From positions 744,001 to 808,000 of the forward strand of contig NZ_CP010311.1 of NCBI RefSeq assembly GCF_000827125.1: 64,000 bases of DNA, given 5' to 3'. The notes under the pieces were generated by a model, which was not told the DNA's origin, made no database searches, and saw only the letters and a program-made list of their open reading frames with translations. This DNA is from Geoalkalibacter subterraneus. Lineage in GTDB: Bacteria; Desulfobacterota; Desulfuromonadia; Desulfuromonadales; Geoalkalibacteraceae. This document shows positions 1 to 64,000 of the stretch, one piece after another (within the stretch, counting starts at the first letter, position 1; every line of letters begins with the position of its first letter). Position numbers and translations under genes: made by a program.

Positions 1-1
1 A

Positions 2-349
2 ATTCCGTCGGCGAGCGATCCCCCCGCCCAGGCCGAAATTCCGGAAAAGAGCTCAGTGCCGGAATCCACGCCGTCGGAGGAGCAGTCGTCACAGTCAATG
101 TCTGGAAACGTCAAGCCGGACGAAAAGCAGATGCCGCAGGCCGCGCAGGAAGCGCCGCGAGAGACGGCAACGGAAACGGTCAAGGAAGCGCCCCCGCCGG
201 CGTCACAGAAACAGGAAGCTGAAACTTCTGAATGGGACCCGGCCGAAGCGAAAAAGCGCTCCCCCTGGGTTCCGCGCCTAGAAAGCTGGGGATTTGAAGA
301 CTGGGGCAAGCCCCGCGAGGGCGATGGGCTGGAAGAGATGATGAAGTAG
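2..349 (+). CDS. C-terminal end of unrecognised Pro/Glu/Ala-rich protein (5' truncated)
   Basis: The reading frame is open from the window edge to a TAG at 347-349, so the true start lies outside. An internal GTG at 56 is possible but has no convincing ribosome site. The visible 115 residues are low complexity, rich in Pro, Glu, Ala, Ser and Gln, and look disordered. They end in a short aromatic and charged segment (RSPWVPRLESWGFEDWGKP, then GDGLEEMMK) that may be a docking tail. No family is recognised. It converges on speA, with only 11 bases between the stop codons. Confidence 0.5.
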   Translation: MPSASDPPAQAEIPEKSSVPESTPSEEQSSQSMSGNVKPDEKQMPQAAQEAPRETATETVKEAPPPASQKQEAETSEWDPAEAKKRSPWVPRLESWGFEDWGKPREGDGLEEMMK

Positions 350-360
350 AGTCTGGCCAA

Positions 361-2286
361 TCAGCTTTCGTAATAGCTGTAGCCGCGCAATCCTGCTGCG
401 AAGCAGTCGACGATCTCGCGTCGTTCGGCGACGGTGATGGTGCCGCGGCGCACGGCCTGTTCCGCCGTATCCCGGAAGCGCTCCAGCAGATCCTTGGGGT
501 TGTACTGCACGTATCTGAGGATATCGGCGATGCTGTCGCCTTCGGTTTCGCGGGTGATATCGAAGCTGCCGTCGGCGTTGATCCGCACGCTGGCGACATC
601 GGTGTCGCCGAACAGGTTGTGCAGGTCGCCCAGGGTTTCCTGATAGGCTCCGACCAGAAAGACGCCGACGAAATAGTCTTCCTTTTCGGGGTCGATGGGG
701 TGCAGGGGCAGGGTTTTGCAGGTGCCGTGGGCGTCGATGAAGCTGTCGATGCGGCCGTCGCTGTCGCAGGTGATGTCGGCGATAATGGCGTCGCGGCTCG
801 GTTTTTCATCGAGGCGGTGAATGGGCATGACCGGGAAGACCTGGTCGATGGCCCAGTGGTCGGGCAGGGATTGAAACACGCTGAGATTGCCGTAATAGAT
901 GTCGGCCAACTGCTCGCGCAGATCGCGTAGCTCGGGGGGCGTTTCATCGCCCAGGTTGTCGAGCAGGTCGGCGATGCGGCGGAAAATCTGAAGCACCAGA
1001 TTCTCTGCCAGAGCCCGTGAGCGCAGGCTGATGCGGCCGCGCTTGAACAGTTCGCGCAGCTCGTCGCGATAGAATACGGTGTTGTTGTAGCACTGCTGAA
1101 CGCGATCGGCTTTGAGCTGCTGCAGGGTCTCGAAAAGGTTGCGGATCAGCGGCTCTTCTTCGGAAAGTTCGTCCGCCGCGGGCAGAGGGGTCGGCTCGAA
1201 CCGGGTCACATCAAAGATATTGAACAGCAGCAGAGAATAGTAGGCCACCGTCGGGCGTCCCGATTCGGTGACGATGGTCGGATGGGCGATGCCATGAGGC
1301 TCGAGTGTCTCCATGATGACTTCAACGATGTCGGCACAGTACTCGGCGACGGTGTAGTTCATGGACTGGGTATGGTTGGAGCGTGACCCGAGATAGTCGA
1401 CCGCCAGCCCGCCGCCGAAATCGAGAAAACCCATGGCGGCGCCTTCGCGCACCAGGTTGACGTAGAAGTGGCAGGCCTCCATGACGGCGGAACGGATATC
1501 GCGGATGTTGGGGATCTGCGAGCCGAGGTGGCAGTGCAGCAGCTGCAGGCAGTCAAGCATGTCGTGCGCCTTGAGGGCATCGACAATATCGATCATCTGA
1601 TGGGTGGAGAGACCGAAGATGCTGCGATCTCCGCTGGTTTTGTTCCAGTGTCCGCCGACGGTGGTGGCCAGCTTGGCGCGCATGCCGATTATCGGGCGCA
1701 CCCCCAGTTCACGGCTGCGCTCCAGAATGATGGGCAGCTCGGTGGGCGTCTCGATGACGAACACGCAGCGATAGCCGAGTTTGCGCGCCCGCAGGCCCAG
1801 GTCGATGAACTCGCGGTCCTTGTAGCCGTTGCAGATGATCAGGCCGTCATGGGCCGGCAGGTTCGATAATGCCACCACCAGTTCAGCCTTGCTGCCCGCC
1901 TCAAGACCATGCCCATAGCGTTCACCGAAACGGGCGATCTCTTCAATGACCTGGCGCTGCTGGTTGACCTTGATGGGAAAAACCCCCTGGTAACGCCCCT
2001 GGTAGCCGCGCTGCGCGATGGCGGCGCGAAAAGTTTCGTTGAGGCGCACCAACTGGGCATCGAGTAGGTTCTCGATGCGCAGCAGCATCGGCATGCGCAG
2101 CCCGCGCTGGCGGATTCCGGCGACCACATCCATCAGCGAAATCTGCTGCCGCTCCGAGTCGAATTCCACCCCGACCGTCACCTCACCTTTGTCGCTGACA
2201 TCGAAATACCCCGCACCCCAGTCACGCACGCGATAAAGACGTGCGGAATCTTCGGTGGTCCAGTGTTGTTGGGGGGGGGATGTCAT
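361..2286 (-). CDS. speA: Biosynthetic arginine decarboxylase
   Basis: PLP-dependent fold-III decarboxylase converting arginine to agmatine, the first step of the arginine route to putrescine and spermidine. The protein is about 641 residues, normal for SpeA. The N-terminal barrel carries the PLP-lysine motif FPIKVNQQ near residue 97, followed by glycine-rich DFGGGLAVDY. The frame stays open upstream, but the ATG at 2286 (MTSPPQQHW) is chosen because AAAGGAG sits just before it and the upstream extension is repeat-derived sequence. The downstream partner in the pathway, spermidine synthase, lies 204 bases upstream on the same strand, so the two genes probably serve one polyamine pathway. Confidence 0.95.
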   Translation of the reverse strand: MTSPPQQHWTTEDSARLYRVRDWGAGYFDVSDKGEVTVGVEFDSERQQISLMDVVAGIRQRGLRMPMLLRIENLLDAQLVRLNETFRAAIAQRGYQGRYQGVFPIKVNQQRQVIEEIARFGERYGHGLEAGSKAELVVALSNLPAHDGLIICNGYKDREFIDLGLRARKLGYRCVFVIETPTELPIILERSRELGVRPIIGMRAKLATTVGGHWNKTSGDRSIFGLSTHQMIDIVDALKAHDMLDCLQLLHCHLGSQIPNIRDIRSAVMEACHFYVNLVREGAAMGFLDFGGGLAVDYLGSRSNHTQSMNYTVAEYCADIVEVIMETLEPHGIAHPTIVTESGRPTVAYYSLLLFNIFDVTRFEPTPLPAADELSEEEPLIRNLFETLQQLKADRVQQCYNNTVFYRDELRELFKRGRISLRSRALAENLVLQIFRRIADLLDNLGDETPPELRDLREQLADIYYGNLSVFQSLPDHWAIDQVFPVMPIHRLDEKPSRDAIIADITCDSDGRIDSFIDAHGTCKTLPLHPIDPEKEDYFVGVFLVGAYQETLGDLHNLFGDTDVASVRINADGSFDITRETEGDSIADILRYVQYNPKDLLERFRDTAEQAVRRGTITVAERREIVDCFAAGLRGYSYYES

Positions 2287-2334
2287 GGTGACCGTCTCCT
2301 TTGAAGGCAAAGCATCGAAAAAAAACAAAAACCC

Positions 2335-2484
2335 TGAACCACAGAGATCACAGAGGAAAGGCACTTTTTTTACAAAGTCGCTAATCCCTGCTGCACAAAA
2401 CCACAAGAATTTTTTGTGATTTGTCTTTTGAACTTTCTCTGTGTTCTCAGTGTTCTCGAGTGAGCGAAGTGAACGGGTGGTTCA
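2335..2484. repeat. Imperfect inverted repeat with CACAGAG words
   Basis: The left arm (2335-2360) reads TGAACCAC followed by CACAGAG and GAAAG. The right arm (2433-2484), read on the minus strand, also starts TGAACCAC and ends CACAGAGAAAG, but contains an extra block of about 26 bases with CACTTCGCTCACTCGAG. The element fills most of the speA-speE gap. It looks like a noncoding dispersed palindromic element rather than a simple terminator. Confidence 0.5.
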
Positions 2485-2490
2485 ATGTTC

Positions 2491-3336
2491 TCACCCTTCA
2501 ATATTCTCCCGCGCAAACGTCGGCAGCATAAACGCCCCAAGGTGCAGGTCTTCATTGTAGTACCGGGTGTGGAAATCACGCCCCCTGGCCCGCTCGCGGT
2601 CGAAATCCCTGACCGGGTGGTATTTCTTGCTGGCGAAGGCGAAACTCCATAACCCGCTGGGATACGTGGGGATAAACGCCTGGTACATCTCGACAATGGG
2701 AAAAACCGAACGCAGGTTGCCATACATGTTTTTCTGGATTTCGGCGTGATAGAAGGGTGATTCGCTCTGCGCCACCATGATGCCGTCGTCCTTGAGGGCG
2801 GCGAACACCGTGCGGTAGAAATCTTCCTCGAACAGCCCTTCGGCCGGGCCGATGGGGTCGGTGGAATCGACCAGGATGATGTCGAACTCGCCCTGGTGTG
2901 CCTTGATGTAGGCGATGCCGTCATCGACGTGAAGCTTGACGCGGGGGTTGCTGCCGTCGATTTCGCATGACATGGACGGCAACAGCTCAATGGACTTGTC
3001 GATGACCAGCCCGTCGATTTCGCACAAAACCGCCAACTCGACATTTTTGTGCTTCATGATTTCGCGGATGGTGCCGCCATCGCCGCCGCCGATCACCAGT
3101 ACCTTCTTCGGGTCGGGATGCGTGAACAGGGCCGGGTGGGTGATCATATCGTGATAAACGAACTCGTCGCGCTCGGTGACCATCACCAGGCCGTCGAGCA
3201 GCATCATGCGACCATATTCGAGGGTCTCCAGGATGTCGAGCTGCTGAAAATCGCTCTTGCCGGAAAAAAGGGTGCGGCTCACCTTCATGGTGATGCCGAC
3301 GTTTTCACTGTGTTTTTCGGTGTACCACATATCCAT
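2491..3336 (-). CDS. speE: Spermidine synthase
   Basis: Transfers an aminopropyl group from decarboxylated S-adenosylmethionine to putrescine. The 281-residue protein has the family hallmarks: an N-terminal beta domain (MDMWYTEKHSENVG), the nucleotide-binding VLVIGGGDGGTIREI and the polyamine-site DSTDPIGPAEGLFEEDFY. A longer frame exists, but the ATG at 3336 has AAGGA upstream and gives the usual N-terminus. It lies upstream of speA on the same strand. A strong promoter-like sequence occurs about 300 bases upstream. No gene for S-adenosylmethionine decarboxylase is visible in the window. Confidence 0.95.
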   Translation of the reverse strand: MDMWYTEKHSENVGITMKVSRTLFSGKSDFQQLDILETLEYGRMMLLDGLVMVTERDEFVYHDMITHPALFTHPDPKKVLVIGGGDGGTIREIMKHKNVELAVLCEIDGLVIDKSIELLPSMSCEIDGSNPRVKLHVDDGIAYIKAHQGEFDIILVDSTDPIGPAEGLFEEDFYRTVFAALKDDGIMVAQSESPFYHAEIQKNMYGNLRSVFPIVEMYQAFIPTYPSGLWSFAFASKKYHPVRDFDRERARGRDFHTRYYNEDLHLGAFMLPTFARENIEG

Positions 3337-3429
3337 GTTCGAATCCTTGCCTAAGCTGGTTTTATTTATCCTGGATTCGTGAGGTCGCCAGGGGCTGCCG
3401 ATTCGAAGCGGCATCACAGGTTCCGCCGG

Positions 3430-3523
3430 GTGAAGAGTGAGGGGTGAGGAGTAAGCGTAAAATAATAAACAAAATCAGGTTTTATGCTTTTTCTCTTCAC
3501 TCTTTACGCCTCACACCTCACGG
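3430..3523. repeat. GTGAGG-rich words in inverted orientation
   Basis: Left part (3430-3460) is GTGAAGAG/GTGAGG/GCGTAAA-rich. The right part (3491-3523) contains the same words on the opposite strand (CTCTTCAC, TTTACGCCTCACACCTCAC). The words match the CCTCACG heptamer family seen at the end of treS and resemble the TTGAGRC array further along this spacer. No gene is seen here. Confidence 0.4.
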
Positions 3524-3531
3524 ATTCAGAT

Positions 3532-3675
3532 TTATATTTGTCCGCCAACTTTATCAAGGCGGTAAAGTGTTTGCAATCTCACAGCCGGGTTGGCAGTCGC
3601 GCGCAGCCTGAATGCCGGGGGGAACCCGAATTTAATACGCCGCTGACGGGCGGCTGTCAACCTGAATCGGAACAT
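3532..3675 (-). CDS. Possible 47-residue small protein in the speE leader
   Basis: ATG at 3675 is preceded by an excellent Shine-Dalgarno (AAAGGAGG, spacing about six bases) and opens 47 residues beginning MFRFRLTAARQRRIKFGF, very basic, ending at 3532. No family is recognised. A promoter-like TTGACA/TATTAA pair for speE lies inside it, so the frame may be fortuitous or a short leader peptide. It lies in the 612-base gap between speE and proC, which otherwise holds only repeats. Confidence 0.2.
   Translation of the reverse strand: MFRFRLTAARQRRIKFGFPPAFRLRATANPAVRLQTLYRLDKVGGQI
3632..3660 (-). promoter_or_regulatory. Candidate sigma-70 promoter for speE
   Basis: On the minus strand a perfect TTGACA (3655-3660) is followed by 17 bases and TATTAA (3632-3637). 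It points toward speE, with a predicted leader of about 290 bases. It overlaps the candidate 47-residue frame. Confidence 0.45.
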
Positions 3676-3746
3676 AAACCGCCTCCTTTGCGCGCTGGTT
3701 GTGAACGTGCCGCTTGACTTGCTCTCTCGCCTCAGTTTCAATGCAG

Positions 3747-3886
3747 TTGAGGCTTGAGGCTTGAGGCTTGAGGCTTGAGGCTTGAGGCTTGAGGCTTGAG
3801 GCTTGAGACTTGAGGCTTGAGACTTGAGGCTTGAGACTTGAGACTTGAGACTTGAGACTTGAGGCTTGAGGCTTGAGGCTTGAGGC
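3747..3886. repeat. Tandem heptamer array, 20 copies of TTGAGRC
   Basis: Exactly 140 bases made of 20 consecutive heptamers TTGAGGC or TTGAGAC without a frame slip. The GAC variants are grouped toward the middle and proC-side half (copies 9, 11 and 13-16), and GGC copies form both ends. The array sits 62 bases upstream of the proC start. It can be read through as a repetitive peptide, but it has no credible start or coding signal. Confidence 0.9.
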
Positions 3887-3948
3887 TTTTTTGAAATTGT
3901 AAATCGGGAATCACGAACACATATATAGAGATGAAAGGAATAAGGACC

Positions 3949-4758
3949 ATGCGCGAGCGGAAGATCGGTTTTATCGGTGGTGGAAATATGGCGGAGGCTT
4001 TGATCCGGGGGATGTTGGCGGCTTCTTTTTCCGCTGAGCGGATCTGGGTGGCGGAGCCCCGCGCCGAACGCCGCGAGTGGCTCGAAGAGCATTACGGATT
4101 TGCAGCCAGGGCTGACAACGGTGAAGTCGCCAAGGCATGTGATGTTCTGATCCTCTCCATCAAGCCGCAGATGATCAACAGTGTCATGCCTGAGATCGCG
4201 GAATATTTTAGCGATAAAAAACTGCTGATTTCCATCCTGGCCGGCGTCTCCACCCAGGCTCTGGAATCGTTTCTGCCTGGAGCCCCGCGCGTGGTGCGGG
4301 TCATGCCCAATACCCCGGCCCTGGTGGGCGAGGGCGCTGCCGGCCTGTGCGGCGGCCGGCATGCGCGCGAAGGCGATCTGACGGCGGCGCAGCAGTTGCT
4401 GGAGAGCGTAGGTGTGGCGCGGGTCGTTACGGAAAAAGAGATGGATGCCGTGACGGGCCTCTCCGGTTCGGGCCCTGCCTACGTCTACACCCTGATTGAA
4501 GCGTTGGCCGACGGTGCGGTGCGCCAGGGGCTTGGGCGGGACGATGCCCTGGCGTTGGCCTCTCAGACCGTGCTGGGCGCAGCCCGTATGGTGCTGGAGA
4601 CAGGTGAGCATCCGGCTGTTCTGCGCGACCGCGTGTGCAGTCCCGGCGGCACGACGATCGCCGGAGTGGCGGCCCTGGAGGAAGGAAATTTCCGCGCAAC
4701 CCTGATGGAGGCGGTTAACCGGGCGACGCAGCGGTCACGGGAACTTGGCAACAGCTGA
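3949..4758 (+). CDS. proC: Pyrroline-5-carboxylate reductase
   Basis: Last step of proline synthesis, reducing pyrroline-5-carboxylate with NAD(P)H. It has 269 residues, the usual size. The N-terminal Rossmann motif is IGFIGGGNMAEALIRG. The C-terminal dimerisation domain carries the signature GLSGSGPAYVY and the later CSPGGTTIAGVAALEE. An ATG at 3931 is in frame, but ATG 3949 follows AAGGAATAAGGA at good spacing and is preferred. The gene converges with the GspE-type ATPase gene, 43 bases apart. It is not next to yggS, its frequent partner elsewhere, which lies 6.7 kb away on the other strand. Confidence 0.95.
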   Translation: MRERKIGFIGGGNMAEALIRGMLAASFSAERIWVAEPRAERREWLEEHYGFAARADNGEVAKACDVLILSIKPQMINSVMPEIAEYFSDKKLLISILAGVSTQALESFLPGAPRVVRVMPNTPALVGEGAAGLCGGRHAREGDLTAAQQLLESVGVARVVTEKEMDAVTGLSGSGPAYVYTLIEALADGAVRQGLGRDDALALASQTVLGAARMVLETGEHPAVLRDRVCSPGGTTIAGVAALEEGNFRATLMEAVNRATQRSRELGNS

Positions 4759-4801
4759 CGAGGGACAGCGGGCGGCGGGCAATAGTTTCTTTATCCGCCG
4801 C

Positions 4802-7060
4802 CTAAATGCACACCCGCAGCACCTGCTGCAGATCGGTGTGCCCGGCGAACACCTTCTGGATTCCATCCATCTTCAGGGTGGTCATCCCTTCTTCGATGGC
4901 GAGATTTCTCAGGTCCTGGGCCATCATTCCCTTCTTGATACCGGTCTTGAGCGGTTCGGAACCTGTCAGTAGTTCGTGGATGGCGATGCGGCCGCGGTAG
5001 CCGGTATTGTTACATGTTCGACATCCGACTGGCTTCATTAATTTCAGACCGTCCTCATAAACAGGCAATCCGTGTTTTTCGTACCATTTCTCGCCATAGG
5101 CATGAACCAGTTCATCATACTCTTGACGGCTGGGTTGATAGGGTGCACGACACTGTTCGCACAGGCGGCGGGCAAGGCGTTGCGCGAGAATGCCCAGCAT
5201 GGCGTCGGCGAAGTTGAAGGCGTCCATCCCCATCTCGATCAGCCGTACCACGGTTTCCGGGGCGCTGTTGGTGTGCAGGGTGCTGAACACCAGGTGGCCG
5301 GTCAGTGACGCTTCAATGGCGGTTTTGGCGGTTTCGGCATCGCGCATCTCGCCGATCATGATCACATCGGGGTCGGCGCGTAGAAAGGAGCGCAATGCTT
5401 CTTTAAAGCCGAAACCGATTTTGGAATGGACCTGTACCTGGCGCAGGCCGGGTTGGGTGATCTCCACAGGGTCTTCTGCCGTCCAGATCTTGCGGTCGGG
5501 TTTGTTGATATGTCCCAGAGCTGAATGCAGGGTGGTCGTCTTGCCCGAGCCGGTTGGACCGACGCACAGGATGATGCCGTAGGGCTTGGCCAGAATTTCT
5601 TCGAACCCCTGGCGGTTTTTGTCACTGAATCCCATCTGGAGCAACGGCAGGGGCTTGGATGCCGCGAGGATGCGCAGAACCGCGTCCTCGTTTCCCCCCA
5701 CGGTCGGCGTGATTTCGACACGGAATTCGACTTTTTTCCCTTCGTAGCGCAGCAGGATCTTCCCGCTCTGCGGCCGGCGGTGTTCGGCAATGTCCAGTCG
5801 CGCCATAATTTTGACTCGCGAGATGATGGCGTGCTTGTACGCTGGGGAAACTTTGTGCACCACCTGGCAGACACCGTCGATGCGGTAGCGCACGCTCAGG
5901 GGAAGTTTGCCCAGTCCCGGTTCGAAATGAATGTCCGACACCTCTTTTTTGTAGGCATCGATGAGGATCTTGTTGACCAGGCTGATAATCTGCGAGTCGC
6001 TTTCGGAAAACTGGGAGTCATCAGCCTCTTCATCCTCTATGATGGCGCTGTCGGACAGCTCACCGATCAGCTCGCGCACCTGGCTGTCGGTTCTGACATA
6101 GTGATTTTCAATCGCCTCGAGAATCTGGTCGCTGCGTGACACCACCAGTTCGATCTGATAGTTCGTGCTGAAGCGCAGGTTTTCGCTGATGGTTGGGTCG
6201 GTGGGCTGCGATGTCGCCACCACCAGTGTGCGTCCATGGATCTCAACCGGCACTACCTGCATGCGCGTTGCCACTTCGCGCGGCAGGGCCGCCAGCGCAT
6301 CCTGGGAGGGCTCAGTCTCTTCCAGGTTGACCAGTCGCAGCCCGAATTTGGTCGCCAGCGCAGAAAGAAGCTGATCTTCGGTGATCAATCCCATCTCGAT
6401 GAGCAGCGTGCCGATCTTTTTCTTCTTGCCCTTTTCCTGGGTTTTCAGGGCATGTTCCACCTGTTCACGTGTGACCAGCCCGGCGGCAACCAGAATATCG
6501 CCCACACGCACATTTTTGGGGATCTTGCCCTGGCTGTGGGCGCGGGTGATTTCCTGGTCGATTTGCTGGTGATCGAGCTGATTTTCTTCTGCCAGGATGT
6601 CTCCGACACGGCGTTTGCGCAGCTTTTTCTGCTCAGCCAGGGCCCGCTCCATGTCGGGTGGCCTGACTGCGCCGGAGTCCTCAAGAATCCGTCCCAGCGG
6701 TTTTTCTCCCCGGCTTTTTTTGATGCCGTGGAATGTGAAAAAGATGCTCTTGTAGGGGCTTTCGACACTGGCAGGCAGGCCGTAAAAACCCAGGGGGTAT
6801 TTGGACCGGCCCATGATCTGCACATGAAACTTTTCGCCGCTGATCAGCTCGATCTCTTCCCAGCGGCTGTCGCCATCGACGCCGGCGGGTGATTTGCCGT
6901 GAAACTTGATGCAGCTCAGGTCATAGAGCGGATACGCCATGCGCAGATCCTGCGCTTCAAGAATGACCTCGATTTCATTCTCACGGGGCTGAAAGGGGCG
7001 GGCCAGCCTGGCCTCGGTTTCGCCGCCATCCATGAAAGTCAGAATAAGAGTTTGTTCCAA
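4802..7060 (-). CDS. GspE/PilB-family secretion or pilus-assembly ATPase with N-terminal extension
   Basis: Hexameric type II secretion/type IV pilus motor ATPase of 752 residues, longer than ordinary PilB/GspE (about 500-570). Residues 1-110 form an extra domain that I do not recognise. Three MshEN-like helical segments follow at about 122-165, 185-212 and 215-245 (KIGTLLIEMGLITEDQLLSA); such domains bind cyclic di-GMP in some relatives. The motor domain has Walker A GPTGSGKTT (501-509), a Walker-B-like VIMIGEMRD (566-574) and a four-cysteine zinc site (CEQC 634-637, CRTC 680-683). The start is TTG at 7060, with GAGGTGA upstream. No pilin or secretin genes are nearby, so its machine cannot be named. 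Confidence 0.85.
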   Translation of the reverse strand: MEQTLILTFMDGGETEARLARPFQPRENEIEVILEAQDLRMAYPLYDLSCIKFHGKSPAGVDGDSRWEEIELISGEKFHVQIMGRSKYPLGFYGLPASVESPYKSIFFTFHGIKKSRGEKPLGRILEDSGAVRPPDMERALAEQKKLRKRRVGDILAEENQLDHQQIDQEITRAHSQGKIPKNVRVGDILVAAGLVTREQVEHALKTQEKGKKKKIGTLLIEMGLITEDQLLSALATKFGLRLVNLEETEPSQDALAALPREVATRMQVVPVEIHGRTLVVATSQPTDPTISENLRFSTNYQIELVVSRSDQILEAIENHYVRTDSQVRELIGELSDSAIIEDEEADDSQFSESDSQIISLVNKILIDAYKKEVSDIHFEPGLGKLPLSVRYRIDGVCQVVHKVSPAYKHAIISRVKIMARLDIAEHRRPQSGKILLRYEGKKVEFRVEITPTVGGNEDAVLRILAASKPLPLLQMGFSDKNRQGFEEILAKPYGIILCVGPTGSGKTTTLHSALGHINKPDRKIWTAEDPVEITQPGLRQVQVHSKIGFGFKEALRSFLRADPDVIMIGEMRDAETAKTAIEASLTGHLVFSTLHTNSAPETVVRLIEMGMDAFNFADAMLGILAQRLARRLCEQCRAPYQPSRQEYDELVHAYGEKWYEKHGLPVYEDGLKLMKPVGCRTCNNTGYRGRIAIHELLTGSEPLKTGIKKGMMAQDLRNLAIEEGMTTLKMDGIQKVFAGHTDLQQVLRVCI

Positions 7061-7176
7061 GGGGTCACCTCGTGCCGGGACTTTGACAGAAATGGCGAAA
7101 ACATGACTATCAGTTCTGTTTTACGGGGAAAGTAAATTGCTATCAGGGATTTTGCAAGAGATGAACCAATTTGAGG

Positions 7177-7239
7177 CCCAAAGCCCAAAGCCCAAAGCCC
7201 AAAGCCCAAAGCCCAAAGCCCAAAGCCCAAAGCCCAAAG
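7177..7239. repeat. Tandem heptamer array, 9 perfect copies of CCCAAAG
   Basis: Sixty-three bases, nine identical heptamers, in the gap between the ATPase gene and the UPF0126 gene. The base run just before it is TTGAGG, close to the unit of the array at 3747. No coding sense is apparent. Confidence 0.9.
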
Positions 7240-7267
7240 CCATCTATAATGAATCCACGGACTCAGG

Positions 7268-7873
7268 TTATTGTCCGGCGCGGGGAAGTGACCAGTTGAA
7301 GTGAATGGCGGCCAGGCGGATCGCAATGACTGTGAGGGCTGCTGCGAGGGCCGCCACGGGACTCGGCGTATTGAGGTGGTGCAGTGCGGTCAGCAGGGCG
7401 GCTCCGGCGATGCAGGCGGATGCGTAGACTTCTTTGCGCAGAATCAGGGGAACCTGGTTGGAGAGGACATCGCGCAGCACGCCGCCGGCGGTGGCTGTCA
7501 TAACGCCCATCATGATCGCGCCGACAAAGCCGATCTGAAAATCAAGAGCCTTGCCGGTGCCGATCACGACAAAGGTGCCCAACCCCACCGCATCGAAATA
7601 AAGCAGGGGGTGGTTGAGAAAATCCAGGCGTCGGTGAAAAAAGAAGATCAGCAGAGAGACAACAAGGGACAGGTAGAGGTAGGTTTCGTCCTGCAGGCTG
7701 AACGGCGGCAGATCCCCCAGCAGAATGTCGCGCAGGGTGCCGCCTCCGGTTGCGGTGACCAGCCCCAGTACGAGCACGCCGAGCAGATCCATGTCGCGGC
7801 GGATGCCGGCCCATGCACCGGAGGCCGCAAAGGCGGCGGTACCGATCAGGTCGAGGAGATAAAGCAGCGTCAC
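7268..7873 (-). CDS. UPF0126/TRIC-like trimeric cation channel family membrane protein
   Basis: A 201-residue membrane protein with about seven hydrophobic segments and two homologous halves. Each half carries the family glycine-rich motif: TATGGGTLRDILLG in the first and TATAGGVLRDVLSNQ in the second. Structures of bacterial relatives are trimeric cation channels; some members have been proposed to move glycine, so the substrate here is open. It starts with GTG at 7873, overlapping the stop of the upstream miniprotein gene (GTGA), which implies translational coupling. Confidence 0.85.
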   Translation of the reverse strand: MTLLYLLDLIGTAAFAASGAWAGIRRDMDLLGVLVLGLVTATGGGTLRDILLGDLPPFSLQDETYLYLSLVVSLLIFFFHRRLDFLNHPLLYFDAVGLGTFVVIGTGKALDFQIGFVGAIMMGVMTATAGGVLRDVLSNQVPLILRKEVYASACIAGAALLTALHHLNTPSPVAALAAALTVIAIRLAAIHFNWSLPRAGQ

Positions 7874-8046
7874 GGTTTGCTATCCTCCGGGTTTTTCTGG
7901 TGGTTAAGCTTCTCGAAAAGGGCGATCTGCTCGGCCATGGACAGTTTTTTACGACATTTTTTCTCCGGGCGCAGGCACAGACGGCATCTGTCGTCCGAGC
8001 ACCACTGGCACATTCTGCAATCCGGACAGGGATGCTTTTTATCCAT
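7870..8046 (-). CDS. Cysteine-rich miniprotein coupled to the UPF0126 gene
   Basis: A 58-residue protein starting MDKKHPCPDCRMCQWCSDDRC. Seven cysteines fall in the first half (CPDC, CQWC, CRLC plus one more), an arrangement likely to bind zinc or an iron-sulfur centre. The second half is a charged helix. ATG 8046 is chosen because GAGAGGA lies upstream; an earlier in-frame start would only add MRERKT. The stop overlaps the next start by four bases. I recognise no family, but the ribosome site and coupling make it a credible gene. Confidence 0.6.
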   Translation of the reverse strand: MDKKHPCPDCRMCQWCSDDRCRLCLRPEKKCRKKLSMAEQIALFEKLNHQKNPEDSKP

Positions 8047-8121
8047 GGTTTTCCTCTCCCTCACCCCTCAGGATGTTCAAGCATCTTATCGTTGGAAAGA
8101 CGGAACGGCAATGGATTTGCG

Positions 8122-9387
8122 TCAGGCCGCCAACCGCCGCCGCATGTAGACAAGTTCAAGCAATTCGGCGGATACGATCAGAAAGACGGCAACGGCCACG
8201 CCGGGAACGGGCGAGGCGGTTATCGGCACGATAGCCCAGCAGATCAGCATGTAAATGACCTTGTAGACCATGACGCGGCCGATGGTGCCGGTTTGATGCC
8301 TTTCGGTGAAAATGCCGCGCAACAGGTTGGCCCCGCCGTGCATGACCGGAAACAGAGCGCAGAACGCCAGGGGCAGAGCGATATAGTGGCGCATTGTTTC
8401 GTCCAGACCCATCAGCGTGCCGAGGATGAAAGCGTTGAGCGGATAGGCCGTCAGCAGAATAAGTGCCGCCAGGGTCCCGGAAACGCGGCGGTGAAAAGTC
8501 ACCAGCACAGGGTAGTCTTCCGGCTGGCGAACCAGGGTCTGATAGGACTGCATCAGGTTGCGCAACGGGCCGGCCAGCAGAAAAAGAAAACCGCGGATGA
8601 TGCCGAATGCCGCAAGGGCCAGTTCACCATCCGGAAGGCGGCTGATGATGGCGTTGATCTGAAGCGGCACCATGTGCTGCATGCTCGAAGAGAAGGCCAG
8701 CGGCAGGGCGAAGCGGAAAATCTCTCCCACGCTGTGTTCTTCTTCATCGTGGTGACGCACCCGGTACCGCAGGGCAAACCAGCCGACAAAAAGGGTTTCC
8801 ACCAGGATGCAGCCAAGCAGGGCCGCTGCCGCCAGCCTTGCGCCGGACAGCCAACCCGAAAGCAACGCCAGCAACGCCAGCAGGATGCCGATGCGCACCG
8901 CGGTGGCGATGGAGACCGGGGCAGTGCGGCGCGCCTGCATAACCATCCCCTGCAGCATTCCCCGTGCACCGGTAAGAAAAGGCAGCGGGACCAGGATGCC
9001 GAGTACGGCTTTTGCCTCGGTGGCAATCTGCGGGCCGACACCGAGAACCTGGGTCAGGACCAGATCCCCCAGCGGCGACCAGGCCAGCAGGCCGAGAAAC
9101 AGGGCGACATACACGGCGATCGTCAGGACAAAGAGCGCAGTGCCAATGAGTGAGCGGCGACCGCGCACCATGGCAATGGTGATCGCCTGGTTCTGGTAGG
9201 AGGGTGCGGCGACAAACATGTGCAGCACCATGGCCACTGAAAAGGCCGCCAGTGTGATCACCGGGTCGGGCTGGCGCGCCAGGGCCGCGTTGATAAACGA
9301 ATGCGATACGCTCATGAACTGAACGTTGAGCATGAGCGGGAAGAAGAACAGGGAGATGGCTTTTAAAGTCAGGGGCGGATTGCTCAC
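8122..9387 (-). CDS. MATE/ANKH-like multidrug or polyphosphate-type exporter
   Basis: A 421-residue integral membrane protein with about 12 hydrophobic helices. The N-terminus (FFFPLMLNVQFMSVSHSFINAALAR) and overall pattern resemble the MOP superfamily, in particular bacterial homologues of the progressive ankylosis protein ANKH rather than classical NorM. That assignment rests on general resemblance, and the substrate is unknown. The start is GTG at 9387, embedded in the stop of the phosphatase gene (GTGA), so the two are translationally coupled. Confidence 0.65.
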   Translation of the reverse strand: MSNPPLTLKAISLFFFPLMLNVQFMSVSHSFINAALARQPDPVITLAAFSVAMVLHMFVAAPSYQNQAITIAMVRGRRSLIGTALFVLTIAVYVALFLGLLAWSPLGDLVLTQVLGVGPQIATEAKAVLGILVPLPFLTGARGMLQGMVMQARRTAPVSIATAVRIGILLALLALLSGWLSGARLAAAALLGCILVETLFVGWFALRYRVRHHDEEEHSVGEIFRFALPLAFSSSMQHMVPLQINAIISRLPDGELALAAFGIIRGFLFLLAGPLRNLMQSYQTLVRQPEDYPVLVTFHRRVSGTLAALILLTAYPLNAFILGTLMGLDETMRHYIALPLAFCALFPVMHGGANLLRGIFTERHQTGTIGRVMVYKVIYMLICWAIVPITASPVPGVAVAVFLIVSAELLELVYMRRRLAA

Positions 9388-10022
9388 GATGCGACCCCGG
9401 AGAAGATGCGGGCGAGGTCGGTCGGTGAATAAGCACGGAAAGTGCTCGGGACCCCGCCGTCATTGCCCATCCCCCAGGTGCAGAAGCAGGTGGCGAGGCC
9501 TGCAGCCTGCCCGGCGTGCAGATCCGTATGATGATCGCCGATCATCACGGCCCGTCGTGGAGAGGCATTCAGTTGGCGCAATGCGGTTTGAACCGGTAGG
9601 GGATCCGGTTTTTTGGTCCGGCAGCTGTCCCCTCCGATAATGGCGCCGAAATATGAAGTGAGATTCAGACCGTTGAGCAGGTCCATGGTCAGCAGATAGG
9701 GTTTGTTGGTGACGACCGCCATGCGGGCCGGCTCGCGTGAATCAAGGAAGTCCGGAATGCCGGGATAGGGCCGTGTCTGATCCAGCAGGTGGGCGCGATA
9801 GAGAATAAGGAAGCGCTCCAGGTGCGCATCCCGGTACAGGTCTGCGGGCAAAGCGCGTCGAACCAGCATGCGGGCACCGTCACCGACGTATCCGCGAACC
9901 CTTTCCTGCGCGATCGGCTCCAGGCTCAATTCAGCCCGCAGCAGATTGATGGCGGTCGCAAGGTCGGCAACCGAGTCGACCAAGGTGCCGTCCAGATCGA
10001 AAAGAAAAGTATCGAGAGACAT
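9384..10022 (-). CDS. gph: Phosphoglycolate phosphatase-type HAD hydrolase
   Basis: A 212-residue HAD-family phosphatase. Motif I is FLFDLDGTLVDS at residues 6-17 (nucleophile and acid aspartates), motif II is AVVTNK, and motif IV is MIGDHHTDLHAG. The cap domain lies between I and II. These features fit Gph, which removes phosphate from 2-phosphoglycolate, but other small phosphoesters are possible. The frame extends far upstream into the transporter gene; ATG 10022 is chosen because it starts four residues before motif I, although its ribosome site is weak. It overlaps the exporter gene downstream. Confidence 0.85.
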   Translation of the reverse strand: MSLDTFLFDLDGTLVDSVADLATAINLLRAELSLEPIAQERVRGYVGDGARMLVRRALPADLYRDAHLERFLILYRAHLLDQTRPYPGIPDFLDSREPARMAVVTNKPYLLTMDLLNGLNLTSYFGAIIGGDSCRTKKPDPLPVQTALRQLNASPRRAVMIGDHHTDLHAGQAAGLATCFCTWGMGNDGGVPSTFRAYSPTDLARIFSGVAS

Positions 10023-10030
10023 GGGATTGG

Positions 10031-11413
10031 TCAAAAAAGGTTGGTCAGCCAGGCAAACAGACCTGTTTCTCTGATCTTGAAGAACAACACGATAGCCACC
10101 GCGACGGGGGAGACGTAGCGGATCAGAAAATGCCATAACGGGTAGACCCAGCCTGCGCCACCGGCGATCAACTCCTGCTTCTCCTCGGTACCGCTCCAGA
10201 ACCATCCTACGTAAATGGCTGTCAGCAAACCGCTGATGGGCAACAGGTAGTTGGATGTCAGCAGGTCGGCGGAATCAAAGAAGGTCAGATCACCGATGAG
10301 CGTCCACTCGGACAGGGAATTGAAGGAGAGGGCGGTGGGCAGGCCGACCACAAAGGCCAATCCTGCCAGGAATGTGGTGGCGCGCTTGCGCCCCCATCCC
10401 CGTTCATCAATCAGGTAGGAGACCTGCGCCTCCAGCAGAGAAATGGCGCTGGTCAGAGCGGCAAACGCCAGAAGCAGAAAAAACAGGATGGCCAGAAACG
10501 CACCGCCGGTAATTTGGGAAAAGACGACGGGGATGGTTTTGAAAATAAGCCCGGGTCCGGCCGCCGGCTCCATGCCGACGGAGAAAACGATGGGGAAGAT
10601 GGCCAACCCCGCCATCAGCGCAATCACGGTGTCAAGGAGGACGATGCGCAGGCTTGATCCGAGCAGGTCTTCGTTGCGGTTGAGGTAAGAACCGTAGGTG
10701 ATCATGGCCGCCATGCCCAGCGAGAGGGTGAAAAAAGCATGACCCATCGCTTCAAGCACCGCACCGGGGGTGAGTTTGTGAAAATCGGGGCGGAACATGA
10801 AGTTGATCCCTTCCCATGCCCCATTGCTCAGCATGCCGTTGACGAACAGCAGCGCAAGCAGCGCCAGCAGAACAGGCATCAGGATCTTGGCCCAGCGCTC
10901 GATCCCCCGCTGCACACCGCCGATGACGATCCCCAGGCAGAGGGTAATGAAGAGCAGGTGCCACAGAATCTGGCGGGGGCCGTCGGCAATCAGCCCGTCG
11001 AACATCCCTTCGATCTGCGCGGCGGGCAGACCGCTGAAACTGCTGGTCAGGGCGCGATAGACATAATCAAGGGTCCAGCCCGCGACCACCGAATAATAGG
11101 AAAGGATGATGAATGCCGCCGTGATGCTGGTCCATCCGGCGACCACCCAGAACGAGCGGCGATGCTCCAGGGCGATGAAAGCACCTACCGCGTCGCGGCG
11201 CGTGTGACGGCCGATCATGAACTCGGCCATCATGATCGGCAGGCCGACCAGTGCGATGCACACGAGGTAAACCAGCACGAACGCGCCGCCGCCGTTTTCA
11301 CCGGCGATGTAAGGAAATTTCCAGATATTGCCCAAGCCCACCGCGCTGCCCGCCGCGGCCAGGATAAAGCCGAGGCGGCTGGCCCAGAGGGCGCGGCCCG
11401 TGGAATTGTTCAT
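10031..11413 (-). CDS. Sodium-dependent transporter, NSS/SNF family
   Basis: A 460-residue secondary transporter of the neurotransmitter:sodium symporter family (LeuT fold), with about 11-12 transmembrane helices. Helix 1 holds the family signature GFILAAAGSAVGLGNIWKFP (residues 15-34), including the unwound sodium and substrate site GSAVGLGN. Bacterial members mostly import amino acids with sodium; the substrate here cannot be told. It lies eight bases upstream of gph and 14 bases downstream of yggS on the same strand, consistent with one transcript. Confidence 0.9.
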   Translation of the reverse strand: MNNSTGRALWASRLGFILAAAGSAVGLGNIWKFPYIAGENGGGAFVLVYLVCIALVGLPIMMAEFMIGRHTRRDAVGAFIALEHRRSFWVVAGWTSITAAFIILSYYSVVAGWTLDYVYRALTSSFSGLPAAQIEGMFDGLIADGPRQILWHLLFITLCLGIVIGGVQRGIERWAKILMPVLLALLALLFVNGMLSNGAWEGINFMFRPDFHKLTPGAVLEAMGHAFFTLSLGMAAMITYGSYLNRNEDLLGSSLRIVLLDTVIALMAGLAIFPIVFSVGMEPAAGPGLIFKTIPVVFSQITGGAFLAILFFLLLAFAALTSAISLLEAQVSYLIDERGWGRKRATTFLAGLAFVVGLPTALSFNSLSEWTLIGDLTFFDSADLLTSNYLLPISGLLTAIYVGWFWSGTEEKQELIAGGAGWVYPLWHFLIRYVSPVAVAIVLFFKIRETGLFAWLTNLF

Positions 11414-11427
11414 AGGTCAAATCCCGT

Positions 11428-12129
11428 TCAGGGTGTTTCGCGGGCGCCGAAGATGGCGGTTCCGACCCGCACCAGGGTCGCGCCTTCCGCAATGGCGGCA
11501 GGGAAATCATGGCTCATGCCCATGGATAATTCATCCATGCCGACCCCGGGAAGATCGAGCCCCGCGATCTCTTCGGAGAGTTCTCGCAATTGGCGGAAAT
11601 AGGGGCGGACGGCCTGGGGATCTTCGAAAAAAGGAGGCAGGGTCATCAGTCCCCTTACGCGCAGGTGCGGCAATTCGGACAGCTTGCGGACCAGTGCCGG
11701 AGCTTCCTGGGGGGCAACCCCCGATTTGCTTTGTTCTCCGGCCAGGTTGACCTGAACCAGAACCTCGAGGCGCTCATCGATGCGCTCCCATTGACGATTG
11801 ATCTCCCGTGCCAGCGAGAGACGGTCGACGCTGTGGATCATGCGGACGCGGCCGCGCAGATATTTGGCCTTGTTGCTCTGCAGGTGCCCGATGAAATGCC
11901 ACTCGACGGGGGCTTCGACCTGCTCGGCTTTGTCCGTGAATTCCTGGACGTAGCTTTCGCCGAACAGCTTCTGTCCCGCGGCAAAGGCCGCCAGAACGTC
12001 CGCGGCCGGCTTGGTTTTCGAGACGGCCACCAGGCGCACGCCATGCGGGTCTCGACCACAGTCATGACAGGCCTGGTCGATGCGCTCCCTGATCATGCGC
12101 AGATTTTCCTGAATATCCTGAATGCTCAT
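11428..12129 (-). CDS. yggS: YggS/PLPBP family pyridoxal-phosphate homeostasis protein
   Basis: A 233-residue single-domain TIM-barrel PLP-binding protein. The PLP lysine is in VRLVAVSKTKPA (about residue 36), followed by GESYVQEF and WHFIGHLQSNKAK, both characteristic. No catalytic reaction is established for the family; it buffers PLP and affects amino-acid and keto-acid balance. The ATG overlaps the maf stop (ATGA), so the two genes are translationally coupled. Confidence 0.95.
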   Translation of the reverse strand: MSIQDIQENLRMIRERIDQACHDCGRDPHGVRLVAVSKTKPAADVLAAFAAGQKLFGESYVQEFTDKAEQVEAPVEWHFIGHLQSNKAKYLRGRVRMIHSVDRLSLAREINRQWERIDERLEVLVQVNLAGEQSKSGVAPQEAPALVRKLSELPHLRVRGLMTLPPFFEDPQAVRPYFRQLRELSEEIAGLDLPGVGMDELSMGMSHDFPAAIAEGATLVRVGTAIFGARETP

Positions 12130-12791
12130 GGCGACAAATCCGATACCTGGTTTTCTCGGGCGGAGTGCTGCGGCGGCAGGGTGATGGCGCCGAGGTTCAG
12201 AAGAACATCGACGACCTCGGCCAGGGGAAGGCCGACCACATTGGTGTAGCTGCCCGAAATATCGCTGACCATATAGGAGGCCAGCCCTTGAATGGCGTAG
12301 GCTCCCGCTTTGTCGAGGGGTTCACCGCTGGCAATGTACCCCGCGATCTCCGCGCCTGTCAACTGCCGCAAACGCACCTGCGTGCAGACCGAACCGGTGG
12401 TGCTTTGATCCTTTTTCCGGTCGTGGATTGCATAGCCGGAATAAACCTGATGCTCGCGTCCCGAGAGCATTCTGAGCATCTCGCCTGCCTGACGGGTATC
12501 GCAGGGTTTGCCGAGCAGATGACCGTCCTGCACGACGATGGTGTCGCTGCCGAGAAACCAGCGTCCTTTGACGTCGGCGCGGTTTGCGACCTCCTGCGCC
12601 TTTTCGCGGCTGAGACGCATGACATGCTCGGCCGGTTCTTCATCCTCAAGCGGACCCTCATCCACGCAACTGGGGATGATCTGCAATTGAATTCCGAGGC
12701 TTTCCAGCAGTTCACGGCGGCGGGGAGACGCCGATGCCAGCACAAGTCCCTCCTCGGAGGTGTAAAACATCGGGGAAGATACGGATTTCAT
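12126..12791 (-). CDS. maf: Maf family nucleoside triphosphate pyrophosphatase
   Basis: A 221-residue Maf/HAM1-fold protein that hydrolyses non-canonical or canonical NTPs to NMPs. The signature is LVLASASPRRRELLESLG near the N-terminus, then GSDTIVVQDG and KAGAYAIQGLAS. The open frame continues upstream into the cyclase gene; ATG 12791 is preferred as the one giving a normal N-terminus, though its GAAGG ribosome site is about 15 bases away. An internal ATG at 12770 is a possible alternative. Confidence 0.9.
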   Translation of the reverse strand: MKSVSSPMFYTSEEGLVLASASPRRRELLESLGIQLQIIPSCVDEGPLEDEEPAEHVMRLSREKAQEVANRADVKGRWFLGSDTIVVQDGHLLGKPCDTRQAGEMLRMLSGREHQVYSGYAIHDRKKDQSTTGSVCTQVRLRQLTGAEIAGYIASGEPLDKAGAYAIQGLASYMVSDISGSYTNVVGLPLAEVVDVLLNLGAITLPPQHSARENQVSDLSP

Positions 12792-12888
12792 AATCGCTGA
12801 AAAACCTTCGGTTGTGAGGTGGCGTTGGGCATGGCACAGGATGATAACAGAAAGTAAAAAAAAGAAAAAATGCTTCGCGACGGGATGC

Positions 12889-14949
12889 TCAGGCCAGGGA
12901 GATGTGGCCGTTCTTCTGGGTGGGATCGAAAAGAATGGTGCGGTTGCGTCCTTCGGATTTGGCACGATACAGGGCGATGTCGGCCGCGTTGATCAGGGAT
13001 TGGGCGGTGTTGCCATCGGCGGGGTAGGACGCCACGCCGAGGCTGCAGGTCAGTCTCCCCAGGGGCAGGGATTTTTCGCGGGGGAAACTTTCTTTTTCAA
13101 CGGCATGGCGGATGCGCTCCGCGACCAGGATCGCTTCTTTTTTGGAGGTGCCCGGCAGCAGGATGCAGAATTCCTCGCCGCCGTAGCGTGTCACGATGTC
13201 CATCTCACGGGCTGATTTGCGCAGGATACGGGCGGTGCGCTGCAGGGCCTTGTCACCGGCGATATGTCCGCACAGGTCGTTGTAATTCTTGAAATTGTCG
13301 AGATCGAGCAGAATCAGGGTCAGGGCCAGATCCTGGCGCAGGCAGCGGCTGATCTCTTCTTCCATGCGCTGTTCAAGGAAGCGGCGGTTGTACAGGCGGG
13401 TCAGTGGGTCGGTAATGGACAACTCCTCCAGTGCGCTGGCGCGTTCCAGGGTTTCCGTGCGTTCGATCAGGGTCGAAAAATGAGGAGAAAAAGTGGTCAG
13501 CAGGCGCAGGTCCTGTTCATCGAAGGTCGCCTGATCGCGCTTGTCGGAGAGGTTGAGAACCGCAATGACTTCGCCCTTGGCCATCAAGGGAACGCTGATG
13601 AAGGATTTGGTCTTGAATCTCGGCCGGTTGGCGGTGCGGACTCGCTCGTCTTTCTCGATATCGTTGACCAGCAGGGGTTTGCTGTTGGCTGCCACCCGTC
13701 CGGAAATGCCGCTGCCCACACGGACCCGCATCCCGCGGGCCAGTTCAGGGTTCATGCCGAGGCTGGCCTCGATTCGCAGAACAGTCTCATCGTCGTCCAG
13801 CACCATGAGCGAGCCCTTGGAGGCATGCAGCAGATCCGACGACATTTCGAGAATCCGTTGGAACAAAGCTTCCCGGCTGTCGAGAAGTGACAGGTTGCTG
13901 ATCATCTCGATGATGCGTTCCGAGGTGTCGTTCTTCAGGTTGAATTCCTGTTCCCGGGTGAGAGTATGCAGTCGCGCCGCCATGCGCCCGGCCAGCAGTT
14001 CGAGCAGCAGCTTTTCACGTGGATGAAGATCCGTGTTGAACAGCACGAGGGTGCCGTAGGAGGTCCCTTCCGATTTCAGCGGCAGGCACAGGGCCTGGTC
14101 GCAGGTCACCTCGGGAAGAGTTTGGAGGACCTCTTCCTCCTCCAGGGTGAAGGGGTGGCTTTCTTTCGTTTGTGCGAAAACAGACGCCTGTTCCTCGTTA
14201 AGCTGAACCGGTTGGGTGAGCCAGGAGCCGAGCCCATGCAGTACGGCGGACTGGCTCGGATCTTTTCCGTGGAGGATAACGGCGGTCTGGGCCAGGTCGA
14301 AGAGAATCATCAGGGTTTCCCCAACCAGGTTGAGAACCTGCTCAATCGAGCTTGCACGGTCAAGTTCGGAGGACACGCCGATTATGGAACCGAGACGCAT
14401 CATGGTCTTTTCGAAAGCGACCGCGTAGAGATTTTCGTTGTGAAGGTCGGGAATGATTTCAGAGGTCTTGCGGGCCACCTCTTCCAGTTGCTCTTCGGTG
14501 CAGGTCGGCAGCTTTTCCAGTTCTTCGAGCAGGCTGATGCCGCTGCGGTGGCTTTTACGTGCGATTTCTTCGACCGTTTCGAGGTCGATTTCTTCAGTGC
14601 GGACCCCGCCGCCCATCAGACAGCAGTGTGCCGTCTGGGGGATTTTGAACGGAACAAAGAAATTGAGAAGTCCGGTTCTGCACCGAAAAACAACCGGTTT
14701 GTTGGTGCTGATCGCCTGGTGCAGGGCCTTTTCGTGGTCGGATCGGCAGCTCGGGTCGCACAGCCCCCCTTTCTCGGGAGGACAGCACAGGGATGTCAAC
14801 TGGCCGTGCCCTGTGCCGACGACTCCCTGGTTTTCGCAGAACAGGGCGAGAGAATAGGGGGCCAGCAGCGGAGACGACCGCAGGGAATCGAGAATATCCC
14901 CGGCGTTCAGCGTTGTCAGGTTTTTGAAACGATCACTGCTGCCGCTCAT
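12889..14949 (-). CDS. Diguanylate cyclase with PocR-like and two GAF sensor domains
   Basis: A 686-residue cytosolic cyclase making cyclic di-GMP. The N-terminal about 150 residues resemble the PocR ligand-sensing domain, with a cysteine cluster (SLCCPPEKGGLCDPSC). Two GAF-type domains follow (about 190-350 and 370-520), the second containing GSGISGRVAANSKPLLVND. The GGDEF domain has an intact GGEEF active loop near residue 589 and an intact inhibitory site (REMD, five residues before GGEEF), so it should be active and product-inhibited. No membrane segment is visible. The ATG at 14949 follows GGGTGG; a TTG at 14991 lacks a ribosome site. Cysteines in the sensor suggest a metal or redox ligand. 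Confidence 0.9.
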   Translation of the reverse strand: MSGSSDRFKNLTTLNAGDILDSLRSSPLLAPYSLALFCENQGVVGTGHGQLTSLCCPPEKGGLCDPSCRSDHEKALHQAISTNKPVVFRCRTGLLNFFVPFKIPQTAHCCLMGGGVRTEEIDLETVEEIARKSHRSGISLLEELEKLPTCTEEQLEEVARKTSEIIPDLHNENLYAVAFEKTMMRLGSIIGVSSELDRASSIEQVLNLVGETLMILFDLAQTAVILHGKDPSQSAVLHGLGSWLTQPVQLNEEQASVFAQTKESHPFTLEEEEVLQTLPEVTCDQALCLPLKSEGTSYGTLVLFNTDLHPREKLLLELLAGRMAARLHTLTREQEFNLKNDTSERIIEMISNLSLLDSREALFQRILEMSSDLLHASKGSLMVLDDDETVLRIEASLGMNPELARGMRVRVGSGISGRVAANSKPLLVNDIEKDERVRTANRPRFKTKSFISVPLMAKGEVIAVLNLSDKRDQATFDEQDLRLLTTFSPHFSTLIERTETLERASALEELSITDPLTRLYNRRFLEQRMEEEISRCLRQDLALTLILLDLDNFKNYNDLCGHIAGDKALQRTARILRKSAREMDIVTRYGGEEFCILLPGTSKKEAILVAERIRHAVEKESFPREKSLPLGRLTCSLGVASYPADGNTAQSLINAADIALYRAKSEGRNRTILFDPTQKNGHISLA

Positions 14950-15460
14950 CAATCCACCCAGTTCAAACGTTCCTTGACGGAAACTCTTCAAGCAAAGCCA
15001 AGCAAAAGGCGAGCCGAATTTTGGTTGGTGCGGGAAATGTACGCATCGGGCGCCGCTAGACGACCTTTGGAAAATGCCGGGAAATAACTGTCAGGATGAG
15101 TCTGCCCGATCAATATGCGCCAGTTGCCTTAAAGATGATCGCCAGTAAATGAAAAGAAAAGTCCATAAGAAGTATCATTCATATCATTGGAAAAAATGTA
15201 TAACAACATAAAATTGCTTGTTTATAAAGCCTTTATTAGGGTTTGTGCCAAAATCGCGCACTGCAACAGTTGGGACGGCTGAATTGTTCAGCGGGGAAAA
15301 CAATGTAATCAGAGATGGGGTCGGGAAAGTTCATTAATCTTGCCCGTAATTTATCCGTTAAATTTTAGAGATGTCCGCAGGAATTCCCTGTCGGGGTTGG
15401 TGCATATGGCGCAATAGGCAGACGAAGGCGGCGTTTTGCCGGAGGAGGGTAGGCTAAGCG
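14950..15460. other. Intergenic region upstream of the cyclase gene
   Basis: A 511-base gap, AT-rich between about 15150 and 15270. I find no gene with a good ribosome site, no tRNA, and no recognisable cyclic-di-GMP riboswitch core. The only signal seen is the minus-strand promoter-like pair listed separately. A short GC-rich hairpin (CGGC/GCCG around 15430-15445) lies just past the trmFO end but has no T-run. Confidence 0.4.
15178..15206 (-). promoter_or_regulatory. Candidate promoter for the diguanylate cyclase gene
   Basis: Minus-strand TTGTTA (15201-15206), 17-base spacer, TATGAA (15178-15183), in the AT-rich part of the gap. The predicted leader before the cyclase ATG is about 220 bases. 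Confidence 0.3.
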
Positions 15461-16819
15461 TCAGAATTCAGTCGCAATATTCAGGCGCTGCCGCCAGGAG
15501 TCGAGGTCATCAAGCGCGCGCTGTGCCAGGGCCAGGCGTCTTTCGCTGCGCTTGCGCGGACGCGGTTTCATGGAAGGGAAGAGTCCGTAGTTGACGTTCA
15601 TGGGTTGAAACCCCTCGGGGTCGGACTCGTGCAGGTGTGCCAGCAACGCACCGAGGGCCGTGGTGGGCGGAGGAAGAAGCGGTTCGGTTTCTGCGATTCG
15701 CGCGGCGGCGAAGAGTCCGGCAAGAAAGCCGCAGGCGGCCGATTCCACATAGCCTTCGACGCCGGTGATCTGGCCGGCCAGAAAAAGGCGCGGATGCCCT
15801 TTAACCTGCAGGGTGCGCTCAAGGCAGCGCGGCGCGTTGACGAAGGTGTTGCGGTGCATGGAGCCCAAGCGGGCGAAACGTGCCTGTTCCAGACCGGGAA
15901 TGGTACGGAAGATGCGTTTCTGCTCGGGATGTTTGAGTTTGGTCTGGAAGCCGACCATGTTGTACAGGGAGGCGTGGCGGTTGTCCTGGCGCAGCTGCAG
16001 GACGGCAAAAGGCTCCCTGCCGGTGCGCGGATCCGGCAGCCCGACCGGCTTCATCGGGCCGAAAGCCAGCGTCATCTCGCCGCGCTCGGCCATTTCTTCG
16101 ATGGGCATGCAGCCTTCGAAGTGACGCAGCTGTTCGAATGCGCGCGGCTGTACTTTTTCGGCGGCAAGCAGGTCGCGGATGAACTGCAGGTACTGCTCGC
16201 GGTTCATGGGGCAGTTGATGTAATCGTCGCCCCCCTTGCCGTAGCGCGAGGCGCGCCACGCCTTGGAGAAATCGATGGAGTCGGCTTCGATGATCGGCGC
16301 GATGGCATCATAGAAATAGAGATGTTCATCGCCGGTGAGGCGGCGGATTTCTTCCGAGATTTCGGCGGAAGCCAACGGGCCGGCAGCGATAATCACCCAA
16401 CCTTCTTCGGGGATGCGGTCGACCTTTTCGCGTACCAGCTCGATCGCCGGGTGACTGCTGATCTTGTCGGTCAGATATTGGGCAAAGGCATCCCGATCAA
16501 CAGCCAGGGCGCCGCCGGCCGGGACGGCGGCGGTGTCGGCCGCGGCCATGAACAGACTTTTGCAGGCGCGCAACTCCTCCTTGAGAAGACCGACGGCGTT
16601 GGTCAATGCCGCTCCGCGCAGGGAGTTGGAGCACACCAGTTCCCCCAGCAAGGGGCTGTGGTGGGCGGGGGAGAACTGCTGCGGCTTCATTTCGTACAGG
16701 CGAACCGCGTGGCCGGATTGAGCCAGCTGCCAGGCGGCTTCACAGCCGGCGAGGCCGGCGCCGATAATGGTCACAAGCGGACGTTGTGCAACCTCTACGG
16801 TGGAGCGACTGGTTTCCAT
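15461..16819 (-). CDS. trmFO: Methylenetetrahydrofolate-tRNA-(uracil-5-)-methyltransferase
   Basis: Folate- and FAD-dependent enzyme making 5-methyluridine at tRNA position 54. It has 452 residues. The FAD-binding N-terminus [18 protein letters not shown] is followed by the TrmFO-specific [13 protein letters not shown], which contains the catalytic-type cysteine, and later MNREQYLQF and FVNAPRCLE. The gene starts three bases after the topA stop with only a weak ribosome site, so expression is probably coupled to topA, a common gene pair. Confidence 0.95.
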
Positions 16820-16822
16820 CGA

Positions 16823-19246
16823 CTATTTCTTCGGCTGCTTGGATGCCGTACTTTTACGGGCTGTTGTGCTCTTCTTGGCGCCCGCAGCCGTTTTCGACTT
16901 TGCCGCGGTCTTTGATTGGACCGCGGTTTTCGATGGGCCGGCCGTTTTCGATTTAGCCGCAGGCTTGGGCTCCGGCGGTGTGATGACTTTTTTCCAGTCG
17001 CAACTCTCCTGAGGGCATTTGTGGACGGTGCCCTCGCGCTTGGTGGTCTTCTCGACGGTGACGGGAAAGCCACATTTGGGGCAGGGCTGCTTCAGGGGCT
17101 GGTCCCACAGGGCGTATTTGCATTTGGGGTAGCGGTTGCAGGAGTAGAAAATTTTGCCGTAGCGGCTTTTTTTCTCCATCAGCTCCCCTTCGCCGCATTC
17201 GGGGCAGGTAATGCCGAGTGCCTTCGGTTTGACAAGGGGCTGGATGTTCTTGCAGTCGGGGTAGGCCGAGCAGGCGAGGAATTTGCCGTAGCGCCCGTCC
17301 TTGATCAGCATGGGCGCACCGCACTTGTCGCACTTTTCCTCCGACATCACCGGCTCTTCTTTCTCCTCGCCGGAAAGAGGCTCGGTGTAGCGGCATTCGG
17401 GGAAGCCGGAGCAGGCCAGGAATTTGCCGGCGCGGCCCAATTTAACCACCAGCGGCTTGCCGCATTCGGGACAGCTGCGATCGGTTTTCTCGGTGGTAAC
17501 GTCCGCCTTTGAAACCTCTTTTTCCTTGGCCTTGAGCTGCTCGATGAAGGGCTCCCAGAATTCGCGGATGGCCGGACGCCATTTCTGCTCACCGCGCGAG
17601 ATGGCGTCAAGTTCTTCCTCCAGCTGGGCGGTAAAGTCGTAATCGACATACCGGGTGAAATGGCGGGTCAGCAGATCGTTGACCACCATTCCCACATCCT
17701 CCGGGTAGAAGGTGCGTTTTTCCAGGCGCGCGTACTTGCGCGCGACCAGTGTATTCATGATCCCTGCGTAGGTGGAGGGGCGGCCGATGCCGTACTCTTC
17801 CAGTGTCTTGACCAGGCTCGCCTCGGTATAGCGGGGCGGCGGCTGGGTGAAATGCTGCTCCGGCAGCAGTTCTCTGCGATCGAGCTTGTCTCCTTCGGTC
17901 AGCGCGGGCAGCGTTCCCTGTGCTTCCTCCTCGGCCTCGTCGGTGCCTTCAATATAGACCTTCATGAAGCCGGGGAAGCGAATCACCTGCCCTGATGCCC
18001 GGAACATGAAGCGTTCACCGGCGTTGATATCGACGGTGGTGGCGTCCAGAATCGCCGCGGCCATCTGCGAAGCGATGGTGCGCATCCAGATCAGGCGGTA
18101 GAGACGGTATTGGTCGGAGGACAGGAACGGCTTGACCTTCTCCGGCGTATTGGAGAGGTCGGTCGGGCGGATCGCCTCATGGGCTTCCTGGGCATTTTTG
18201 GCCTTGTTGCGGAACGCCCGCGGCTTATCCAGCGCGTATTCCTTCCCATATTGCCCGGTGATGACTTCGCGCGCCTGGTTGGTGGCTTCCTGCGACAGGG
18301 CCACCGAGTCTGTTCTCATGTAGGTAATCAGACCGACCGCCCCGGAGCCGATATCCACCCCCTCATAGAGTTTCTGGGCGTTGCTCATGGTCTTGCGGGC
18401 CGAGTAGCCGAGCTTGCGGCTTGCCTCCTGCTGCAGGGTGCTGGTGGTGAAAGGCGGGGCAGGATTGCGTTTTTTCTCGCTCTGAGTCACCTTGCCCACT
18501 TCGAAGGCACATTCGGCGATCTGTTTTTCAAGATCGGCGGCCTGCTGCTGCGAAGTGATGGCGAACTTGTCGAGCCGCTTGCCGTCGAGGGCGTGCAGAC
18601 GGGCTTTGAACGAGAGTGATTTGTCTGCTGTTTTCAGTTGAGCCAGCAGGGCGTCGATCGTCCAGTATTCACGGGATTCGAAGGCATTGATCTCCTTCTC
18701 CCGCTCACAGATCAGCCGCAGTGCGACGGACTGCACCCGCCCGGCTGAGAGCCCATAGCGTATTTTTTTCCACAGGAAAGGGCTCAGGTTGAAGCCGACC
18801 AGGTAGTCGAGCACGGCACGGGCCTGCTGCGCGTCCACCAACTCGCCGGCAACCTTGCGCGGCGATTCAAGGGCCTTTTTGACCGCGTCGCGGGTAATCT
18901 CATGGAACACCACACGTTTGACTCTGGGGTGATCCGCATTCTCGTCAATGCCCAGGGCGTTGAGCAGATGCCAGGCGATGGCTTCCCCCTCACGGTCGGG
19001 GTCAGTGGCGAGAATCAGTTCGTCACACTTTTCGACTTCTTTTTTCAGCGCCTGGATGTGTTTGCGGCTCTCGGGCAGAACCTGGTACTGCGGTTCGAAG
19101 TCATGCTCGACATCGACCATTCCCTGCTTGCTCGGCAAAGCGCGCACGTGACCGTAGGAGGCGAGCACCTTGTACCCGGGCCCCAGAAATTTTTCGATGG
19201 TTTTCGATTTGGCGGGAGATTCGACAATAACCAGATGTTGTGCCAT
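16823..19246 (-). CDS. topA: DNA topoisomerase I with basic C-terminal tail
   Basis: Type IA topoisomerase of 807 residues that relaxes negative supercoils. The toprim domain is at the N-terminus (HLVIVESPAKSKTIEKFLG, DPDREGEAIAWH), and the active-site tyrosine is in GLITYMRTDSVALS near residue 308. Four cysteine ribbons follow (first cysteines in CPECGKP, CDKCGAP, CPECGEG and CPKCGFP). The last roughly 45 residues are Lys/Ala/Ser/Thr-rich repeats of the KSKTA type, a histone-H1-like tail probably binding DNA. The ATG at 19246 has GAGG upstream. An apparent terminator lies between smg and this gene. Confidence 0.95.
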   Translation of the reverse strand: MAQHLVIVESPAKSKTIEKFLGPGYKVLASYGHVRALPSKQGMVDVEHDFEPQYQVLPESRKHIQALKKEVEKCDELILATDPDREGEAIAWHLLNALGIDENADHPRVKRVVFHEITRDAVKKALESPRKVAGELVDAQQARAVLDYLVGFNLSPFLWKKIRYGLSAGRVQSVALRLICEREKEINAFESREYWTIDALLAQLKTADKSLSFKARLHALDGKRLDKFAITSQQQAADLEKQIAECAFEVGKVTQSEKKRNPAPPFTTSTLQQEASRKLGYSARKTMSNAQKLYEGVDIGSGAVGLITYMRTDSVALSQEATNQAREVITGQYGKEYALDKPRAFRNKAKNAQEAHEAIRPTDLSNTPEKVKPFLSSDQYRLYRLIWMRTIASQMAAAILDATTVDINAGERFMFRASGQVIRFPGFMKVYIEGTDEAEEEAQGTLPALTEGDKLDRRELLPEQHFTQPPPRYTEASLVKTLEEYGIGRPSTYAGIMNTLVARKYARLEKRTFYPEDVGMVVNDLLTRHFTRYVDYDFTAQLEEELDAISRGEQKWRPAIREFWEPFIEQLKAKEKEVSKADVTTEKTDRSCPECGKPLVVKLGRAGKFLACSGFPECRYTEPLSGEEKEEPVMSEEKCDKCGAPMLIKDGRYGKFLACSAYPDCKNIQPLVKPKALGITCPECGEGELMEKKSRYGKIFYSCNRYPKCKYALWDQPLKQPCPKCGFPVTVEKTTKREGTVHKCPQESCDWKKVITPPEPKPAAKSKTAGPSKTAVQSKTAAKSKTAAGAKKSTTARKSTASKQPKK

Positions 19247-19295
19247 GGGAACCTCGCTGCCTCCGGAACCGTTTCAAGTATGCGGGGCAGAAATG

Positions 19296-19322
19296 AAAAA
19301 GGCCGCGGATTTCCCCGCGGCC
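19296..19322 (-). terminator. Intrinsic terminator after smg
   Basis: On the minus strand an eight-pair GC stem (GGCCGCGG/CCGCGGCC) with a six-base loop is followed by five T. It lies between smg and topA. Confidence 0.7.
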
Positions 19323-19332
19323 CGCTGCGATG

Positions 19333-19803
19333 TCAGTGAAAAAGAGCCGACCAGTCGTCGTCGAGAATGCAGTCGACCTCTTTGCGCCATTGGTGCTGGG
19401 CGCGCGAAAAAAGAGATAGAACGGCAAGTTGCTTGATGTCCTGCAGTCCCATCGGTTCGTTGGCGGAATCTACCGCGCGTTCGATAATCTCTTCCTGAGT
19501 GTCCTGGTCCAATATGCCGAGAGAGCGCAGTTTGATCAGAAAACCCCGGGCCTCGCGGGTCAGAGCGAGATTTTCCTGTGCGGTGAAGATGCGCTGTGCC
19601 GGGATATCGAGCCGGTCTGAAAGAGCATGCTCTTCGTGGAGTGTCTGAGTTTCCATCCAGGTGAAGGCGGCATCGATCTCATCCGCTTCAAAGCCGAATT
19701 CGAGCAGTTCCTGGACCATTTCCTGCTCGTTGGCGACCAGCCCCTGGTCTTCCAGAATATACTGGGTGATGAGATTGACGATGGCTAAAACCCTGTCTCT
19801 CAA
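19333..19803 (-). CDS. smg: Smg/DUF494 family protein
   Basis: A 156-residue acidic helical protein of the DUF494 (Smg) family, recognised from the N-terminal segment (VLAIVNLITQYILEDQ), the FGFEADEIDAAFTWME segment and the location between dprA and topA, which is the common arrangement. The function is not established. The start is TTG at 19803, supported by AAGGAGGTC just upstream. It lies 44 bases downstream of dprA and is followed by a terminator. Confidence 0.85.
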   Translation of the reverse strand: MRDRVLAIVNLITQYILEDQGLVANEQEMVQELLEFGFEADEIDAAFTWMETQTLHEEHALSDRLDIPAQRIFTAQENLALTREARGFLIKLRSLGILDQDTQEEIIERAVDSANEPMGLQDIKQLAVLSLFSRAQHQWRKEVDCILDDDWSALFH

Positions 19804-19847
19804 AAGACCTCCTTCGGATGAGGCGTTGTTGAACGCCTGCCTGGGGT

Positions 19848-20948
19848 TCAGGCTCTCTGGTACCGCATGCCCGGAAGCTGAACAACGCTTCCCTGGAGTT
19901 CCAAGTGCAGTAAAATAGCCGAAACCTCCATGGGAGTCAACCCACTTTTACGCACGATTTCATCGATATGGAGGGGGCTTGAGCCCAGTTGCCGGGCGAC
20001 TTTCCGGTCTGTCTCCGAAAGGTTCTCATCAACATCCGGGAGCGGTTCGGGCGACGGGGGACGGTAGTTTTTCCGCCACAGCAGCTCAATGATGTCGCGC
20101 GCCTCGGTTACCAGGTGTGCCCCCTCCTTGAGCAGCGCATTGGTGCCGGCGCAGGTGGGGCGCTGTACCGGTCCGGGCAGGGCAAAGACTTCACGTCCCT
20201 GTTCCAGGGCGAAATCCGCCGTGATCAGCGAGCCGCTGCGCACTGCGGCCTCCGCCACGAGCACTCCGCGCGACAGTCCACTGACGATGCGGTTGCGGCT
20301 TGGGAAGTTTCCTGCCTTCGGCGGCATCCCCGGCGGCTGTTCGCTGATGAGCGTGCCTTCTGCGGCGATCTTTTGAAACAGGCGTGAATTTTCCTGGGGA
20401 TAGATACGGTCGATGCCGCAGCCGAGAACTGCTGCTGTCCATCCCTCGGCATCCAGGGCGCCAAGATGGGCCGCGGTGTCGATTCCCCGTGCCAGTCCCG
20501 AAACGATCGGAATGTCGCACGCCGCCAGCTCGCGACAGATGTCCCTGACGAGCCGCATGTTGTCGGGGGAGGCACGCCGGGATCCGACGACCGCGAGTCC
20601 TTCGGGCAGTGGGAAGCGTCCGCGCACATAGAGTAGCACGGGGGGATCGTGAATGGCATCGAGAAGATCCGGGTAATTGTCGTTTCCGCGGCAGACCAGT
20701 TGCACCCCCTCGGCGGCCAGCTCCCCCGCGGTGCGCAGCAGCTGCGAGCAGTCAGCAGGCGGGATGGCGAGGGCGATATTTTTGGGAAGGCGTGCACGTC
20801 GGTAGAGGGTGACGGGGTCGGCGGCGAGGATTTCATCGACCGAGCCAAAGGCCTGGTACAGATTGGACAGGCGGCGCTGGCCGAGCCCCGGCGTCAGGTG
20901 TAGACGCAGCCAGTTGAATTGTTGCGGTGGAAGTTCATGACATTGCAT
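19848..20948 (-). CDS. dprA: DNA-processing protein DprA/Smf
   Basis: Binds incoming single-stranded DNA and loads RecA during natural transformation, and is widespread beyond known competent bacteria. The 366 residues comprise an N-terminal helical region (WLRLHLTPGLGQRRLSNLY), the Rossmann-fold core with AVVGSRRAS and SGLARGIDTAAH, and a C-terminal winged helix (IDEIVRKSGLTPMEVSAILLHLE). The ATG at 20948 has no visible Shine-Dalgarno and begins only 12 bases after the T-run of a terminator; no better in-frame start is available. Confidence 0.92.
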   Translation of the reverse strand: MQCHELPPQQFNWLRLHLTPGLGQRRLSNLYQAFGSVDEILAADPVTLYRRARLPKNIALAIPPADCSQLLRTAGELAAEGVQLVCRGNDNYPDLLDAIHDPPVLLYVRGRFPLPEGLAVVGSRRASPDNMRLVRDICRELAACDIPIVSGLARGIDTAAHLGALDAEGWTAAVLGCGIDRIYPQENSRLFQKIAAEGTLISEQPPGMPPKAGNFPSRNRIVSGLSRGVLVAEAAVRSGSLITADFALEQGREVFALPGPVQRPTCAGTNALLKEGAHLVTEARDIIELLWRKNYRPPSPEPLPDVDENLSETDRKVARQLGSSPLHIDEIVRKSGLTPMEVSAILLHLELQGSVVQLPGMRYQRA

Positions 20949-20960
20949 GGCGCAAACAAT

Positions 20961-20993
20961 AAAAAAAGGGCGGACTGTTGTCCACCCTTTTTT
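20961..20993 (-). terminator. Intrinsic terminator between the LysM gene and dprA
   Basis: On the minus strand GGGTGGA pairs with TCCGCCC (one G-U pair) around a six-base loop, with flanking A-run and seven T. On the plus strand the same position is a C-A mismatch, so minus is the better orientation. Confidence 0.8.
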
Positions 20994-21059
20994 AATGAGC
21001 TGTTGAGTTTATGGGAGTGATTCTGTGCCCCTGCCGAGCTGCTGGTTGAACGCGACCCG

Positions 21060-22094
21060 TTACAGGGCGTCCGTGTGCACCCGGTCTCCGGCATAGATGG
21101 CTTCGACGCTTTTGAGGATCAGGATGGACGCGGTGTGGGGCTGGGTTTCAATAACCACCGCTGTTCCAAGAGCCGTTTCGGGAAGCTGCAGGGACCGGTC
21201 ACTGTGGTCGTACATCTTCCTTGCTGTTTCGGAGATTTCGCGTGGCCGGGAGATCATCAGCAGGTTGCCCGGCAAAAGGCCTTCTTCTGAACCTATGTCG
21301 ATATAGGCCACCATCTGTTGTCCCATGGCGATGTTTTCAAGGCGGTTGCCGATGATCTGCCCTGTCAACTGCCGATCGGTCTGCTGCAGAACGATTTCCG
21401 TCTCAAGGGGCTTAAGCGGCTTGATCAGGTCGCCGCGGTGGATTTCGCGATCCGCTTCGGTGATAACGGCCGAGGCGACATCCTTATGCAGGCGGCTGAT
21501 CTGAAGGCTGCCTTTCTCCTGCACGAAATAGCCGAGGGATTCGCCGGTGTCCGGATGAAAGACCTCCTCCCCCAAGGAAAAGATCGTGAAGAGATCTCCA
21601 GGAGAGACCCTTCCGGCGTCGGTCAGGTCGATAAAGACCTGCTCCCCTTCAGCCATCATGATGCGGTTGTCGGTGGTATCCACCAGGGTGCCGACGGAGC
21701 CGACCGCGGATTTGTCGATGAAGCCGGGATAACCGCCGATGGATTTGATCGTGATTTGCTCGCTGGGCTCACCGGCACTGACGGTTTCGGCGGGCGCGGC
21801 CTGCTCCAGGATGTTCTCCAGTTCATCCTCGTCCCGCACGATTTCAATGCGGTCGGGGAAGATGCGCAGTCTCTGTCCCGGGTAGATGAAGTGCGGGTTG
21901 CGGATGTCCGGGTTGTTGGCCCAGAGGCTGGGCCAGTAGTGGGGGTCCTTGATGAAACGATCGGAGATCCCCCACAGCGTGTCGCCCTTTTTGATGGTGT
22001 AGATTCTGGATGGCTCGGCGGCACCGACCGCCCAGGACATCAGGAGGACAAGAGCCCAGGCGGAAGCGCAAACGGCGGTTTTTTTGAAGAACAT
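21060..22094 (-). CDS. Secreted LysM-domain protein
   Basis: A 344-residue exported protein. An N-terminal signal peptide (hydrophobic residues about 8-25, cleavage near GAA) is followed by a LysM peptidoglycan-binding domain at about 31-82 (IYTIKKGDTLWGISDRF, FIYPGQRLRIF). The rest, about 110-340, is a beta-rich region with no family I recognise; similar long LysM proteins are common in Desulfuromonadales. The ATG at 22094 has GAGGACC upstream; an upstream in-frame extension covers the intergenic gap and is discarded. It is 28 bases downstream of cpoB, consistent with a cell-envelope operon. Confidence 0.8.
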   Translation of the reverse strand: MFFKKTAVCASAWALVLLMSWAVGAAEPSRIYTIKKGDTLWGISDRFIKDPHYWPSLWANNPDIRNPHFIYPGQRLRIFPDRIEIVRDEDELENILEQAAPAETVSAGEPSEQITIKSIGGYPGFIDKSAVGSVGTLVDTTDNRIMMAEGEQVFIDLTDAGRVSPGDLFTIFSLGEEVFHPDTGESLGYFVQEKGSLQISRLHKDVASAVITEADREIHRGDLIKPLKPLETEIVLQQTDRQLTGQIIGNRLENIAMGQQMVAYIDIGSEEGLLPGNLLMISRPREISETARKMYDHSDRSLQLPETALGTAVVIETQPHTASILILKSVEAIYAGDRVHTDAL

Positions 22095-22122
22095 GGCAGG
22101 TCCTCGAAATTCGTAAGGGAGT

Positions 22123-22818
22123 CTAGAACTCCAGTTGCGTTTTGGCAGCAGCACTGTCGGGATACTGCTCGCGCAAAAAATCGACGATTTCACGCGCCTG
22201 GTCGGTATGCCCCAGCTCATGGTAGGCCTGTGCCGCCTTCAGCAGAGCATTCGGTGCACGTGCGGATTGCGGATAATTCTGGGCCAGGCCGACAAATCGT
22301 GTCGCGGCTTCGGTGAATTTCTGTTGGGAGTAATAGCATTCTCCGATCCAAAATTCAGCGTTGGCCGCATATTCGTTGTCCGGATAGTATTCGAGAAAGT
22401 TCTCAAACCCCGCAATCGCCTTGTCGTAGCGGCCTGAGGTGTAATCGGAGAAGGCGCGCAGGTAAATCTCTGTTGCGGATGAAGGTGCCCGCCCCGCGGA
22501 TGCCGTGCGCTCCAACGGGTCGATTCGGGGTGTTTTGTCGGTGATTTGGCCAGACGAAGTGCCCATTTGCGTTTGGCCCGTCAGCTGTCTTTGCTCAACC
22601 GCCTCCAGGCGGGCATCGTACCCTTGCAGCTGTTGATCCAGATCCTCCACCGTATTCTGCAGCGAGATCAGTTCGTCGGTGATTGCGGTGTATTGCCGCT
22701 TGAGACGGGAGAGGTCGGTCTGCAGGTCGGACTGGGACGAGTGGGAAGGGGGCAGCGCGCAGCCGCCGGCCATCAGGACAAAAGCAGAAAAAAGCACAAA
22801 GGCTGCGATTCGAATCAA
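22123..22818 (-). CDS. cpoB: Tol-Pal system protein CpoB/YbgF, lipoprotein form
   Basis: A 231-residue periplasmic protein. The lipobox LMAGGC gives a lipidated Cys20, whereas the E. coli protein is soluble. A coiled coil follows (about 30-75, LSRLKRQYTAITDELISLQN), then a Ser/Thr/Ala linker and three TPR repeats from about 115 (YTSGRYDKAIAGFENFLEYYPDNEYA and two more). In E. coli CpoB coordinates Tol-driven outer-membrane constriction with peptidoglycan synthesis. No tolQRAB or pal genes are in the window, so assignment rests on domain order. Confidence 0.85.
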   Translation of the reverse strand: MIRIAAFVLFSAFVLMAGGCALPPSHSSQSDLQTDLSRLKRQYTAITDELISLQNTVEDLDQQLQGYDARLEAVEQRQLTGQTQMGTSSGQITDKTPRIDPLERTASAGRAPSSATEIYLRAFSDYTSGRYDKAIAGFENFLEYYPDNEYAANAEFWIGECYYSQQKFTEAATRFVGLAQNYPQSARAPNALLKAAQAYHELGHTDQAREIVDFLREQYPDSAAAKTQLEF

Positions 22819-22985
22819 GACGGTCTCCGTCGGAAAAGTGATGCGATGAAGGAATTTTAAACTGGGGATTTTTCTAAAAAGTAGAGGGTTTTACCCCGCT
22901 TGTCAAGGCGGCATTGATGAGCTCTCGTCCGGCGGGCAACGATCTGTTATGATGCGTCAAAATACGCGGAGAGGAAAATTTTGCA

Positions 22986-24209
22986 ATGAAACAAGTGGAA
23001 CTCCTGGCTCCAGCCGGTGATCTTCATAAAATGGAAACCGCTTTGCGATACGGCGCCGATGCGGTCTATCTCGGCAGCCCGCGCTTTGGCCTGAGAGCGC
23101 CGGCGGGCTCTTTTGATCTCCAGGCGCTGCGACGGGCCGTGGACTTGTGCCATTCACTCGGCAGGCGGCTTTACCTGACGCTCAATGCCTATCTGCGGCC
23201 GGAGGAGTTTCCCGAGCTGGAATCTTTGCTCGAAGAGCTGCGTCCCCTGGACATTGACGCCTACATCGTCTCCGATCCAGGAGTTGTCGCCACGGTGAAA
23301 AGGATTGATCCTGGTCGGGAACTGCATCTTTCCACCCAGGCCAATACCACCAACGCCGCGGCGGCCCAGTTGTGGGGTTCCCTTGGCGTTTCGCGGGTGA
23401 ATCTTGCCCGGGAACTGACCCTGGAGCGCATTGCCGCCGTCCGGCAGGGCACATCTGTTGAGCTGGAGGTGTTTGTCCATGGCGCCATGTGTGTCGCCTA
23501 TTCTGGCCGCTGCCTGCTGTCGGCCGTGTTGACCGGGCGCGAAGCCAACCGCGGTGAGTGCGCCCACCCCTGCCGCTGGGGGTATGCGCTGGTGGAAAAG
23601 ACGCGGCCGGGGGAATACATGCCGGTGGAGGAGCATCAGGACGGGACCTTTCTCTTCAACAGTCGCGACCTGTGCTTGCTCGACCACCTGCCCCAGCTGA
23701 TCGGCGCCGGGGTGGACAGTCTCAAGATCGAGGGGCGCATGAAGAGTCTTTACTATGTGGCGGCCGTCACCCGCGTTTATCGCGCCGCCCTGGATCGATT
23801 TTATGCCGATCCGCACAACTACGTCGTCGATTCCCTCTGGCGCGAAGAGCTGGACAAGGTCAGTCATCGCCCCTACGGCACAGGCTTTCTGCTGGGGGAG
23901 GATTCACCCCAGGTGCATACGACCGATTCCGCTTATGTGCGTAGCTGTGATTTTGTCGGTCTTGTGCACCGGCAGGAAGGCGAACTGATTGTAGAAGGGC
24001 GCAATCGCTTCTTTCCCGGCGAGAATCTGGAGCTGATCGGCCCCGGTATGCGGACCAAGCCTTTTAAGGCCGGCCGCATTGAAACGTTGGACGGCGAGGG
24101 GGTGCCCGCCGGTCAGCCCAATATGCGGATGCGCATCGAATTGCCGGAAGGGGCGCAGGAGGGCGACATTCTGCGGCGACCCATGCTGAACAGTTCGTTG
24201 CAGGTTTAG
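22986..24209 (+). CDS. Peptidase U32 family protein (TrhP/RlhA-like RNA hydroxylation)
   Basis: A 407-residue member of the U32 family, formerly called collagenase-like. It starts with the family N-terminus VELLAPAGDLHKMETALRYGADAVYLG, followed by the cysteine-containing signature CVAYSGRCLLS and GECAHPCRWGY, then GVDSLKIEGRMKS. Characterised relatives need an iron-sulfur cluster and hydroxylate tRNA uridine 34 (TrhP) or 23S rRNA (RlhA) using prephenate-derived chemistry; which RNA is used here is unknown. Its stop overlaps the stop of the convergent phosphatase gene. Confidence 0.85.
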   Translation: MKQVELLAPAGDLHKMETALRYGADAVYLGSPRFGLRAPAGSFDLQALRRAVDLCHSLGRRLYLTLNAYLRPEEFPELESLLEELRPLDIDAYIVSDPGVVATVKRIDPGRELHLSTQANTTNAAAAQLWGSLGVSRVNLARELTLERIAAVRQGTSVELEVFVHGAMCVAYSGRCLLSAVLTGREANRGECAHPCRWGYALVEKTRPGEYMPVEEHQDGTFLFNSRDLCLLDHLPQLIGAGVDSLKIEGRMKSLYYVAAVTRVYRAALDRFYADPHNYVVDSLWREELDKVSHRPYGTGFLLGEDSPQVHTTDSAYVRSCDFVGLVHRQEGELIVEGRNRFFPGENLELIGPGMRTKPFKAGRIETLDGEGVPAGQPNMRMRIELPEGAQEGDILRRPMLNSSLQV

Positions 24210-24889
24210 AAGAAAAAGAACAGTTTCTTTTTAGGTTCCCGTGCCGGCACCGACCAGCAATGTCCGCTGCGGACTTCACAGCAGGTTAGCGCGCGGCCGT
24301 AAACCGCCCCTGTATCCAGCCCCAGCCGCCCCGGTTTTTTCAACGGCCCTTTTGATTGCGGCGTGTGGCCGAAGACCACGGTCTTGCCCCAGTCGTAATC
24401 ATTGTCCAGGAAATCCTCCCGTATCCACAGAAGATCCTCTTCGCTCTGCTGTGAAAGGGGCCGTTCCGGCCGCAGACCGGCATGGACGAAGATGAATTCC
24501 GGCGTCTCATAATAGAGTCGCAGGTTCTCAAAAAAATTCAGGTGGTCTCCAGGAAGACTGTCGCCCGGGTGCAGGGCGTAGCTCTCCAGCGTTGAGCGCC
24601 CACCGTTGGTCAGAAAGGCCAGATGGTCGCGTCCGGAGATGAAATCGAGCAGCATGGCCTCATGGTTGCCCTTGAGGAAGACCGTGTGCGGAAAACGTTT
24701 GGCAAAGTCGAGCAGATAATCCACAACTGCGCAGGAGTCGGGTCCGCGGTCGATATAATCGCCGAGGAAAACGACCTGATCGTCACTTTGCGGTGCAACC
24801 CGCTTCATCAGGGTGCGAAGCTGATCCAGGCAGCCGTGTATGTCTCCCACCGCCAGCAGGCGGCCGGTGCTGTTGTCGTGTGTCGTCAT
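24206..24889 (-). CDS. PPP-family serine/threonine or bis-nucleotide phosphatase
   Basis: A 227-residue metallophosphatase of the PPP family. The metal-binding motifs are intact: GDIHG (residues 15-19), GDYIDRG, GNHE and FVHAGL, followed by VFGHTP. Family members dephosphorylate phospho-Ser/Thr proteins or cleave diadenosine tetraphosphate; the sequence does not discriminate. The ATG at 24889 is chosen over a longer frame because the extension overlaps the preceding gene. The last residues (EPKKKLFFFF) are odd and may reflect a late stop in an A/T-rich tail. It follows the unknown gene upstream by 40 bases. Confidence 0.85.
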   Translation of the reverse strand: MTTHDNSTGRLLAVGDIHGCLDQLRTLMKRVAPQSDDQVVFLGDYIDRGPDSCAVVDYLLDFAKRFPHTVFLKGNHEAMLLDFISGRDHLAFLTNGGRSTLESYALHPGDSLPGDHLNFFENLRLYYETPEFIFVHAGLRPERPLSQQSEEDLLWIREDFLDNDYDWGKTVVFGHTPQSKGPLKKPGRLGLDTGAVYGRALTCCEVRSGHCWSVPAREPKKKLFFFF

Positions 24890-24929
24890 GCGTCGAGTAT
24901 TTTCCCGTTGATGCAGAAGGTTTTTCGGT

Positions 24930-25523
24930 TCAGGTCGGACGCCCCTCACGGACCTTGGTCGGGACTACCCGTGCGCAGGCCTGCGGCCCCGCCAGTTCGC
25001 GATAGACACGAAGCAGGAAGCGTACCGTCACTACCTTGTGGATCGCCGCCTGAGTCAGGCGGTAGATTTGGCGGCGGAAAAAGGAGGGCTGGGCGCTGCC
25101 CAGCAGCAGGGGGCAGAATTCAGACAGCTGCAGCTCGATCCGCACCCCTTCAGGCAACTCTTCCGTAATGAATTGCAGTCGGCCGCGATGGCACATGTCG
25201 CGCTGAACCAGAAAACCACCGCAGATTTCCATCGTGCAGGTGCGCCGTGAATCCTGATGCTGTTCGACGGGGGCGTTGAACTCGAGCAGATTCCAGGGCG
25301 TGCCCGCCAGACGAAAGCGAACACCCTCAGAATCGCAACCCGGACGCACCAGCCCGAAAGTAAAGCGGCGCAGGTGCTCCAGGTAGCGGTCGAACAGGAA
25401 ACGGGGAGTGACCCCGTCGGTCAGATGGCGGGGAAGTTCCAGCCATTGCACCGAGAAAACGGAGGAATCGTCCAGCAGAACCTGCTGGCAGGCGATTTCG
25501 CCGGGCTCGGAGTTTGCGTCCAT
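24930..25523 (-). CDS. Conserved-looking protein of unknown function
   Basis: A 197-residue soluble protein starting MDANSEPGEIACQQ. No family is recognised. A central part predicted as beta strands (VRFRLAGTPWNLLEF, GGFLVQRDMCHRGRLQFIT) is followed by a basic helix-rich C-terminus (SFFRRQIYRLTQAAIHKVV). The frame continues upstream for 124 residues, but ATG 25523 follows a GGAG and the upstream part overlaps the divergent flavoprotein gene. It is probably co-transcribed with the PPP phosphatase downstream. Confidence 0.5.
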   Translation of the reverse strand: MDANSEPGEIACQQVLLDDSSVFSVQWLELPRHLTDGVTPRFLFDRYLEHLRRFTFGLVRPGCDSEGVRFRLAGTPWNLLEFNAPVEQHQDSRRTCTMEICGGFLVQRDMCHRGRLQFITEELPEGVRIELQLSEFCPLLLGSAQPSFFRRQIYRLTQAAIHKVVTVRFLLRVYRELAGPQACARVVPTKVREGRPT

Positions 25524-25640
25524 ACGCTGACATTCTCCAAAAAAATGGTAGATTTGCAGTGATCGTTGAAGTTTAACACAGAGAGAGCCCGACAGTCGAT
25601 TCTGTCGGTTCAGTGCCTTTAAAGGGAAAGGGGTGTTTTT

Positions 25641-26996
25641 ATGGGGAAAGAGAGATTGGTCGTTATCGGCGGCGATGCCGCCGGCATGAGTGCCGCAAGC
25701 AAGGTGCGCCGCGAAGACCCGGAAAGGCAGATCATTGTATTCGAACGGGGGCCGCATACTTCCTATTCGGCCTGCGGCCTGCCCTATTATATCGCCGGCA
25801 TGATCAAGGATTCTGATGACCTTGTCGCGCGCACTCCTGAAAAATTCAAGGAGAAGTACAACATCGACGCACGGGTGGGGCACGAAGTGCTGCACATCGA
25901 TCCGGATGCCGGCAAGGTGCGGGTGGTGGAGCGCGAAAGCGGACGTGAGTTTGACGAGGGATATGATCAGTTGCTGATCGCAACAGGCGGGGTTCCGATC
26001 TGCCCGGATCTACCAGGCTCCGGGGCGCAGGCGATCTTCGGGCTGTCGACCCTGCAGAGCGGCATCCGGGTGCGGCAGTTTGTGGATCAGGTATCTCCCC
26101 GCCGGGCAGTGGTCGTCGGCGGCGGCTACATCGGCCTCGAGATGGCTGAAGCGCTGGTGCGGCGCGGTCTGGAGGTCAGTTTGGTTGAAAGGGCCGAACA
26201 GGTCATGGCCACTCTGGACCCTGACATGGGCTCCCTGGTTTCAGATGCGCTGCGCGAAGTGGGAGTGACGCTTTACCTGGAAGAGTCCCTGACCGGCTTT
26301 GAGGTTGCAGATGGGCGTGTCAAGGCGGTCGTGACCGATAAGCGCACCTTGCCTGCCGATATGGTGATCCTCGGCATGGGCGTGCAGCCCAACAGCACCC
26401 TGGCCGAAAATGCCGGGCTGAAGTTGGGGGAGAAAAAGGCGATCCAGGTTGATTCGCGCATGCGGACCTCGAAAGCGGGCATCTGGGCGGCCGGGGACTG
26501 TGTCGAGAGCTATCACCTCCTTATGCAGCGCCCCGTTCATATTGCGCTGGGCACCGTTGCCAACAAACAGGGCACCGTGGCGGGCATCAACCTCGCAGGC
26601 GGCGACGCGACCTTCCCTGGTGTGATCGGCACTGCGGTGAGTAAAATCTGTAAATATGAAGTTGCGCGCACCGGATTGCGTGAGGCGGATTTAAAAGTGA
26701 TGAATATGCCCTACGTCGAGGCTGTGATCAAAAGCCGCACTCGCGCCGGGTATTATCCCGGTGCAGGTCGGATCACTGTCAAGCTGATGGCGCACAAGGA
26801 AGACGGCCGCCTGCTGGGTGGGCAGATTGTAGGGCTGGAAGGGGCTGCCAAGCGCATCGATGTGCTGGCCACAGCTATTACGGCCGGGCTGACCGCGCAG
26901 CATCTGGTGGATCTCGATCTGTCCTATGCTCCGCCTTTTTCGCCGGTTTGGGATCCGGTGCAGACCGCGGCGCGACAGATTCTCAACAAGCTGTAA
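25641..26996 (+). CDS. CoA-disulfide reductase/NADH oxidase-like flavoprotein
   Basis: A 451-residue pyridine nucleotide-disulfide oxidoreductase with a single redox cysteine. The FAD motif is VVIGGDAAGMSAAS. Cys45 in SYSACGLPYY is the active cysteine of the CoADR/Nox group. The NAD(P)H motif is VVVGGGYIGLEMAEAL, the second FAD site is GIWAAGDCVE, and the C-terminal dimer domain holds LSYAPPFSPVWDP, including the tyrosine that assists CoA-disulfide chemistry. Likely roles are reduction of CoA disulfide, polysulfide or oxygen. No rhodanese domain is attached. A strong terminator follows. Confidence 0.88.
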   Translation: MGKERLVVIGGDAAGMSAASKVRREDPERQIIVFERGPHTSYSACGLPYYIAGMIKDSDDLVARTPEKFKEKYNIDARVGHEVLHIDPDAGKVRVVERESGREFDEGYDQLLIATGGVPICPDLPGSGAQAIFGLSTLQSGIRVRQFVDQVSPRRAVVVGGGYIGLEMAEALVRRGLEVSLVERAEQVMATLDPDMGSLVSDALREVGVTLYLEESLTGFEVADGRVKAVVTDKRTLPADMVILGMGVQPNSTLAENAGLKLGEKKAIQVDSRMRTSKAGIWAAGDCVESYHLLMQRPVHIALGTVANKQGTVAGINLAGGDATFPGVIGTAVSKICKYEVARTGLREADLKVMNMPYVEAVIKSRTRAGYYPGAGRITVKLMAHKEDGRLLGGQIVGLEGAAKRIDVLATAITAGLTAQHLVDLDLSYAPPFSPVWDPVQTAARQILNKL

Positions 26997-26998
26997 AA

Positions 26999-27036
26999 GA
27001 AACGGGGCGCCTGATCGGGCGCCCCGTTTCTTCTCA
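26999..27036 (+). terminator. Intrinsic terminator after the flavoprotein gene
   Basis: A perfect 13-pair stem (GAAACGGGGCGCC and its complement) with a six-base loop and T-rich tail, starting three bases after the stop. The long perfect stem could also stop the convergent rubrerythrin transcript. Confidence 0.9.
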
Positions 27037-27092
27037 TACGCAATTCCCCGGTTCCACTGAAAGCAGGACCGGGGATGTCAAGTTCGGTTGAC

Positions 27093-27668
27093 TCAGTAGT
27101 TTTCCCCCAGAAGTTCGAAATGCGCCTGGGGATGGGCGCAGGCTGGGCAGGTGCCGGGTGCTTCGGTACCTTCATGCAGGTAGCCGCAGTTGCGGCAGCG
27201 CCAGACCACCGTTTCGCCGCGTTTGAAGACCTGGCCGTTTTCAATGTTGCGCATCAGGTCGAGATAGCGTTTTTCATGCTGTTTCTCAGCCACGGCAATC
27301 GCTTCGAAAATATCGGCAATGTCGTTGAAACCCTCTTCCCGCGCAACCTTGGCGAAAGAGGGGTACATGTCGGTATGCTCGTAATTTTCACCGGCGGCGG
27401 CTTCCTTGAGGTTTTCCACCGTGGTGCCGATAACGCCGGCGGGGAAGGCTCCTTCGATCATGACCTCACCACCCTCGAGCATCTTGAACAGGCGCTTGGC
27501 GTGCTCTTTCTCCTGGTCGGCAGTCTCTTCAAAAATAGAGGAGATTTGCATATACCCTTCCTTCTTGGCCTGGGCGGCGAAATAGGTATAGCGGTTGCGG
27601 GCCTGGCTTTCGCCGGCGAAAGCGGTCAGGATGTTCTTCTCGGTCTTGGTTCCTTTCAGTCGTGCCAC
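27093..27668 (-). CDS. rbr: Rubrerythrin
   Basis: A 191-residue non-heme diiron peroxidase that reduces hydrogen peroxide in anaerobes. The N-terminal four-helix ferritin-like domain carries the iron-ligand motifs (AGESQARNRY, EETADQEKEHAKR, EAIAVAEKQHEKRY). The C-terminal rubredoxin-like domain has CRNCGYLHEG and CPACAHPQ, binding one iron. The start is GTG at 27668, supported by AAAGGAGG; a longer frame reading back into perR is rejected. It is 55 bases downstream of the PerR-type regulator with no obvious separate promoter, so both are probably one oxidative-stress operon. Confidence 0.95.
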   Translation of the reverse strand: MARLKGTKTEKNILTAFAGESQARNRYTYFAAQAKKEGYMQISSIFEETADQEKEHAKRLFKMLEGGEVMIEGAFPAGVIGTTVENLKEAAAGENYEHTDMYPSFAKVAREEGFNDIADIFEAIAVAEKQHEKRYLDLMRNIENGQVFKRGETVVWRCRNCGYLHEGTEAPGTCPACAHPQAHFELLGENY

Positions 27669-27723
27669 GTTGTTTCCTCCTTTGTGTTGAATAATGCGGG
27701 GCGTGGCCCCAGGTTTCTTTGGT

Positions 27724-28170
27724 TCAGTTTTGCTCCGCCTCGCAGCATTGCGGGCAGGTGCCGAAAAAGTCGATCTGGTGCGTTTCAACCTGAAAACCGG
27801 TTTTCTCAATGACTTCCCGAACCAGATCGGTCGTCGGGAGACCCTCAAAGTCGATAATTTTTTTGCACCGGGTGCAGATCACGTGGGGATGGGGGTAGGG
27901 CTTGTTGCCGTCGTAGCGACTGCGACCGTCGAGAACTCCCACCTCCAGCGCTTCTCCAAGGCTTTTCAGCAGGTTTGCGGTTTTGTAAATGGTGGCGCGG
28001 CTGACCATGGGAAAGTCGCGGCGCACCTGTTCGTAAATCTGGTCCACCGTGGGGTGCTCCTTGCTTTCCACCAGAATCCGCAGCACCGCGAGCCGCTGAG
28101 GGGTAAGGCGGAAGTCGCGCTCCCGCAGGCGGTGCAGAATCTGTTCAAGGCGCGGGTTGCTGTGAGTCAT
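27724..28170 (-). CDS. PerR-like Fur family peroxide-responsive repressor
   Basis: A 148-residue Fur-family regulator: winged helix at about 15-85 (RLTPQRLAVLRILVES, VSRATIYKTANLLKSLG), then the metal-binding dimer domain with HPHVICTRC and C-terminal CPQCC. PerR rather than Fur is inferred from the neighbouring rubrerythrin and the sequence style of the histidine cluster; the histidine that is oxidised in PerR cannot be proved by eye. A TTATC palindrome sits 35 bases upstream of the ATG, suggesting autorepression. Confidence 0.88.
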   Translation of the reverse strand: MTHSNPRLEQILHRLRERDFRLTPQRLAVLRILVESKEHPTVDQIYEQVRRDFPMVSRATIYKTANLLKSLGEALEVGVLDGRSRYDGNKPYPHPHVICTRCKKIIDFEGLPTTDLVREVIEKTGFQVETHQIDFFGTCPQCCEAEQN

Positions 28171-28204
28171 CGTGGCCCCGGAATGCTTATTTTGCGGAAA
28201 ACAG

Positions 28205-28218
28205 TTATCAGTGGATAA
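28205..28218. promoter_or_regulatory. Candidate PerR/Fur operator
   Basis: TTATCAGTGGATAA: five-base arms TTATC/GATAA with a four-base centre, resembling half of the PerR-box consensus with its TTATAAT arms. It lies just downstream of the predicted transcription start of the perR-rbr operon, a typical position for a repressor. Confidence 0.5.
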
Positions 28219-28227
28219 TATCTCTTA

Positions 28228-28255
28228 TTTGTAGCGCGCATTTTTTCTTTGTCAA
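28228..28255 (-). promoter_or_regulatory. Candidate promoter of the perR-rbr operon
   Basis: Minus-strand perfect TTGACA (28250-28255) followed after 16 bases by TACAAA (28228-28233). The -10 is poor, but the position fits the operator just downstream. Confidence 0.4.
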
Positions 28256-28264
28256 GGCGGGAGC

Positions 28265-28309
28265 ATAAAAAATAGGACCGGACCGATTGGTCAAACAATC
28301 GGCCCGGTC
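28265..28309 (-). terminator. Intrinsic terminator after the PfpI-family gene
   Basis: Arms 28276-28289 and 28296-28309 pair over 14 bases with one mismatch (GACCGGxCCGATTG), six-base loop, followed on the minus strand by TATTTTTTATG. Confidence 0.8.
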
Positions 28310-28331
28310 AACACATGCAGAAAGCGAAACT

Positions 28332-28850
28332 TTATTCAGTGAGAGCAGCGATAATTTCCCGGCAGAAGGCCGGCAGGTCTGTTGGCGTGCGCGAAGTGAT
28401 GATGTTTTCGTCGCGGACGACTTCGCGGTCGAGATATTCGCCCCCTGCGTTGATCAGGTCGTCACGGATGGCAAAAAAACAGGTGAATTTCCGGTCGCGA
28501 ATTGCATCGGCGGAAGCCAGCATCCAACCGCCGTGGCAGATGGCAGCGAGAATTTTTCCCTGCTGGTTGGCCTGACGCACCAGTTGAACCATCGGTTGGG
28601 AGCGCCGCATGTGGTCGGGCGCATAGCCTCCGGGAATGATCACCGCATCGTATTCGGAAATTTTGGTATTGTCCGCCGCCTTGTCGGCCTTGACCGGATA
28701 GCCGTGCTTGGATTCATAGGTTTCAGCCTTGGGGCCGACAATTCTGACCTTGGCGCCGGCCTCCTTGAAGCGCAGCAGCGGATACCACAATTCAAGGTCC
28801 TCGTAGAGATTTTCGGCGAGGATCGCAATCTTTTTGCCTTTAAGCTGCAT
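28332..28850 (-). CDS. DJ-1/PfpI family protein
   Basis: A 172-residue class-I glutamine-amidotransferase-like protein of the PfpI/DJ-1 group. It has the nucleophile elbow AAICHGGWML and a conserved Glu near the N-terminus (ILAENLYEDLELWYP). Members have been described as proteases, chaperones or deglycases, and the biochemical role is disputed. The ATG at 28850 is preceded by GGAGG. It is a single-gene unit with its own terminator, in a stress-related neighbourhood. Confidence 0.88.
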   Translation of the reverse strand: MQLKGKKIAILAENLYEDLELWYPLLRFKEAGAKVRIVGPKAETYESKHGYPVKADKAADNTKISEYDAVIIPGGYAPDHMRRSQPMVQLVRQANQQGKILAAICHGGWMLASADAIRDRKFTCFFAIRDDLINAGGEYLDREVVRDENIITSRTPTDLPAFCREIIAALTE

Positions 28851-28911
28851 TGTGCAACCTCCATCGGGGAAAGAGATTCAGGATTCAACAGTGAGAAAGT
28901 GTAACATATTT

Positions 28912-30402
28912 CTATTTTTTTGCACCCCGGTTTGCGAAACGGCTCAGAAATTTCTCGACGGACACCTTGCGCGCCGTGTTGTCTGAACTCATGGAGCGCA
29001 CCCGGCCATAGATGGGCCGTTGGGGCCAGGGGCGGTCAAAGCGGCCGAGACACCAGAATATGCCGCTGAGGCTGTTAGGGTTGCGGCCGTCGAGGGCGTA
29101 GCGGTCGTTGAGCTCCAGCATGATGGAGAGAGCCTGCCGCGGCCCCGCACTCCATTCCAGGATCTTTTTCCCCCACAGCATGCGCAGATAGTTGTGAATG
29201 ATGCCTTCACGTACCAGCTGCCGCTGGGCGGCGTTCCACAACGGGTCATGGGTTCTGGCCTGCTCGAAGTCCTCCAGGGGGTAGAGCCAGGGGCGGGGAT
29301 CCTGCTCGTGGCTCTCGAGCGTCTGCCGCACCCAGTCCGGCAGGGATTCATAGCGGGCGGCATCCTCGCGCAGAAAAGCGAACGCATAGCCCAGTTCCCG
29401 CCAGGTCACCAGCTGGTCGAGGAACGCTTCCGCTGCCGGCGACAGGCCCCACCACCCTTCGCGGCGACCGCGGATCTCAGGGCTCAGTCGGTCTGGTGAC
29501 CACTGCTGTGCTTCGCTCAGGCGGAAAAAAATCTCGTGACTGGAAATATGGCCGAAATGCAGATATGGGCTCAGTCCGCTGGTCACGTCAAGATCGGGGT
29601 GGTTGCGATATTGCGCGTACATCTCCAGCCGGTGATCGAGAAAGCGTGTCAGCCGCAGGCGTGCAGAAGTGGTGCCGCCGGTGCAGGGAGCAGGGGGAAT
29701 GCTGTGGTCGATCGGCAGTGAGGACAGAGCGGAATCGCTACGATCGCCGATCAGGTCGAAGGAGGGGGGAAACTCTTCTGATAAGTCGCGGAACAGCCGG
29801 TCCGGCAACATCGGCAGTGCCGCATCTTTAAGCGGATCGGGATGGGGCGGGCTCACCAGGTGAACGGGGAGGTGCTTCTGCAGAAAACGCCGGAAAGCGT
29901 AGGCGCTCGGATAGGCTTGCGGGATCGCATTGAGCGGCATGAGACCGTTGCTGTCCACCGCGATGGTTGAAACACGGGGTTGAATATTCAGGGCCTGTTC
30001 GCCCGGCGCATAATAGTTGGGAAAATCGTCCGAAACGATGACGCAGGCTTTTTGCGCGAGGCGGCCCAGCAGCTTTGCGGCCTGTCCCTTCTGTCGTTCC
30101 ACGTAGGGATAGTAGCGGGCGCCGCGGTTTTTCAGCCGGCGCGCATTATCGGCCATGCCGTCAAGCGTGAAACGGTGAAGGCGGTTGCTTGAAAAAGGCA
30201 TGCTGCACGACAATAGTTCCACGACCAGCAGCGGCTTGTTGAGATCCTGCGCCAGGTAAACCGCCTGCTGAAGAGCGAAATTCCAACCGGTGCGGCGGAA
30301 GGCACTCATGATGTAGAGGATGAAATCTGCGCTTTCCGCCGGGGGCAGATCGCACAGCTCGCGGCAGCGGATTGCAGGTGCGGGCAGGGTGGAAGCGGCC
30401 AT
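28912..30402 (-). CDS. phr: Class II CPD deoxyribodipyrimidine photolyase
   Basis: Light-driven repair of cyclobutane pyrimidine dimers. The 496-residue protein has an N-terminal alpha/beta antenna domain (FILYIMSAFRRTGWNFAL, LLVVELLS) and the C-terminal FAD domain with class-II features: TWRELGYAF, NYLRMLWGKKILEW and DGRNPNSLSGIFWCLGRFDRPW. The ATG at 30402 with GGGGAG upstream is chosen; the upstream extension would run into corA. It follows corA by 17 bases. A photolyase in a subsurface-type anaerobe suggests exposure to light at times. Confidence 0.92.
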   Translation of the reverse strand: MAASTLPAPAIRCRELCDLPPAESADFILYIMSAFRRTGWNFALQQAVYLAQDLNKPLLVVELLSCSMPFSSNRLHRFTLDGMADNARRLKNRGARYYPYVERQKGQAAKLLGRLAQKACVIVSDDFPNYYAPGEQALNIQPRVSTIAVDSNGLMPLNAIPQAYPSAYAFRRFLQKHLPVHLVSPPHPDPLKDAALPMLPDRLFRDLSEEFPPSFDLIGDRSDSALSSLPIDHSIPPAPCTGGTTSARLRLTRFLDHRLEMYAQYRNHPDLDVTSGLSPYLHFGHISSHEIFFRLSEAQQWSPDRLSPEIRGRREGWWGLSPAAEAFLDQLVTWRELGYAFAFLREDAARYESLPDWVRQTLESHEQDPRPWLYPLEDFEQARTHDPLWNAAQRQLVREGIIHNYLRMLWGKKILEWSAGPRQALSIMLELNDRYALDGRNPNSLSGIFWCLGRFDRPWPQRPIYGRVRSMSSDNTARKVSVEKFLSRFANRGAKK

Positions 30403-30419
30403 GATCGAAGTCTCCCCGT

Positions 30420-31484
30420 TTAAAGCCAGTTCTTCTTTTTGAAGAAAAAGACCAGCCCGATGCCAAGGCCGATCATGATGCCCCAGACCGCAGGATAGGC
30501 CCATTTCCAGGCAAGCTCGGGCATGTACTCGAAGTTCATGCCGTACACCCCGGCGATAAAGGTCAGTGGGATAAAGATGGTGGCGATCAGGGTCAGCACC
30601 TTCATAATTTCATTCATGCGGTTGCTGACATTGGACATGTACAGATCGAGCATGCCGCCGAGCAGATCACGAAAGGTCTCTACCGTATCGATTACCTGGA
30701 TACAGTGATCGTAAACGTCGCGCAGGAAAACCGCCGTTTCACGACTGACCATTGGCGTTTCCTCGCGACCCAGTTCGCTGATCAGCTCCCGCAGGGGCCA
30801 CACCGATTTACGCAGCAGGATCATTTCGCGGCGCAGGCGGTGGATCTGATTGAGGGATTCCGGAGACGGGTCGTCAAGCAGTTCATCTTCGAGCTGTTCG
30901 ATCTCGTCGCCGATCTTTTCCAGGATGAAGAAGTGGCTGTCGACTATGGCATCGATCAAGGCATAGGTCAGGTAGTCGGGGCCCAGGAAGCGTATGCGGC
31001 GTCCGCTGCGCAGACGCTCGCGCACACCGTCAAAAACATCGCCGTGGCATTCCTGAAAGGAAATGACGAAGTTGTTCCCCAGCACAAAGCTGACCTGCTC
31101 GGTGCGCACCCCTTCATGTTCGGTATCGTAGATGAGCATCTTGACGACAATGAAGATGTAATCGTCGTAGATTTCGACCTTGGGGCGCTGGTCGGTGTTG
31201 AGAATGTCTTCCAGCACCAGGGGGTGCAGGCCGAAGCCCTGGCCGAGGGTTTCAATCACCTTGACCTGGTGCAGCCCCTCGACATTGATCCAGGAGATAG
31301 TGTCTGTATCGCGCAAAGCAAGGCAGGATGCGGCGTCTGGGTACTCACGCTGGTCGAGGTGCTCCTGGTCATAGTCAAAAACATGGATGCGCGGCGCGGC
31401 TTCGCTTTTTTCCCCCACGTGGATCAGGGTGCCGGGAGCGGCGCCGATTTTCTTGCCGCGTTTCTTGAGCAGTTTTCGTGTCAT
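30420..31484 (-). CDS. corA: CorA-type magnesium/cobalt transporter
   Basis: A 354-residue pentameric Mg2+ channel. The large cytoplasmic N-terminal domain is followed by two C-terminal membrane helices; the selectivity motif YGMNFEYMPEL links them, and the C-terminus is the basic KKKNW. The long stalk helix carries acidic residues (EIEQLEDELLDDPSPESL). The ATG at 31484 has AGGAGA upstream. It lies directly upstream of phr on the same strand and diverges from the DUF523 gene, 78 bases apart. Confidence 0.93.
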   Translation of the reverse strand: MTRKLLKKRGKKIGAAPGTLIHVGEKSEAAPRIHVFDYDQEHLDQREYPDAASCLALRDTDTISWINVEGLHQVKVIETLGQGFGLHPLVLEDILNTDQRPKVEIYDDYIFIVVKMLIYDTEHEGVRTEQVSFVLGNNFVISFQECHGDVFDGVRERLRSGRRIRFLGPDYLTYALIDAIVDSHFFILEKIGDEIEQLEDELLDDPSPESLNQIHRLRREMILLRKSVWPLRELISELGREETPMVSRETAVFLRDVYDHCIQVIDTVETFRDLLGGMLDLYMSNVSNRMNEIMKVLTLIATIFIPLTFIAGVYGMNFEYMPELAWKWAYPAVWGIMIGLGIGLVFFFKKKNWL

Positions 31485-31562
31485 GCATTCTCCTGCTTTT
31501 TTGCTAGAATGACGTGAGTCACAACTTTGCCTTGCCTCTGATCAGAAAGGCCATAAATTTAT

Positions 31563-32513
31563 ATGACGGACAAAATCCGCATCGGTATCAGCAGTTGCCT
31601 GCTGGGGCACAACGTGCGTTTTGACGGCGGGCACAAGCTCGATCGATTGATACGTGACGTGCTCGGCGCTTACCTCGACTTCGTGTCGGTCTGCCCGGAG
31701 GTGGAAGTCGGCCTGCCGACCCCGCGCGAAACTCTGCGCCTGGTGGGCGAGCCTGATCGGCCGCGGCTGGTGTTCGGCAAAAGCGGAGAAGATATCACTG
31801 AACGCATGCAGGACTGGGCGCACCGCCGATGCGATGAGCTGGAGAAGGAGAATCTGTGCGGGTTCATTTTCAAGAGCAAGTCTCCTTCCAGCGGTATGGA
31901 GCGCGTCAAGCTCTACGATAAAAACGGCGTGCCGTCCAAACAGGGCGTGGGCGTCTTTGCCCGTGTCTTCATGGAGCGCTTCCCGCTGATCCCGGTGGAG
32001 GAGGATGGACGCCTGCATGACGACAAGCTGCGGGAGAATTTCATCGAAAGCCTCTTTACCGTCAAACGCTGGCGTGATCTGGTCGAACGGGGGATGAGCG
32101 CCGGCGACCTGGTCGATTTTCATTCACGCCACAAGCTGCTGCTGCTCGCTCACAGCCCGCAGATCTACCGGGAGATGGGCAAGCTGGTAGCGGAAACCGG
32201 CAGGCAGGAGATGCAGACCCTGCAGAAAGAGTACGTCGAACTGCTCATGAAAGCGCTGCGCATGAAGGCCACCGTGAGCAAGCATATCAACGTCCTCGAG
32301 CATCTGCTCGGCTACTTCAAGCGCGAACTCTCCGCCGACGAGAAGCAGGAAATGCTGGAATCCTTTGCCAGCTACCGCGCCGGGCATGTACCGCTGATCG
32401 TACCGATCACCCTGATCAATCACTATGTGCGCAAGTACGACCAGCCGTACCTGAAGACCCAGTATTACCTCAATCCCCATCCGCTGGAGCTGCAGCTGCG
32501 TAATCACGTTTAA
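31563..32513 (+). CDS. DUF523-DUF1722 fusion protein (YbgA-like C-terminus)
   Basis: A 316-residue two-domain protein. The DUF523 part (about 1-155) has the conserved IGISSCLLGHNVRFDGGHK, SVCPEVEVGLPTPRE and LCGFIFKSKSPSSG. The DUF1722 part (about 190-305) is helical (HKLLLLAHSPQIYREMGKLV, LINHYVRKYDQPYLKTQYYLNPHP). The fusion is common, and in other bacteria it is often found near photolyase genes, as here. The biochemical role is not established. Cysteines in DUF523 (SSCLLG, VCPE) might bind metal. Confidence 0.85.
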   Translation: MTDKIRIGISSCLLGHNVRFDGGHKLDRLIRDVLGAYLDFVSVCPEVEVGLPTPRETLRLVGEPDRPRLVFGKSGEDITERMQDWAHRRCDELEKENLCGFIFKSKSPSSGMERVKLYDKNGVPSKQGVGVFARVFMERFPLIPVEEDGRLHDDKLRENFIESLFTVKRWRDLVERGMSAGDLVDFHSRHKLLLLAHSPQIYREMGKLVAETGRQEMQTLQKEYVELLMKALRMKATVSKHINVLEHLLGYFKRELSADEKQEMLESFASYRAGHVPLIVPITLINHYVRKYDQPYLKTQYYLNPHPLELQLRNHV

Positions 32514-32536
32514 ATCAAAATCGGATCGCATTTGTG

Positions 32537-32564
32537 GTAGGGGCGCAGCATGCTGCGCCCCTGC
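32537..32564. repeat. GTAGGGGCG palindrome, single-hairpin type
   Basis: GTA followed by a perfect 22-base palindrome (32540-32561, GGGGCGCAGCA and its complement). It lies in the 81-base gap between the convergent DUF523 and treY genes. The same GTAGGGGCG entry word begins a double-hairpin element at 43175. Confidence 0.7.
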
Positions 32565-32594
32565 GTCAGCCCCAACGTCAGGATGTGTCGGCGG

Positions 32595-35390
32595 TTAATC
32601 TTTTGCCGGCGATCTGGACAGCAGCGCCAGCGGCAGGTCCTGCAACAGGGTACCGACGCCGAGATGGCCCCCGGCCTCGATCGATCGCCCCGACAGGAGG
32701 TCATGCCAGCTGCCCTGCATCTCTCCCGGCAGCACAATGCGAGTGTCGCCCCAAATCGCTTCCCCTAAGGGCCAGGTTCCTTCATCGACCAGGCCGGTCA
32801 TCAGTCGCGGCACAACAGCCACCACCGCATTTGATTCCAGGCATCGGGCATAGGCCAGCAGGTGGCCGGCATATTTCCCTTCGACCTCCAGCGGCAGATA
32901 GTCGCCGTCGCTGAACAGATCGGCCTGCTGCTCCCGTGCCTGCAGGCAGCGCCAGGTCAGGTACAGCTTGATGCGCCCGCTCTGCCAGTCGTCTCGCAAT
33001 TCGGCAAGCAGTCCGGTCAGGTTTTTTTTCGCCGACTTGCGCAATTCCGAGAGGGTTTTGTGGCGTGCCGGGTAGTCGACGGGCCGCCGGTTGTCCGGGT
33101 CGACCAGGCTCAGATCCCAGAGTTCACATCCCTGGTAGAAATCGGGAACACCGGGAGAGCTCGCCTTGAGCAGCAGCTGGGAGAGCCCGTTGAGCATGCC
33201 GAAGAAGGCGATCTTTTCCTGAAAGGGTGCGAAGTCCTCGATAAAGGAATGCTGCTCCTGAAACAAGGCGTCGATGAACTCTAGATAGGCATCTTCGTAT
33301 GCGCTGTCCGGCTTAAGCCATCCGGTGTGCACTTTGGCCTCGCGTACCGCCTTGATGGCGTAGTCGCGGATGCGCTGCGGATAGTCTTCCATCTCTTGAG
33401 GGTGCAGAGGCCAGGAACCGAGCAGAGTCTGATAAAGAAAGTACTCGTCGTTTTTGTCGGGCACCATGCGGCGCCGCACCCGTTTTTTGAGTGGCGCGTT
33501 GAGACGGTACCAACTGCGCAGGTGACGCTCCCACTCCTGTGGCAGTTCGGACAACACTGCGATGCGCACCCGCGTGTCTTCGCCGCGTTTAGTGTCGTGG
33601 GTGGCAGTGGCGTTCATGGTGTGCGGCCACAGACGGGCGCGCTTTTGGTTGAGGGCGTGAAAATCGTCCGGTTTGACACCGAAATGCTCCGGCGAACCCC
33701 CCACCTCGTTGAGGCAGATGAGCCGATTGTAGACATACAGCAGGGTGTCCTCGATCCCCTTGGCCATGAGCGGCCCGGTGAACTGCTGGAAGCGCATGAC
33801 GAAATGACGCCAGGCCTGGCGTTCTTCTTCCGACAGGTCGCGATTGATCTCCAGGGGCAGGATGCGGGCGAGAAATTCAAGTTCATTGGCCATGCCGGGG
33901 TTGTTGCGCTGAGCCTTGCGCAGTGCTTTGCGCAGATGAGTGCGCCCTTCATCGGCCTGTCGCCGCGGGGTGAGGTAGGTGCGATAGACAGGCATCTCCA
34001 CCATCACCTCGATCAGTGCCTGGTGCAGGGCGTGTCGGGTCAGGTCGCTGCCGTAACGGTAGCGCGAAGCAAAATTTTTCAGCAGCAGGGTCAGATTGTC
34101 GATATCCCCCAGCATGTGCCGCTGGATGATCAGCCTTTTCTTCTCGACAGCCAGATCTTCGCAGCGTCCGCCGGGATTGGCGAAGCGGTGATAGATGGTG
34201 TTGAAGCGACGCTCCTGCGAGGCGTCGCACAGCACGCCGAGGGCGCGGTTGAGAAAGTCGTAGCCGCTGGTGCCCTGAGTTTTCCAAGTGCGGGGCAGGT
34301 TCTCGCGTTCTTCGAGAATTTTTTCCACCACCACGTAGGCTTCCGGTGCGGCAACGGCGAGGCGCTCCAGGTATTGCAGCGGATCATAGAGCCCGTCGAT
34401 GTGGTCGATGCGCAGTCCGCTGAAATGCCCCTGGCGCACCAGCTTGAGCACCAGGCCGTGGCAGTGCTCGAAAACATCCTTCTCTTCGATGCGCAGCGAG
34501 ATCAGGTCGTTGATGCTGAAAAAACGCCGGTAGTTGAGTTCCTCCGAAGCGACTTTCCAGTAGGAGAGACGGAAATACTGCTGTCCCAGCAGCGCATCGA
34601 GACGTGAGAAGGATTCGGGCTGATCCGGTGTGCCGTTGAACTGGTCGATGCTCTGGTCGATCTGGGTGCGAACCTGTTCATTTCGCTCGTAAAGCCCCCA
34701 CAGAGTCTGCTTGATGAAGCGGATCTGATCGTAGCGGTCGCGGCTCGGGCCGTCGGCCAGGGTTTTAAGCAGGTACAAAACCCCCATGTACTGGATATGA
34801 TCGGGATGATCGGTGCCGAGGCTGCGCCGCAGCGGAGCATGGGTTTGAGTCAGGATTTCGAGATAGCTGTCGATGCGTAGGGGATAGCGCTGATCGAAAT
34901 AGCTGGCGAAAAAGCCTTCTTCGTCGTAACCCAGCCGGATTTCCCCCCGTTCCAGAGCCTCTCCGTAGAAGCTGCCGAGAAAAGGCGCCAACACACGACC
35001 GTGAAGACTCTCCAGGGGATGCTCCCAGTTTATGTCGAAGGTGCGGAAGTAGCGCGAATGAGAGCCGTTCTCCAGCACGTCCACCAGCATGGGGTTCTGC
35101 GCATCGAAAGCCATATGGTTGGGCACGATATCCTGCAGCCAGCCCATCCCCTGCCTGCGCACCTCTTCCGCCAGCAGGGTGAAGTCGCCACTGCCGCCGA
35201 GCTCCGGATTAAGGGCGTTCATGTCGGTGACGTCATAACCGTGGTCACTGCCGCTGCGCGCGCGGAAGATGGGGGAGGCATAGAGGGTGTCGATCCCCAG
35301 TTCCCGCAGGTAGCCAAGGGTTTCGCGGGCATGATTGAAGGTAACTCCCGGCGTAAACTGCATGCGGTAGGTCGCGGTCGGTATGCGCAT
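32595..35390 (-). CDS. treY: Malto-oligosyltrehalose synthase
   Basis: Isomerises the reducing-end alpha-1,4 bond of maltodextrins to alpha,alpha-1,1, the first step of the TreY-TreZ route to trehalose. It has 931 residues. The GH13 N-terminus is RIPTATYRMQF and TLYASPIFRARSGSDHGYDV. Catalytic-region motifs are LRIDHIDGL (about residue 328), VVVEKILEERE and ATHDTKRGEDTR. The C-terminal beta domain is present. Its ATG overlaps the GH57 gene's stop by one base (TGATG), so they are translationally coupled. It is last in the five-gene glucan/trehalose locus. Confidence 0.95.
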   Translation of the reverse strand: MRIPTATYRMQFTPGVTFNHARETLGYLRELGIDTLYASPIFRARSGSDHGYDVTDMNALNPELGGSGDFTLLAEEVRRQGMGWLQDIVPNHMAFDAQNPMLVDVLENGSHSRYFRTFDINWEHPLESLHGRVLAPFLGSFYGEALERGEIRLGYDEEGFFASYFDQRYPLRIDSYLEILTQTHAPLRRSLGTDHPDHIQYMGVLYLLKTLADGPSRDRYDQIRFIKQTLWGLYERNEQVRTQIDQSIDQFNGTPDQPESFSRLDALLGQQYFRLSYWKVASEELNYRRFFSINDLISLRIEEKDVFEHCHGLVLKLVRQGHFSGLRIDHIDGLYDPLQYLERLAVAAPEAYVVVEKILEERENLPRTWKTQGTSGYDFLNRALGVLCDASQERRFNTIYHRFANPGGRCEDLAVEKKRLIIQRHMLGDIDNLTLLLKNFASRYRYGSDLTRHALHQALIEVMVEMPVYRTYLTPRRQADEGRTHLRKALRKAQRNNPGMANELEFLARILPLEINRDLSEEERQAWRHFVMRFQQFTGPLMAKGIEDTLLYVYNRLICLNEVGGSPEHFGVKPDDFHALNQKRARLWPHTMNATATHDTKRGEDTRVRIAVLSELPQEWERHLRSWYRLNAPLKKRVRRRMVPDKNDEYFLYQTLLGSWPLHPQEMEDYPQRIRDYAIKAVREAKVHTGWLKPDSAYEDAYLEFIDALFQEQHSFIEDFAPFQEKIAFFGMLNGLSQLLLKASSPGVPDFYQGCELWDLSLVDPDNRRPVDYPARHKTLSELRKSAKKNLTGLLAELRDDWQSGRIKLYLTWRCLQAREQQADLFSDGDYLPLEVEGKYAGHLLAYARCLESNAVVAVVPRLMTGLVDEGTWPLGEAIWGDTRIVLPGEMQGSWHDLLSGRSIEAGGHLGVGTLLQDLPLALLSRSPAKD

Positions 35391-37813
35391 CAGATCATCC
35401 CCACGTTGAGAGAATGTCCCAGCTGCTGGAACTGTTCAAACCACTCGGAAGACGTCGTGTTGCCCCGGTCGTAGGCGTTGCGCAGAGTCGGGCACAGCTG
35501 ACGGCAGATGGCGTAGTAGGTGTTCTGTGCCTGCCACAGGTCGATGCTGATCGGCAGTTGCTGCAGCAACTCGATGGTTTCATTGATGGTGATGAGAAAG
35601 GCGAGATTGGCAGGAGCTTTGGCCAGCTTGCTCATTTGCCGAGCGATTTTTTCTCCAGCCGCAAGCCCCAGGGTGGGGTCGTCGAGCTTGAGAGAAAGCC
35701 GTTCCACCTCGTTGATCAGTCCCCGCAGGGTGAGAAGATCCTGTCCGCCGGCGGTCAGCAGCTTTTTCAGGCGGTCGGTCACCACCATCTCTACCGGGGC
35801 AGTGAGCGCGCGTGGTGCCGGTACGCCGATGTCGTTGAGAAAGCGCAGCAGGGCAAACTGGTTGTCATAGATCTGCTGATAGGTGCGGTTGAGATCTTCA
35901 AGCGGTTTCTGCATGATCTGATTGAGCACCTTGCGCTGCTCGTCTTTGAACAAGTGCCACAGGGTGTAGTTGTGTTGCTCGAAATGGCGATCGATCAAAC
36001 GGATGACTTCCGGAAGGTCGCTGCGTTCGAAGGCGTCGCGCAGTTCTTTCTGCATTACGGTAAACGATTTTTCGTCCGGATAGGCGCGCACCCCCGCCGA
36101 GAGGTTGTGGTCGCCGAAGTGCAGAACTGCGAAGGCGAAATCCCCTTGGTTCAGAGTGATGCGGGAGCGCACCCGCGTACGACCGATCCCCAGTCGCACC
36201 CGTCCGGCGTGATAATCGGCGTAGTTCAGGTTGACCGCTTCGTAGCTGTAGACCTGCTGGGGGTTGTGGTTTTCTTCAAATTCGCAGGAGATGGCGTGGT
36301 GGGCGGCTACCCGCTCGAGGTCGAGGCGGGTCGTCGACACATGGCGTCGATAGATGTTGGCTGCATGCCGGTACTGCTTGAAGTTGCTGGGAACGCGGGC
36401 CAGCTTTTCGAGAAAAGCCGCCTCCAGGTTGGCGCCGCCAGCTTCTTCCGCCAGCTGGATGGCGCGCCCGGCATAGGCCATGATCTGAACCGTTTCGATC
36501 CCTGAAACCTCATCGAAGAACCAGCCGCAGCTGGTGAACATGAGCAGGGCGTGCCGCTGCATCTCCAACAGCCGCAGCAGGGTGACTTTTTCCTCCTCGA
36601 TGGGGTCGCGCTCGCAAAGCTCCGCCAGGAAGCGGTTCACATGATGTTCGGAGCGATCGAGAATAACGTCGATGTAGGCGTCGCGCGCCTCCCAGGGCGT
36701 CGCCGTCCAGTGCTTCATCTGCCGTTCGAACTGCGCTGCAAGCTGGTCCCGCAACCAGTTCAGGGCCTCCCGCAGTGGAGCTCGCCATTTCTGGTGGGCG
36801 CCGGGGCGTCCGCTGTTGCAGCCGCAATCGGCACGCCAGCGCTCGATGCCATGGGCGCAGCTCCAGGAGGAGTTTTCGTGAATGCGCACCTCCCATTGGG
36901 GCGGGTGTTTTTCGAGATATTCGCCGTAGATGGTGAGTTTGACGTTCGGCTCCTTTTCCAGGTTTTTCAGGCAGTAGGCCAGTGCCATATCGCCGTAGCG
37001 GTGGTGATGGCCGTAGCTTTCTCCATCGGTGGCGATGTGGGAGAGTGCGGCATCCGGTCCGCCGGCCAGGCCGTCAAGAAGCCTGCGGGAAAAGTTTTCG
37101 CCGTCGTTGAGCAGGCCGCCGAAGGCCACGTCCTGTGAGGCGGCGCCGTCATAGAAGAAAATCGTGATACTGCGCCCCGAGGGCAGTCGGCATAGATAGG
37201 CCCTGCGTGGGTCGATCCCCCCTTCGCTGAGGGGCTGCCAGCTCTTCTCGCCCAGCGGGCGTACAGCTCTTGCCTGCCGGGGTGCCAGCAGGGTGAAGCT
37301 GATGTCATGCTCCGCCAGCACTTCGAGGGTGGCCAGGTCAACGGCGGTTTCGGGGAGCCACATTCCTTCGGGCTTGCGGCCGAAGCGCGACTCGAAGTCC
37401 TGGATTCCCCAGCGCACCTGGGTACGCTTGTCGCGTGCGTTGGCCAGCGGCATGATCATGTGATTGTAGGCCTGTGCCAATGCGGCCCCGTGACCGGAGA
37501 AATGTTCGCGGCTCTTGTGGTCCGCCGCGATAATCGCCTGATAGGTCTCTGGGCGATGGGCTTCGAGCCAGGACAGCAGGGTGGGGCCGAAATTGAAACT
37601 GATTTTTTCGTAATTGTCGGAGATGTCGACAATGAGGTTTTCGTGGTTGAGGATCCGCGAGGCGGCATTGGCCTGGTAGCACTCGGTGGTGATGCGCTCG
37701 TTCCAGTCGTGAAACGGATAGGCCGAATCCTGCAGCTCGACATCCTCGAGCCAGGGGTTTTCGCGGGGCGGTTGATAAAAATGTCCGTGAATACAGACGT
37801 AACGATCACTCAT
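35390..37813 (-). CDS. Glycoside hydrolase family 57 protein with DUF3536
   Basis: An 807-residue GH57-type glucan enzyme. The N-terminus has the family motif YVCIHGHFYQPPRENPW. The likely nucleophile Glu is in MWLPETAVD (about 153) and the acid/base Asp in ATDGESYGHH (about 263). The C-terminal half matches the DUF3536 arrangement. GH57 members include 4-alpha-glucanotransferases, amylases and branching enzymes; the activity of DUF3536 forms is not known to me. The start is ATG 37813, with an overlapping TTG codon before it. Location between treZ and treY suggests it prepares or trims the glucan used by TreYZ. Confidence 0.88.
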   Translation of the reverse strand: MSDRYVCIHGHFYQPPRENPWLEDVELQDSAYPFHDWNERITTECYQANAASRILNHENLIVDISDNYEKISFNFGPTLLSWLEAHRPETYQAIIAADHKSREHFSGHGAALAQAYNHMIMPLANARDKRTQVRWGIQDFESRFGRKPEGMWLPETAVDLATLEVLAEHDISFTLLAPRQARAVRPLGEKSWQPLSEGGIDPRRAYLCRLPSGRSITIFFYDGAASQDVAFGGLLNDGENFSRRLLDGLAGGPDAALSHIATDGESYGHHHRYGDMALAYCLKNLEKEPNVKLTIYGEYLEKHPPQWEVRIHENSSWSCAHGIERWRADCGCNSGRPGAHQKWRAPLREALNWLRDQLAAQFERQMKHWTATPWEARDAYIDVILDRSEHHVNRFLAELCERDPIEEEKVTLLRLLEMQRHALLMFTSCGWFFDEVSGIETVQIMAYAGRAIQLAEEAGGANLEAAFLEKLARVPSNFKQYRHAANIYRRHVSTTRLDLERVAAHHAISCEFEENHNPQQVYSYEAVNLNYADYHAGRVRLGIGRTRVRSRITLNQGDFAFAVLHFGDHNLSAGVRAYPDEKSFTVMQKELRDAFERSDLPEVIRLIDRHFEQHNYTLWHLFKDEQRKVLNQIMQKPLEDLNRTYQQIYDNQFALLRFLNDIGVPAPRALTAPVEMVVTDRLKKLLTAGGQDLLTLRGLINEVERLSLKLDDPTLGLAAGEKIARQMSKLAKAPANLAFLITINETIELLQQLPISIDLWQAQNTYYAICRQLCPTLRNAYDRGNTTSSEWFEQFQQLGHSLNVGMI

Positions 37814-37934
37814 CAAACAGCTTCTCTCTTTAATTCAACGGCCTGCCCGCATGCTTCGGCCGACAGGACTTTAAAAGTAAGGGAGCTTCAGTCGCAACTG
37901 GTTAGCCTGGGGTCGCAGCTCCCTTGCGGGGTCT

Positions 37935-39761
37935 TCAGCTTTCTTTCGTAAAAAGGGCCAGGCTGTGAGGCGGTAGTTCCACCTGCTGTCCACCCTCGAT
38001 TCTTGCGGGCAGACGGGCGCCGGGGCCCCGCCACTGACGGTCGGCGGAATCGATGAGTTTGCGCCAGCTGCCGGTCCGTGCCGGGAAGGGACACTGCGCT
38101 ACGGCACGGTTGAAATTCATCAGCATCCATACTTCATCTTTCTCATGGTGGCGGCGCAGCCACAGCACCCGCTGACCCTCCATTCCCCAGCCTTCGAGTT
38201 GCCGGTTGTCGCAGCGGTTCAGGACGGGATGATCGCGGCGCAGCCGCAGAAGTTCGCGGTAAAAGGCGTTCATTGCGCCCTTGTCCCCCTTCCGGCGCGA
38301 AGCCCAGTCGATCCGCGCCGAGTCAAATGTGGCCGGATCCTGCGGATCGGGTGGTTCGCCCTCCTGATGAAAGTCCTTGAATTCACGCTTGCGTCCGGCC
38401 CGTACGCCCTCGATGAGTTCGTCGTCATCAAAGCTGACGAAATAGGGAAACGGGCGATCCTCGCCATATTCTTCTCCCATGAAAAGCAGGGGGATGTATG
38501 GGGAAAGGATGACGGCGCCGGCCGCCAGCTTTGCGGCCTCGAAACCCGCCAGGCTGATGAGCCGCTCGCCGCGCATGCGGTTGCCGACCTGATCGTGATT
38601 CTGGGAGCAGACCACGAACTGTTCCGCGGGGCGGTCGGCGCTGGAGTTGCCGTGATGGCGCTTGCGAAACTCGGAATAGCGCCAGGAGAGGATGAAACCC
38701 TCGCGCAGCGCCTTGACCAGATCGCCAATATGACCGAAATCAGCGTAATAGCCAAGACTTTCCTCCGTCAGGAGCACATGCAGGGCGTGATGAAAATCAT
38801 CGCTCCACTGTGCGTGCATCCCAATCCCGCCCAGCTTTTCGGGCCGGATCAGGCGTGCGTCGTTGAGATCGCTTTCGGCAATCAGCAGGCACTCCCGCCG
38901 GTTGCCGGCGGAGAATTCCTCCGTTTGCTCTACCAGCTCCTGCAGAAAGGGCTTGGCGGAAAAATCGTTAATGGCGTGCACCGCATCGAGCCGCAGGGCA
39001 TCGATATGAAAATGTCTGAACCAGTACAGGGCGTTCTGCAGGAAGTAGCGCCGCACCTCGTCGCTGTGGGGGCCGTCGAAGTTGATCGCCTCGCCCCACG
39101 CGGTGCGATAGTGGTCGGTGAAGTAAGGGCCGAAATCGCGCAGGTAATTTCCTTCCGGCCCCAGGTGGTTGTAGACTACGTCGAGAATGACCGCGAGGTC
39201 GGCCTGGTGGGCGGCGTCGACCAGCTTCTTCAACCCTTCAGGACCGCCGTAGCTGTTCTGCACCGCAAAGGGGAAGACCCCGTCGTAACCCCAGTTGCGG
39301 GTGCCGGGGAACTGGGCGACCGGCATCAACTCGATGGCGGTAATCCCCATGTCGCGCAATTCCTCCAGGCGCGGAATAATTGCCTCGAAGGTGCCTTCCT
39401 GCGTGAAAGTGCCCACATGCAGTTCGTAGATGACCATTTCGGACAGGGGGCGCCCCTTCCAGTCGCGGTCGCTCCAGGCGAAAGCCTCGTGATCGATGAC
39501 CTGGGAGGGGCCGTGTACACTGTCGGGCTGGTAGCCTGAAGCCGGATCAGGGCGGTCTTTTTCGTCATCGAGCCTGAACTGATAGCAGGCGCCCGGCAGA
39601 ACGTCATCGACGACGATCCGCCAGTACCCGCGCTCCTGCCGAGTCATGGGCAGGATGCGCTCATGGGGTGAATCAAGCTTCAGCTCCACCTGCCGGGCAC
39701 GGGGCGCCCACACAGAAAATTCACAACGTCCGGCATCGAGATAATGCGCACCCAGTTGCAT
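37935..39761 (-). CDS. treZ: Malto-oligosyltrehalose trehalohydrolase
   Basis: Releases free trehalose from the product of TreY. It has 608 residues: an N-terminal carbohydrate-binding beta domain (FSVWAPRARQVELKL), then the GH13 barrel with EGTFEAIIPRLEELRDMGI, the nucleophile in ALRLDAVHAI (about 257), the Glu in LLIAESDLND and the Asp in SQNHDQVGNRMRG. ATG 39761 is preferred to a GTG at 39770 because GAGAGGA is then correctly spaced. It lies 43 bases downstream of treS and 121 bases upstream of the GH57 gene. Confidence 0.95.
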   Translation of the reverse strand: MQLGAHYLDAGRCEFSVWAPRARQVELKLDSPHERILPMTRQERGYWRIVVDDVLPGACYQFRLDDEKDRPDPASGYQPDSVHGPSQVIDHEAFAWSDRDWKGRPLSEMVIYELHVGTFTQEGTFEAIIPRLEELRDMGITAIELMPVAQFPGTRNWGYDGVFPFAVQNSYGGPEGLKKLVDAAHQADLAVILDVVYNHLGPEGNYLRDFGPYFTDHYRTAWGEAINFDGPHSDEVRRYFLQNALYWFRHFHIDALRLDAVHAINDFSAKPFLQELVEQTEEFSAGNRRECLLIAESDLNDARLIRPEKLGGIGMHAQWSDDFHHALHVLLTEESLGYYADFGHIGDLVKALREGFILSWRYSEFRKRHHGNSSADRPAEQFVVCSQNHDQVGNRMRGERLISLAGFEAAKLAAGAVILSPYIPLLFMGEEYGEDRPFPYFVSFDDDELIEGVRAGRKREFKDFHQEGEPPDPQDPATFDSARIDWASRRKGDKGAMNAFYRELLRLRRDHPVLNRCDNRQLEGWGMEGQRVLWLRRHHEKDEVWMLMNFNRAVAQCPFPARTGSWRKLIDSADRQWRGPGARLPARIEGGQQVELPPHSLALFTKES

Positions 39762-39788
39762 AAAAATCACATCCTCTCTTAATCTTCA

Positions 39789-39809
39789 CCTCACGCCTCA
39801 CGCCTCACG
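39789..39809. repeat. Three tandem CCTCACG heptamers overlapping the treS stop
   Basis: Three perfect copies, so the treS stop codon (TGA on the minus strand) lies within the last unit. The unit differs by one base from the TTGAGGC array unit when both are written from GCCTCA. Confidence 0.7.
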
Positions 39810-42800
39810 CCTTTTCCAACGGCTCTTCCAGAATCATCTCAATGCCACGCATCGGCAGGGAAATCCAGTCCGGGCGGTTGTTGAGCTCATAGCCCAGTTC
39901 GTAAACCGCTTTCTCCATTAGGAAGCAGTGCAGCAGCGTTTTGAGATGGGCGCGATTGTCGGGCACCAGTCGCGAATCGCCGAGGGTGCGCAGATAGCCC
40001 TGCAGGAAGATGGCCCCGGCATGGGTGCTCCAGGCCTCCAACCAGGGGTGCAGGAATTCGGCATCGGTCGGATGATCATCGGTGTGGCGCCGCAGGGCGC
40101 TCATGGCGGCATAGTGAAAGGAGCGGATCATGCCGGCCACATCCCGCAGGGGGGAGCGCTTCAGGCGTCGTTCACTCAGGGAGCGTGCCGGCTCTCCTTC
40201 GAAATCGATGATGACGAAATCCTTGCCGGTGTAGAGCACCTGCCCAAGGTGGTAGTCGCCATGAATACGGATTTTCATGGAGGTGATCTTCGGTCCCATG
40301 ATGCGTGACAGGCGGATGAGGACATCACGTTCCTGCTCGATCAGGTGTTCGACCTGATCACGTTCTGCCTCCGGCACCCGCGCCATGTTCTGGCGCAGCA
40401 GCATGAAGGTGCGCCGCGTCAGGGAGCGCATGGATTGATAGACTGAGCGCTGATAGAGGGTGGAGAATTCCTCCGGCCGCCAGGTGGCGTCCTGCACGTT
40501 GGAGGCAAGCGCCAGGTGAAGTTGCGCGGTACGCTGCCCGAGTCGGTCCACCATGTCGAGGTAGAAGGTGCCGAACACTTCCGAGAGCCCCGTGGGTATG
40601 TTTTCCCAGGTAATGTCAAGCAGATGCGCCGCCCGGTCGGGCAGCGGCGGCAATTCGCTGCGATGACTGAACAGCCGGTCGATATAATTGGCCAGGACAT
40701 TGAGAGAGAAGCTCCAGGCGTCCCCCTGGTTGGAAACCAGTCCCATCAGGAGGCCTACCGCCATCGGCTCGCCCCTTTCGCCATGATACTCGAGGGCTCC
40801 GCCAAAAGAGGGCGTGTGTTCGAATTTGGCTTTTTCAGTCAGGAGCCTGGTGATCTCCTGGTCGGGGTTGATGCCGTTTTCCAGCATTCGATAGAGCTTG
40901 AGAAACAGCCGGTCATCGTAAATCATGGCGCTGTTGCTCTGTTCGGTCTTCATGACCTGCGAGCTGGTGGGATCGAACCCCTTTCCGAGCAAGGTCCGCA
41001 AACGGCTGCCCGGAATCCCGGCCAGTTCTCCCCGCTGCCCCTTGAGCCGTCTCCGCGACCGGATCATGTTGAATAGAGCCTGTCGAAAAGCGGCGTCGTA
41101 GATGGCATCGTAAAGGAAAAAGTTCTCCTCTCCGATCTGAAGGTCTGCAATCAGGGACTGGGGGTACTGCTGGCGCAGGTTGTCGGCTTCCTTCTCATTC
41201 ACCGCATGGACCGGCAGCATGTAGGTCTCGGAGGCGCCTTCGCTGTAGGCCACATCGAACAGCAGGATGCGCACATCCTCCCGGTTGATACTCATGGCAA
41301 TGGAATCGCGGATAGAGACGCCGCGCACCGTGCGCGCCTTGGAGCGGAACCAGCGGGCCCGGTCGAGATATGCAGGCAGAATGTTTTCCGCGAATCGATT
41401 GCCGCTGCGTCCCTCGAGAATACGGTGCCAGGCTTGTCCGGCGCTGAGCTTCAGGCGGATTGACTGCTCTTCCGGCGTGCGGCCGTGACGCTCCGGCTGC
41501 AACCGGAACCAGTAGTAGTCGTGAATGCCCAGTGTCAGAAAATAGGGGGTCTCGCGGATGATGGGGAAATTGTTGTGGCTGAACACCTCTTCCGGAATCA
41601 TGCCGGAAAATTCCGACAGGTCAAGCTCCACCGCCTGGCAATAGCGCGACAGGTTGACCACCACCAGGATGATTTCATCTTCGTAGCGGCGGATAAAAGC
41701 CAGTACTTTGGGGTTGTCGGGCAGCAGCATCTCCAGGCTGCCCCGGCCGAAGGCTTTGAAATGCTTGCGCATGGCGATCACGCGCCGCATCCACCACAGC
41801 AGCGAAGTGGGGTTGCGCTCCTGGTTTTCCACATTGAGCGCCTCGTAGTGGTACTCGGGATCGCTGATGACCGGCAGGTAGAGTTTCTGCGGATTGGCGT
41901 TGGAGAAGCCGGCGTTGCGGTCGGGGCTCCATTGCATCGGGGTGCGTACCCCGTCGCGGTCGCCCAGGTAGTAGTTGTCCCCCATGCCGATTTCGTCGCC
42001 GTAATAGACGATGGGTGTTCCCGGCAGGGAGAACAGCAGGAAGTTCATCACCTCGATCTTGCGTCGGTTGTTGCGCAGCAGCGGTGCCAGCCGGCGACGG
42101 ATGCCGAGATTGATGCGGGCGCGCGGGTCGGTGGCGTAGGTGCGGTACATGTAGTCGCGCTCTTCGTCGGTAACCATCTCCAGGGTTAACTCATCGTGGT
42201 TGCGCAGAAAGATCGCCCACTGGCAGCTCTCGGGAATACTGGGTGTCTGATCGAGAATGTCGAGCAGCGGGAAGCGGTCCTCCATCTGTAGCGCCATGTA
42301 CATACGCGGCATGATGGGGAAATGAAACGCCATATGGCATTCGTTGCCCTCGCCGAAATAGGCGACGGCATCCTCCGGCCACTGGTTGGCTTCGGCCAGC
42401 AGCATGCGGTTATCAAATTTCTCATCGATATGAGCGCGCAGCTCCTTCAGATAGTCGTGTGTTTCGGGAAGGTTCTCACAGTTGGTGCCGTCGCGTTCAT
42501 AGAGATAGGGCACGGCGTCAAGGCGCAGCCCGTCGACTCCCATGCCGAACCAGAAGTCGAGCACCTTGAACATCTCCTTGCGGACCTGCGGGTTTTCAAA
42601 ATTGAGGTCGGGCTGGTGAGAATAGAAGCGATGCCAGTAGTAGGCCTTGGCGACCGGGTCCCAGCTCCAGTTCGAGCTTTCGAAATCCTGAAAGATGATG
42701 CGGGCATCGAGATACTTGTCCGGCGCGTCGCTCCAGACGTACCAGTCGCGATAGCGCGAACCGGGCTTGGCGCGCCGTGCTCGCTGGAACCAGGGGTGCT

Positions 42801-43149
42801 GGTCCGAGGTGTGATTAAGCACCAGCTCGGTGATGACACGCAGCCCCCGGGCGTGCGCCTGCTTGAGAAACTCCTTGAAATCCTTCAGGGTGTTGTAGTC
42901 GGGATTAACGCTCTTGTAATCGGCGATGTCATAGCCGTCATCGCGCAGCGGCGAAGGGTAGAATGGCAGCACCCAGATGGCGGTGACGCCGAGGCTCTGC
43001 AGGTAGTCGAGTTTGCCGATCAGGCCGCGAAAATCCCCGATGCCGTTGCCGTCCGAGTCGGCAAAGGCCTTGATATGCACCTGGTAGATGACGGCGTCCT
43101 GATACCAGAGGGGATTGTCATCAATCTGCGATTCTTTTTTACGCGCCAT
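39805..43149 (-). CDS. treS: Trehalose synthase-maltokinase fusion
   Basis: A 1114-residue bifunctional enzyme. The N-terminal GH13 domain (about 1-570) interconverts trehalose and maltose: WYQDAVIYQVHIKAFADSDG, nucleophile in GLRLDAVPYLYERDGT (about 208), LLAEANQWPED, LRNHDELTLEM. The C-terminal maltokinase domain (about 640-1110) phosphorylates maltose, with catalytic IHGDYHLGQVL near 960 and VIIDFEGEPARS. The product, maltose 1-phosphate, is the substrate of GlgE encoded directly upstream. The ATG has AAGGATA upstream. The stop codon is buried in a CCTCACG heptamer repeat. Confidence 0.95.
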   Translation of the reverse strand: MARKKESQIDDNPLWYQDAVIYQVHIKAFADSDGNGIGDFRGLIGKLDYLQSLGVTAIWVLPFYPSPLRDDGYDIADYKSVNPDYNTLKDFKEFLKQAHARGLRVITELVLNHTSDQHPWFQRARRAKPGSRYRDWYVWSDAPDKYLDARIIFQDFESSNWSWDPVAKAYYWHRFYSHQPDLNFENPQVRKEMFKVLDFWFGMGVDGLRLDAVPYLYERDGTNCENLPETHDYLKELRAHIDEKFDNRMLLAEANQWPEDAVAYFGEGNECHMAFHFPIMPRMYMALQMEDRFPLLDILDQTPSIPESCQWAIFLRNHDELTLEMVTDEERDYMYRTYATDPRARINLGIRRRLAPLLRNNRRKIEVMNFLLFSLPGTPIVYYGDEIGMGDNYYLGDRDGVRTPMQWSPDRNAGFSNANPQKLYLPVISDPEYHYEALNVENQERNPTSLLWWMRRVIAMRKHFKAFGRGSLEMLLPDNPKVLAFIRRYEDEIILVVVNLSRYCQAVELDLSEFSGMIPEEVFSHNNFPIIRETPYFLTLGIHDYYWFRLQPERHGRTPEEQSIRLKLSAGQAWHRILEGRSGNRFAENILPAYLDRARWFRSKARTVRGVSIRDSIAMSINREDVRILLFDVAYSEGASETYMLPVHAVNEKEADNLRQQYPQSLIADLQIGEENFFLYDAIYDAAFRQALFNMIRSRRRLKGQRGELAGIPGSRLRTLLGKGFDPTSSQVMKTEQSNSAMIYDDRLFLKLYRMLENGINPDQEITRLLTEKAKFEHTPSFGGALEYHGERGEPMAVGLLMGLVSNQGDAWSFSLNVLANYIDRLFSHRSELPPLPDRAAHLLDITWENIPTGLSEVFGTFYLDMVDRLGQRTAQLHLALASNVQDATWRPEEFSTLYQRSVYQSMRSLTRRTFMLLRQNMARVPEAERDQVEHLIEQERDVLIRLSRIMGPKITSMKIRIHGDYHLGQVLYTGKDFVIIDFEGEPARSLSERRLKRSPLRDVAGMIRSFHYAAMSALRRHTDDHPTDAEFLHPWLEAWSTHAGAIFLQGYLRTLGDSRLVPDNRAHLKTLLHCFLMEKAVYELGYELNNRPDWISLPMRGIEMILEEPLEKA

Positions 43150-43174
43150 GGTTATATCCTTAAGTGTTTCCGGT

Positions 43175-43222
43175 GTAGGGGCGACCCGTTGGGTCGCCCT
43201 GGGCGAGGCAGCGCCTCGCCCC
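43175..43222. repeat. GTAGGGGCG element with two hairpins
   Basis: GTAGGGGCG entry word, a first hairpin (GGGCGACCC/GGGTCGCCC, 43179-43199) and a second (GGGCGAGGC/GCCTCGCCC, 43201-43221), the outer ends GGGGCG and CGCCCC also being complementary. It fills the glgE-treS gap and may act on mRNA stability or termination between them. Confidence 0.7.
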
Positions 43223-43242
43223 TTGTATGCCCGGCGGTATCC

Positions 43243-45261
43243 TCACATAAAATAATCAAAATCCTGCTCGCGCCGCAGGCGCGGGTAGAGGCGGAATACG
43301 GCAGCCGGCAGCTGGTGAGGGTCGAGTTCGATCGGGTTCCACTCGCTGTGCCAGATGTTGCGCCCGTCGCCCAGCAGGTCATGGGCCAGAAACGGATGGC
43401 CAGGGGAGAGGCCGAGGCTTTCCATCGGCAGCCGGATATGGCCGGCCTGCTTGTGGAAGGGATCGAGGTTGACCGCGACCAGCAGGATATTATCGTGCTC
43501 TTCAGTGGTTTTGACGTAGCAGATCAGGTTGTCGTTGTCCGTTTTACAGAAATGGACGTTCCAGGTGGTCTGCAGCGCTGGGTTGTCACGCCGGATGCGG
43601 TTGACGCGGGCGATCAGCTCCCGCATGTGATCGGCGTTCTCCCAGTCCCAGTTCTTGATTTCATATTTCTCCGAATCGAGGTATTCCTCGCTTCCCGGCA
43701 GGGCGGTGTTGACGAACAGCTCGAACGGCGGGCCGTAGATGCCGTAGCTGGCTGAGAGGGTCGCTGCCAGGATAAAACGGATCATGAACGCCGGACGGCC
43801 GCCGTACTGCAGGATTTCCGGCAGAATGTCGGGGGTATTGGGCCAGAAGTTGGGGCGGAAGAAGTCGCGCACCGGCGGCGTGCTCAGCTCTTGCATGTAT
43901 TGCTCCAGTTCCCACTTGGTGTTGCGCCAGGTGAAGTAGGTGTAGGACTGGGTGAAGCCAACCTTGGCCAACCGGTACATCACCTTGGGGCGGGTGAAGG
44001 CTTCAGAGAGGAAGATCGTTTCCGGATGCTCTTTCTTGATCTCCCCGATGACGTACTGCCAGAAACCGAAAGCCTTGGTGTGAGGGTTGTCGACACGGAA
44101 GATGGTTACACCCTGCTCGATCCAGTACTCAAAAATACTTCTGAGTTCTTCCCAGAGGTTTCGCCAGTCGTCGCATTCAAAGTCGAAGGGGATGATGTCC
44201 TGGTACTTTTTGGGCGGATTTTCCGCATACTGCACCGTGCCGTCGGGGCGCTGTCGGAACCACTGCTTGCGCCGATGGACATAGGGGTGGTCCGGGGAAC
44301 ACTGAAAGGCGATATCCAGGGCGACTTCGAGACCATGTTCCGCCGCTTTGGCAATAAAGCCGCGAAAATCCTCCAATGTGCCAAGATCCGGATGAACCGC
44401 CTTGTGTCCGCCCTTAGCCCCGCCAATGGCCCATGGAGAACCGGGATCATCGCCTTCGGCCACCACCTGGTTGTTGCGCCCTTTGCGGTTGGTGAGGCCA
44501 ATGGGGTGGATCGGCGGGAAATAGAGGACGTCGAAGCCCATGCGGGCGATTTCCGGCAGCAGTTTTTCGCAATCGCGGAAAGTGCCGTGCTGTGACGGAT
44601 CGCCGGAGGTCGAGCGGGGGAAGAGTTCATACCAGCTTGAGAAAAGGGCTCGTTGGCGTTCGGCGAGCACTTGGAAAGTGCGATCGGCCAGCGTTGCCAG
44701 ATGAGGGTCGTAGTGACGCTCCATCAGGGCCGTAAGCTCGGGGTCTTGCGCCAGACGCAGGGCGGAAGCGTCATCCGGCGCCTGGCGCAGGCGCGAAGCC
44801 CACTGTCTGAGCCTCTGGGCATCGCTGCTTCCGGCGCGCAGAGCAAATGATTCGACCAGGCGCGCGCCGATCTCCCGGTCGACGGCCAGATCCTGTCCGG
44901 CTGAAAAGCGTTTGGCCAGATCTTTCTGCCAGGTGACGAAATGATCGACCCGCGCTTCGACGGTGTAGTAATAGACGCCGAGTTCGCTGATTTGGAAGGC
45001 GGCTTCCCAGGCATCGTTGACGAGAAAGCGCATGGGAACCTTGTGCCATTGCTCCTCCGATTCGTGACGATAAAGAAGCAGCGCCGCCGGTTCGTCGTGC
45101 CCGTCGCAGAAGACATCGGCGCGCACGACGACTTTCTCGCCGATCACGCGTTTAATGGCAAAGCGCCCGTCATCGACCTGTGGAGTGATATTCTCGATCA
45201 CCGCCCGGCGGCGTCCATCTTCGGGGAATTCGTTGGAAGTCTGCGGCCTGTGCTGCGACAT
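43243..45261 (-). CDS. glgE: Alpha-1,4-glucan:maltose-1-phosphate maltosyltransferase
   Basis: Extends alpha-1,4-glucan using maltose 1-phosphate. It has 672 residues. The N-terminal helical and beta domains (about 1-190) contain DVFCDGHDEPAALLLYRH. The GH13_3 catalytic barrel has LYFPPIHPIGLTNRKGRNN, the nucleophile in IFRVDNPHTKAFGFW (about 389) and the acid/base in TIFLSEAFTRPKVMY. The C-terminal beta domain ends near FDYFM. It is first of the minus-strand locus; treS-mak follows after 93 bases. The ATG has AAGGAGG upstream. No branching enzyme glgB is present in the window. Confidence 0.95.
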   Translation of the reverse strand: MSQHRPQTSNEFPEDGRRRAVIENITPQVDDGRFAIKRVIGEKVVVRADVFCDGHDEPAALLLYRHESEEQWHKVPMRFLVNDAWEAAFQISELGVYYYTVEARVDHFVTWQKDLAKRFSAGQDLAVDREIGARLVESFALRAGSSDAQRLRQWASRLRQAPDDASALRLAQDPELTALMERHYDPHLATLADRTFQVLAERQRALFSSWYELFPRSTSGDPSQHGTFRDCEKLLPEIARMGFDVLYFPPIHPIGLTNRKGRNNQVVAEGDDPGSPWAIGGAKGGHKAVHPDLGTLEDFRGFIAKAAEHGLEVALDIAFQCSPDHPYVHRRKQWFRQRPDGTVQYAENPPKKYQDIIPFDFECDDWRNLWEELRSIFEYWIEQGVTIFRVDNPHTKAFGFWQYVIGEIKKEHPETIFLSEAFTRPKVMYRLAKVGFTQSYTYFTWRNTKWELEQYMQELSTPPVRDFFRPNFWPNTPDILPEILQYGGRPAFMIRFILAATLSASYGIYGPPFELFVNTALPGSEEYLDSEKYEIKNWDWENADHMRELIARVNRIRRDNPALQTTWNVHFCKTDNDNLICYVKTTEEHDNILLVAVNLDPFHKQAGHIRLPMESLGLSPGHPFLAHDLLGDGRNIWHSEWNPIELDPHQLPAAVFRLYPRLRREQDFDYFM

Positions 45262-45289
45262 GTTTCCTCCTTGCCGTTATCCAATGGCC

Positions 45290-45326
45290 ATTCCCCGCAT
45301 TTTAAACCTGCGGGGAGCCGGGGAAT
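45290..45326 (-). promoter_or_regulatory. Leader hairpin upstream of glgE with alternative pairings
   Basis: ATTCCCCG (45290-45297) can pair with CGGGGAAT (45319-45326), or CCCCGC (45293-45298) with GCGGGG (45310-45315); the two foldings exclude each other. It lies about 30 bases upstream of the glgE ATG. It may be a leader structure or part of an upstream terminator; no T-run is seen. Confidence 0.3.
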
Positions 45327-45491
45327 CAACTCTTGATCAGCTAAGACTTTAACAAGAATTGAGTTTTGAGCAAGTGGACGGAGCTTTTGCGCCGGACGAA
45401 TTTTATGGTTTTCAGTGCGGAAAAATTTTACTTTTGTGTAAAAATTTTTTATTGTGAAAGGCTGATTTGAACTTTTGCGAGAGAAGATTTC

Positions 45492-45845
45492 GTGCGCAAC
45501 GACCTTGATCTGGAATATTTCAAAGGAAAACTTGAGAAGAGACTGGATGTCCTGCAGTCAGGGCGCCAGGGGCAGCAGCGAGACGGGGCGCCGGTGGAGC
45601 TCGACCAGACGCGGGTCGGCCGCCTGTCGCGCATGGATGCCATGCAGCAGCAGGCCATGGCACAGGCCACCGCGCGTCGTGCGGAAGCGGAACTGCAGCG
45701 CATTCATGTCGCCCTGGGACGTTTGCGTACCGGAGATTACGGGTACTGCATCAAGTGCGAGGAGGAGATCGCCGAAGGACGTCTGCAGGTTGATCCCTCA
45801 ACCCTGATCTGTATCGACTGTGCCCGTGCGGCTGAAAATGGTTAG
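45492..45845 (+). CDS. TraR/DksA family zinc-finger protein
   Basis: A 117-residue RNA-polymerase-secondary-channel-type protein. The N-terminal coiled coil is LEYFKGKLEKRLDVL and QQAMAQATARRAEAELQRIHVALGRL. The C-terminal four-cysteine zinc finger is GYCIKCEEEIAEGRLQV plus CIDCARA. It lacks an obvious DksA coiled-coil-tip DxxDxA motif; the tip region reads GAPVELDQTRVGR. It is therefore a DksA-like paralogue rather than certain DksA. The start is GTG at 45492 with AGAAG upstream. An AT-rich imperfect inverted repeat (about 45419-45450) lies in its upstream region. Confidence 0.8.
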   Translation: MRNDLDLEYFKGKLEKRLDVLQSGRQGQQRDGAPVELDQTRVGRLSRMDAMQQQAMAQATARRAEAELQRIHVALGRLRTGDYGYCIKCEEEIAEGRLQVDPSTLICIDCARAAENG

Positions 45846-45953
45846 ACCTGCTGAATGCGCCGGACTTCCCTTTCAATAGACCCGGAGTAAACTTACTCTG
45901 GCGAACCGGGAATTTATCCTCCTCGGACTCGCCGATCTGGATGGGTGCTTTTT

Positions 45954-47270
45954 ATGAGTGAAATCATCATTTCGCCGCGCAGGTCGCGCCAGCGCAAGCC
46001 GAAGCGTGCCCGTCGATTTGTGCTTGTTGTTTTGCTGCTGCTGCTGGTCGCAGGCTGGTTTATCTGGCCGGAGAATTCTTCGGAGAGCCTGGTTCGAGAC
46101 GAATTAGCGGAAATCGAACGGGACGCCGAGAACTTCTACCCGGATGTGCCGCCTGAACCTCCCGTGGTTCAAGAGACACTGCCTCCCTCCACAATTGTCC
46201 ATGATATTGAGCCGGGCGACAGTCTGATCGGGATCTTTACCCGTTTCGACCTCGACTGCGGGGCACTGAATCTCATTCTGGAAGCGGACGAACCGCTGTT
46301 GGCCCTCGATATCCTGCGCCCGGGGAACACTCTGACGTTTCATCTTGATGAAGAGAGCCGCTGCCTGGAAGAAATGGAGTTGTTCATCCATCCGGGCAAT
46401 CGGGTTGTTTATCGTCGCGCGGATGACGGCTCCTTCACCTACGAAGAGATCATCCTGCCGGGCGACTGGCAGATTGACCTTGTCGAAGGCGAGATCAACG
46501 GCAGTTTCTACCTTTCTGCAATCAATGCCGGCCTGTCGCAAAAAGAGGCCGCCCAGATAACCCGGTTGTTCAAGGAGCAGATTACCTTCTCCCGCGACAT
46601 CAGGGCCGGGGATCGTTTTCAGGTGGTGCGCACTCTGCAGTTCGTCGATGAAACCTTCACCGGGCAATCACGCATCGAAGGGGTGCGCATTCTGCGGCGC
46701 AATCGCGTCCACAGCGCCTTTCTTTGTGAAGACGGCAATTATTACGACCAGAACGGCGAAAGCCTCATGCGCGCTTTTCTGCGCTACCCCACCGCCCAGC
46801 GCTACCGCATCAGTTCTTCCTTCAACCCCGCCCGGCGGCACCCGGTCACCGGGCGCGTCGCCCCGCACAACGGGACTGATTTCGCCATGCCGACCGGCAC
46901 ACCGGTCCTGTCCACCGGCGACGGGGTGGTGACGCGGGTCAGCAATCATCCCTATGCCGGTAAATATATCGAAATCCGCCACGGCGGTGATTATGTCACC
47001 CGCTACCTGCACCTGCACCGAATCCTGGTCAATAAAGGGCAGAGCGTCAAGCGGGGCGAGCGCATTGCCCTGTCCGGCAATACGGGGCGCTCCACCGGGC
47101 CCCATCTGCACTTTGAACTGCATGTGCGCGGCCGCCCGGTCAACCCCATGAAGGCCGACATCCCCATGACGGCATCAGTGCCCCGGGAAAGGCGCGCCCA
47201 GTTCGATCAGCGGGTCACGGAACTGCTGAGTCTGATGGACGGAACACGCGAGCAGATTGCGCTGCGTTGA
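45954..47270 (+). CDS. Membrane-anchored M23 family peptidoglycan endopeptidase (MepM-like)
   Basis: A 438-residue protein with a basic N-terminus and one membrane helix at about 22-38 (FVLVVLLLLLVAGWFIW). A LysM/OapA-like domain (IEPGDSLIGIFTRF), a beta-rich middle and a C-terminal LytM zinc domain follow. The metal and catalytic motifs are intact: HNGTDFAMP, RYLHLHRI and GPHLHFELH. This order is that of MepM/YebA, which cleaves peptide cross-links during wall growth. ATG 45954 is chosen over GTG 45945 because of the spacing of GGATGGG. Confidence 0.9.
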   Translation: MSEIIISPRRSRQRKPKRARRFVLVVLLLLLVAGWFIWPENSSESLVRDELAEIERDAENFYPDVPPEPPVVQETLPPSTIVHDIEPGDSLIGIFTRFDLDCGALNLILEADEPLLALDILRPGNTLTFHLDEESRCLEEMELFIHPGNRVVYRRADDGSFTYEEIILPGDWQIDLVEGEINGSFYLSAINAGLSQKEAAQITRLFKEQITFSRDIRAGDRFQVVRTLQFVDETFTGQSRIEGVRILRRNRVHSAFLCEDGNYYDQNGESLMRAFLRYPTAQRYRISSSFNPARRHPVTGRVAPHNGTDFAMPTGTPVLSTGDGVVTRVSNHPYAGKYIEIRHGGDYVTRYLHLHRILVNKGQSVKRGERIALSGNTGRSTGPHLHFELHVRGRPVNPMKADIPMTASVPRERRAQFDQRVTELLSLMDGTREQIALR

Positions 47271-47363
47271 CCACCTGCCCGGTCTTTTCCTCGCAAAGAA
47301 GTGAACTGTTCAGGATGAGAGTGACGACCCCGCGAGGTGAATAGATACAGAAAGATTTGATTT

Positions 47364-48602
47364 ATGCCGTGGATCCTGTTGAGTGCCTATCTTGTCGTCG
47401 TCTGCATCGAGTTTGTCCTGGACGGACTCAATATGCGGCATCTGCGGCGTTACGGACATGAGGTCCCGGTCGGTTTCGAAGGTGAGATTGACGGGGAGCG
47501 GCTGGCGCGCATATCCGACTACACCCTGTGCCGCAACCGGGTCGGGCGCATCGAGTCCCTGTTGAGCCACCTGCTGCTGATCGTCTTTCTTTTTGGCGGT
47601 CTGCTCGGGCTCTATGATCGCTGGATCGCAGGCATGCAGCTGCCCTTTATCCTCTCCGGGCTACTGTTCTTCGCCTGTCTGTCGGTTGCTAAATACCTCA
47701 TCGATCTGCCTTTCAACCTCTATCACCAGTTTGTCATCGAAGAACGCTTCGGCTTCAACACCATGACCTGGCGCCTGTGGTTGTCCGATCAGATCAAGGG
47801 GCTGCTCGTGTCCGCGGTGCTGTTCGGCCTGCTGTTGAGCGGCGCTCTGTGGCTGGTGCAGGCCGCGCCGCACAGCTGGTGGTTATGGGTGTGGGGCTTT
47901 TTCGCCCTGTTCAGCCTCTTTCTGATGTACGTCTCGCCTTATGTGATCGAGCCTCTGTTTTTCAAATTTGAGCCCCTTGGACAGCCTGAGCTGGAAGAGC
48001 GCATCACCAGGGTCATGGAGAAGGCGGGGCTGAAGATCAGCCGCGTCTTTCAGGTGGATGCGTCCCGTCGCAGCCGCCATTCCAACGCCTATTTTACCGG
48101 CATCGGCCGGGTCAAACGCATCGTGCTGTTCGATACACTGCTCGAGCAGTTGACTGCCGATGAGATCGTTGCCGTTCTGGCTCATGAAGTCGGGCACTGG
48201 AAGAAGCGTCACGTTTTCAAGAGGTTGGTGACGGTGCAGCTGCTCTCTCTCGCCTTTCTGGCCGCTTCGTGGTGGCTGGTCAATGCCGGGGTGCTCCCCG
48301 GGCTGATCGGGCTGGAGGACGGTTCGTTTTTTGCCCAGGTCATGATTCTGTCTCTGCTGGCTTCCCTGGCGGGGTTTGTTGTCTCTCCCCTCTGGAGTGC
48401 CTTGTCGCGGCGGGATGAATACCAGGCTGATCATTTTGCCTGCCATCTGACGGGGGATGCGGATGCACTCGCCTCGGCGCTGGTCAAGCTGTCGCGGGAC
48501 AACCTTGCCAACCTGCGCCCCCACCCGGTGTATGCCGCGTTTCACTATTCTCACCCTCCTGTTGTTGAGCGGGTGCGCCGTTTGCGCGACCGTTCATCCT
48601 GA
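47364..48602 (+). CDS. M48 family Ste24-type membrane metalloprotease
   Basis: A 412-residue integral membrane protease like CAAX prenyl protease 1. It has several transmembrane helices, the zinc motif HEVGHWKKRH at about 274-283, and the third ligand in the downstream DEYQADHFACHL. The N-terminal CAAX-protease region contains NLYHQFVIEERFGFNTMTW. In bacteria without farnesylation the substrates are probably membrane or lipoprotein fragments. The MFS gene follows after 15 bases, suggesting co-transcription. Confidence 0.9.
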   Translation: MPWILLSAYLVVVCIEFVLDGLNMRHLRRYGHEVPVGFEGEIDGERLARISDYTLCRNRVGRIESLLSHLLLIVFLFGGLLGLYDRWIAGMQLPFILSGLLFFACLSVAKYLIDLPFNLYHQFVIEERFGFNTMTWRLWLSDQIKGLLVSAVLFGLLLSGALWLVQAAPHSWWLWVWGFFALFSLFLMYVSPYVIEPLFFKFEPLGQPELEERITRVMEKAGLKISRVFQVDASRRSRHSNAYFTGIGRVKRIVLFDTLLEQLTADEIVAVLAHEVGHWKKRHVFKRLVTVQLLSLAFLAASWWLVNAGVLPGLIGLEDGSFFAQVMILSLLASLAGFVVSPLWSALSRRDEYQADHFACHLTGDADALASALVKLSRDNLANLRPHPVYAAFHYSHPPVVERVRRLRDRSS

Positions 48603-48617
48603 ACAGAGAGCCGACTC

Positions 48618-49796
48618 ATGCCCATCATTTTTTTTACCACCGTCCTGACGCTGTCGGCCCTCTATGCTCCGCAGCCGCTGCTCCCCGTAATCATGCAGGA
48701 GTTCGGCGTGTCACGTTCCGCGGCGGCGTTTCTGACCACGGTTTCCTTTCTCCCCTTAAGCATTGCGCCATTGTTTTACGGTTATGTTCTCGAGTCGGTC
48801 AGCCCGCGCCGCATGCTGCGCTGGACGGTCCTGCTGCTCGCTGTCTCGGAGGTGTTTTTCTTCCTCGCGCCCAATTTCGCCAGCCTGGTGGTGGTACGCC
48901 TGTTTCAGGGGCTGCTTGTGCCAGCCATCCTGACGGCGCTGATGACCTACGTGTCCCTGGCCAGTGCCAAAATGCACGTGCAGCGGGCCATGGCAACTTA
49001 TATTGCGGCAACGATTCTGGGTGGATTTCTGGGGCGGGCTTTTTCCGGCTGGGTGGCGGGTGTCTTCGGATGGCGCTACAGCTTCCTGGTGCTTGCCGCA
49101 AGCCTGCTGCTGGCTTATTTTCTATTGTCCCGGCTGAAGGGGGAGACGCGTCTCAATCTGACCCGCCCCCATCCGCGTATGATTTTGAGTGTCCTGCGTC
49201 AGCGTGGATTTCTGCCTCTCTATCTGGCGGTGTTCGGATTTTTCCTGGTTTTCGCCGCGATCATGAATTTTATCCCCTTCCGCCTGACTGAAATCAGTGA
49301 GCAGGCGACGGAGTTCCGTATCGGCATGATGTATAGCGGATACCTCATGGGGATCGTCGCATCCCTTGGGGCGGCCTGGGTTGCACGCAAGGTGGGGAGT
49401 GAGATGCGGGCGTTGCGCCTCGGGATGGCCGTCTTCACCGGGGCACTGGCGATGATGCTGATCCCTTCGGTGTCGGTGCTGTTTGTGGTGATGTTCGTGT
49501 TCTGCGGCGGGATGTTCCTGGTGCATTCGACGGCGTCCGGCCTGTTCAATCGCTGTGCGCGCGAAGGGCAGGGGCTGGTCAACGGGCTTTATGTTTCCTT
49601 TTATTATGCGGGGGGAGCCATCGGCTCTTACGGTCCGGGGCCGATTTATCGTGATTGGGGGTGGAACGGGGTGATTTTTGCGTTGGTTGCAGTTTCACTG
49701 ATGGTGCTGGTTGCCCTGATGGGGCGCGGCCCTCTGGCGGCAGCTATGGATTCGGGGGAACCCAGATCAGGCCATGACGCTCAGGCGCGTTCCTGA
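48618..49796 (+). CDS. Major facilitator superfamily transporter
   Basis: A 392-residue MFS permease with about 12 helices, resembling the YnfM/arabinose-efflux-like group. It opens with FFTTVLTLSALYAPQPLLPVIMQEFGVS and the loop-2/3 sequence PLFYGYVLESVSPRRMLRW corresponds to the conserved MFS G-x-x-x-D-R-x-G-R-R position. The substrate is unknown. Its last 30 bases overlap the 3' end of the convergent SprA-related gene. Confidence 0.85.
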   Translation: MPIIFFTTVLTLSALYAPQPLLPVIMQEFGVSRSAAAFLTTVSFLPLSIAPLFYGYVLESVSPRRMLRWTVLLLAVSEVFFFLAPNFASLVVVRLFQGLLVPAILTALMTYVSLASAKMHVQRAMATYIAATILGGFLGRAFSGWVAGVFGWRYSFLVLAASLLLAYFLLSRLKGETRLNLTRPHPRMILSVLRQRGFLPLYLAVFGFFLVFAAIMNFIPFRLTEISEQATEFRIGMMYSGYLMGIVASLGAAWVARKVGSEMRALRLGMAVFTGALAMMLIPSVSVLFVVMFVFCGGMFLVHSTASGLFNRCAREGQGLVNGLYVSFYYAGGAIGSYGPGPIYRDWGWNGVIFALVAVSLMVLVALMGRGPLAAAMDSGEPRSGHDAQARS

Positions 49797-50345
49797 GACG
49801 GGTGTGTCTGTTACCTGTTCAACGCTTCCCTCTGAGAGTTCACGACGGGCCTTGGTCGCCATTTTGCCGGCTTTGGCGGCGATGGCGCGATCAGCGGAAG
49901 ACGGCTCCGTAGGTGCCATGGCGGCACGGTAGATGGTTTCGGCTTTCTGCAGTGTCGCTTCCGGGTCGTTGGCGACGGGAGTGGTGTCGATGGAGACCTC
50001 GCCGGAAACGGCGTAGGAACGGCCATCCGGCCCGCGCTCCAGGGTGAATGTGGGCTGGTCGGAATAAGCACCGCCGACGGCGGCATGAGCCTGTTCGTGA
50101 ACTCGCACCTCGCGGTCGCGCTGCTGCAGTTCGCGGATTCTTTCCGCTTCCGGGCTGAAACTGACCCGGTCTTCTTTTGTGTTGCCTGCACTACCGCTCT
50201 GCGGTGCTTTACGCTCCCGGGAAGACGAATCCCTCTCGGGTCCCAATGGCTGGACCCCGACGGTTTTGTCGGTGCTTTTGAGCGAGTGGACGGCCATGCC
50301 GGCATAGCGCGCGACAAGAGCCGCCGGTGCGGCAGCGATTGCCAT
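49767..50345 (-). CDS. SprA-related putative metalloprotease domain protein
   Basis: A 192-residue protein with a disordered Ser/Arg-rich N-terminal third and then the SprA-related core, which carries HEQAH at 83-87 (VRVHEQAHAAVGGAYSD) and SGEVSIDTTPVANDPEATLQKAETIYRAAMAP. Family members are annotated as putative metalloprotease catalytic domains; the role is unproved. The ATG at 50345 has GGAGGG upstream. It is convergent with and overlaps the MFS gene by 30 bases. Confidence 0.75.
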   Translation of the reverse strand: MAIAAAPAALVARYAGMAVHSLKSTDKTVGVQPLGPERDSSSRERKAPQSGSAGNTKEDRVSFSPEAERIRELQQRDREVRVHEQAHAAVGGAYSDQPTFTLERGPDGRSYAVSGEVSIDTTPVANDPEATLQKAETIYRAAMAPTEPSSADRAIAAKAGKMATKARRELSEGSVEQVTDTPVSGTRLSVMA

Positions 50346-50460
50346 ATACCTTCCCTCCATCCAGGGAAAGTCCTGCAGGGCGGCGAGTGCTCACCCTGGA
50401 AGATCCCGATGGTTTCTTTTTATTCTTAAAAATATATAACGACTTGTGTTTGATCGCAAG

Positions 50461-50486
50461 AAAAAAGCCCCGTGAAGCCGGGGCTT
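50461..50486 (-). terminator. Intrinsic terminator after the polyferredoxin gene
   Basis: AAGCCCC/GGGGCTT stem with an eight-base loop, followed on the minus strand by six T. Confidence 0.75.
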
Positions 50487-50495
50487 GTGTCACCG

Positions 50496-51173
50496 TCAAG
50501 ATGTCTTTTCGCTCCAGTGAAGGGCGTTTGATGGGCAACTTGCAATGCATTCAGGGCATTTCAGGCAGTCGCGATCGGTCAGTGCGCCGGTTTCTTTATG
50601 CTCGGCGATGGACAGGCTCATCGGACAGGCAGCCTCGCAGCGACCACATTCGCGGCAGTTGTGACTCACTTGCAGCCTGTCTTTGTGGCCGCCGATCAGG
50701 TTCTGCATGGTGCCCATCGGGCAGATGGCACACCATGCGCGCGGATGCAGGGTGAACGCCAGGCCGACGCCAACTGCAGTCGTTACGGCACACATGGTCC
50801 AGAACACCAGCCCCCAGTGTTGAGGATCGCTGGGGTTGAGGGCGATACGCCATCCCATAAAGCCCATCATGGCACTCAGAACCCCCAACCGAAAAGGCAT
50901 GCCGCGCATAAAATCGGGGATAACGCCGCGCCGGGTCAGCGGTGCGATCAGTCGATCGAAGAACGCGCCGCGCGGGCAGAGGTTGCCGCACACATAGCGT
51001 CCCTTGTAAAAAGCTCCCACTATCCCGGTCAGCATGGCTCCGGCTACGGTAAACCCGAGCAGCGGATACTTCCAACCCAGCGCCAGAGTCACGAGCATAA
51101 TGGGCATCAACGCCCACTGCAGTTTGCGGCGGTTGGATACCGCCTGATATTTTTCCTGAGCAACAGCTTGCAT
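50496..51173 (-). CDS. NapH/CcoG-like membrane polyferredoxin
   Basis: A 225-residue membrane iron-sulfur protein with about four helices. Two membrane-adjacent cysteine pairs (CGNLCPRG at 62-69 and CAICPMG at 148-154) resemble NapH/CcoG/RdxA proteins. Two full [4Fe-4S] motifs near the C-terminus (CRECGRCEAACP 173-184 and CLKCPECIASCP 203-214) suggest electron transfer at the inner face of the membrane. The donor and acceptor are unknown. The partner genes of classical NapGH are absent. It has its own terminator. Confidence 0.85.
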   Translation of the reverse strand: MQAVAQEKYQAVSNRRKLQWALMPIMLVTLALGWKYPLLGFTVAGAMLTGIVGAFYKGRYVCGNLCPRGAFFDRLIAPLTRRGVIPDFMRGMPFRLGVLSAMMGFMGWRIALNPSDPQHWGLVFWTMCAVTTAVGVGLAFTLHPRAWCAICPMGTMQNLIGGHKDRLQVSHNCRECGRCEAACPMSLSIAEHKETGALTDRDCLKCPECIASCPSNALHWSEKTS

Positions 51174-51362
51174 AAGTAAACAACTCCCGGGTATTATTTA
51201 GATATATATTCGGATAATCATATATTTGGTAAAAAAAGTCAACCGCTTTTAAACTCAAGCGGCGCAGTTGGCCTGTTCAATTGCCTGCACGGCCGATGTG
51301 TGCGGCTCGCGCTTTACCGCAGAGCAATTCCAGCATGCTGAACAATGACTTTCTGGAAAATC

Positions 51363-51390
51363 AAAAGGCCTCCCGTAGAGGAGGCCTTTT
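51363..51390 (-). terminator. Intrinsic terminator after the triheme cytochrome gene
   Basis: AAAAGGCCTC and its complement pair around a seven-base loop, with T-run on the minus strand; 25 bases after the stop. Confidence 0.85.
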
Positions 51391-51414
51391 GTCGAACGTG
51401 TATCCAGATATTGC

Positions 51415-51687
51415 TTACTTGATGTGGCAGTCGCCGCACTTGGTGGGGCCGCCCTGAGCTTTGTGGCAGTTCTTGCAGGCGTCGCCATGAGCGGAGTCTT
51501 TGTCGATTTCGATTTTAGCAGGGGTGCCTTCGCCGTGGCATTCCTCGCATGAGACTTCTTCGCTGTGCATTTTGTGATCGAAGGGAACTGCGCCGTTTTT
51601 GGCTTCATAGCTGTACATGTCTTGGGCAGCGAAACCGACTCCGACGGCAAACAGAACAACCATGGCAGCTACAACAAACTTCTTCAT
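51415..51687 (-). CDS. ppcA: Periplasmic triheme cytochrome c7, PpcA type
   Basis: A 90-residue precursor. The signal peptide (residues 1-20, ending GFAAQ) is followed by a mature domain with three CxxCH motifs (CEECH, CKNCH, CGDCH) and the PpcA-like start YEAKNGAVPFDHKMH. PpcA-family proteins shuttle electrons from inner-membrane quinol oxidoreductases to outer-membrane conduits. The ATG has AGGAGG upstream, and an excellent promoter precedes it, so it is a one-gene strongly expressed unit. A genome may hold several paralogues, so the symbol is by family. Confidence 0.93.
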   Translation of the reverse strand: MKKFVVAAMVVLFAVGVGFAAQDMYSYEAKNGAVPFDHKMHSEEVSCEECHGEGTPAKIEIDKDSAHGDACKNCHKAQGGPTKCGDCHIK

Positions 51688-51735
51688 GCTCTTTCCTCCT
51701 GAAAATAAAAATGGTTGGAAAAATTTTCCGCTCCT

Positions 51736-51764
51736 ATTAAAGATCCAAGGAGACTATTTGTCAA
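51736..51764 (-). promoter_or_regulatory. Candidate sigma-70 promoter of the triheme cytochrome gene
   Basis: Minus-strand perfect TTGACA (51759-51764), 17-base spacer, TTTAAT (51736-51741). Predicted leader is about 40 bases with a strong ribosome site. Confidence 0.7.
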
Positions 51765-51823
51765 GATGAACCCGCATGAAAAAGAGAAATTCAAATATGC
51801 GGAAAGGTGGGTGAATAGGGTGG

Positions 51824-52351
51824 TTATTCCTGGGAAAAGAAAGCCTCTTTGCGCTCAAGCTGTTTCATGTGTTCTTTCTCTTTGCGGATATTTTCACGGC
51901 AGAATGCCCATATATGGTAGTGCTCAAGGGACAGAATAGTGAAACCGGCGGCAAAAATCGCCCAGAAATTGCTGTCGAGGGCTTCAGCGTAATAATAAAA
52001 CGCATAAAAGGCCGTGAGATAACCCAGGTGCGACCAGCCCCGATAGCTGCCGTTGCCGCTGCCGATCCGAGAGAGAATCAGGACCAGGGCGCTGAAGCTG
52101 TAGACAACGAGGGCAATGCTGATCAGGTTGGTGGGAGGCGCGGCGCCAAGCATCTCGCGCACATTGCGCGGGATGGTCGGCAGCGCTCCGGCCTGGGGGA
52201 GAGCAACCATGCTGATGCCGAGAAAGATCGCCAGCCCCCACAGCCCGCGCTGAGACAGGGACTGGAGCTTGCGGATGCGCTCCAGCCCCTGTTCACGCGT
52301 TTTTGAGGGGGCGATATCTGAATTTTCGGCGCTCTTTCTATGCCGGTGCAT
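51824..52351 (-). CDS. Three- to four-helix membrane protein of unknown function
   Basis: A 175-residue protein: charged N-terminus (RHRKSAENSDIAPSKTREQG), about four hydrophobic segments (GLWGLAIFLGISMVALP, LISIALVVYSFSALVLIL, LTAFYAFYYYAEALD, FWAIFAAGFTILSL) and a charged C-terminal tail. No heme or metal motif is obvious. It is last in the apparent cytochrome b operon, 47 bases downstream of the c-heme sensor gene, so a role in quinone- or cytochrome-linked electron transfer or its sensing is inferred only from place. Confidence 0.65.
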   Translation of the reverse strand: MHRHRKSAENSDIAPSKTREQGLERIRKLQSLSQRGLWGLAIFLGISMVALPQAGALPTIPRNVREMLGAAPPTNLISIALVVYSFSALVLILSRIGSGNGSYRGWSHLGYLTAFYAFYYYAEALDSNFWAIFAAGFTILSLEHYHIWAFCRENIRKEKEHMKQLERKEAFFSQE

Positions 52352-52398
52352 GCTCTCTGGATGACTCCCAGTGTGGTGTAAAGGGCTGCGTCTGAAGC

Positions 52399-53286
52399 TT
52401 ATGCCTTGTCGCCCTGCTGATTATCCTCCCGTTCGCGGATCTCTGCGCTCAGTGCTTCAAGCTGCTTCTGCAGGCGGTCCAGGTCCTGATGGTTCTTGTG
52501 GCGTTCACGGGCCATGTGCCGGAAGGTCTTGGCAAGGTTTTCAAGCTCCTCGGTGCCTTCGGGAACACTGATGTCAAACTTTCCTTTACTCAGTTGCTCG
52601 GCAAAGACCACCAGTTGCTTGACCGGCATCAGGACATTGCGGCGCAGCAGCGCGCTGACTCCACCGACAGTCAGTACCATAACCATCAGGCAGAAGACAA
52701 TAAGACGATTGCGCAGGGTGTTGAGAGATGCGTTGAGCGGTTCCCGCGACAGGCCGATGTCAAGGGTGCCGAGGATTTTGTCTTCCGGAGTGTGCACATG
52801 GCAGCTTCCCGTGAAGCAGCTCGGCTCATTGTAGATCGGTGCGGTGATGGCAAGAACTTCTTTGCCCTGACTATTCTCGAAGTGGCGGGCCTTGTCCATC
52901 TCCCCCAGGTGGGTGGCGGGTTCAGAGCCTTCGTGGCATTCGATGCACCCGGCCGTCTCCTTGTCGACGATCTGGTTGACCTCATCAGGGTGGGCGGAGA
53001 ACATAATGAGGCCCTTTTTGTTGAAAATGCGCACATGTTCAACACCTTCCTGCTCGCCGATATTCTGAATGGTATGGCGCAGCGATTCGCGGTCGTCTTT
53101 CAGCATGGTATAGCGCGTAGATTTAACGATAATATCCGCCAGTTGAATCTCGCGCCGGATGGTATCGTTTTCCATATCCTGTCTGACGAAGGAATACAGC
53201 AGAATACTGCAGACAATGACAAAGCCGGTGACCGTCAACCCGACGGGGACCAGTGCTTTGGCCGCGATGTTTTTCAGGATGCTCAC
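52399..53286 (-). CDS. Kinase-less c-heme sensor protein with HAMP domain
   Basis: A 295-residue membrane sensor. Helix 1 is about 10-33, a periplasmic domain about 40-185 and helix 2 about 190-212, then HAMP and a coiled-coil tail rich in Lys, Glu and Gln. The periplasmic domain has a heme-c motif CIECH (114-118) and a CX4CH motif (157-163, CFTGSCH). There is no histidine-kinase, GGDEF or chemoreceptor output module. The same sensor domain occurs in the histidine kinase at 56349-57926. It follows the cytochrome b gene by 97 bases. Heme redox or ligand sensing is inferred from c-heme PAS-like domains known in Geobacter chemoreceptors. Confidence 0.85.
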   Translation of the reverse strand: MSILKNIAAKALVPVGLTVTGFVIVCSILLYSFVRQDMENDTIRREIQLADIIVKSTRYTMLKDDRESLRHTIQNIGEQEGVEHVRIFNKKGLIMFSAHPDEVNQIVDKETAGCIECHEGSEPATHLGEMDKARHFENSQGKEVLAITAPIYNEPSCFTGSCHVHTPEDKILGTLDIGLSREPLNASLNTLRNRLIVFCLMVMVLTVGGVSALLRRNVLMPVKQLVVFAEQLSKGKFDISVPEGTEELENLAKTFRHMARERHKNHQDLDRLQKQLEALSAEIREREDNQQGDKA

Positions 53287-53383
53287 GACTCCTCCCGCTC
53301 TCTCTCGGCGTTTTTGAATTCTTAGATAAATATAACCGTAAAAAATTCAGGTTTCTACTGAATATTTTGTGGTGCAGGTTTTT

Positions 53384-54073
53384 TCACTCGGAATGTTTTT
53401 CCCCGTGTTCATGCTCCTCAATTTCCTCCCATCCGGTCCACATCGGTTTGAAATGAGCAAATGGGGTATGGCCAAGGGTTGCAAGGTAGACATGTGTGAA
53501 CAGAAAAGCGATCAGACAGCACGCCAGCAGGAAATGGGCGCCGACAACCATCTTTATCCCCCCGAGCAGCATGACGACGGGGCGTAGCAGCTCCAGGTTC
53601 AGCAGAAGCAGCCCCGTCACAATGACCAGCGGCACGAGAACCATCATGATGACCACGTAGGCGGATTTCTGCAGCGGGTTGAATTTGTTCTCCGGCGACA
53701 TGACGTGTGGATTGGGTTTGCCCCTGAAATAGTTGAAAAAATAGAACAGGGCCTGTTTGAAAAGCCCGTGTTTGAGATCGTCGCGATTGGGAAAGTAGAG
53801 GGGCAGCAGCGAACGGGCGATAATCAGGTAGTATCCCAGCCAGAGGCAGAAGGAGATGGACACCACGATCCCCGCTGTGTTGTGCAGTTCGATGGCGGCA
53901 CGATAGCTGCCGAAAATATTCAGATACTCAGGAAAGCGAATCTGGGCGCCGCTCAAAATCAGTGCGACGAATCCGAATGCGTTGAGCCAGTGCCAGATGC
54001 GTACCGGTGTCGGCGTCAGGTAAATCCTCTGTCCTGTCTTCACAATTTTCCTCCTCGTAATGGCTGCCGTCAT
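53384..54073 (-). CDS. Di-heme cytochrome b membrane subunit
   Basis: A 229-residue integral membrane cytochrome b of the cytochrome b561/hydrogenase-formate dehydrogenase gamma type. Likely axial histidines lie in TPVRIWHWLNAF, AIELHNTAG and VVGAHFLLACCLIAFLFTHVY, enough for two hemes b. It probably oxidises menaquinol and passes electrons to a c-type partner, comparable to the CbcB class of Geobacter; the match is by architecture only. The ATG is three bases after the stop of the small membrane-protein gene, so both are co-transcribed from the -24/-12 promoter. Confidence 0.85.
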   Translation of the reverse strand: MTAAITRRKIVKTGQRIYLTPTPVRIWHWLNAFGFVALILSGAQIRFPEYLNIFGSYRAAIELHNTAGIVVSISFCLWLGYYLIIARSLLPLYFPNRDDLKHGLFKQALFYFFNYFRGKPNPHVMSPENKFNPLQKSAYVVIMMVLVPLVIVTGLLLLNLELLRPVVMLLGGIKMVVGAHFLLACCLIAFLFTHVYLATLGHTPFAHFKPMWTGWEEIEEHEHGEKHSE

Positions 54074-54076
54074 TCA

Positions 54077-54313
54077 CTACGCAGGATCTGGTCCCAGGCA
54101 ACGAATTGCAGCCGCGACAAAAAACGCCAGCAGAACAAGTGGCGGAATCAACTGCATAATCGACAGCGTTAACACAAAGCTATAACATATTTTACCGAGC
54201 ATATCGCTGCTGTCCGATAAAATACCGATAGCGCCCTGTGCTGTCGGGGGTGCCGAAAAGAGCACAAAAACCGCCACCACCACCGCCAGCGTGGTCGACC
54301 TGTGAATGTGCAT
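54077..54313 (-). CDS. 78-residue small membrane protein, first gene of the cytochrome b operon
   Basis: Begins MHIHRSTTLAVVVAVFVLF, a signal-peptide-like helix ending at PPTAQGA, then a second long hydrophobic segment (SFVLTLSIMQLIPPLVLLAFFVAAAI). AGGAGAC precedes the ATG at 54313; the longer frame upstream covers the promoter and is rejected. It has no heme motif. The three-base gap to the cytochrome b gene and the promoter just upstream make it a real gene, perhaps an accessory subunit or assembly factor of the cytochrome. Confidence 0.65.
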   Translation of the reverse strand: MHIHRSTTLAVVVAVFVLFSAPPTAQGAIGILSDSSDMLGKICYSFVLTLSIMQLIPPLVLLAFFVAAAIRCLGPDPA

Positions 54314-54370
54314 GACGATCCGTCTCCTGTAGAGGTGAAATTCGCACCAACTTTGCAGGGACCTAACAAG

Positions 54371-54386
54371 AGCATCTGCTATGCCA
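54371..54386 (-). promoter_or_regulatory. Sigma-54 (-24/-12) promoter of the cytochrome b operon
   Basis: Minus-strand TGGCATAGCAGATGCT: TGGCA at -24 and TGCT at -12, with the required ten bases between GG and GC. The predicted start is about 47 bases before the ATG at 54313. The neighbouring divergent gene encodes a sigma-54 activator. Confidence 0.75.
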
Positions 54387-54496
54387 AACCTCGGCGCAGC
54401 AGCTCGATAATTGTTAAGTTGTTGAATAGTAAAAGAAAAAAGTTGAATTTGGAGATTGGAGGCTGTGGTGTGGACCTGCTTGGTGTATAATAAAAA

Positions 54497-54518
54497 TGTG
54501 CACCTGTTTTGTCGCACA
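54497..54518. promoter_or_regulatory. Candidate upstream activator site
   Basis: Dyad TGTGC-N12-GCACA, centred about 120 bases upstream of the -24 element. This is the usual distance for binding of a sigma-54 activator. The rest of the 54314-54838 gap is AT-rich and holds no gene that I can support. Confidence 0.35.
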
Positions 54519-54652
54519 CACTGGGTGCCATCGAACGCAAACGCCCTGAAAGCGGCAGAAGCCTTTTCTCCCGCTGCTGTGTGACGGGATGTATTAAAAA
54601 AATATACAGTTTTGAATAAATATTTATTTTGTGCGGGAGAGGATAAATCCCG

Positions 54653-54681
54653 TTGGGCGAAAGGGAAGTTTCTGTTATTAT
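54653..54681 (+). promoter_or_regulatory. Candidate sigma-70 promoter of the response regulator gene
   Basis: TTGGGC (54653-54658), 17-base spacer, TATTAT (54676-54681), about 150 bases before the regulator ATG. Confidence 0.4.
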
Positions 54682-54838
54682 TTGTCCTATGTAGTATGTG
54701 GTTTAAACGGTTTCAGCCCCGTTTTCTTTGATGTTTTGTGCCGCCTCTCTATATGACGCGGCTCGCCGTTTTGAAGACCTTTGTCCGGGGGAGCCGGCGC
54801 CGCACCTGAAAAGGCAGGGCGCCGAAGGAGTGATCTGC

Positions 54839-56257
54839 ATGAACGAACAAGCACGCATTCTGGTCGTGGATGACGAAGGGGTGATACGCGAAGGTATCCG
54901 CCGCATCCTCGAAAATAGTGGTTATGAAGTCGATGTAACCTCCAGCGGGAATCTGGCCATCGAAAAACTTCAGGAAGAAGATTTCGATGTCGTCATCACC
55001 GACCTTAAAATGCCCGGCATGAGCGGTATGGAAGTGCTCAAGGCCATCCGCATACTCCAACCGGATGTGCCGGTGATCATCATTACCGGATATTCCACGG
55101 TCGATACGGCGGTGGAGGCCATGAAAAACGGCGCCTTTGACTACCAGTCAAAACCCTTTACCCCCGATCAGATCGTCGGCAAGGTAGAAAAGGCCCTGGA
55201 GCAGCGCGCTGTCCTGCTGGAAAATTTCTACCTGAAGAAAGAACTGCGCGACCGACATGGTTTTGACGATTTTGTCGGTGACAGCAAGGCGATGCAGAAA
55301 GTCTACCGGCGCATCATTCAGGTGGCGCCGACCGACAGCACGGTTCTGATTACCGGCGAAAGCGGCACCGGCAAGGAGCTGGTTGCCCGGGCTGTTCATC
55401 GGAACAGCCCCCGCAAGGATCAGCCTTTTGTGGCTGTCGACTGCACCTCTCTGGCTGAAAGCCTTCTGGAAAGTGAGCTGTTCGGTCACGTCAAGGGTTC
55501 TTTTACCGGTGCGATGCAGACCAAAACCGGCCTTTTCAAGGTCGCTGACGGGGGAACCCTGTTTCTGGACGAAGTCAGCAATATCAGCCTGACCACCCAG
55601 GCCAAACTGCTGCGCGTTCTGCAGGAACGTGAGGTCGTGCCCATCGGCGGTACCAAGCCCGAACCCATTGATATCCGGCTCATCGCCGCAACCAACCGCG
55701 GGCTCAAGGAGCTGGTCGCCGAAGGTAAGTTCCGTGAAGACCTCTTCTTCCGCCTCAATATCATTCCGATTGACATGCCCCCGCTGCGCGATCGCCAGGG
55801 CGATCTGCCGACCCTGGTCGGTTATTTTCTGCAGAAGTTCGCCAGCGAGATGGGCAAGGAGATCCGCGGGCTGAGTCCGGGGGCGATGGCTTTGCTGGAA
55901 CGCTACTCCTTCCCGGGCAATGTGCGTGAACTCGAAAACATCATCGAGCGCGCTGTCGTGCTGGCGGCCGGGGATCTGATTGAAGACGATGATCTTGAAC
56001 TGCAGCTCTCTGCCGCCGAGGAACAGGAAATGGGGGAAGGGTATGTGCCTCTGACCGCAGATGAGCTGAAGGAAGCCAAGCGTCACCTGCGTGAACAGGC
56101 CGTCGCTCCCGTGGAACGTGCATTTGTGCTCAACGCGCTGAAGCGTAATGAGTGGAATGTGACCAAGGCCGCAGAAGAAGTGGGAATGCTGCGCCCCAAC
56201 TTTCAGGCGATGCTCAAGAAACAGGGGATTTCAGTGCGTGAGCATATGACGAACTGA
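54839..56257 (+). CDS. NtrC-family sigma-54-dependent response regulator
   Basis: A 472-residue activator. The receiver domain (1-125) has acidic pocket VDDE and phospho-acceptor Asp55 in VVITDLKMPG. The AAA+ domain (about 140-380) has Walker A GESGTGKE (about 174) and the sigma-54 contact loop GSFTGA (about 220; the usual form is GAFTGA). A Fis-type helix-turn-helix is at the C-terminus (NEWNVTKAAEEVGMLRPNFQAML). ATG 54839 with AAGGAG is chosen; a longer frame lacks a receiver-like start. It is divergent from a -24/-12 promoter and followed by a c-heme histidine kinase. A sigma-54 regulator (BccR) beside a cytochrome bc operon is known in Geobacter sulfurreducens; orthology is unproved. Confidence 0.93.
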   Translation: MNEQARILVVDDEGVIREGIRRILENSGYEVDVTSSGNLAIEKLQEEDFDVVITDLKMPGMSGMEVLKAIRILQPDVPVIIITGYSTVDTAVEAMKNGAFDYQSKPFTPDQIVGKVEKALEQRAVLLENFYLKKELRDRHGFDDFVGDSKAMQKVYRRIIQVAPTDSTVLITGESGTGKELVARAVHRNSPRKDQPFVAVDCTSLAESLLESELFGHVKGSFTGAMQTKTGLFKVADGGTLFLDEVSNISLTTQAKLLRVLQEREVVPIGGTKPEPIDIRLIAATNRGLKELVAEGKFREDLFFRLNIIPIDMPPLRDRQGDLPTLVGYFLQKFASEMGKEIRGLSPGAMALLERYSFPGNVRELENIIERAVVLAAGDLIEDDDLELQLSAAEEQEMGEGYVPLTADELKEAKRHLREQAVAPVERAFVLNALKRNEWNVTKAAEEVGMLRPNFQAMLKKQGISVREHMTN

Positions 56258-56282
56258 TGTTTGTTTAGGGGATTGGTTGTTT

Positions 56283-56326
56283 AAAAAGCCGCTGCCGGTT
56301 GCGAACCGGGCAGCGGCTTTTTTTTT
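56283..56326. terminator. Bidirectional terminator between regulator and kinase genes
   Basis: AAAAAGCCGCTGCC and its complement form a 14-pair stem with nine T after it on the plus strand and a five-T run on the minus strand. Confidence 0.9.
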
Positions 56327-56348
56327 GCAGGCATGCGTGAAACGGGGT

Positions 56349-57926
56349 CTATTCTTCCCCCTCTCCCGACGGTTCCTGGGAGGACAGGGGAAGGGTGATG
56401 GTAAACGTGGTCCCTTCGCCAGGGGTGCTTTGGACTTCGATATCGCCGCCATGATTTTCAATGATACCGTAGGAAACCGACAAGCCGAGCCCTGTCCCCT
56501 TATGCCCCTTGGTCGTAAAGAAGGGGTCGAAGATTTTGTCAAGGTTTTCCGGCGGAATGCCGCTGCCTGTATCGCTGATTCGAACGACAATCTTGTTGGA
56601 TCGGGCATCTATCCCTGTTTCAATGGAGAGTTTCCCGTCGTTTCCCATGGCCTGGCTGGCATTGATCAGCAGGTTCATGAAAACCTGCTCGATCTGATTG
56701 GGGTCCGCCTCGATCTGCGGGATTTCACCATAGGTCTTTTCAATGCCGATGTCGTGGAAAGAGCTGTGGTGTTCCACCAGCGAGAGGGTCTGTTCCATGA
56801 TGTCGTTGATGGAGGTAGGCACTTTTTTCGGCACACTTTCGCGTGCGAAGTCGAGCAGCCCTTTAACGATTTCAGCGCAGCGCTGCGTCTCGCGGATAAT
56901 GGTGTCGAAATCGGGTTTCAGGGCCGGGTCGAGCCTCGGGTCGCTGCTGATCATCGAGGAAAACATCAGCACGCCGGTCAGGGGGTTGTTGAGTTCGTGG
57001 GCGATGCCGGCCACCAGTTCTCCCAGGGAGGCGACTTTCTCCGACCGGATGAGGCGCGACTGCATCTCCTTGATTTCATGGGTGCGCTCCTCCACTTTCA
57101 CCTCAAGTTGATTGCCCCATTGGGCCAATTCCTCCTGGGCCTGCCGCAGGCTGCGCGTCATTTCGTTGAAGGAGCGGGCCAGTTCACCGAATTCGTCCTT
57201 GCTCTCCACCTGGACTTCCCCCCATTCCCCACGGGCGATGCGATGGGTCTGCTCCAGCATCTGGTTAAGCGGCTGGCTGATGAATCTCTGGGTGAGCAGC
57301 GACATGCAGGTTCCCAGAATCAGCAGCAGAATCAGGCTCAATGCGATGATGTTGTTGCGGTAAGTAGCAGTTTGCAGGCGCATCCCCTCAAGGGAGACGA
57401 TCACGTCGAGTACGCCCAGCAGTTTGGCGTCGGGGGGGTGGAAGTGGCATTCTGCGGTGGAGCAGCTTTCCTGGTTGTAGATCGCCTTGGCCATCCCCAG
57501 CACTTCATGGCCGTGCTTGTCGTCGAACAGGCGACTGCGATTCATTGATGATGCGTGGGTCAGGGGCGTATCTTTGGTGTGGCAGACGTTGCACCCTTCT
57601 GTAGCTTTATCCAGAAACTGCCCGATCTCGGCGCGTTCGGTCGAAAAGATGATCTCCCCATCCTTGTTGATCAGGCGGATGTGTTCGATGCCCCGCTGCG
57701 TGCCGACCTCCTGAATCATCTGATAAACCCGCTTGCGGTCATCTTCAAGCATTTGGTAGTGGGTCGAGCGAATCAGGGTTTCGCTCAGATTGTCGACGTC
57801 GTTGATGGCCTCTTCCAGAAAGATTTTCTTCAGGGCGCCGACATTGATGATGGCAAACAGAAGCATGGTGCCCACCAGGACAAAAACCGTGACCAGGGTG
57901 ACCTTGGTGGTGATAGACAGCTTCAC
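56349..57926 (-). CDS. Histidine kinase with periplasmic c-heme sensor domain
   Basis: A 525-residue sensor kinase. It has a membrane helix at about 7-29, a periplasmic domain at 35-188 with heme motif CNVCH (112-116) and CX4CH motif (155-161, CSTAECH), a second helix at 192-212, then HAMP and a coiled coil. The kinase core has phospho-acceptor His310 in GIAHELNNPLTGV, N-box NLLINASQAM, and glycine boxes DTGSGIPP and GTGLGLSVSYG. GTG 57926 is the start, supported by AAAGGAG. It is convergent with the response regulator gene, so the two form an evident pair. The sensor domain is a paralogue of that at 52399-53286. Confidence 0.92.
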   Translation of the reverse strand: MKLSITTKVTLVTVFVLVGTMLLFAIINVGALKKIFLEEAINDVDNLSETLIRSTHYQMLEDDRKRVYQMIQEVGTQRGIEHIRLINKDGEIIFSTERAEIGQFLDKATEGCNVCHTKDTPLTHASSMNRSRLFDDKHGHEVLGMAKAIYNQESCSTAECHFHPPDAKLLGVLDVIVSLEGMRLQTATYRNNIIALSLILLLILGTCMSLLTQRFISQPLNQMLEQTHRIARGEWGEVQVESKDEFGELARSFNEMTRSLRQAQEELAQWGNQLEVKVEERTHEIKEMQSRLIRSEKVASLGELVAGIAHELNNPLTGVLMFSSMISSDPRLDPALKPDFDTIIRETQRCAEIVKGLLDFARESVPKKVPTSINDIMEQTLSLVEHHSSFHDIGIEKTYGEIPQIEADPNQIEQVFMNLLINASQAMGNDGKLSIETGIDARSNKIVVRISDTGSGIPPENLDKIFDPFFTTKGHKGTGLGLSVSYGIIENHGGDIEVQSTPGEGTTFTITLPLSSQEPSGEGEE

Positions 57927-58068
57927 GACAGTGCGCTCCTTTGGGTTGAATGCTGGTTTCGATGTGTCATTAATGTGCCATTGAATGTATTTCGGACTGG
58001 AACTGAAGTCAAACCTGTTTTTGCGGGCCATTGAGACTTTGGTGGACGCCCGCATCAGGTTTCTTCGG

Positions 58069-58098
58069 TTGACAGTGCCCGACGCACCACGGTATTAG
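58069..58098 (+). promoter_or_regulatory. Candidate promoter of the FKBP gene
   Basis: Perfect TTGACA (58069-58074), 18-base spacer, TATTAG (58093-58098), about 95 bases before the ATG at 58198. Confidence 0.5.
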
Positions 58099-58197
58099 AG
58101 GGTGTCGCAGGTAGCTGACTTTAAAAGCTGCCGCATTGTGAAGCATTAAGTGCATTAGACGTAGAAACCATTCTCCGAACGTGAAAGGAAAGAATGC

Positions 58198-58884
58198 ATG
58201 CAGAAGATGATTGTATCTCTGGCCGTACTGATCTTTGTCGGATTTTCGGCCGTTGCTTCGGCTCAAGATGAAACCCTGACCCAGGAACAGAAAGGCGCCT
58301 ATGCCCTGGGGCAGCAGCTCGGAGGCGACCTCAAGGCCGGCGGGGTTGAAGTCGACATCGACATGCTGGCGGCAGGCATCAAGGATGCCTACGCCGGGAC
58401 TTCACTCCTGGATGATGCCGAAATTGCCTCGGCCATGGAGACCCTGCAGCGTGAAATGATGGAAAAGCAGATGGCTCAGCGTGAGAAGGCTGCTGAGGAG
58501 AACCTGCGCGAAGGGCAGGCGTTCCTCAGTGAAAATGCCCAGAAGGACGGCGTTAAAACGACCGAGAGCGGACTGCAGTATGAAGTGATTGAGAAAGGCA
58601 GCGGAAAGATTCCGACGCCCGAGAGCACAGTGACCGTTCACTACCGGGGCACATTGATCGATGGGACGGAATTCGACAGCTCTCTGCGGCGCGGTGAGCC
58701 TGCGACTTTCCCTGTCAACGGCGTCATCGCCGGCTGGACCGAAGCGCTGCAGCTGATGAGCGAGGGAGCCAAGTATAAACTCTACATTCCGGCCGATCTT
58801 GCTTATGGCGAACGTGGCGCCGGTCAGGCCATCGGCCCCAATGAAACCCTCATTTTCGATGTAGAACTCCTGTCGGTAGAGTAG
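58198..58884 (+). CDS. Exported FKBP-type peptidyl-prolyl isomerase
   Basis: A 228-residue periplasmic protein of the FkpA/FklB/Mip type. The signal peptide is residues 1-22 (ending ASAQ). The N-terminal dimerisation region is helical (YALGQQLGGDLKAGG, and a long EMMEKQMAQREKAAEENLREG helix). The C-terminal FKBP domain (about 115-228) has VTVHYRGTLIDGTEFDSS, IAGWTEALQLM and IPADLAYGERGAG. It probably folds periplasmic proteins, possibly including the neighbouring multiheme cytochromes. A terminator follows it. Confidence 0.92.
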   Translation: MQKMIVSLAVLIFVGFSAVASAQDETLTQEQKGAYALGQQLGGDLKAGGVEVDIDMLAAGIKDAYAGTSLLDDAEIASAMETLQREMMEKQMAQREKAAEENLREGQAFLSENAQKDGVKTTESGLQYEVIEKGSGKIPTPESTVTVHYRGTLIDGTEFDSSLRRGEPATFPVNGVIAGWTEALQLMSEGAKYKLYIPADLAYGERGAGQAIGPNETLIFDVELLSVE

Positions 58885-58892
58885 TGTTTTGC

Positions 58893-58932
58893 AAAGGCGG
58901 CGCCGAGGACATTTCTTCCCGGCGCCGCCTTT
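58893..58932 (+). terminator. Intrinsic terminator after the FKBP gene
   Basis: AAAGGCGGCGCCG and its complement, 14-base loop; the T tail is short. Confidence 0.7.
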
Positions 58933-59010
58933 GTTCTGCCGATCTGCCCGATTTCAGCAGGGCAAACTTGTATGCAGTATGCAGCGTACAGTTGACTTTC
59001 CCGTCGGCCT

Positions 59011-59026
59011 GGGATAATTTTTTGCC
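59011..59026 (+). promoter_or_regulatory. Possible second -24/-12 promoter, upstream of the dodecaheme genes
   Basis: GG (59012-59013), ten bases, GC (59024-59025), with TTGC at -12 but a poor -24 arm (GGGATA). The 341-base gap between the FKBP gene and the first cytochrome gene holds only this and the terminator. The leader would be about 190 bases. Confidence 0.25.
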
Positions 59027-59225
59027 TGAATTGTGCCTGCAGTAACCATTTTCCGATGGGTTCTTTCCGGGGAGGCCGGAATGGATCCATTTGAGTTCAT
59101 TTTTTTTCGTGGCGGAATCGGTTCTTCTGTAACGAGGAAGAGAGCAAACCGGATCCGGGGGCGCAGATGGCGCCTTGTTTCACGAAATTCATGTCAACGG
59201 TGTTGGGAGACAGGAGGAAATGTAG

Positions 59226-60038
59226 ATGAGGAGTTTATTTAGCAAGGGACGTTATGCAGCCGCGGCGTTGCTGCTGGGAATGGTGATGCTGGTCGCCGGC
59301 CCGGTCTCGGCCCAGGATGCGGAACTGATGAATTCGGACTGCGTAAAGTGCCATCAGGCGGTGCCGCAGCAGGTCGAAGAGAAGGGGATGGCGCATAAGA
59401 CCGCCGTTTCCTGTCTTGATTGCCATGTCGGGCATCCGCCGGAGGTCGCCGACAATATCCCTGCCTGCGCCATGTGCCATGCCGGAACACCCCATTATGA
59501 CGAACCCGAGGATTGCGCCAAGTGCCACGCCAATCCCCATACGCCGCTTGAATTGACCCTTGAAGGGGAGCTTAAAGCGGAATGTCTGACCTGCCATGAC
59601 CCGATCGGGCAGCAGCTTACGGCCAACCCCAGCGCGCACACCGAAGTGTCCTGTAATTTCTGTCATGCCGACACCCATGGCTACATTCCCGAATGCATGG
59701 TCTGTCATGAGACCCATTCCGAGGAGATCGCGGCGCAGGATTGCTCGGCCTGCCACCAGGCTCACATGCCCCTCGAAGTGGCCTATGACGACCAGCTGCC
59801 TTCGGTCTTCTGCGCCGCCTGCCACGATACGGCTTACAGCGAGTTGAGCGCGACACCGACCAAGCACCAGACGCTGGCCTGTGTTTACTGCCATCAGGAT
59901 GAGCATAAAATGGTCCCGCTGTGTTCCGATTGTCACGGCGTGCCGCACGCACCGGGAATTCATGAAAAGTTCCCGTCCTGCGGCGAATGTCACAATACCG
60001 CGCATGATCTGAACAACTGGCCCGGCCAAGCCGAATAA
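59226..60038 (+). CDS. Dodecaheme c-type cytochrome
   Basis: A 270-residue exported cytochrome with 12 CxxCH motifs (first CVKCH, last CGECH), about one heme per 20 residues. The signal peptide is residues 1-29 (ending VSAQD). Extra histidines in CHxxH and HxH patterns offer axial ligands for bis-His hemes. Twelve hemes recall OmcQ-type cytochromes of Geobacter, but no family is assigned with certainty. The start has AGGAGG upstream. It is 11 bases upstream of a second 12-heme gene, and the C-terminal halves of both proteins align well, pointing to a tandem duplication. Confidence 0.9.
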   Translation: MRSLFSKGRYAAAALLLGMVMLVAGPVSAQDAELMNSDCVKCHQAVPQQVEEKGMAHKTAVSCLDCHVGHPPEVADNIPACAMCHAGTPHYDEPEDCAKCHANPHTPLELTLEGELKAECLTCHDPIGQQLTANPSAHTEVSCNFCHADTHGYIPECMVCHETHSEEIAAQDCSACHQAHMPLEVAYDDQLPSVFCAACHDTAYSELSATPTKHQTLACVYCHQDEHKMVPLCSDCHGVPHAPGIHEKFPSCGECHNTAHDLNNWPGQAE

Positions 60039-60049
60039 GGGAGGGACCC

Positions 60050-61057
60050 ATGCCTGTTGTCAAAAGGTTTGCTCTGCAAACACTATTGGTTGTCCTGGCG
60101 TTGGTGGGCTTTATGGCGGTTGCCGCCTGTGCCCGTCCTGACGTCGATGACGGTCGTGTCGAAAGTGAAACACCTCCTGCTGCAACCGAAGTGAAGCAGG
60201 AAGCAGTGGAGATGGCGTCCGAGCCGGAAGCGGCTGATAGCGCCGTTCAGGTCGCCCAGGCGGAAACAACAGCTGAGCCTGCTCCCACCGCCAACAAAAA
60301 AGACCCGGCCAACCCCTATGATGTCGACATCCCGCCCATGAGCCTGGAGCAGTGCGGGCAGTGCCATCCGACCTATTTTGAGAGCCTGCGGACTGAAGGT
60401 GGTCGCCATCAGTTCGACTGCCGTGAGTGCCATGAGGTTTTTCACGCCTATAATCCGCAGAAGCAGAACTGGGCGGAAATCATGCCTAACTGTGCCGATT
60501 GCCATGGTCAGCCTCATGGAAGCGTACATGTGCAGTGCCTCAGTTGCCATGTTGACCCCCACGCACCCCTTTCCATGCCCTATGCTGAAGGGGCACCAGT
60601 GACCAAGGCATGTGCGGATTGCCACACGGGACCGGCCAGAGAGGTCGCCGAGTTCCCCAGCCGCCATATGGATGTCGCGTGCACAAGCTGTCATCATGAC
60701 CAGCATGGCTATGTGCCGTCCTGCTTCGAGTGTCACGGGCCCCACTACGAGGGACAGGCTCTTGAGTCCTGTACTGAGTGCCATCCGGTGCACAAGCCGT
60801 TGGAAATTGCTTTGACTCCGACCACCGGCGCCCGTACCTGCCAGGCCTGCCACGATACGGTTTACACCGAGTGGAAAGAAACGCCCAGCAAGCACGGCCA
60901 GGTCAATTGCTCTCTGTGCCACACAGAGCACGGCATGATCCCCGACTGCAGGACCTGTCACGTTCAGCCCCACAGTGACAACATGCTGAGCAAGTTCCCG
61001 GATTGCCTCACCTGTCATATCAATCCGCATGATCTGCCGGTCAAGCGGAAAAACTGA
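60050..61057 (+). CDS. Dodecaheme c-type cytochrome lipoprotein
   Basis: A 335-residue exported protein with a lipobox (VAAC, Cys27), hence probably a lipoprotein. A 70-residue Glu/Ala/Pro-rich spacer is followed by 12 CxxCH motifs (first CGQCH, last CLTCH). Its C-terminal part shares the pattern CHDTxYxE, P-KH, C-CH-EH, KFPxCxxCHxxxHDL with the preceding cytochrome. GGGAGG precedes the ATG. The lipid anchor and long linker suggest a tether from a membrane across the periplasm, while the paralogue lacking an anchor may be soluble. A strong terminator closes the operon. Confidence 0.9.
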   Translation: MPVVKRFALQTLLVVLALVGFMAVAACARPDVDDGRVESETPPAATEVKQEAVEMASEPEAADSAVQVAQAETTAEPAPTANKKDPANPYDVDIPPMSLEQCGQCHPTYFESLRTEGGRHQFDCRECHEVFHAYNPQKQNWAEIMPNCADCHGQPHGSVHVQCLSCHVDPHAPLSMPYAEGAPVTKACADCHTGPAREVAEFPSRHMDVACTSCHHDQHGYVPSCFECHGPHYEGQALESCTECHPVHKPLEIALTPTTGARTCQACHDTVYTEWKETPSKHGQVNCSLCHTEHGMIPDCRTCHVQPHSDNMLSKFPDCLTCHINPHDLPVKRKN

Positions 61058-61085
61058 CGGTTTTTCTTCGGGGACACTAAAGGAC

Positions 61086-61127
61086 AAACAACAAGGGCGC
61101 GACAGCAATGTCGCGCCCTTGTTGTTT
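61086..61127. terminator. Intrinsic terminator, probably bidirectional
   Basis: A 19-pair perfect stem (AAACAACAAGGGCGCGACA) with a four-base loop between the dodecaheme operon and the convergent monoheme cytochrome gene. Confidence 0.9.
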
Positions 61128-61150
61128 GATGACAGATAAAACCGGGGGGG

Positions 61151-61474
61151 TTACTGGTTGCTCAGGAATTCGACCAGTGCGTCGATTTCCTCGGCTTTCA
61201 GGTGGTCGTAGGCGGGCATCATGGTGCCGGCGTTGACGCTCTTCGGATCAGTGATGACTTTGCGCAAGGCCTCTTCGTCAAGGCGCTGGCCGACTTCGTC
61301 GAGGCTTGGCCCGAGTTTTCCGCCGGATCCGTCGAACTGATGGCATCCTTTGCAACCGAGAGCGTTGATCAACTCGCGGCCTTTCGCTTCATTCTCCTCA
61401 GCCATCGCACCGGCGGCGACAAGGGACAGAGCGGCAGCGCAGGCGATGGCTGCAGCGGTTTTTTTAACATTCAT
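61151..61474 (-). CDS. Small monoheme cytochrome c
   Basis: A 107-residue precursor with a signal peptide (1-25, ending GAMAEE). The mature class I cytochrome c domain has one CKGCH motif (41-45) and the methionine-ligand region NAGTMMPAYDHL. Small size suggests a soluble periplasmic carrier like cytochrome c551/c552. ATG 61474 with AAGGAG is preferred over a longer frame. A promoter with TATGAT lies upstream. Confidence 0.9.
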   Translation of the reverse strand: MNVKKTAAAIACAAALSLVAAGAMAEENEAKGRELINALGCKGCHQFDGSGGKLGPSLDEVGQRLDEEALRKVITDPKSVNAGTMMPAYDHLKAEEIDALVEFLSNQ

Positions 61475-61536
61475 CGGTTTTAGACTCCTTTCAGGGGTAT
61501 TCTGCGACGGCAAGCCGCTGCGCAGTTTCGGTTAAA

Positions 61537-61564
61537 ATCATACCTGAAGTCGGCGGGAACGCAA
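61537..61564 (-). promoter_or_regulatory. Candidate promoter of the monoheme cytochrome gene
   Basis: Minus-strand TTGCGT (61559-61564), 16-base spacer, TATGAT (61537-61542), about 55 bases of leader. Confidence 0.5.
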
Positions 61565-61678
61565 TGCTAGCCAAGCCGAAGAGGTTTTAAAAAGTTGAAA
61601 ATCCTCCCTGCGGCGAGTAACCTGTTGGCGCCGCAAGGGATCATTCTGATTGCCATTTGTTGACGGAGGTCTTTTCAG

Positions 61679-62695
61679 ATGCTGATTGTTATGGAACACA
61701 ATGCCTCCGCGGAGCAGGTACGCCGCGTGCAGGAAACCATTGAAACCATGGGGCTTCAGGCCGCGCCCATTCCCGGCAGTGAACGTACCGCCATCGGTGT
61801 CCTCGGCAATCAGGGCTATGTCGACGATACCGCGATTCGCAACCTTCCCGGTGTGCGCGAATGCATCCATGTCAGCAAGCCTTACAAACTGGTCTCACGC
61901 GATTTTCATCCCGGTGCCACTATTGTTGAAATCGGCGATGTGAGAATCGGCGATGGCATGGCGCCCGTTGTGATCGCAGGCCCCTGCAGCATTGAAAGTG
62001 TCGACCAGATGATGGCCGCAGCTCGAATGGCCAAAAAGGCCGGGGCGTCCATGCTGCGCGGGGGGGCTTTCAAGCCGCGCACCGGGCCGCACTCCTTTCA
62101 GGGCCTGGGAGAGAAAGGCCTGAAAATGCTGCGTCAGGCCGGCGACCAGGTGGGCCTGCCGGTCATTACCGAGGTGATGCGCATCGAGCAGCTCGACGCG
62201 GTGTGCCAATATGCCGATGTCCTGCAGATCGGGGCACGCAACATGCAGAATTTTGATCTGCTCAAGGAAGTCGGCCGGCTCGACAGGCCGGTGCTGCTCA
62301 AGCGCGGCATGAGTGCGACGGTCGAGGAGTTTCTGGCCGCGGCGGAATACATTGTGGCGGAAGGCAACGAGCGGGTTGTCCTGTGTGAGCGCGGAATCCG
62401 GACTTTTGAACGTGCCACGCGCAATACTCTCGATCTTTCCGTTGTGCCCTTGATCCGGGAGATGAGCCATCTGCCGATTATTGTGGATCCCAGCCACGCG
62501 ACCGGGCTGCGCTCGCTGGTGCCGGTGATGAGCAAGGCCGCTTTGGTTGCCGGAGCCCACGGCGTGATGGTGGAAGTGCATCCCGATCCCGCCAGGGCCC
62601 TGTGCGACGGGGCCCAGAGCCTTGATGGCCCCGCCTTTGAATCACTTATGAGCGAGCTTCGAGGTCTGGCCGCTTACCTGGGACACGATCTCTGA
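61679..62695 (+). CDS. aroF: 3-deoxy-7-phosphoheptulonate (DAHP) synthase, type I-beta
   Basis: First enzyme of the shikimate pathway, condensing phosphoenolpyruvate with erythrose 4-phosphate. It has 338 residues: an N-terminal ferredoxin-like regulatory domain (about 1-70, MLIVMEHNASAEQVRRV), then the barrel with VIAGPCSIES, MLRGGAFKPRTGPHSFQGLG, ITEVMRIEQL, QIGARNMQNFDLL, LLKRGMSATVEEFL and IIVDPSHATG. This is the short bacterial/archaeal (Thermotoga-like) subtype, usually inhibited by aromatic amino acids through its N-terminal domain. GGAGG precedes the ATG. Confidence 0.95.
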   Translation: MLIVMEHNASAEQVRRVQETIETMGLQAAPIPGSERTAIGVLGNQGYVDDTAIRNLPGVRECIHVSKPYKLVSRDFHPGATIVEIGDVRIGDGMAPVVIAGPCSIESVDQMMAAARMAKKAGASMLRGGAFKPRTGPHSFQGLGEKGLKMLRQAGDQVGLPVITEVMRIEQLDAVCQYADVLQIGARNMQNFDLLKEVGRLDRPVLLKRGMSATVEEFLAAAEYIVAEGNERVVLCERGIRTFERATRNTLDLSVVPLIREMSHLPIIVDPSHATGLRSLVPVMSKAALVAGAHGVMVEVHPDPARALCDGAQSLDGPAFESLMSELRGLAAYLGHDL

Positions 62696-62720
62696 CCGGA
62701 AGCACATGATGGGATCGCCC

Positions 62721-63593
62721 TTATGGGCCGTGGAGTGTTATGCGGGTGATTTCCGGCGGGCAGAAGAGGCGCAACGGCACGGCGCTGGTTCCGACTCCAC
62801 GCGTCACATAGAGGGGGATTCCTGGGCCGACACGGTAGAGCCCTTCCACAAACGGGTCCGAAAAGCGGGGGAGGTGCAAGGGGGGCAGCAGGGGCAGGCG
62901 AATCTGGCCGCCGTGCGTATGTCCCGCCAGGATGAGGTCGATTCTGTCATCAAGCCTGTGATGTTCGAAGGCTGGGACGTGAGACATGAGAAGATTGAGT
63001 CTTGCCGGATCCATGTGTCGATGCAGGGCGGTCAACGTATCCGTTGCGCTGGGGTAGTCGAGGCCCGCGATGGACAGTGCCAGATCGCCAATCTGAATAT
63101 CGCGACGCTGGTTGATCAGCAGTTCGATTCCCCAGTTTGAAAAGGCTCTCTGCAGGTTTTCTCCTTCCACCCGGCCCCAGTATTCCCAATTGCCCTGCAC
63201 CGCAAAAATGCCGTGGCTTGCCTTGAGCTGCTGCAGGAATTCCCTGACCGCAGGAAGATTGCGTTGCTCACCGATAAAATCGCCGGTGATCAGGATGACC
63301 TCCGCCTGTGGCGTGTTGACCTTGCGGATCACGTCGTGGTGATAGGCACTGAATTTCTCGATGTGAAGGTCGGAGAGGTGGAGCAGGTTCAATTCCTGCC
63401 CGGTGCGCAGTTTTTTCATCGGCAGCGCCAGGGTTTCGGTGACAATGGAGCGCGGTTCCAGCAGCAGGCCATGGGCGCTCAGCAGGGTGAGCGCGCCTGC
63501 ACCGTTCAGCGCCAGGAATGCTCTCCTGGAGAGGCGTCGGTGGCTGGGCTCCTGATGGATGGTCTGTGTGTCTGGCGAGGATGTTTTTCCCAA
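62721..63593 (-). CDS. Tat-type calcineurin-like metallophosphoesterase
   Basis: A 290-residue YkuE-like phosphoesterase. The N-terminus has a twin-arginine signal (SRRAFLALNGAGALTLLSAHG). Metal motifs are HLSDLHIEKF, ITGDFIG, LMSHVP and AGHTHGGQ. The third motif, normally GNHE/D, reads GNWEYWG, so the usual histidine is replaced by tryptophan. Relatives cleave UDP-diacylglucosamine-like or phospholipid head-group bonds or are uncharacterised. The start is TTG 63593 with GAGGGA upstream. Confidence 0.8.
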   Translation of the reverse strand: MGKTSSPDTQTIHQEPSHRRLSRRAFLALNGAGALTLLSAHGLLLEPRSIVTETLALPMKKLRTGQELNLLHLSDLHIEKFSAYHHDVIRKVNTPQAEVILITGDFIGEQRNLPAVREFLQQLKASHGIFAVQGNWEYWGRVEGENLQRAFSNWGIELLINQRRDIQIGDLALSIAGLDYPSATDTLTALHRHMDPARLNLLMSHVPAFEHHRLDDRIDLILAGHTHGGQIRLPLLPPLHLPRFSDPFVEGLYRVGPGIPLYVTRGVGTSAVPLRLFCPPEITRITLHGP

Positions 63594-63673
63594 AAGTGTT
63601 CCCTCGGATCAGGCCCGGACTTGTCAATCGAAGAATCGCCATTTATAGTTTACTGAAATTGTCAACCATTGCC

Positions 63674-63692
63674 TATGCCTGATCATGGCATA
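63674..63692. promoter_or_regulatory. Inverted repeat upstream of the flavodiiron gene
   Basis: TATGCC and GGCATA flank a seven-base centre that itself contains TGATCA. It lies 52 bases before the ATG, in the likely promoter region, and could be an operator. Confidence 0.35.
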
Positions 63693-63743
63693 TCCGTTCT
63701 CCGATGGTGAATCTTTCCCCTCAGAATTGCAAGGAGTTGCGTT

Positions 63744-64000
63744 ATGTTCGATCCTACAGAAATTCGTTCCGATGTTCATTGGGTCGGTGTCCGTCATCCG
63801 GATCTGGAGATTTTTGACGAACTTTTCCCGACACGCAACGGAACAACCTATAATTCCTACCTGGTTCGCGGATCAGAAAAAACCGCTCTGATCGATACGG
63901 TTAAAGAAGCCTTTGCAGATGAATTTCTGGAGAGGCTCAGTCAGATTATGCCTCTTGAGGAGGTTGACATTCTGGTCGTCAATCACGCAGAGCCTGATCA
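63744..64000 (+). CDS. Flavodiiron protein, N-terminal part (3' truncated)
   Basis: The first 85 residues of an FprA/rubredoxin:oxygen oxidoreductase-type protein, beginning MFDPTEIRSDVHWVGVRHPDLEIFDELFPTR in two stretches and continuing NGTTYNSYLVRG. It runs into the metallo-beta-lactamase diiron motif VVNHAEPD at the window edge (consensus HxExDH). Such proteins reduce oxygen or nitric oxide in anaerobes. AAGGAG precedes the ATG. The flavodoxin domain would lie outside the window. Confidence 0.88.
   Translation, partial: MFDPTEIRSDVHWVGVRHPDLEIFDELFPTRNGTTYNSYLVRGSEKTALIDTVKEAFADEFLERLSQIMPLEEVDILVVNHAEPD

Follow-up and report, generated by a model that had tools for sequence, protein, structure and literature searches.

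A predicted haem-sensing sigma-54 regulon for Cbc5-type menaquinol oxidoreductases in Geoalkalibacter subterraneus

Promoters of the NtrC/AtoC type carry paired upstream activator sites, a site for IHF and a -24/-12 element. In Geobacter sulfurreducens, BccR is said, in 2021 work by Joshi, Chan and Bond, to be an RpoN-dependent regulator of cbcBA. CbcBA is discussed in the accessible text of PMC12307469, which refers to Joshi, Chan and Bond 2021. The Cbc5 menaquinol:ferricytochrome c oxidoreductase comprises, according to excerpts of PMC7726332 and PMC7894505, CbcA with 7 haems, the cytochrome b CbcB and CbcC with 12 haems. CbcD appears in the same excerpts of PMC7894505 as a HAMP protein with two haem sites. 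For the RpoN regulon of G. sulfurreducens, the accessible text of Leang et al. 2009 (PMC2725144) links RpoN to cytochromes and to formate dehydrogenase and describes no activator site; 'GSU059' is absent from its main text. A literature search, run mostly outside subscription papers and on partial texts, found no published operator, geometry, wider regulon or small-protein family of the kind described below.

We analysed a stretch of 64,000 nucleotides of the 3.72 Mb genome of Geoalkalibacter subterraneus (contig NZ_CP010311.1, positions 744,001 to 808,000), hereafter the window. Its genes of interest are the following.

54839-56257, plus strand: sigma-54 activator of 472 residues, with a receiver domain, an AAA+ domain with a GSFTGA loop and a Fis-type HTH (domain matches)
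56349-58055, minus strand: sensor histidine kinase with HAMP and a periplasmic part carrying CNVCH and CSTAECH (domain and motif matches)
54077-54313, minus strand: small membrane protein of 78 residues, first gene of the operon (ORF; phmmer 5e-8 to its counterpart in ortholog locus L054)
53384-54073, minus strand: cytochrome b (PF01292), CbcB-like (domain match)
52399-53286, minus strand: membrane sensor-like protein with CIECH and CFTGSCH, CbcD-like (motifs, and the CbcD description in excerpts of PMC7894505)
51824-52351, minus strand: protein of 175 residues, whose gene adjoins the CbcD-like gene in 29 of the 37 loci defined below
51415-51687, minus strand: small c7-like multihaem cytochrome (PF14522, below its cut-off)
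50496-51173, minus strand: NapH-like membrane 4Fe-4S protein (NapH models, below their cut-offs)

The original prediction took the divergent gene for a sigma-54 activator, and its complete set of receiver, AAA+ and Fis-type HTH domains bears this out. The GAFTGA loop is a feature of bacterial enhancer-binding proteins. GSFTGA is a one-letter variant of it, and the protein has the domains and the loop of the NtrC class. The same GSFTGA is found in the activator translations of 36 of the 37 loci; for the last one, L050, which lies at a contig edge, the translation is empty. The best NCBIfam match of the activator is AtoC, below the cut-off of that model.

The window activator is probably the ortholog of G. 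sulfurreducens BccR. As with BccR and cbcBA, a sigma-54 response regulator is located beside a cytochrome b/c menaquinol oxidoreductase operon, and the regulon predicted here includes a pair made of a heptahaem cytochrome c and a PF01292 cytochrome b. In contrast, the window operon contains no CbcA and starts with a small membrane protein. The resemblance to Cbc5 lies in the CbcB-like cytochrome b, which adjoins a CbcD-like two-haem membrane protein, and in multihaem matches found near CbcB-like or CbcD-like genes in some ortholog loci (among them L067, L069 and L084). However, both the heptahaem CbcA and the dodecahaem CbcC are absent from the window operon, which adds the c7-like cytochrome and the NapH-like protein. 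The enhancer-dependent promoter architecture is of a known kind. It follows the NtrC/AtoC type in its whole arrangement and in the domain order of the activator, but differs in its operator (TGTAT-N9-ATACA), in a pairing of sites at roughly 92 or 104 bp and in its targets.

The kinase gene is convergent with the activator gene and encodes two haem-type motifs; its product is the probable partner kinase of the activator. The CbcD-like protein contains a single CxxCH and a single CxxxxCH. A HAMP domain is suggested by a weak match to NarQ at residues 213-270 (E 0.0011), with no Pfam HAMP match. Over about 230-260 residues this protein shares 34-35% identity with the kinase, and both have a CxxCH and a CxxxxCH. 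They look as if they were of common origin, a sensed and a sensing protein. Beyond the kinase, region 58198-61057 contains genes for two multihaem cytochromes and, judged by eye, for an FKBP-like protein. Among the loci compared, the order of these genes is kept only in the nearest family (L055, L057, L058 and L059).

The control elements are located in the gap between the activator gene and the operon.

54371-54387, minus strand: -24/-12 sigma-54 promoter TTGGCATAGCAGATGCT (pattern, matrix score and counterparts in ortholog loci)
54415-54427, minus strand: IHF-like site ATTCAACAACTTA, with one mismatch to WATCARNNNNTTR (consensus match)
54484-54502, no strand: UAS1, putative promoter-proximal activator site TGTATAATAAAAATGTGCA, with 2 mismatches (conserved-motif search)
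54590-54608, no strand: UAS2, putative distal activator site TGTATTAAAAAAATATACA, perfect (conserved-motif search)
54497-54518, no strand: TGTGC-N12-GCACA dyad, present but not conserved, its left arm overlapping the right half of UAS1

From the motifs, their conservation and fixed spacing, their co-occurrence with the regulator and the gene content, we propose the following mechanism, which we regard as very probable. The kinase would sense the redox state, probably via a periplasmic c-type haem, and would phosphorylate the divergently encoded activator. Activator dimers would bind two TGTAT-N9-ATACA repeats about 133 and 239 bp upstream of the predicted transcript start, probably on the same DNA face. 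IHF would bend the DNA between these sites and the promoter, and the ATPase of the activator would open the sigma-54 RNA polymerase complex at TTGGCATAGCAGATGCT. The small membrane protein and the Cbc5-type (CbcB-, CbcD-like) menaquinol oxidoreductase operon would be switched on, and the same activator would drive other operons elsewhere in the genome. An exact operator would then be available for the probable regulator of a Cbc5-type inner-membrane cytochrome complex, one gate for electrons leaving Geobacter-like cells at low potential. Starting from one promoter, a predicted regulon can be recognised in the sequences of dozens of genomes. This also exposes tiny membrane proteins of a widespread family, which nearly always accompanies the activator, and the same arrangement marks wider electron-transfer genes and undescribed tiny membrane proteins in related metal-reducing bacteria.

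The -24/-12 element had been picked out as a promoter just before the operon. Its minus-strand sequence TGGCATAGCAGATGCT (54371-54386) is the only exact match to TGGCAYN6TGCW in the 64 kb. With up to one mismatch there are 17 matches, not above the 19.4 expected by chance, so the promoter letters alone are unremarkable. Scored with a hand-written sigma-54 weight matrix, on which the values depend, the 17-mer TTGGCATAGCAGATGCT reaches 15.0, the highest of 69 matches scoring at least 8 in the window. The GG-N10-GC spacing and the TGGCA and TGC cores are all present. Between the 17-mer and the ATG (54313) of the 78-residue protein there are 57 bases, with AGGAG upstream of this ATG. The usual -12 spacing predicts a transcript start near 54360. 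The genome contains one rpoN match.

Conservation was examined in orthologs of the activator, taken as proteins of 63-85% identity; among the matches listed, paralogs have 53% or less. All 36 ortholog loci and the window make up the 37 loci. A same-strand -24/-12 counterpart is found in the matching gap of 26 of them, window counted. These counterparts, hand-picked from the matrix listing, score 9.7-17.6 and lie at -332 to -785 relative to the activator start, on the strand pointing away from the activator. Conservation at orthologous loci had been suggested as a check of the original prediction, which thus passes it for the promoter. Together with the exact match and the top matrix score, these data support a real sigma-54 promoter driving the small-membrane-protein/cytochrome b operon, and they agree with the proposal that the divergent activator is the likely direct regulator of this operon.

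The 11 loci without a divergent promoter are L041-L045, L047-L050, L055 and L059. In L041, L043, L044, L045 and L048, which are co-directional, a dyad-promoter pair is located downstream of the activator and ahead of the operon. In L055 and L059 the neighbouring operon is absent; in the same genomes (G004 and G005) a second activator copy adjoins the operon (L056 and L054, respectively). L050 stops at a contig edge. No dyad-promoter pair is found in L042 and L047, and L049 has a weak pair only. The promoter directly precedes the cytochrome b gene in L057 and L058, which are the two nearest relatives.

The 26 gaps, 11,053 bases in all, were selected by their promoter and not by a dyad. They contain 35 TGTAT-N9-ATACA sites with at most one mismatch, distributed over 23 gaps, as compared with a mean of 0.37 and a maximum of 3 sites in 60 dinucleotide shuffles. 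At the other half-site spacings, N4 to N14, 0-9 sites are found. The N5 and N7 spacings, with 7 and 9 sites at no more than one mismatch, were considered and set aside: they exceed the shuffles (about 0.3) but fall far under the 35 sites of N9, and some of them may be alternative registers of AT-rich sites. Two copies with at most two mismatches are present in 17 of the 26 gaps, at 73-109 and 166-216 bp from the 17-mer, typically at about 95 and 200 bp. In the window, UAS1 and UAS2 lie 96 and 202 bp from the 17-mer, 106 bp apart, and the former distance falls in the commonest 5-bp bin of the relatives' sites. No site at up to one mismatch is present in the gaps of L051, L054 and L056. That of L051 has one site with 2 mismatches. 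Those of L054 and L056 contain a perfect TGTAT-N8-ATACA (five loci inspected for N8), and N9 pairs of the ordinary kind precede the cytochrome b gene in both loci. The second activator copy of L054 (G005) and L056 (G004) is 66-68% identical to that of the window. The N8 site beside it may reflect operator divergence after duplication.

In the pooled loci, 73 promoters scoring at least 11 have a dyad with up to one mismatch 50-321 bp upstream. We call canonical the 64 of these whose dyad lies within 65-115 or 155-215 bp; they were picked by the presence of a dyad and are therefore no test of the dyad itself. At 43 promoters a second site is found, for which up to 2 mismatches were allowed. The distance between the two sites is 91-93 bp in 10 cases and 101-107 bp in 31, that is in 41 of 43 pairs, with single cases at 82 and 112 and none at 94-100. 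When all site combinations are counted (49 pairs), a few lie at 71, 72, 111 and 113 and again none at 94-100. The clusters are about 11 bp apart, compatible with any period of about 10 to 12, and suggest that UAS1 and UAS2 are placed on one helix face. Phasing of all 100 site-to-promoter distances was also tried, gave results inconsistent across periods and was set aside.

The IHF-like site of the window is located between UAS1 and the promoter. The consensus WATCARNNNNTTR and the role of IHF at RpoN promoters are taken from the accessible text of PMC7962754. Matches to WATCARNNNNTTR with at most one mismatch occur 8-63 bp upstream of the 17-mer in 39 of the 64 canonical promoters (shuffles: mean 10.7, maximum 19). 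For a wider stretch upstream of the 17-mer, the comparison is 39 versus 11.9 in shuffles. In the canonical promoters, the majority base is A at -41 to -39, and TTA is the majority at -30 to -28 (52-67%). The genome has five genes of the HU/IHF family, IHF and HU counted together. The consensus is enriched between enhancer and promoter, and the window copy is a predicted IHF site.

A separate named collection provided a replication set of 16 orthologous loci at 66-82% identity. One of them, L076, duplicates L059, leaving 15 non-duplicate named loci. Nine of the 15 (L077, L079-L085 and L091), which are Geobacter and Geomonas isolates and three MAGs, contain a promoter with a dyad at up to one mismatch. 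The other six (L078 and L086-L090) lack a clear pair; in L086 two sites with 2 mismatches each are present, and in L090 a dyad with 1 mismatch lies 97 bp from a weak promoter.

The sigma-54 activator domain has 31 strong and five weak matches in the genome. The strong ones speak for an alternative in which the promoter and the TGTAT-N9-ATACA operators are real but serve a different protein, either a second activator or a co-repressor, and the gene of the neighbouring activator is only linked to them. The genome distribution argues against it. We searched 136 genomes of the order, 85 of which contain the activator at E <= 1e-150, for an exact composite, that is an exact dyad at the proximal or distal distance followed by GGYAYN6TGC. 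Exact composites are found in 57 genomes, and they track the activator gene: 55 of 85 genomes with it and 2 of 51 without it (Fisher p 1.6e-13, a value inflated by kinship, since related species are not independent). The two exceptions, G002 and G135, are 81% and 79% complete; conversely, an exact composite is absent from 30 of the 85 genomes with the activator. A reversed-pattern control composite gives no match in any of the 136 genomes. In addition, the dyad-promoter pair lies beside the activator in divergent as well as in co-directional layouts, and no such pair, but 15 dyads, is found in 907 kb of sequence from 64 loci of activator paralogs (41-51% identity). We therefore regard reading by another protein as unlikely, and control by the neighbouring activator as the preferred explanation.

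A second alternative concerns the operator. The original prediction placed the enhancer at the TGTGC-N12-GCACA dyad of 54497-54518. This dyad is indeed present, as the only exact copy in the window. At up to one mismatch the window contains 5 copies, for 2.8 expected, and 5 are reached by 18 of 100 shuffles. Conservation, however, is not observed: at this threshold the dyad occurs in one of the 26 orthologous gaps, the window's own, though the C-terminal DNA-binding regions of the orthologs appear much alike. At up to 2 mismatches it occurs 3 times, in 3 of the 26 gaps, versus 3.1 in shuffles. On conservation we thus reject it as the enhancer, and binding of the activator to it is highly improbable. 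Its TGTGC left arm overlies the right half of UAS1, which explains how it attracted attention. The activator most likely binds the conserved TGTAT-N9-ATACA pair instead.

It is equally improbable that an ordinary sigma-70 promoter drives the operon, the -24/-12 match having arisen by chance: the relaxed -24/-12 pattern is common by chance and one weak sigma-70-like site exists (minus strand, 54515-54487, 9/12), but this site, which overlaps UAS1, is close to what chance gives (0.4 on average in shuffles, sd 0.7), and the counterparts in the 26 loci argue for sigma-54.

The first genes behind most of the dyad promoters encode proteins of about 75 residues that begin like a signal peptide and have a single hydrophobic segment, with the consensus FLGFxALIIxAQLxPxLxxxGxVKG. 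A family model was built from 17 sequences, with seeds from behind own and remote promoters. It gives 134 matches, a few of them doubled by overlapping loci, in 60 of 93 regulator or regulon loci, and none in the 64 paralog loci or in the window itself. Three family members checked against Pfam have no significant match, and two checked against NCBIfam have none. A family gene ends within 500 bases of the promoter for 44 of 61 canonical promoters with at least 500 bases of downstream sequence. In regulator-adjacent loci, the source of no seeds, the ratio is 30 of 43. At E <= 1e-8 the family is present in 88 of the 136 genomes, namely in 83 of the 85 with the activator and in 5 of the 51 without. 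The following family members are unannotated.

L171, 5118-5776, plus strand: family members
L172, 9654-11078, coordinates of the reverse complement: family members
L215 and L216, 1485-1713 in each, reverse complement: family members

Seven family genes were detected in the G. subterraneus genome, five of them behind two remote promoters. The remaining two were found by protein similarity alone, and they too are preceded by a -24/-12 element, with dyads at 200/96 and 198/94 bp that have 2-3 mismatches. This outcome had been predicted and might have turned out otherwise. The promoter and dyad arrangement precedes the operons of all seven genes. The 78-residue protein of the window is at best a possible, divergent member; its L054 counterpart matches the family model at 7e-4. 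A broader reading, in which the haem-sensing sigma-54 two-component switch is order-wide and its core output consists of these signal-peptide, single-helix proteins of about 75 residues, acting as Cbc5-type small subunits, assembly factors or electron-coupling parts made at low redox potential, is tentative, and we put it at somewhat below even.

In the G. subterraneus genome, the dyad alone is too weak as a search pattern, with 28 sites at up to one mismatch versus 22 for a reversed control. As the dyad alone is hardly enriched, only its combination with a promoter is informative. We inspected 27 of the 28 sites (all but C1:2983172), including the two of the window and those of L161, L165 and L166. 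Canonical distances to a promoter were found for the window, for C1:2899441/2899545 (dyads spaced by 104, promoter at C1:2899661), for C1:3075544, which has a 2-mismatch partner at 3075438, and for C1:1955435. The last of these is a single dyad 95 bp from a promoter scoring 15.1, before an alpha/beta-hydrolase-like gene named by eye, and is a possible regulon target. Three further sites with -24/-12 scores of at least 12, C1:810 (283 bp), C1:1867349 (137 bp) and L161 (152 bp), are off-spacing and were not counted as targets.

The promoter at C1:3075327 precedes genes for small membrane proteins, a receiver protein, a heptahaem cytochrome c and a cytochrome b. A remote operon of this genome encodes a 7-CxxCH protein, and the cytochrome b of the heptahaem operon is 76% identical to that of the window. 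We read the window and C1:3075327 operons as Cbc5-type because they match the descriptions of CbcA, CbcB and CbcD. The remote composites of relatives mostly precede small-protein genes, some of them with a heptahaem cytochrome and a cytochrome b. The switch is thus predicted to be regulon-wide and not limited to the adjacent operon, and a haem-sensing sigma-54 regulon for Cbc5-type menaquinol oxidoreductases is our best reading of these loci.

As in the RpoN regulon of G. sulfurreducens, formate dehydrogenase is represented: a gene so named by eye stands behind a composite in three relatives (G001, G003 and G004). In these close relatives (L191, L192 and L196) it directly follows the dyad-promoter composite, and its catalytic subunit is split into two ORFs, as an in-frame selenocysteine stop would give. 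In L191 (G003:C1:1331087-1331423), one dyad seems common to two divergent -24/-12 promoters. A receiver-only protein is encoded next to the small membrane proteins in L172 (8585-9079, where the Pfam receiver match was checked), with similar genes in L194, L199, L203 and L205; a feedback on the kinase is possible. Also in L172, transposase-like genes, named by eye, are located at 10172-12604. With respect to the heptahaem operon they lie upstream of its distal activator site, at a distance of about 600 bases.
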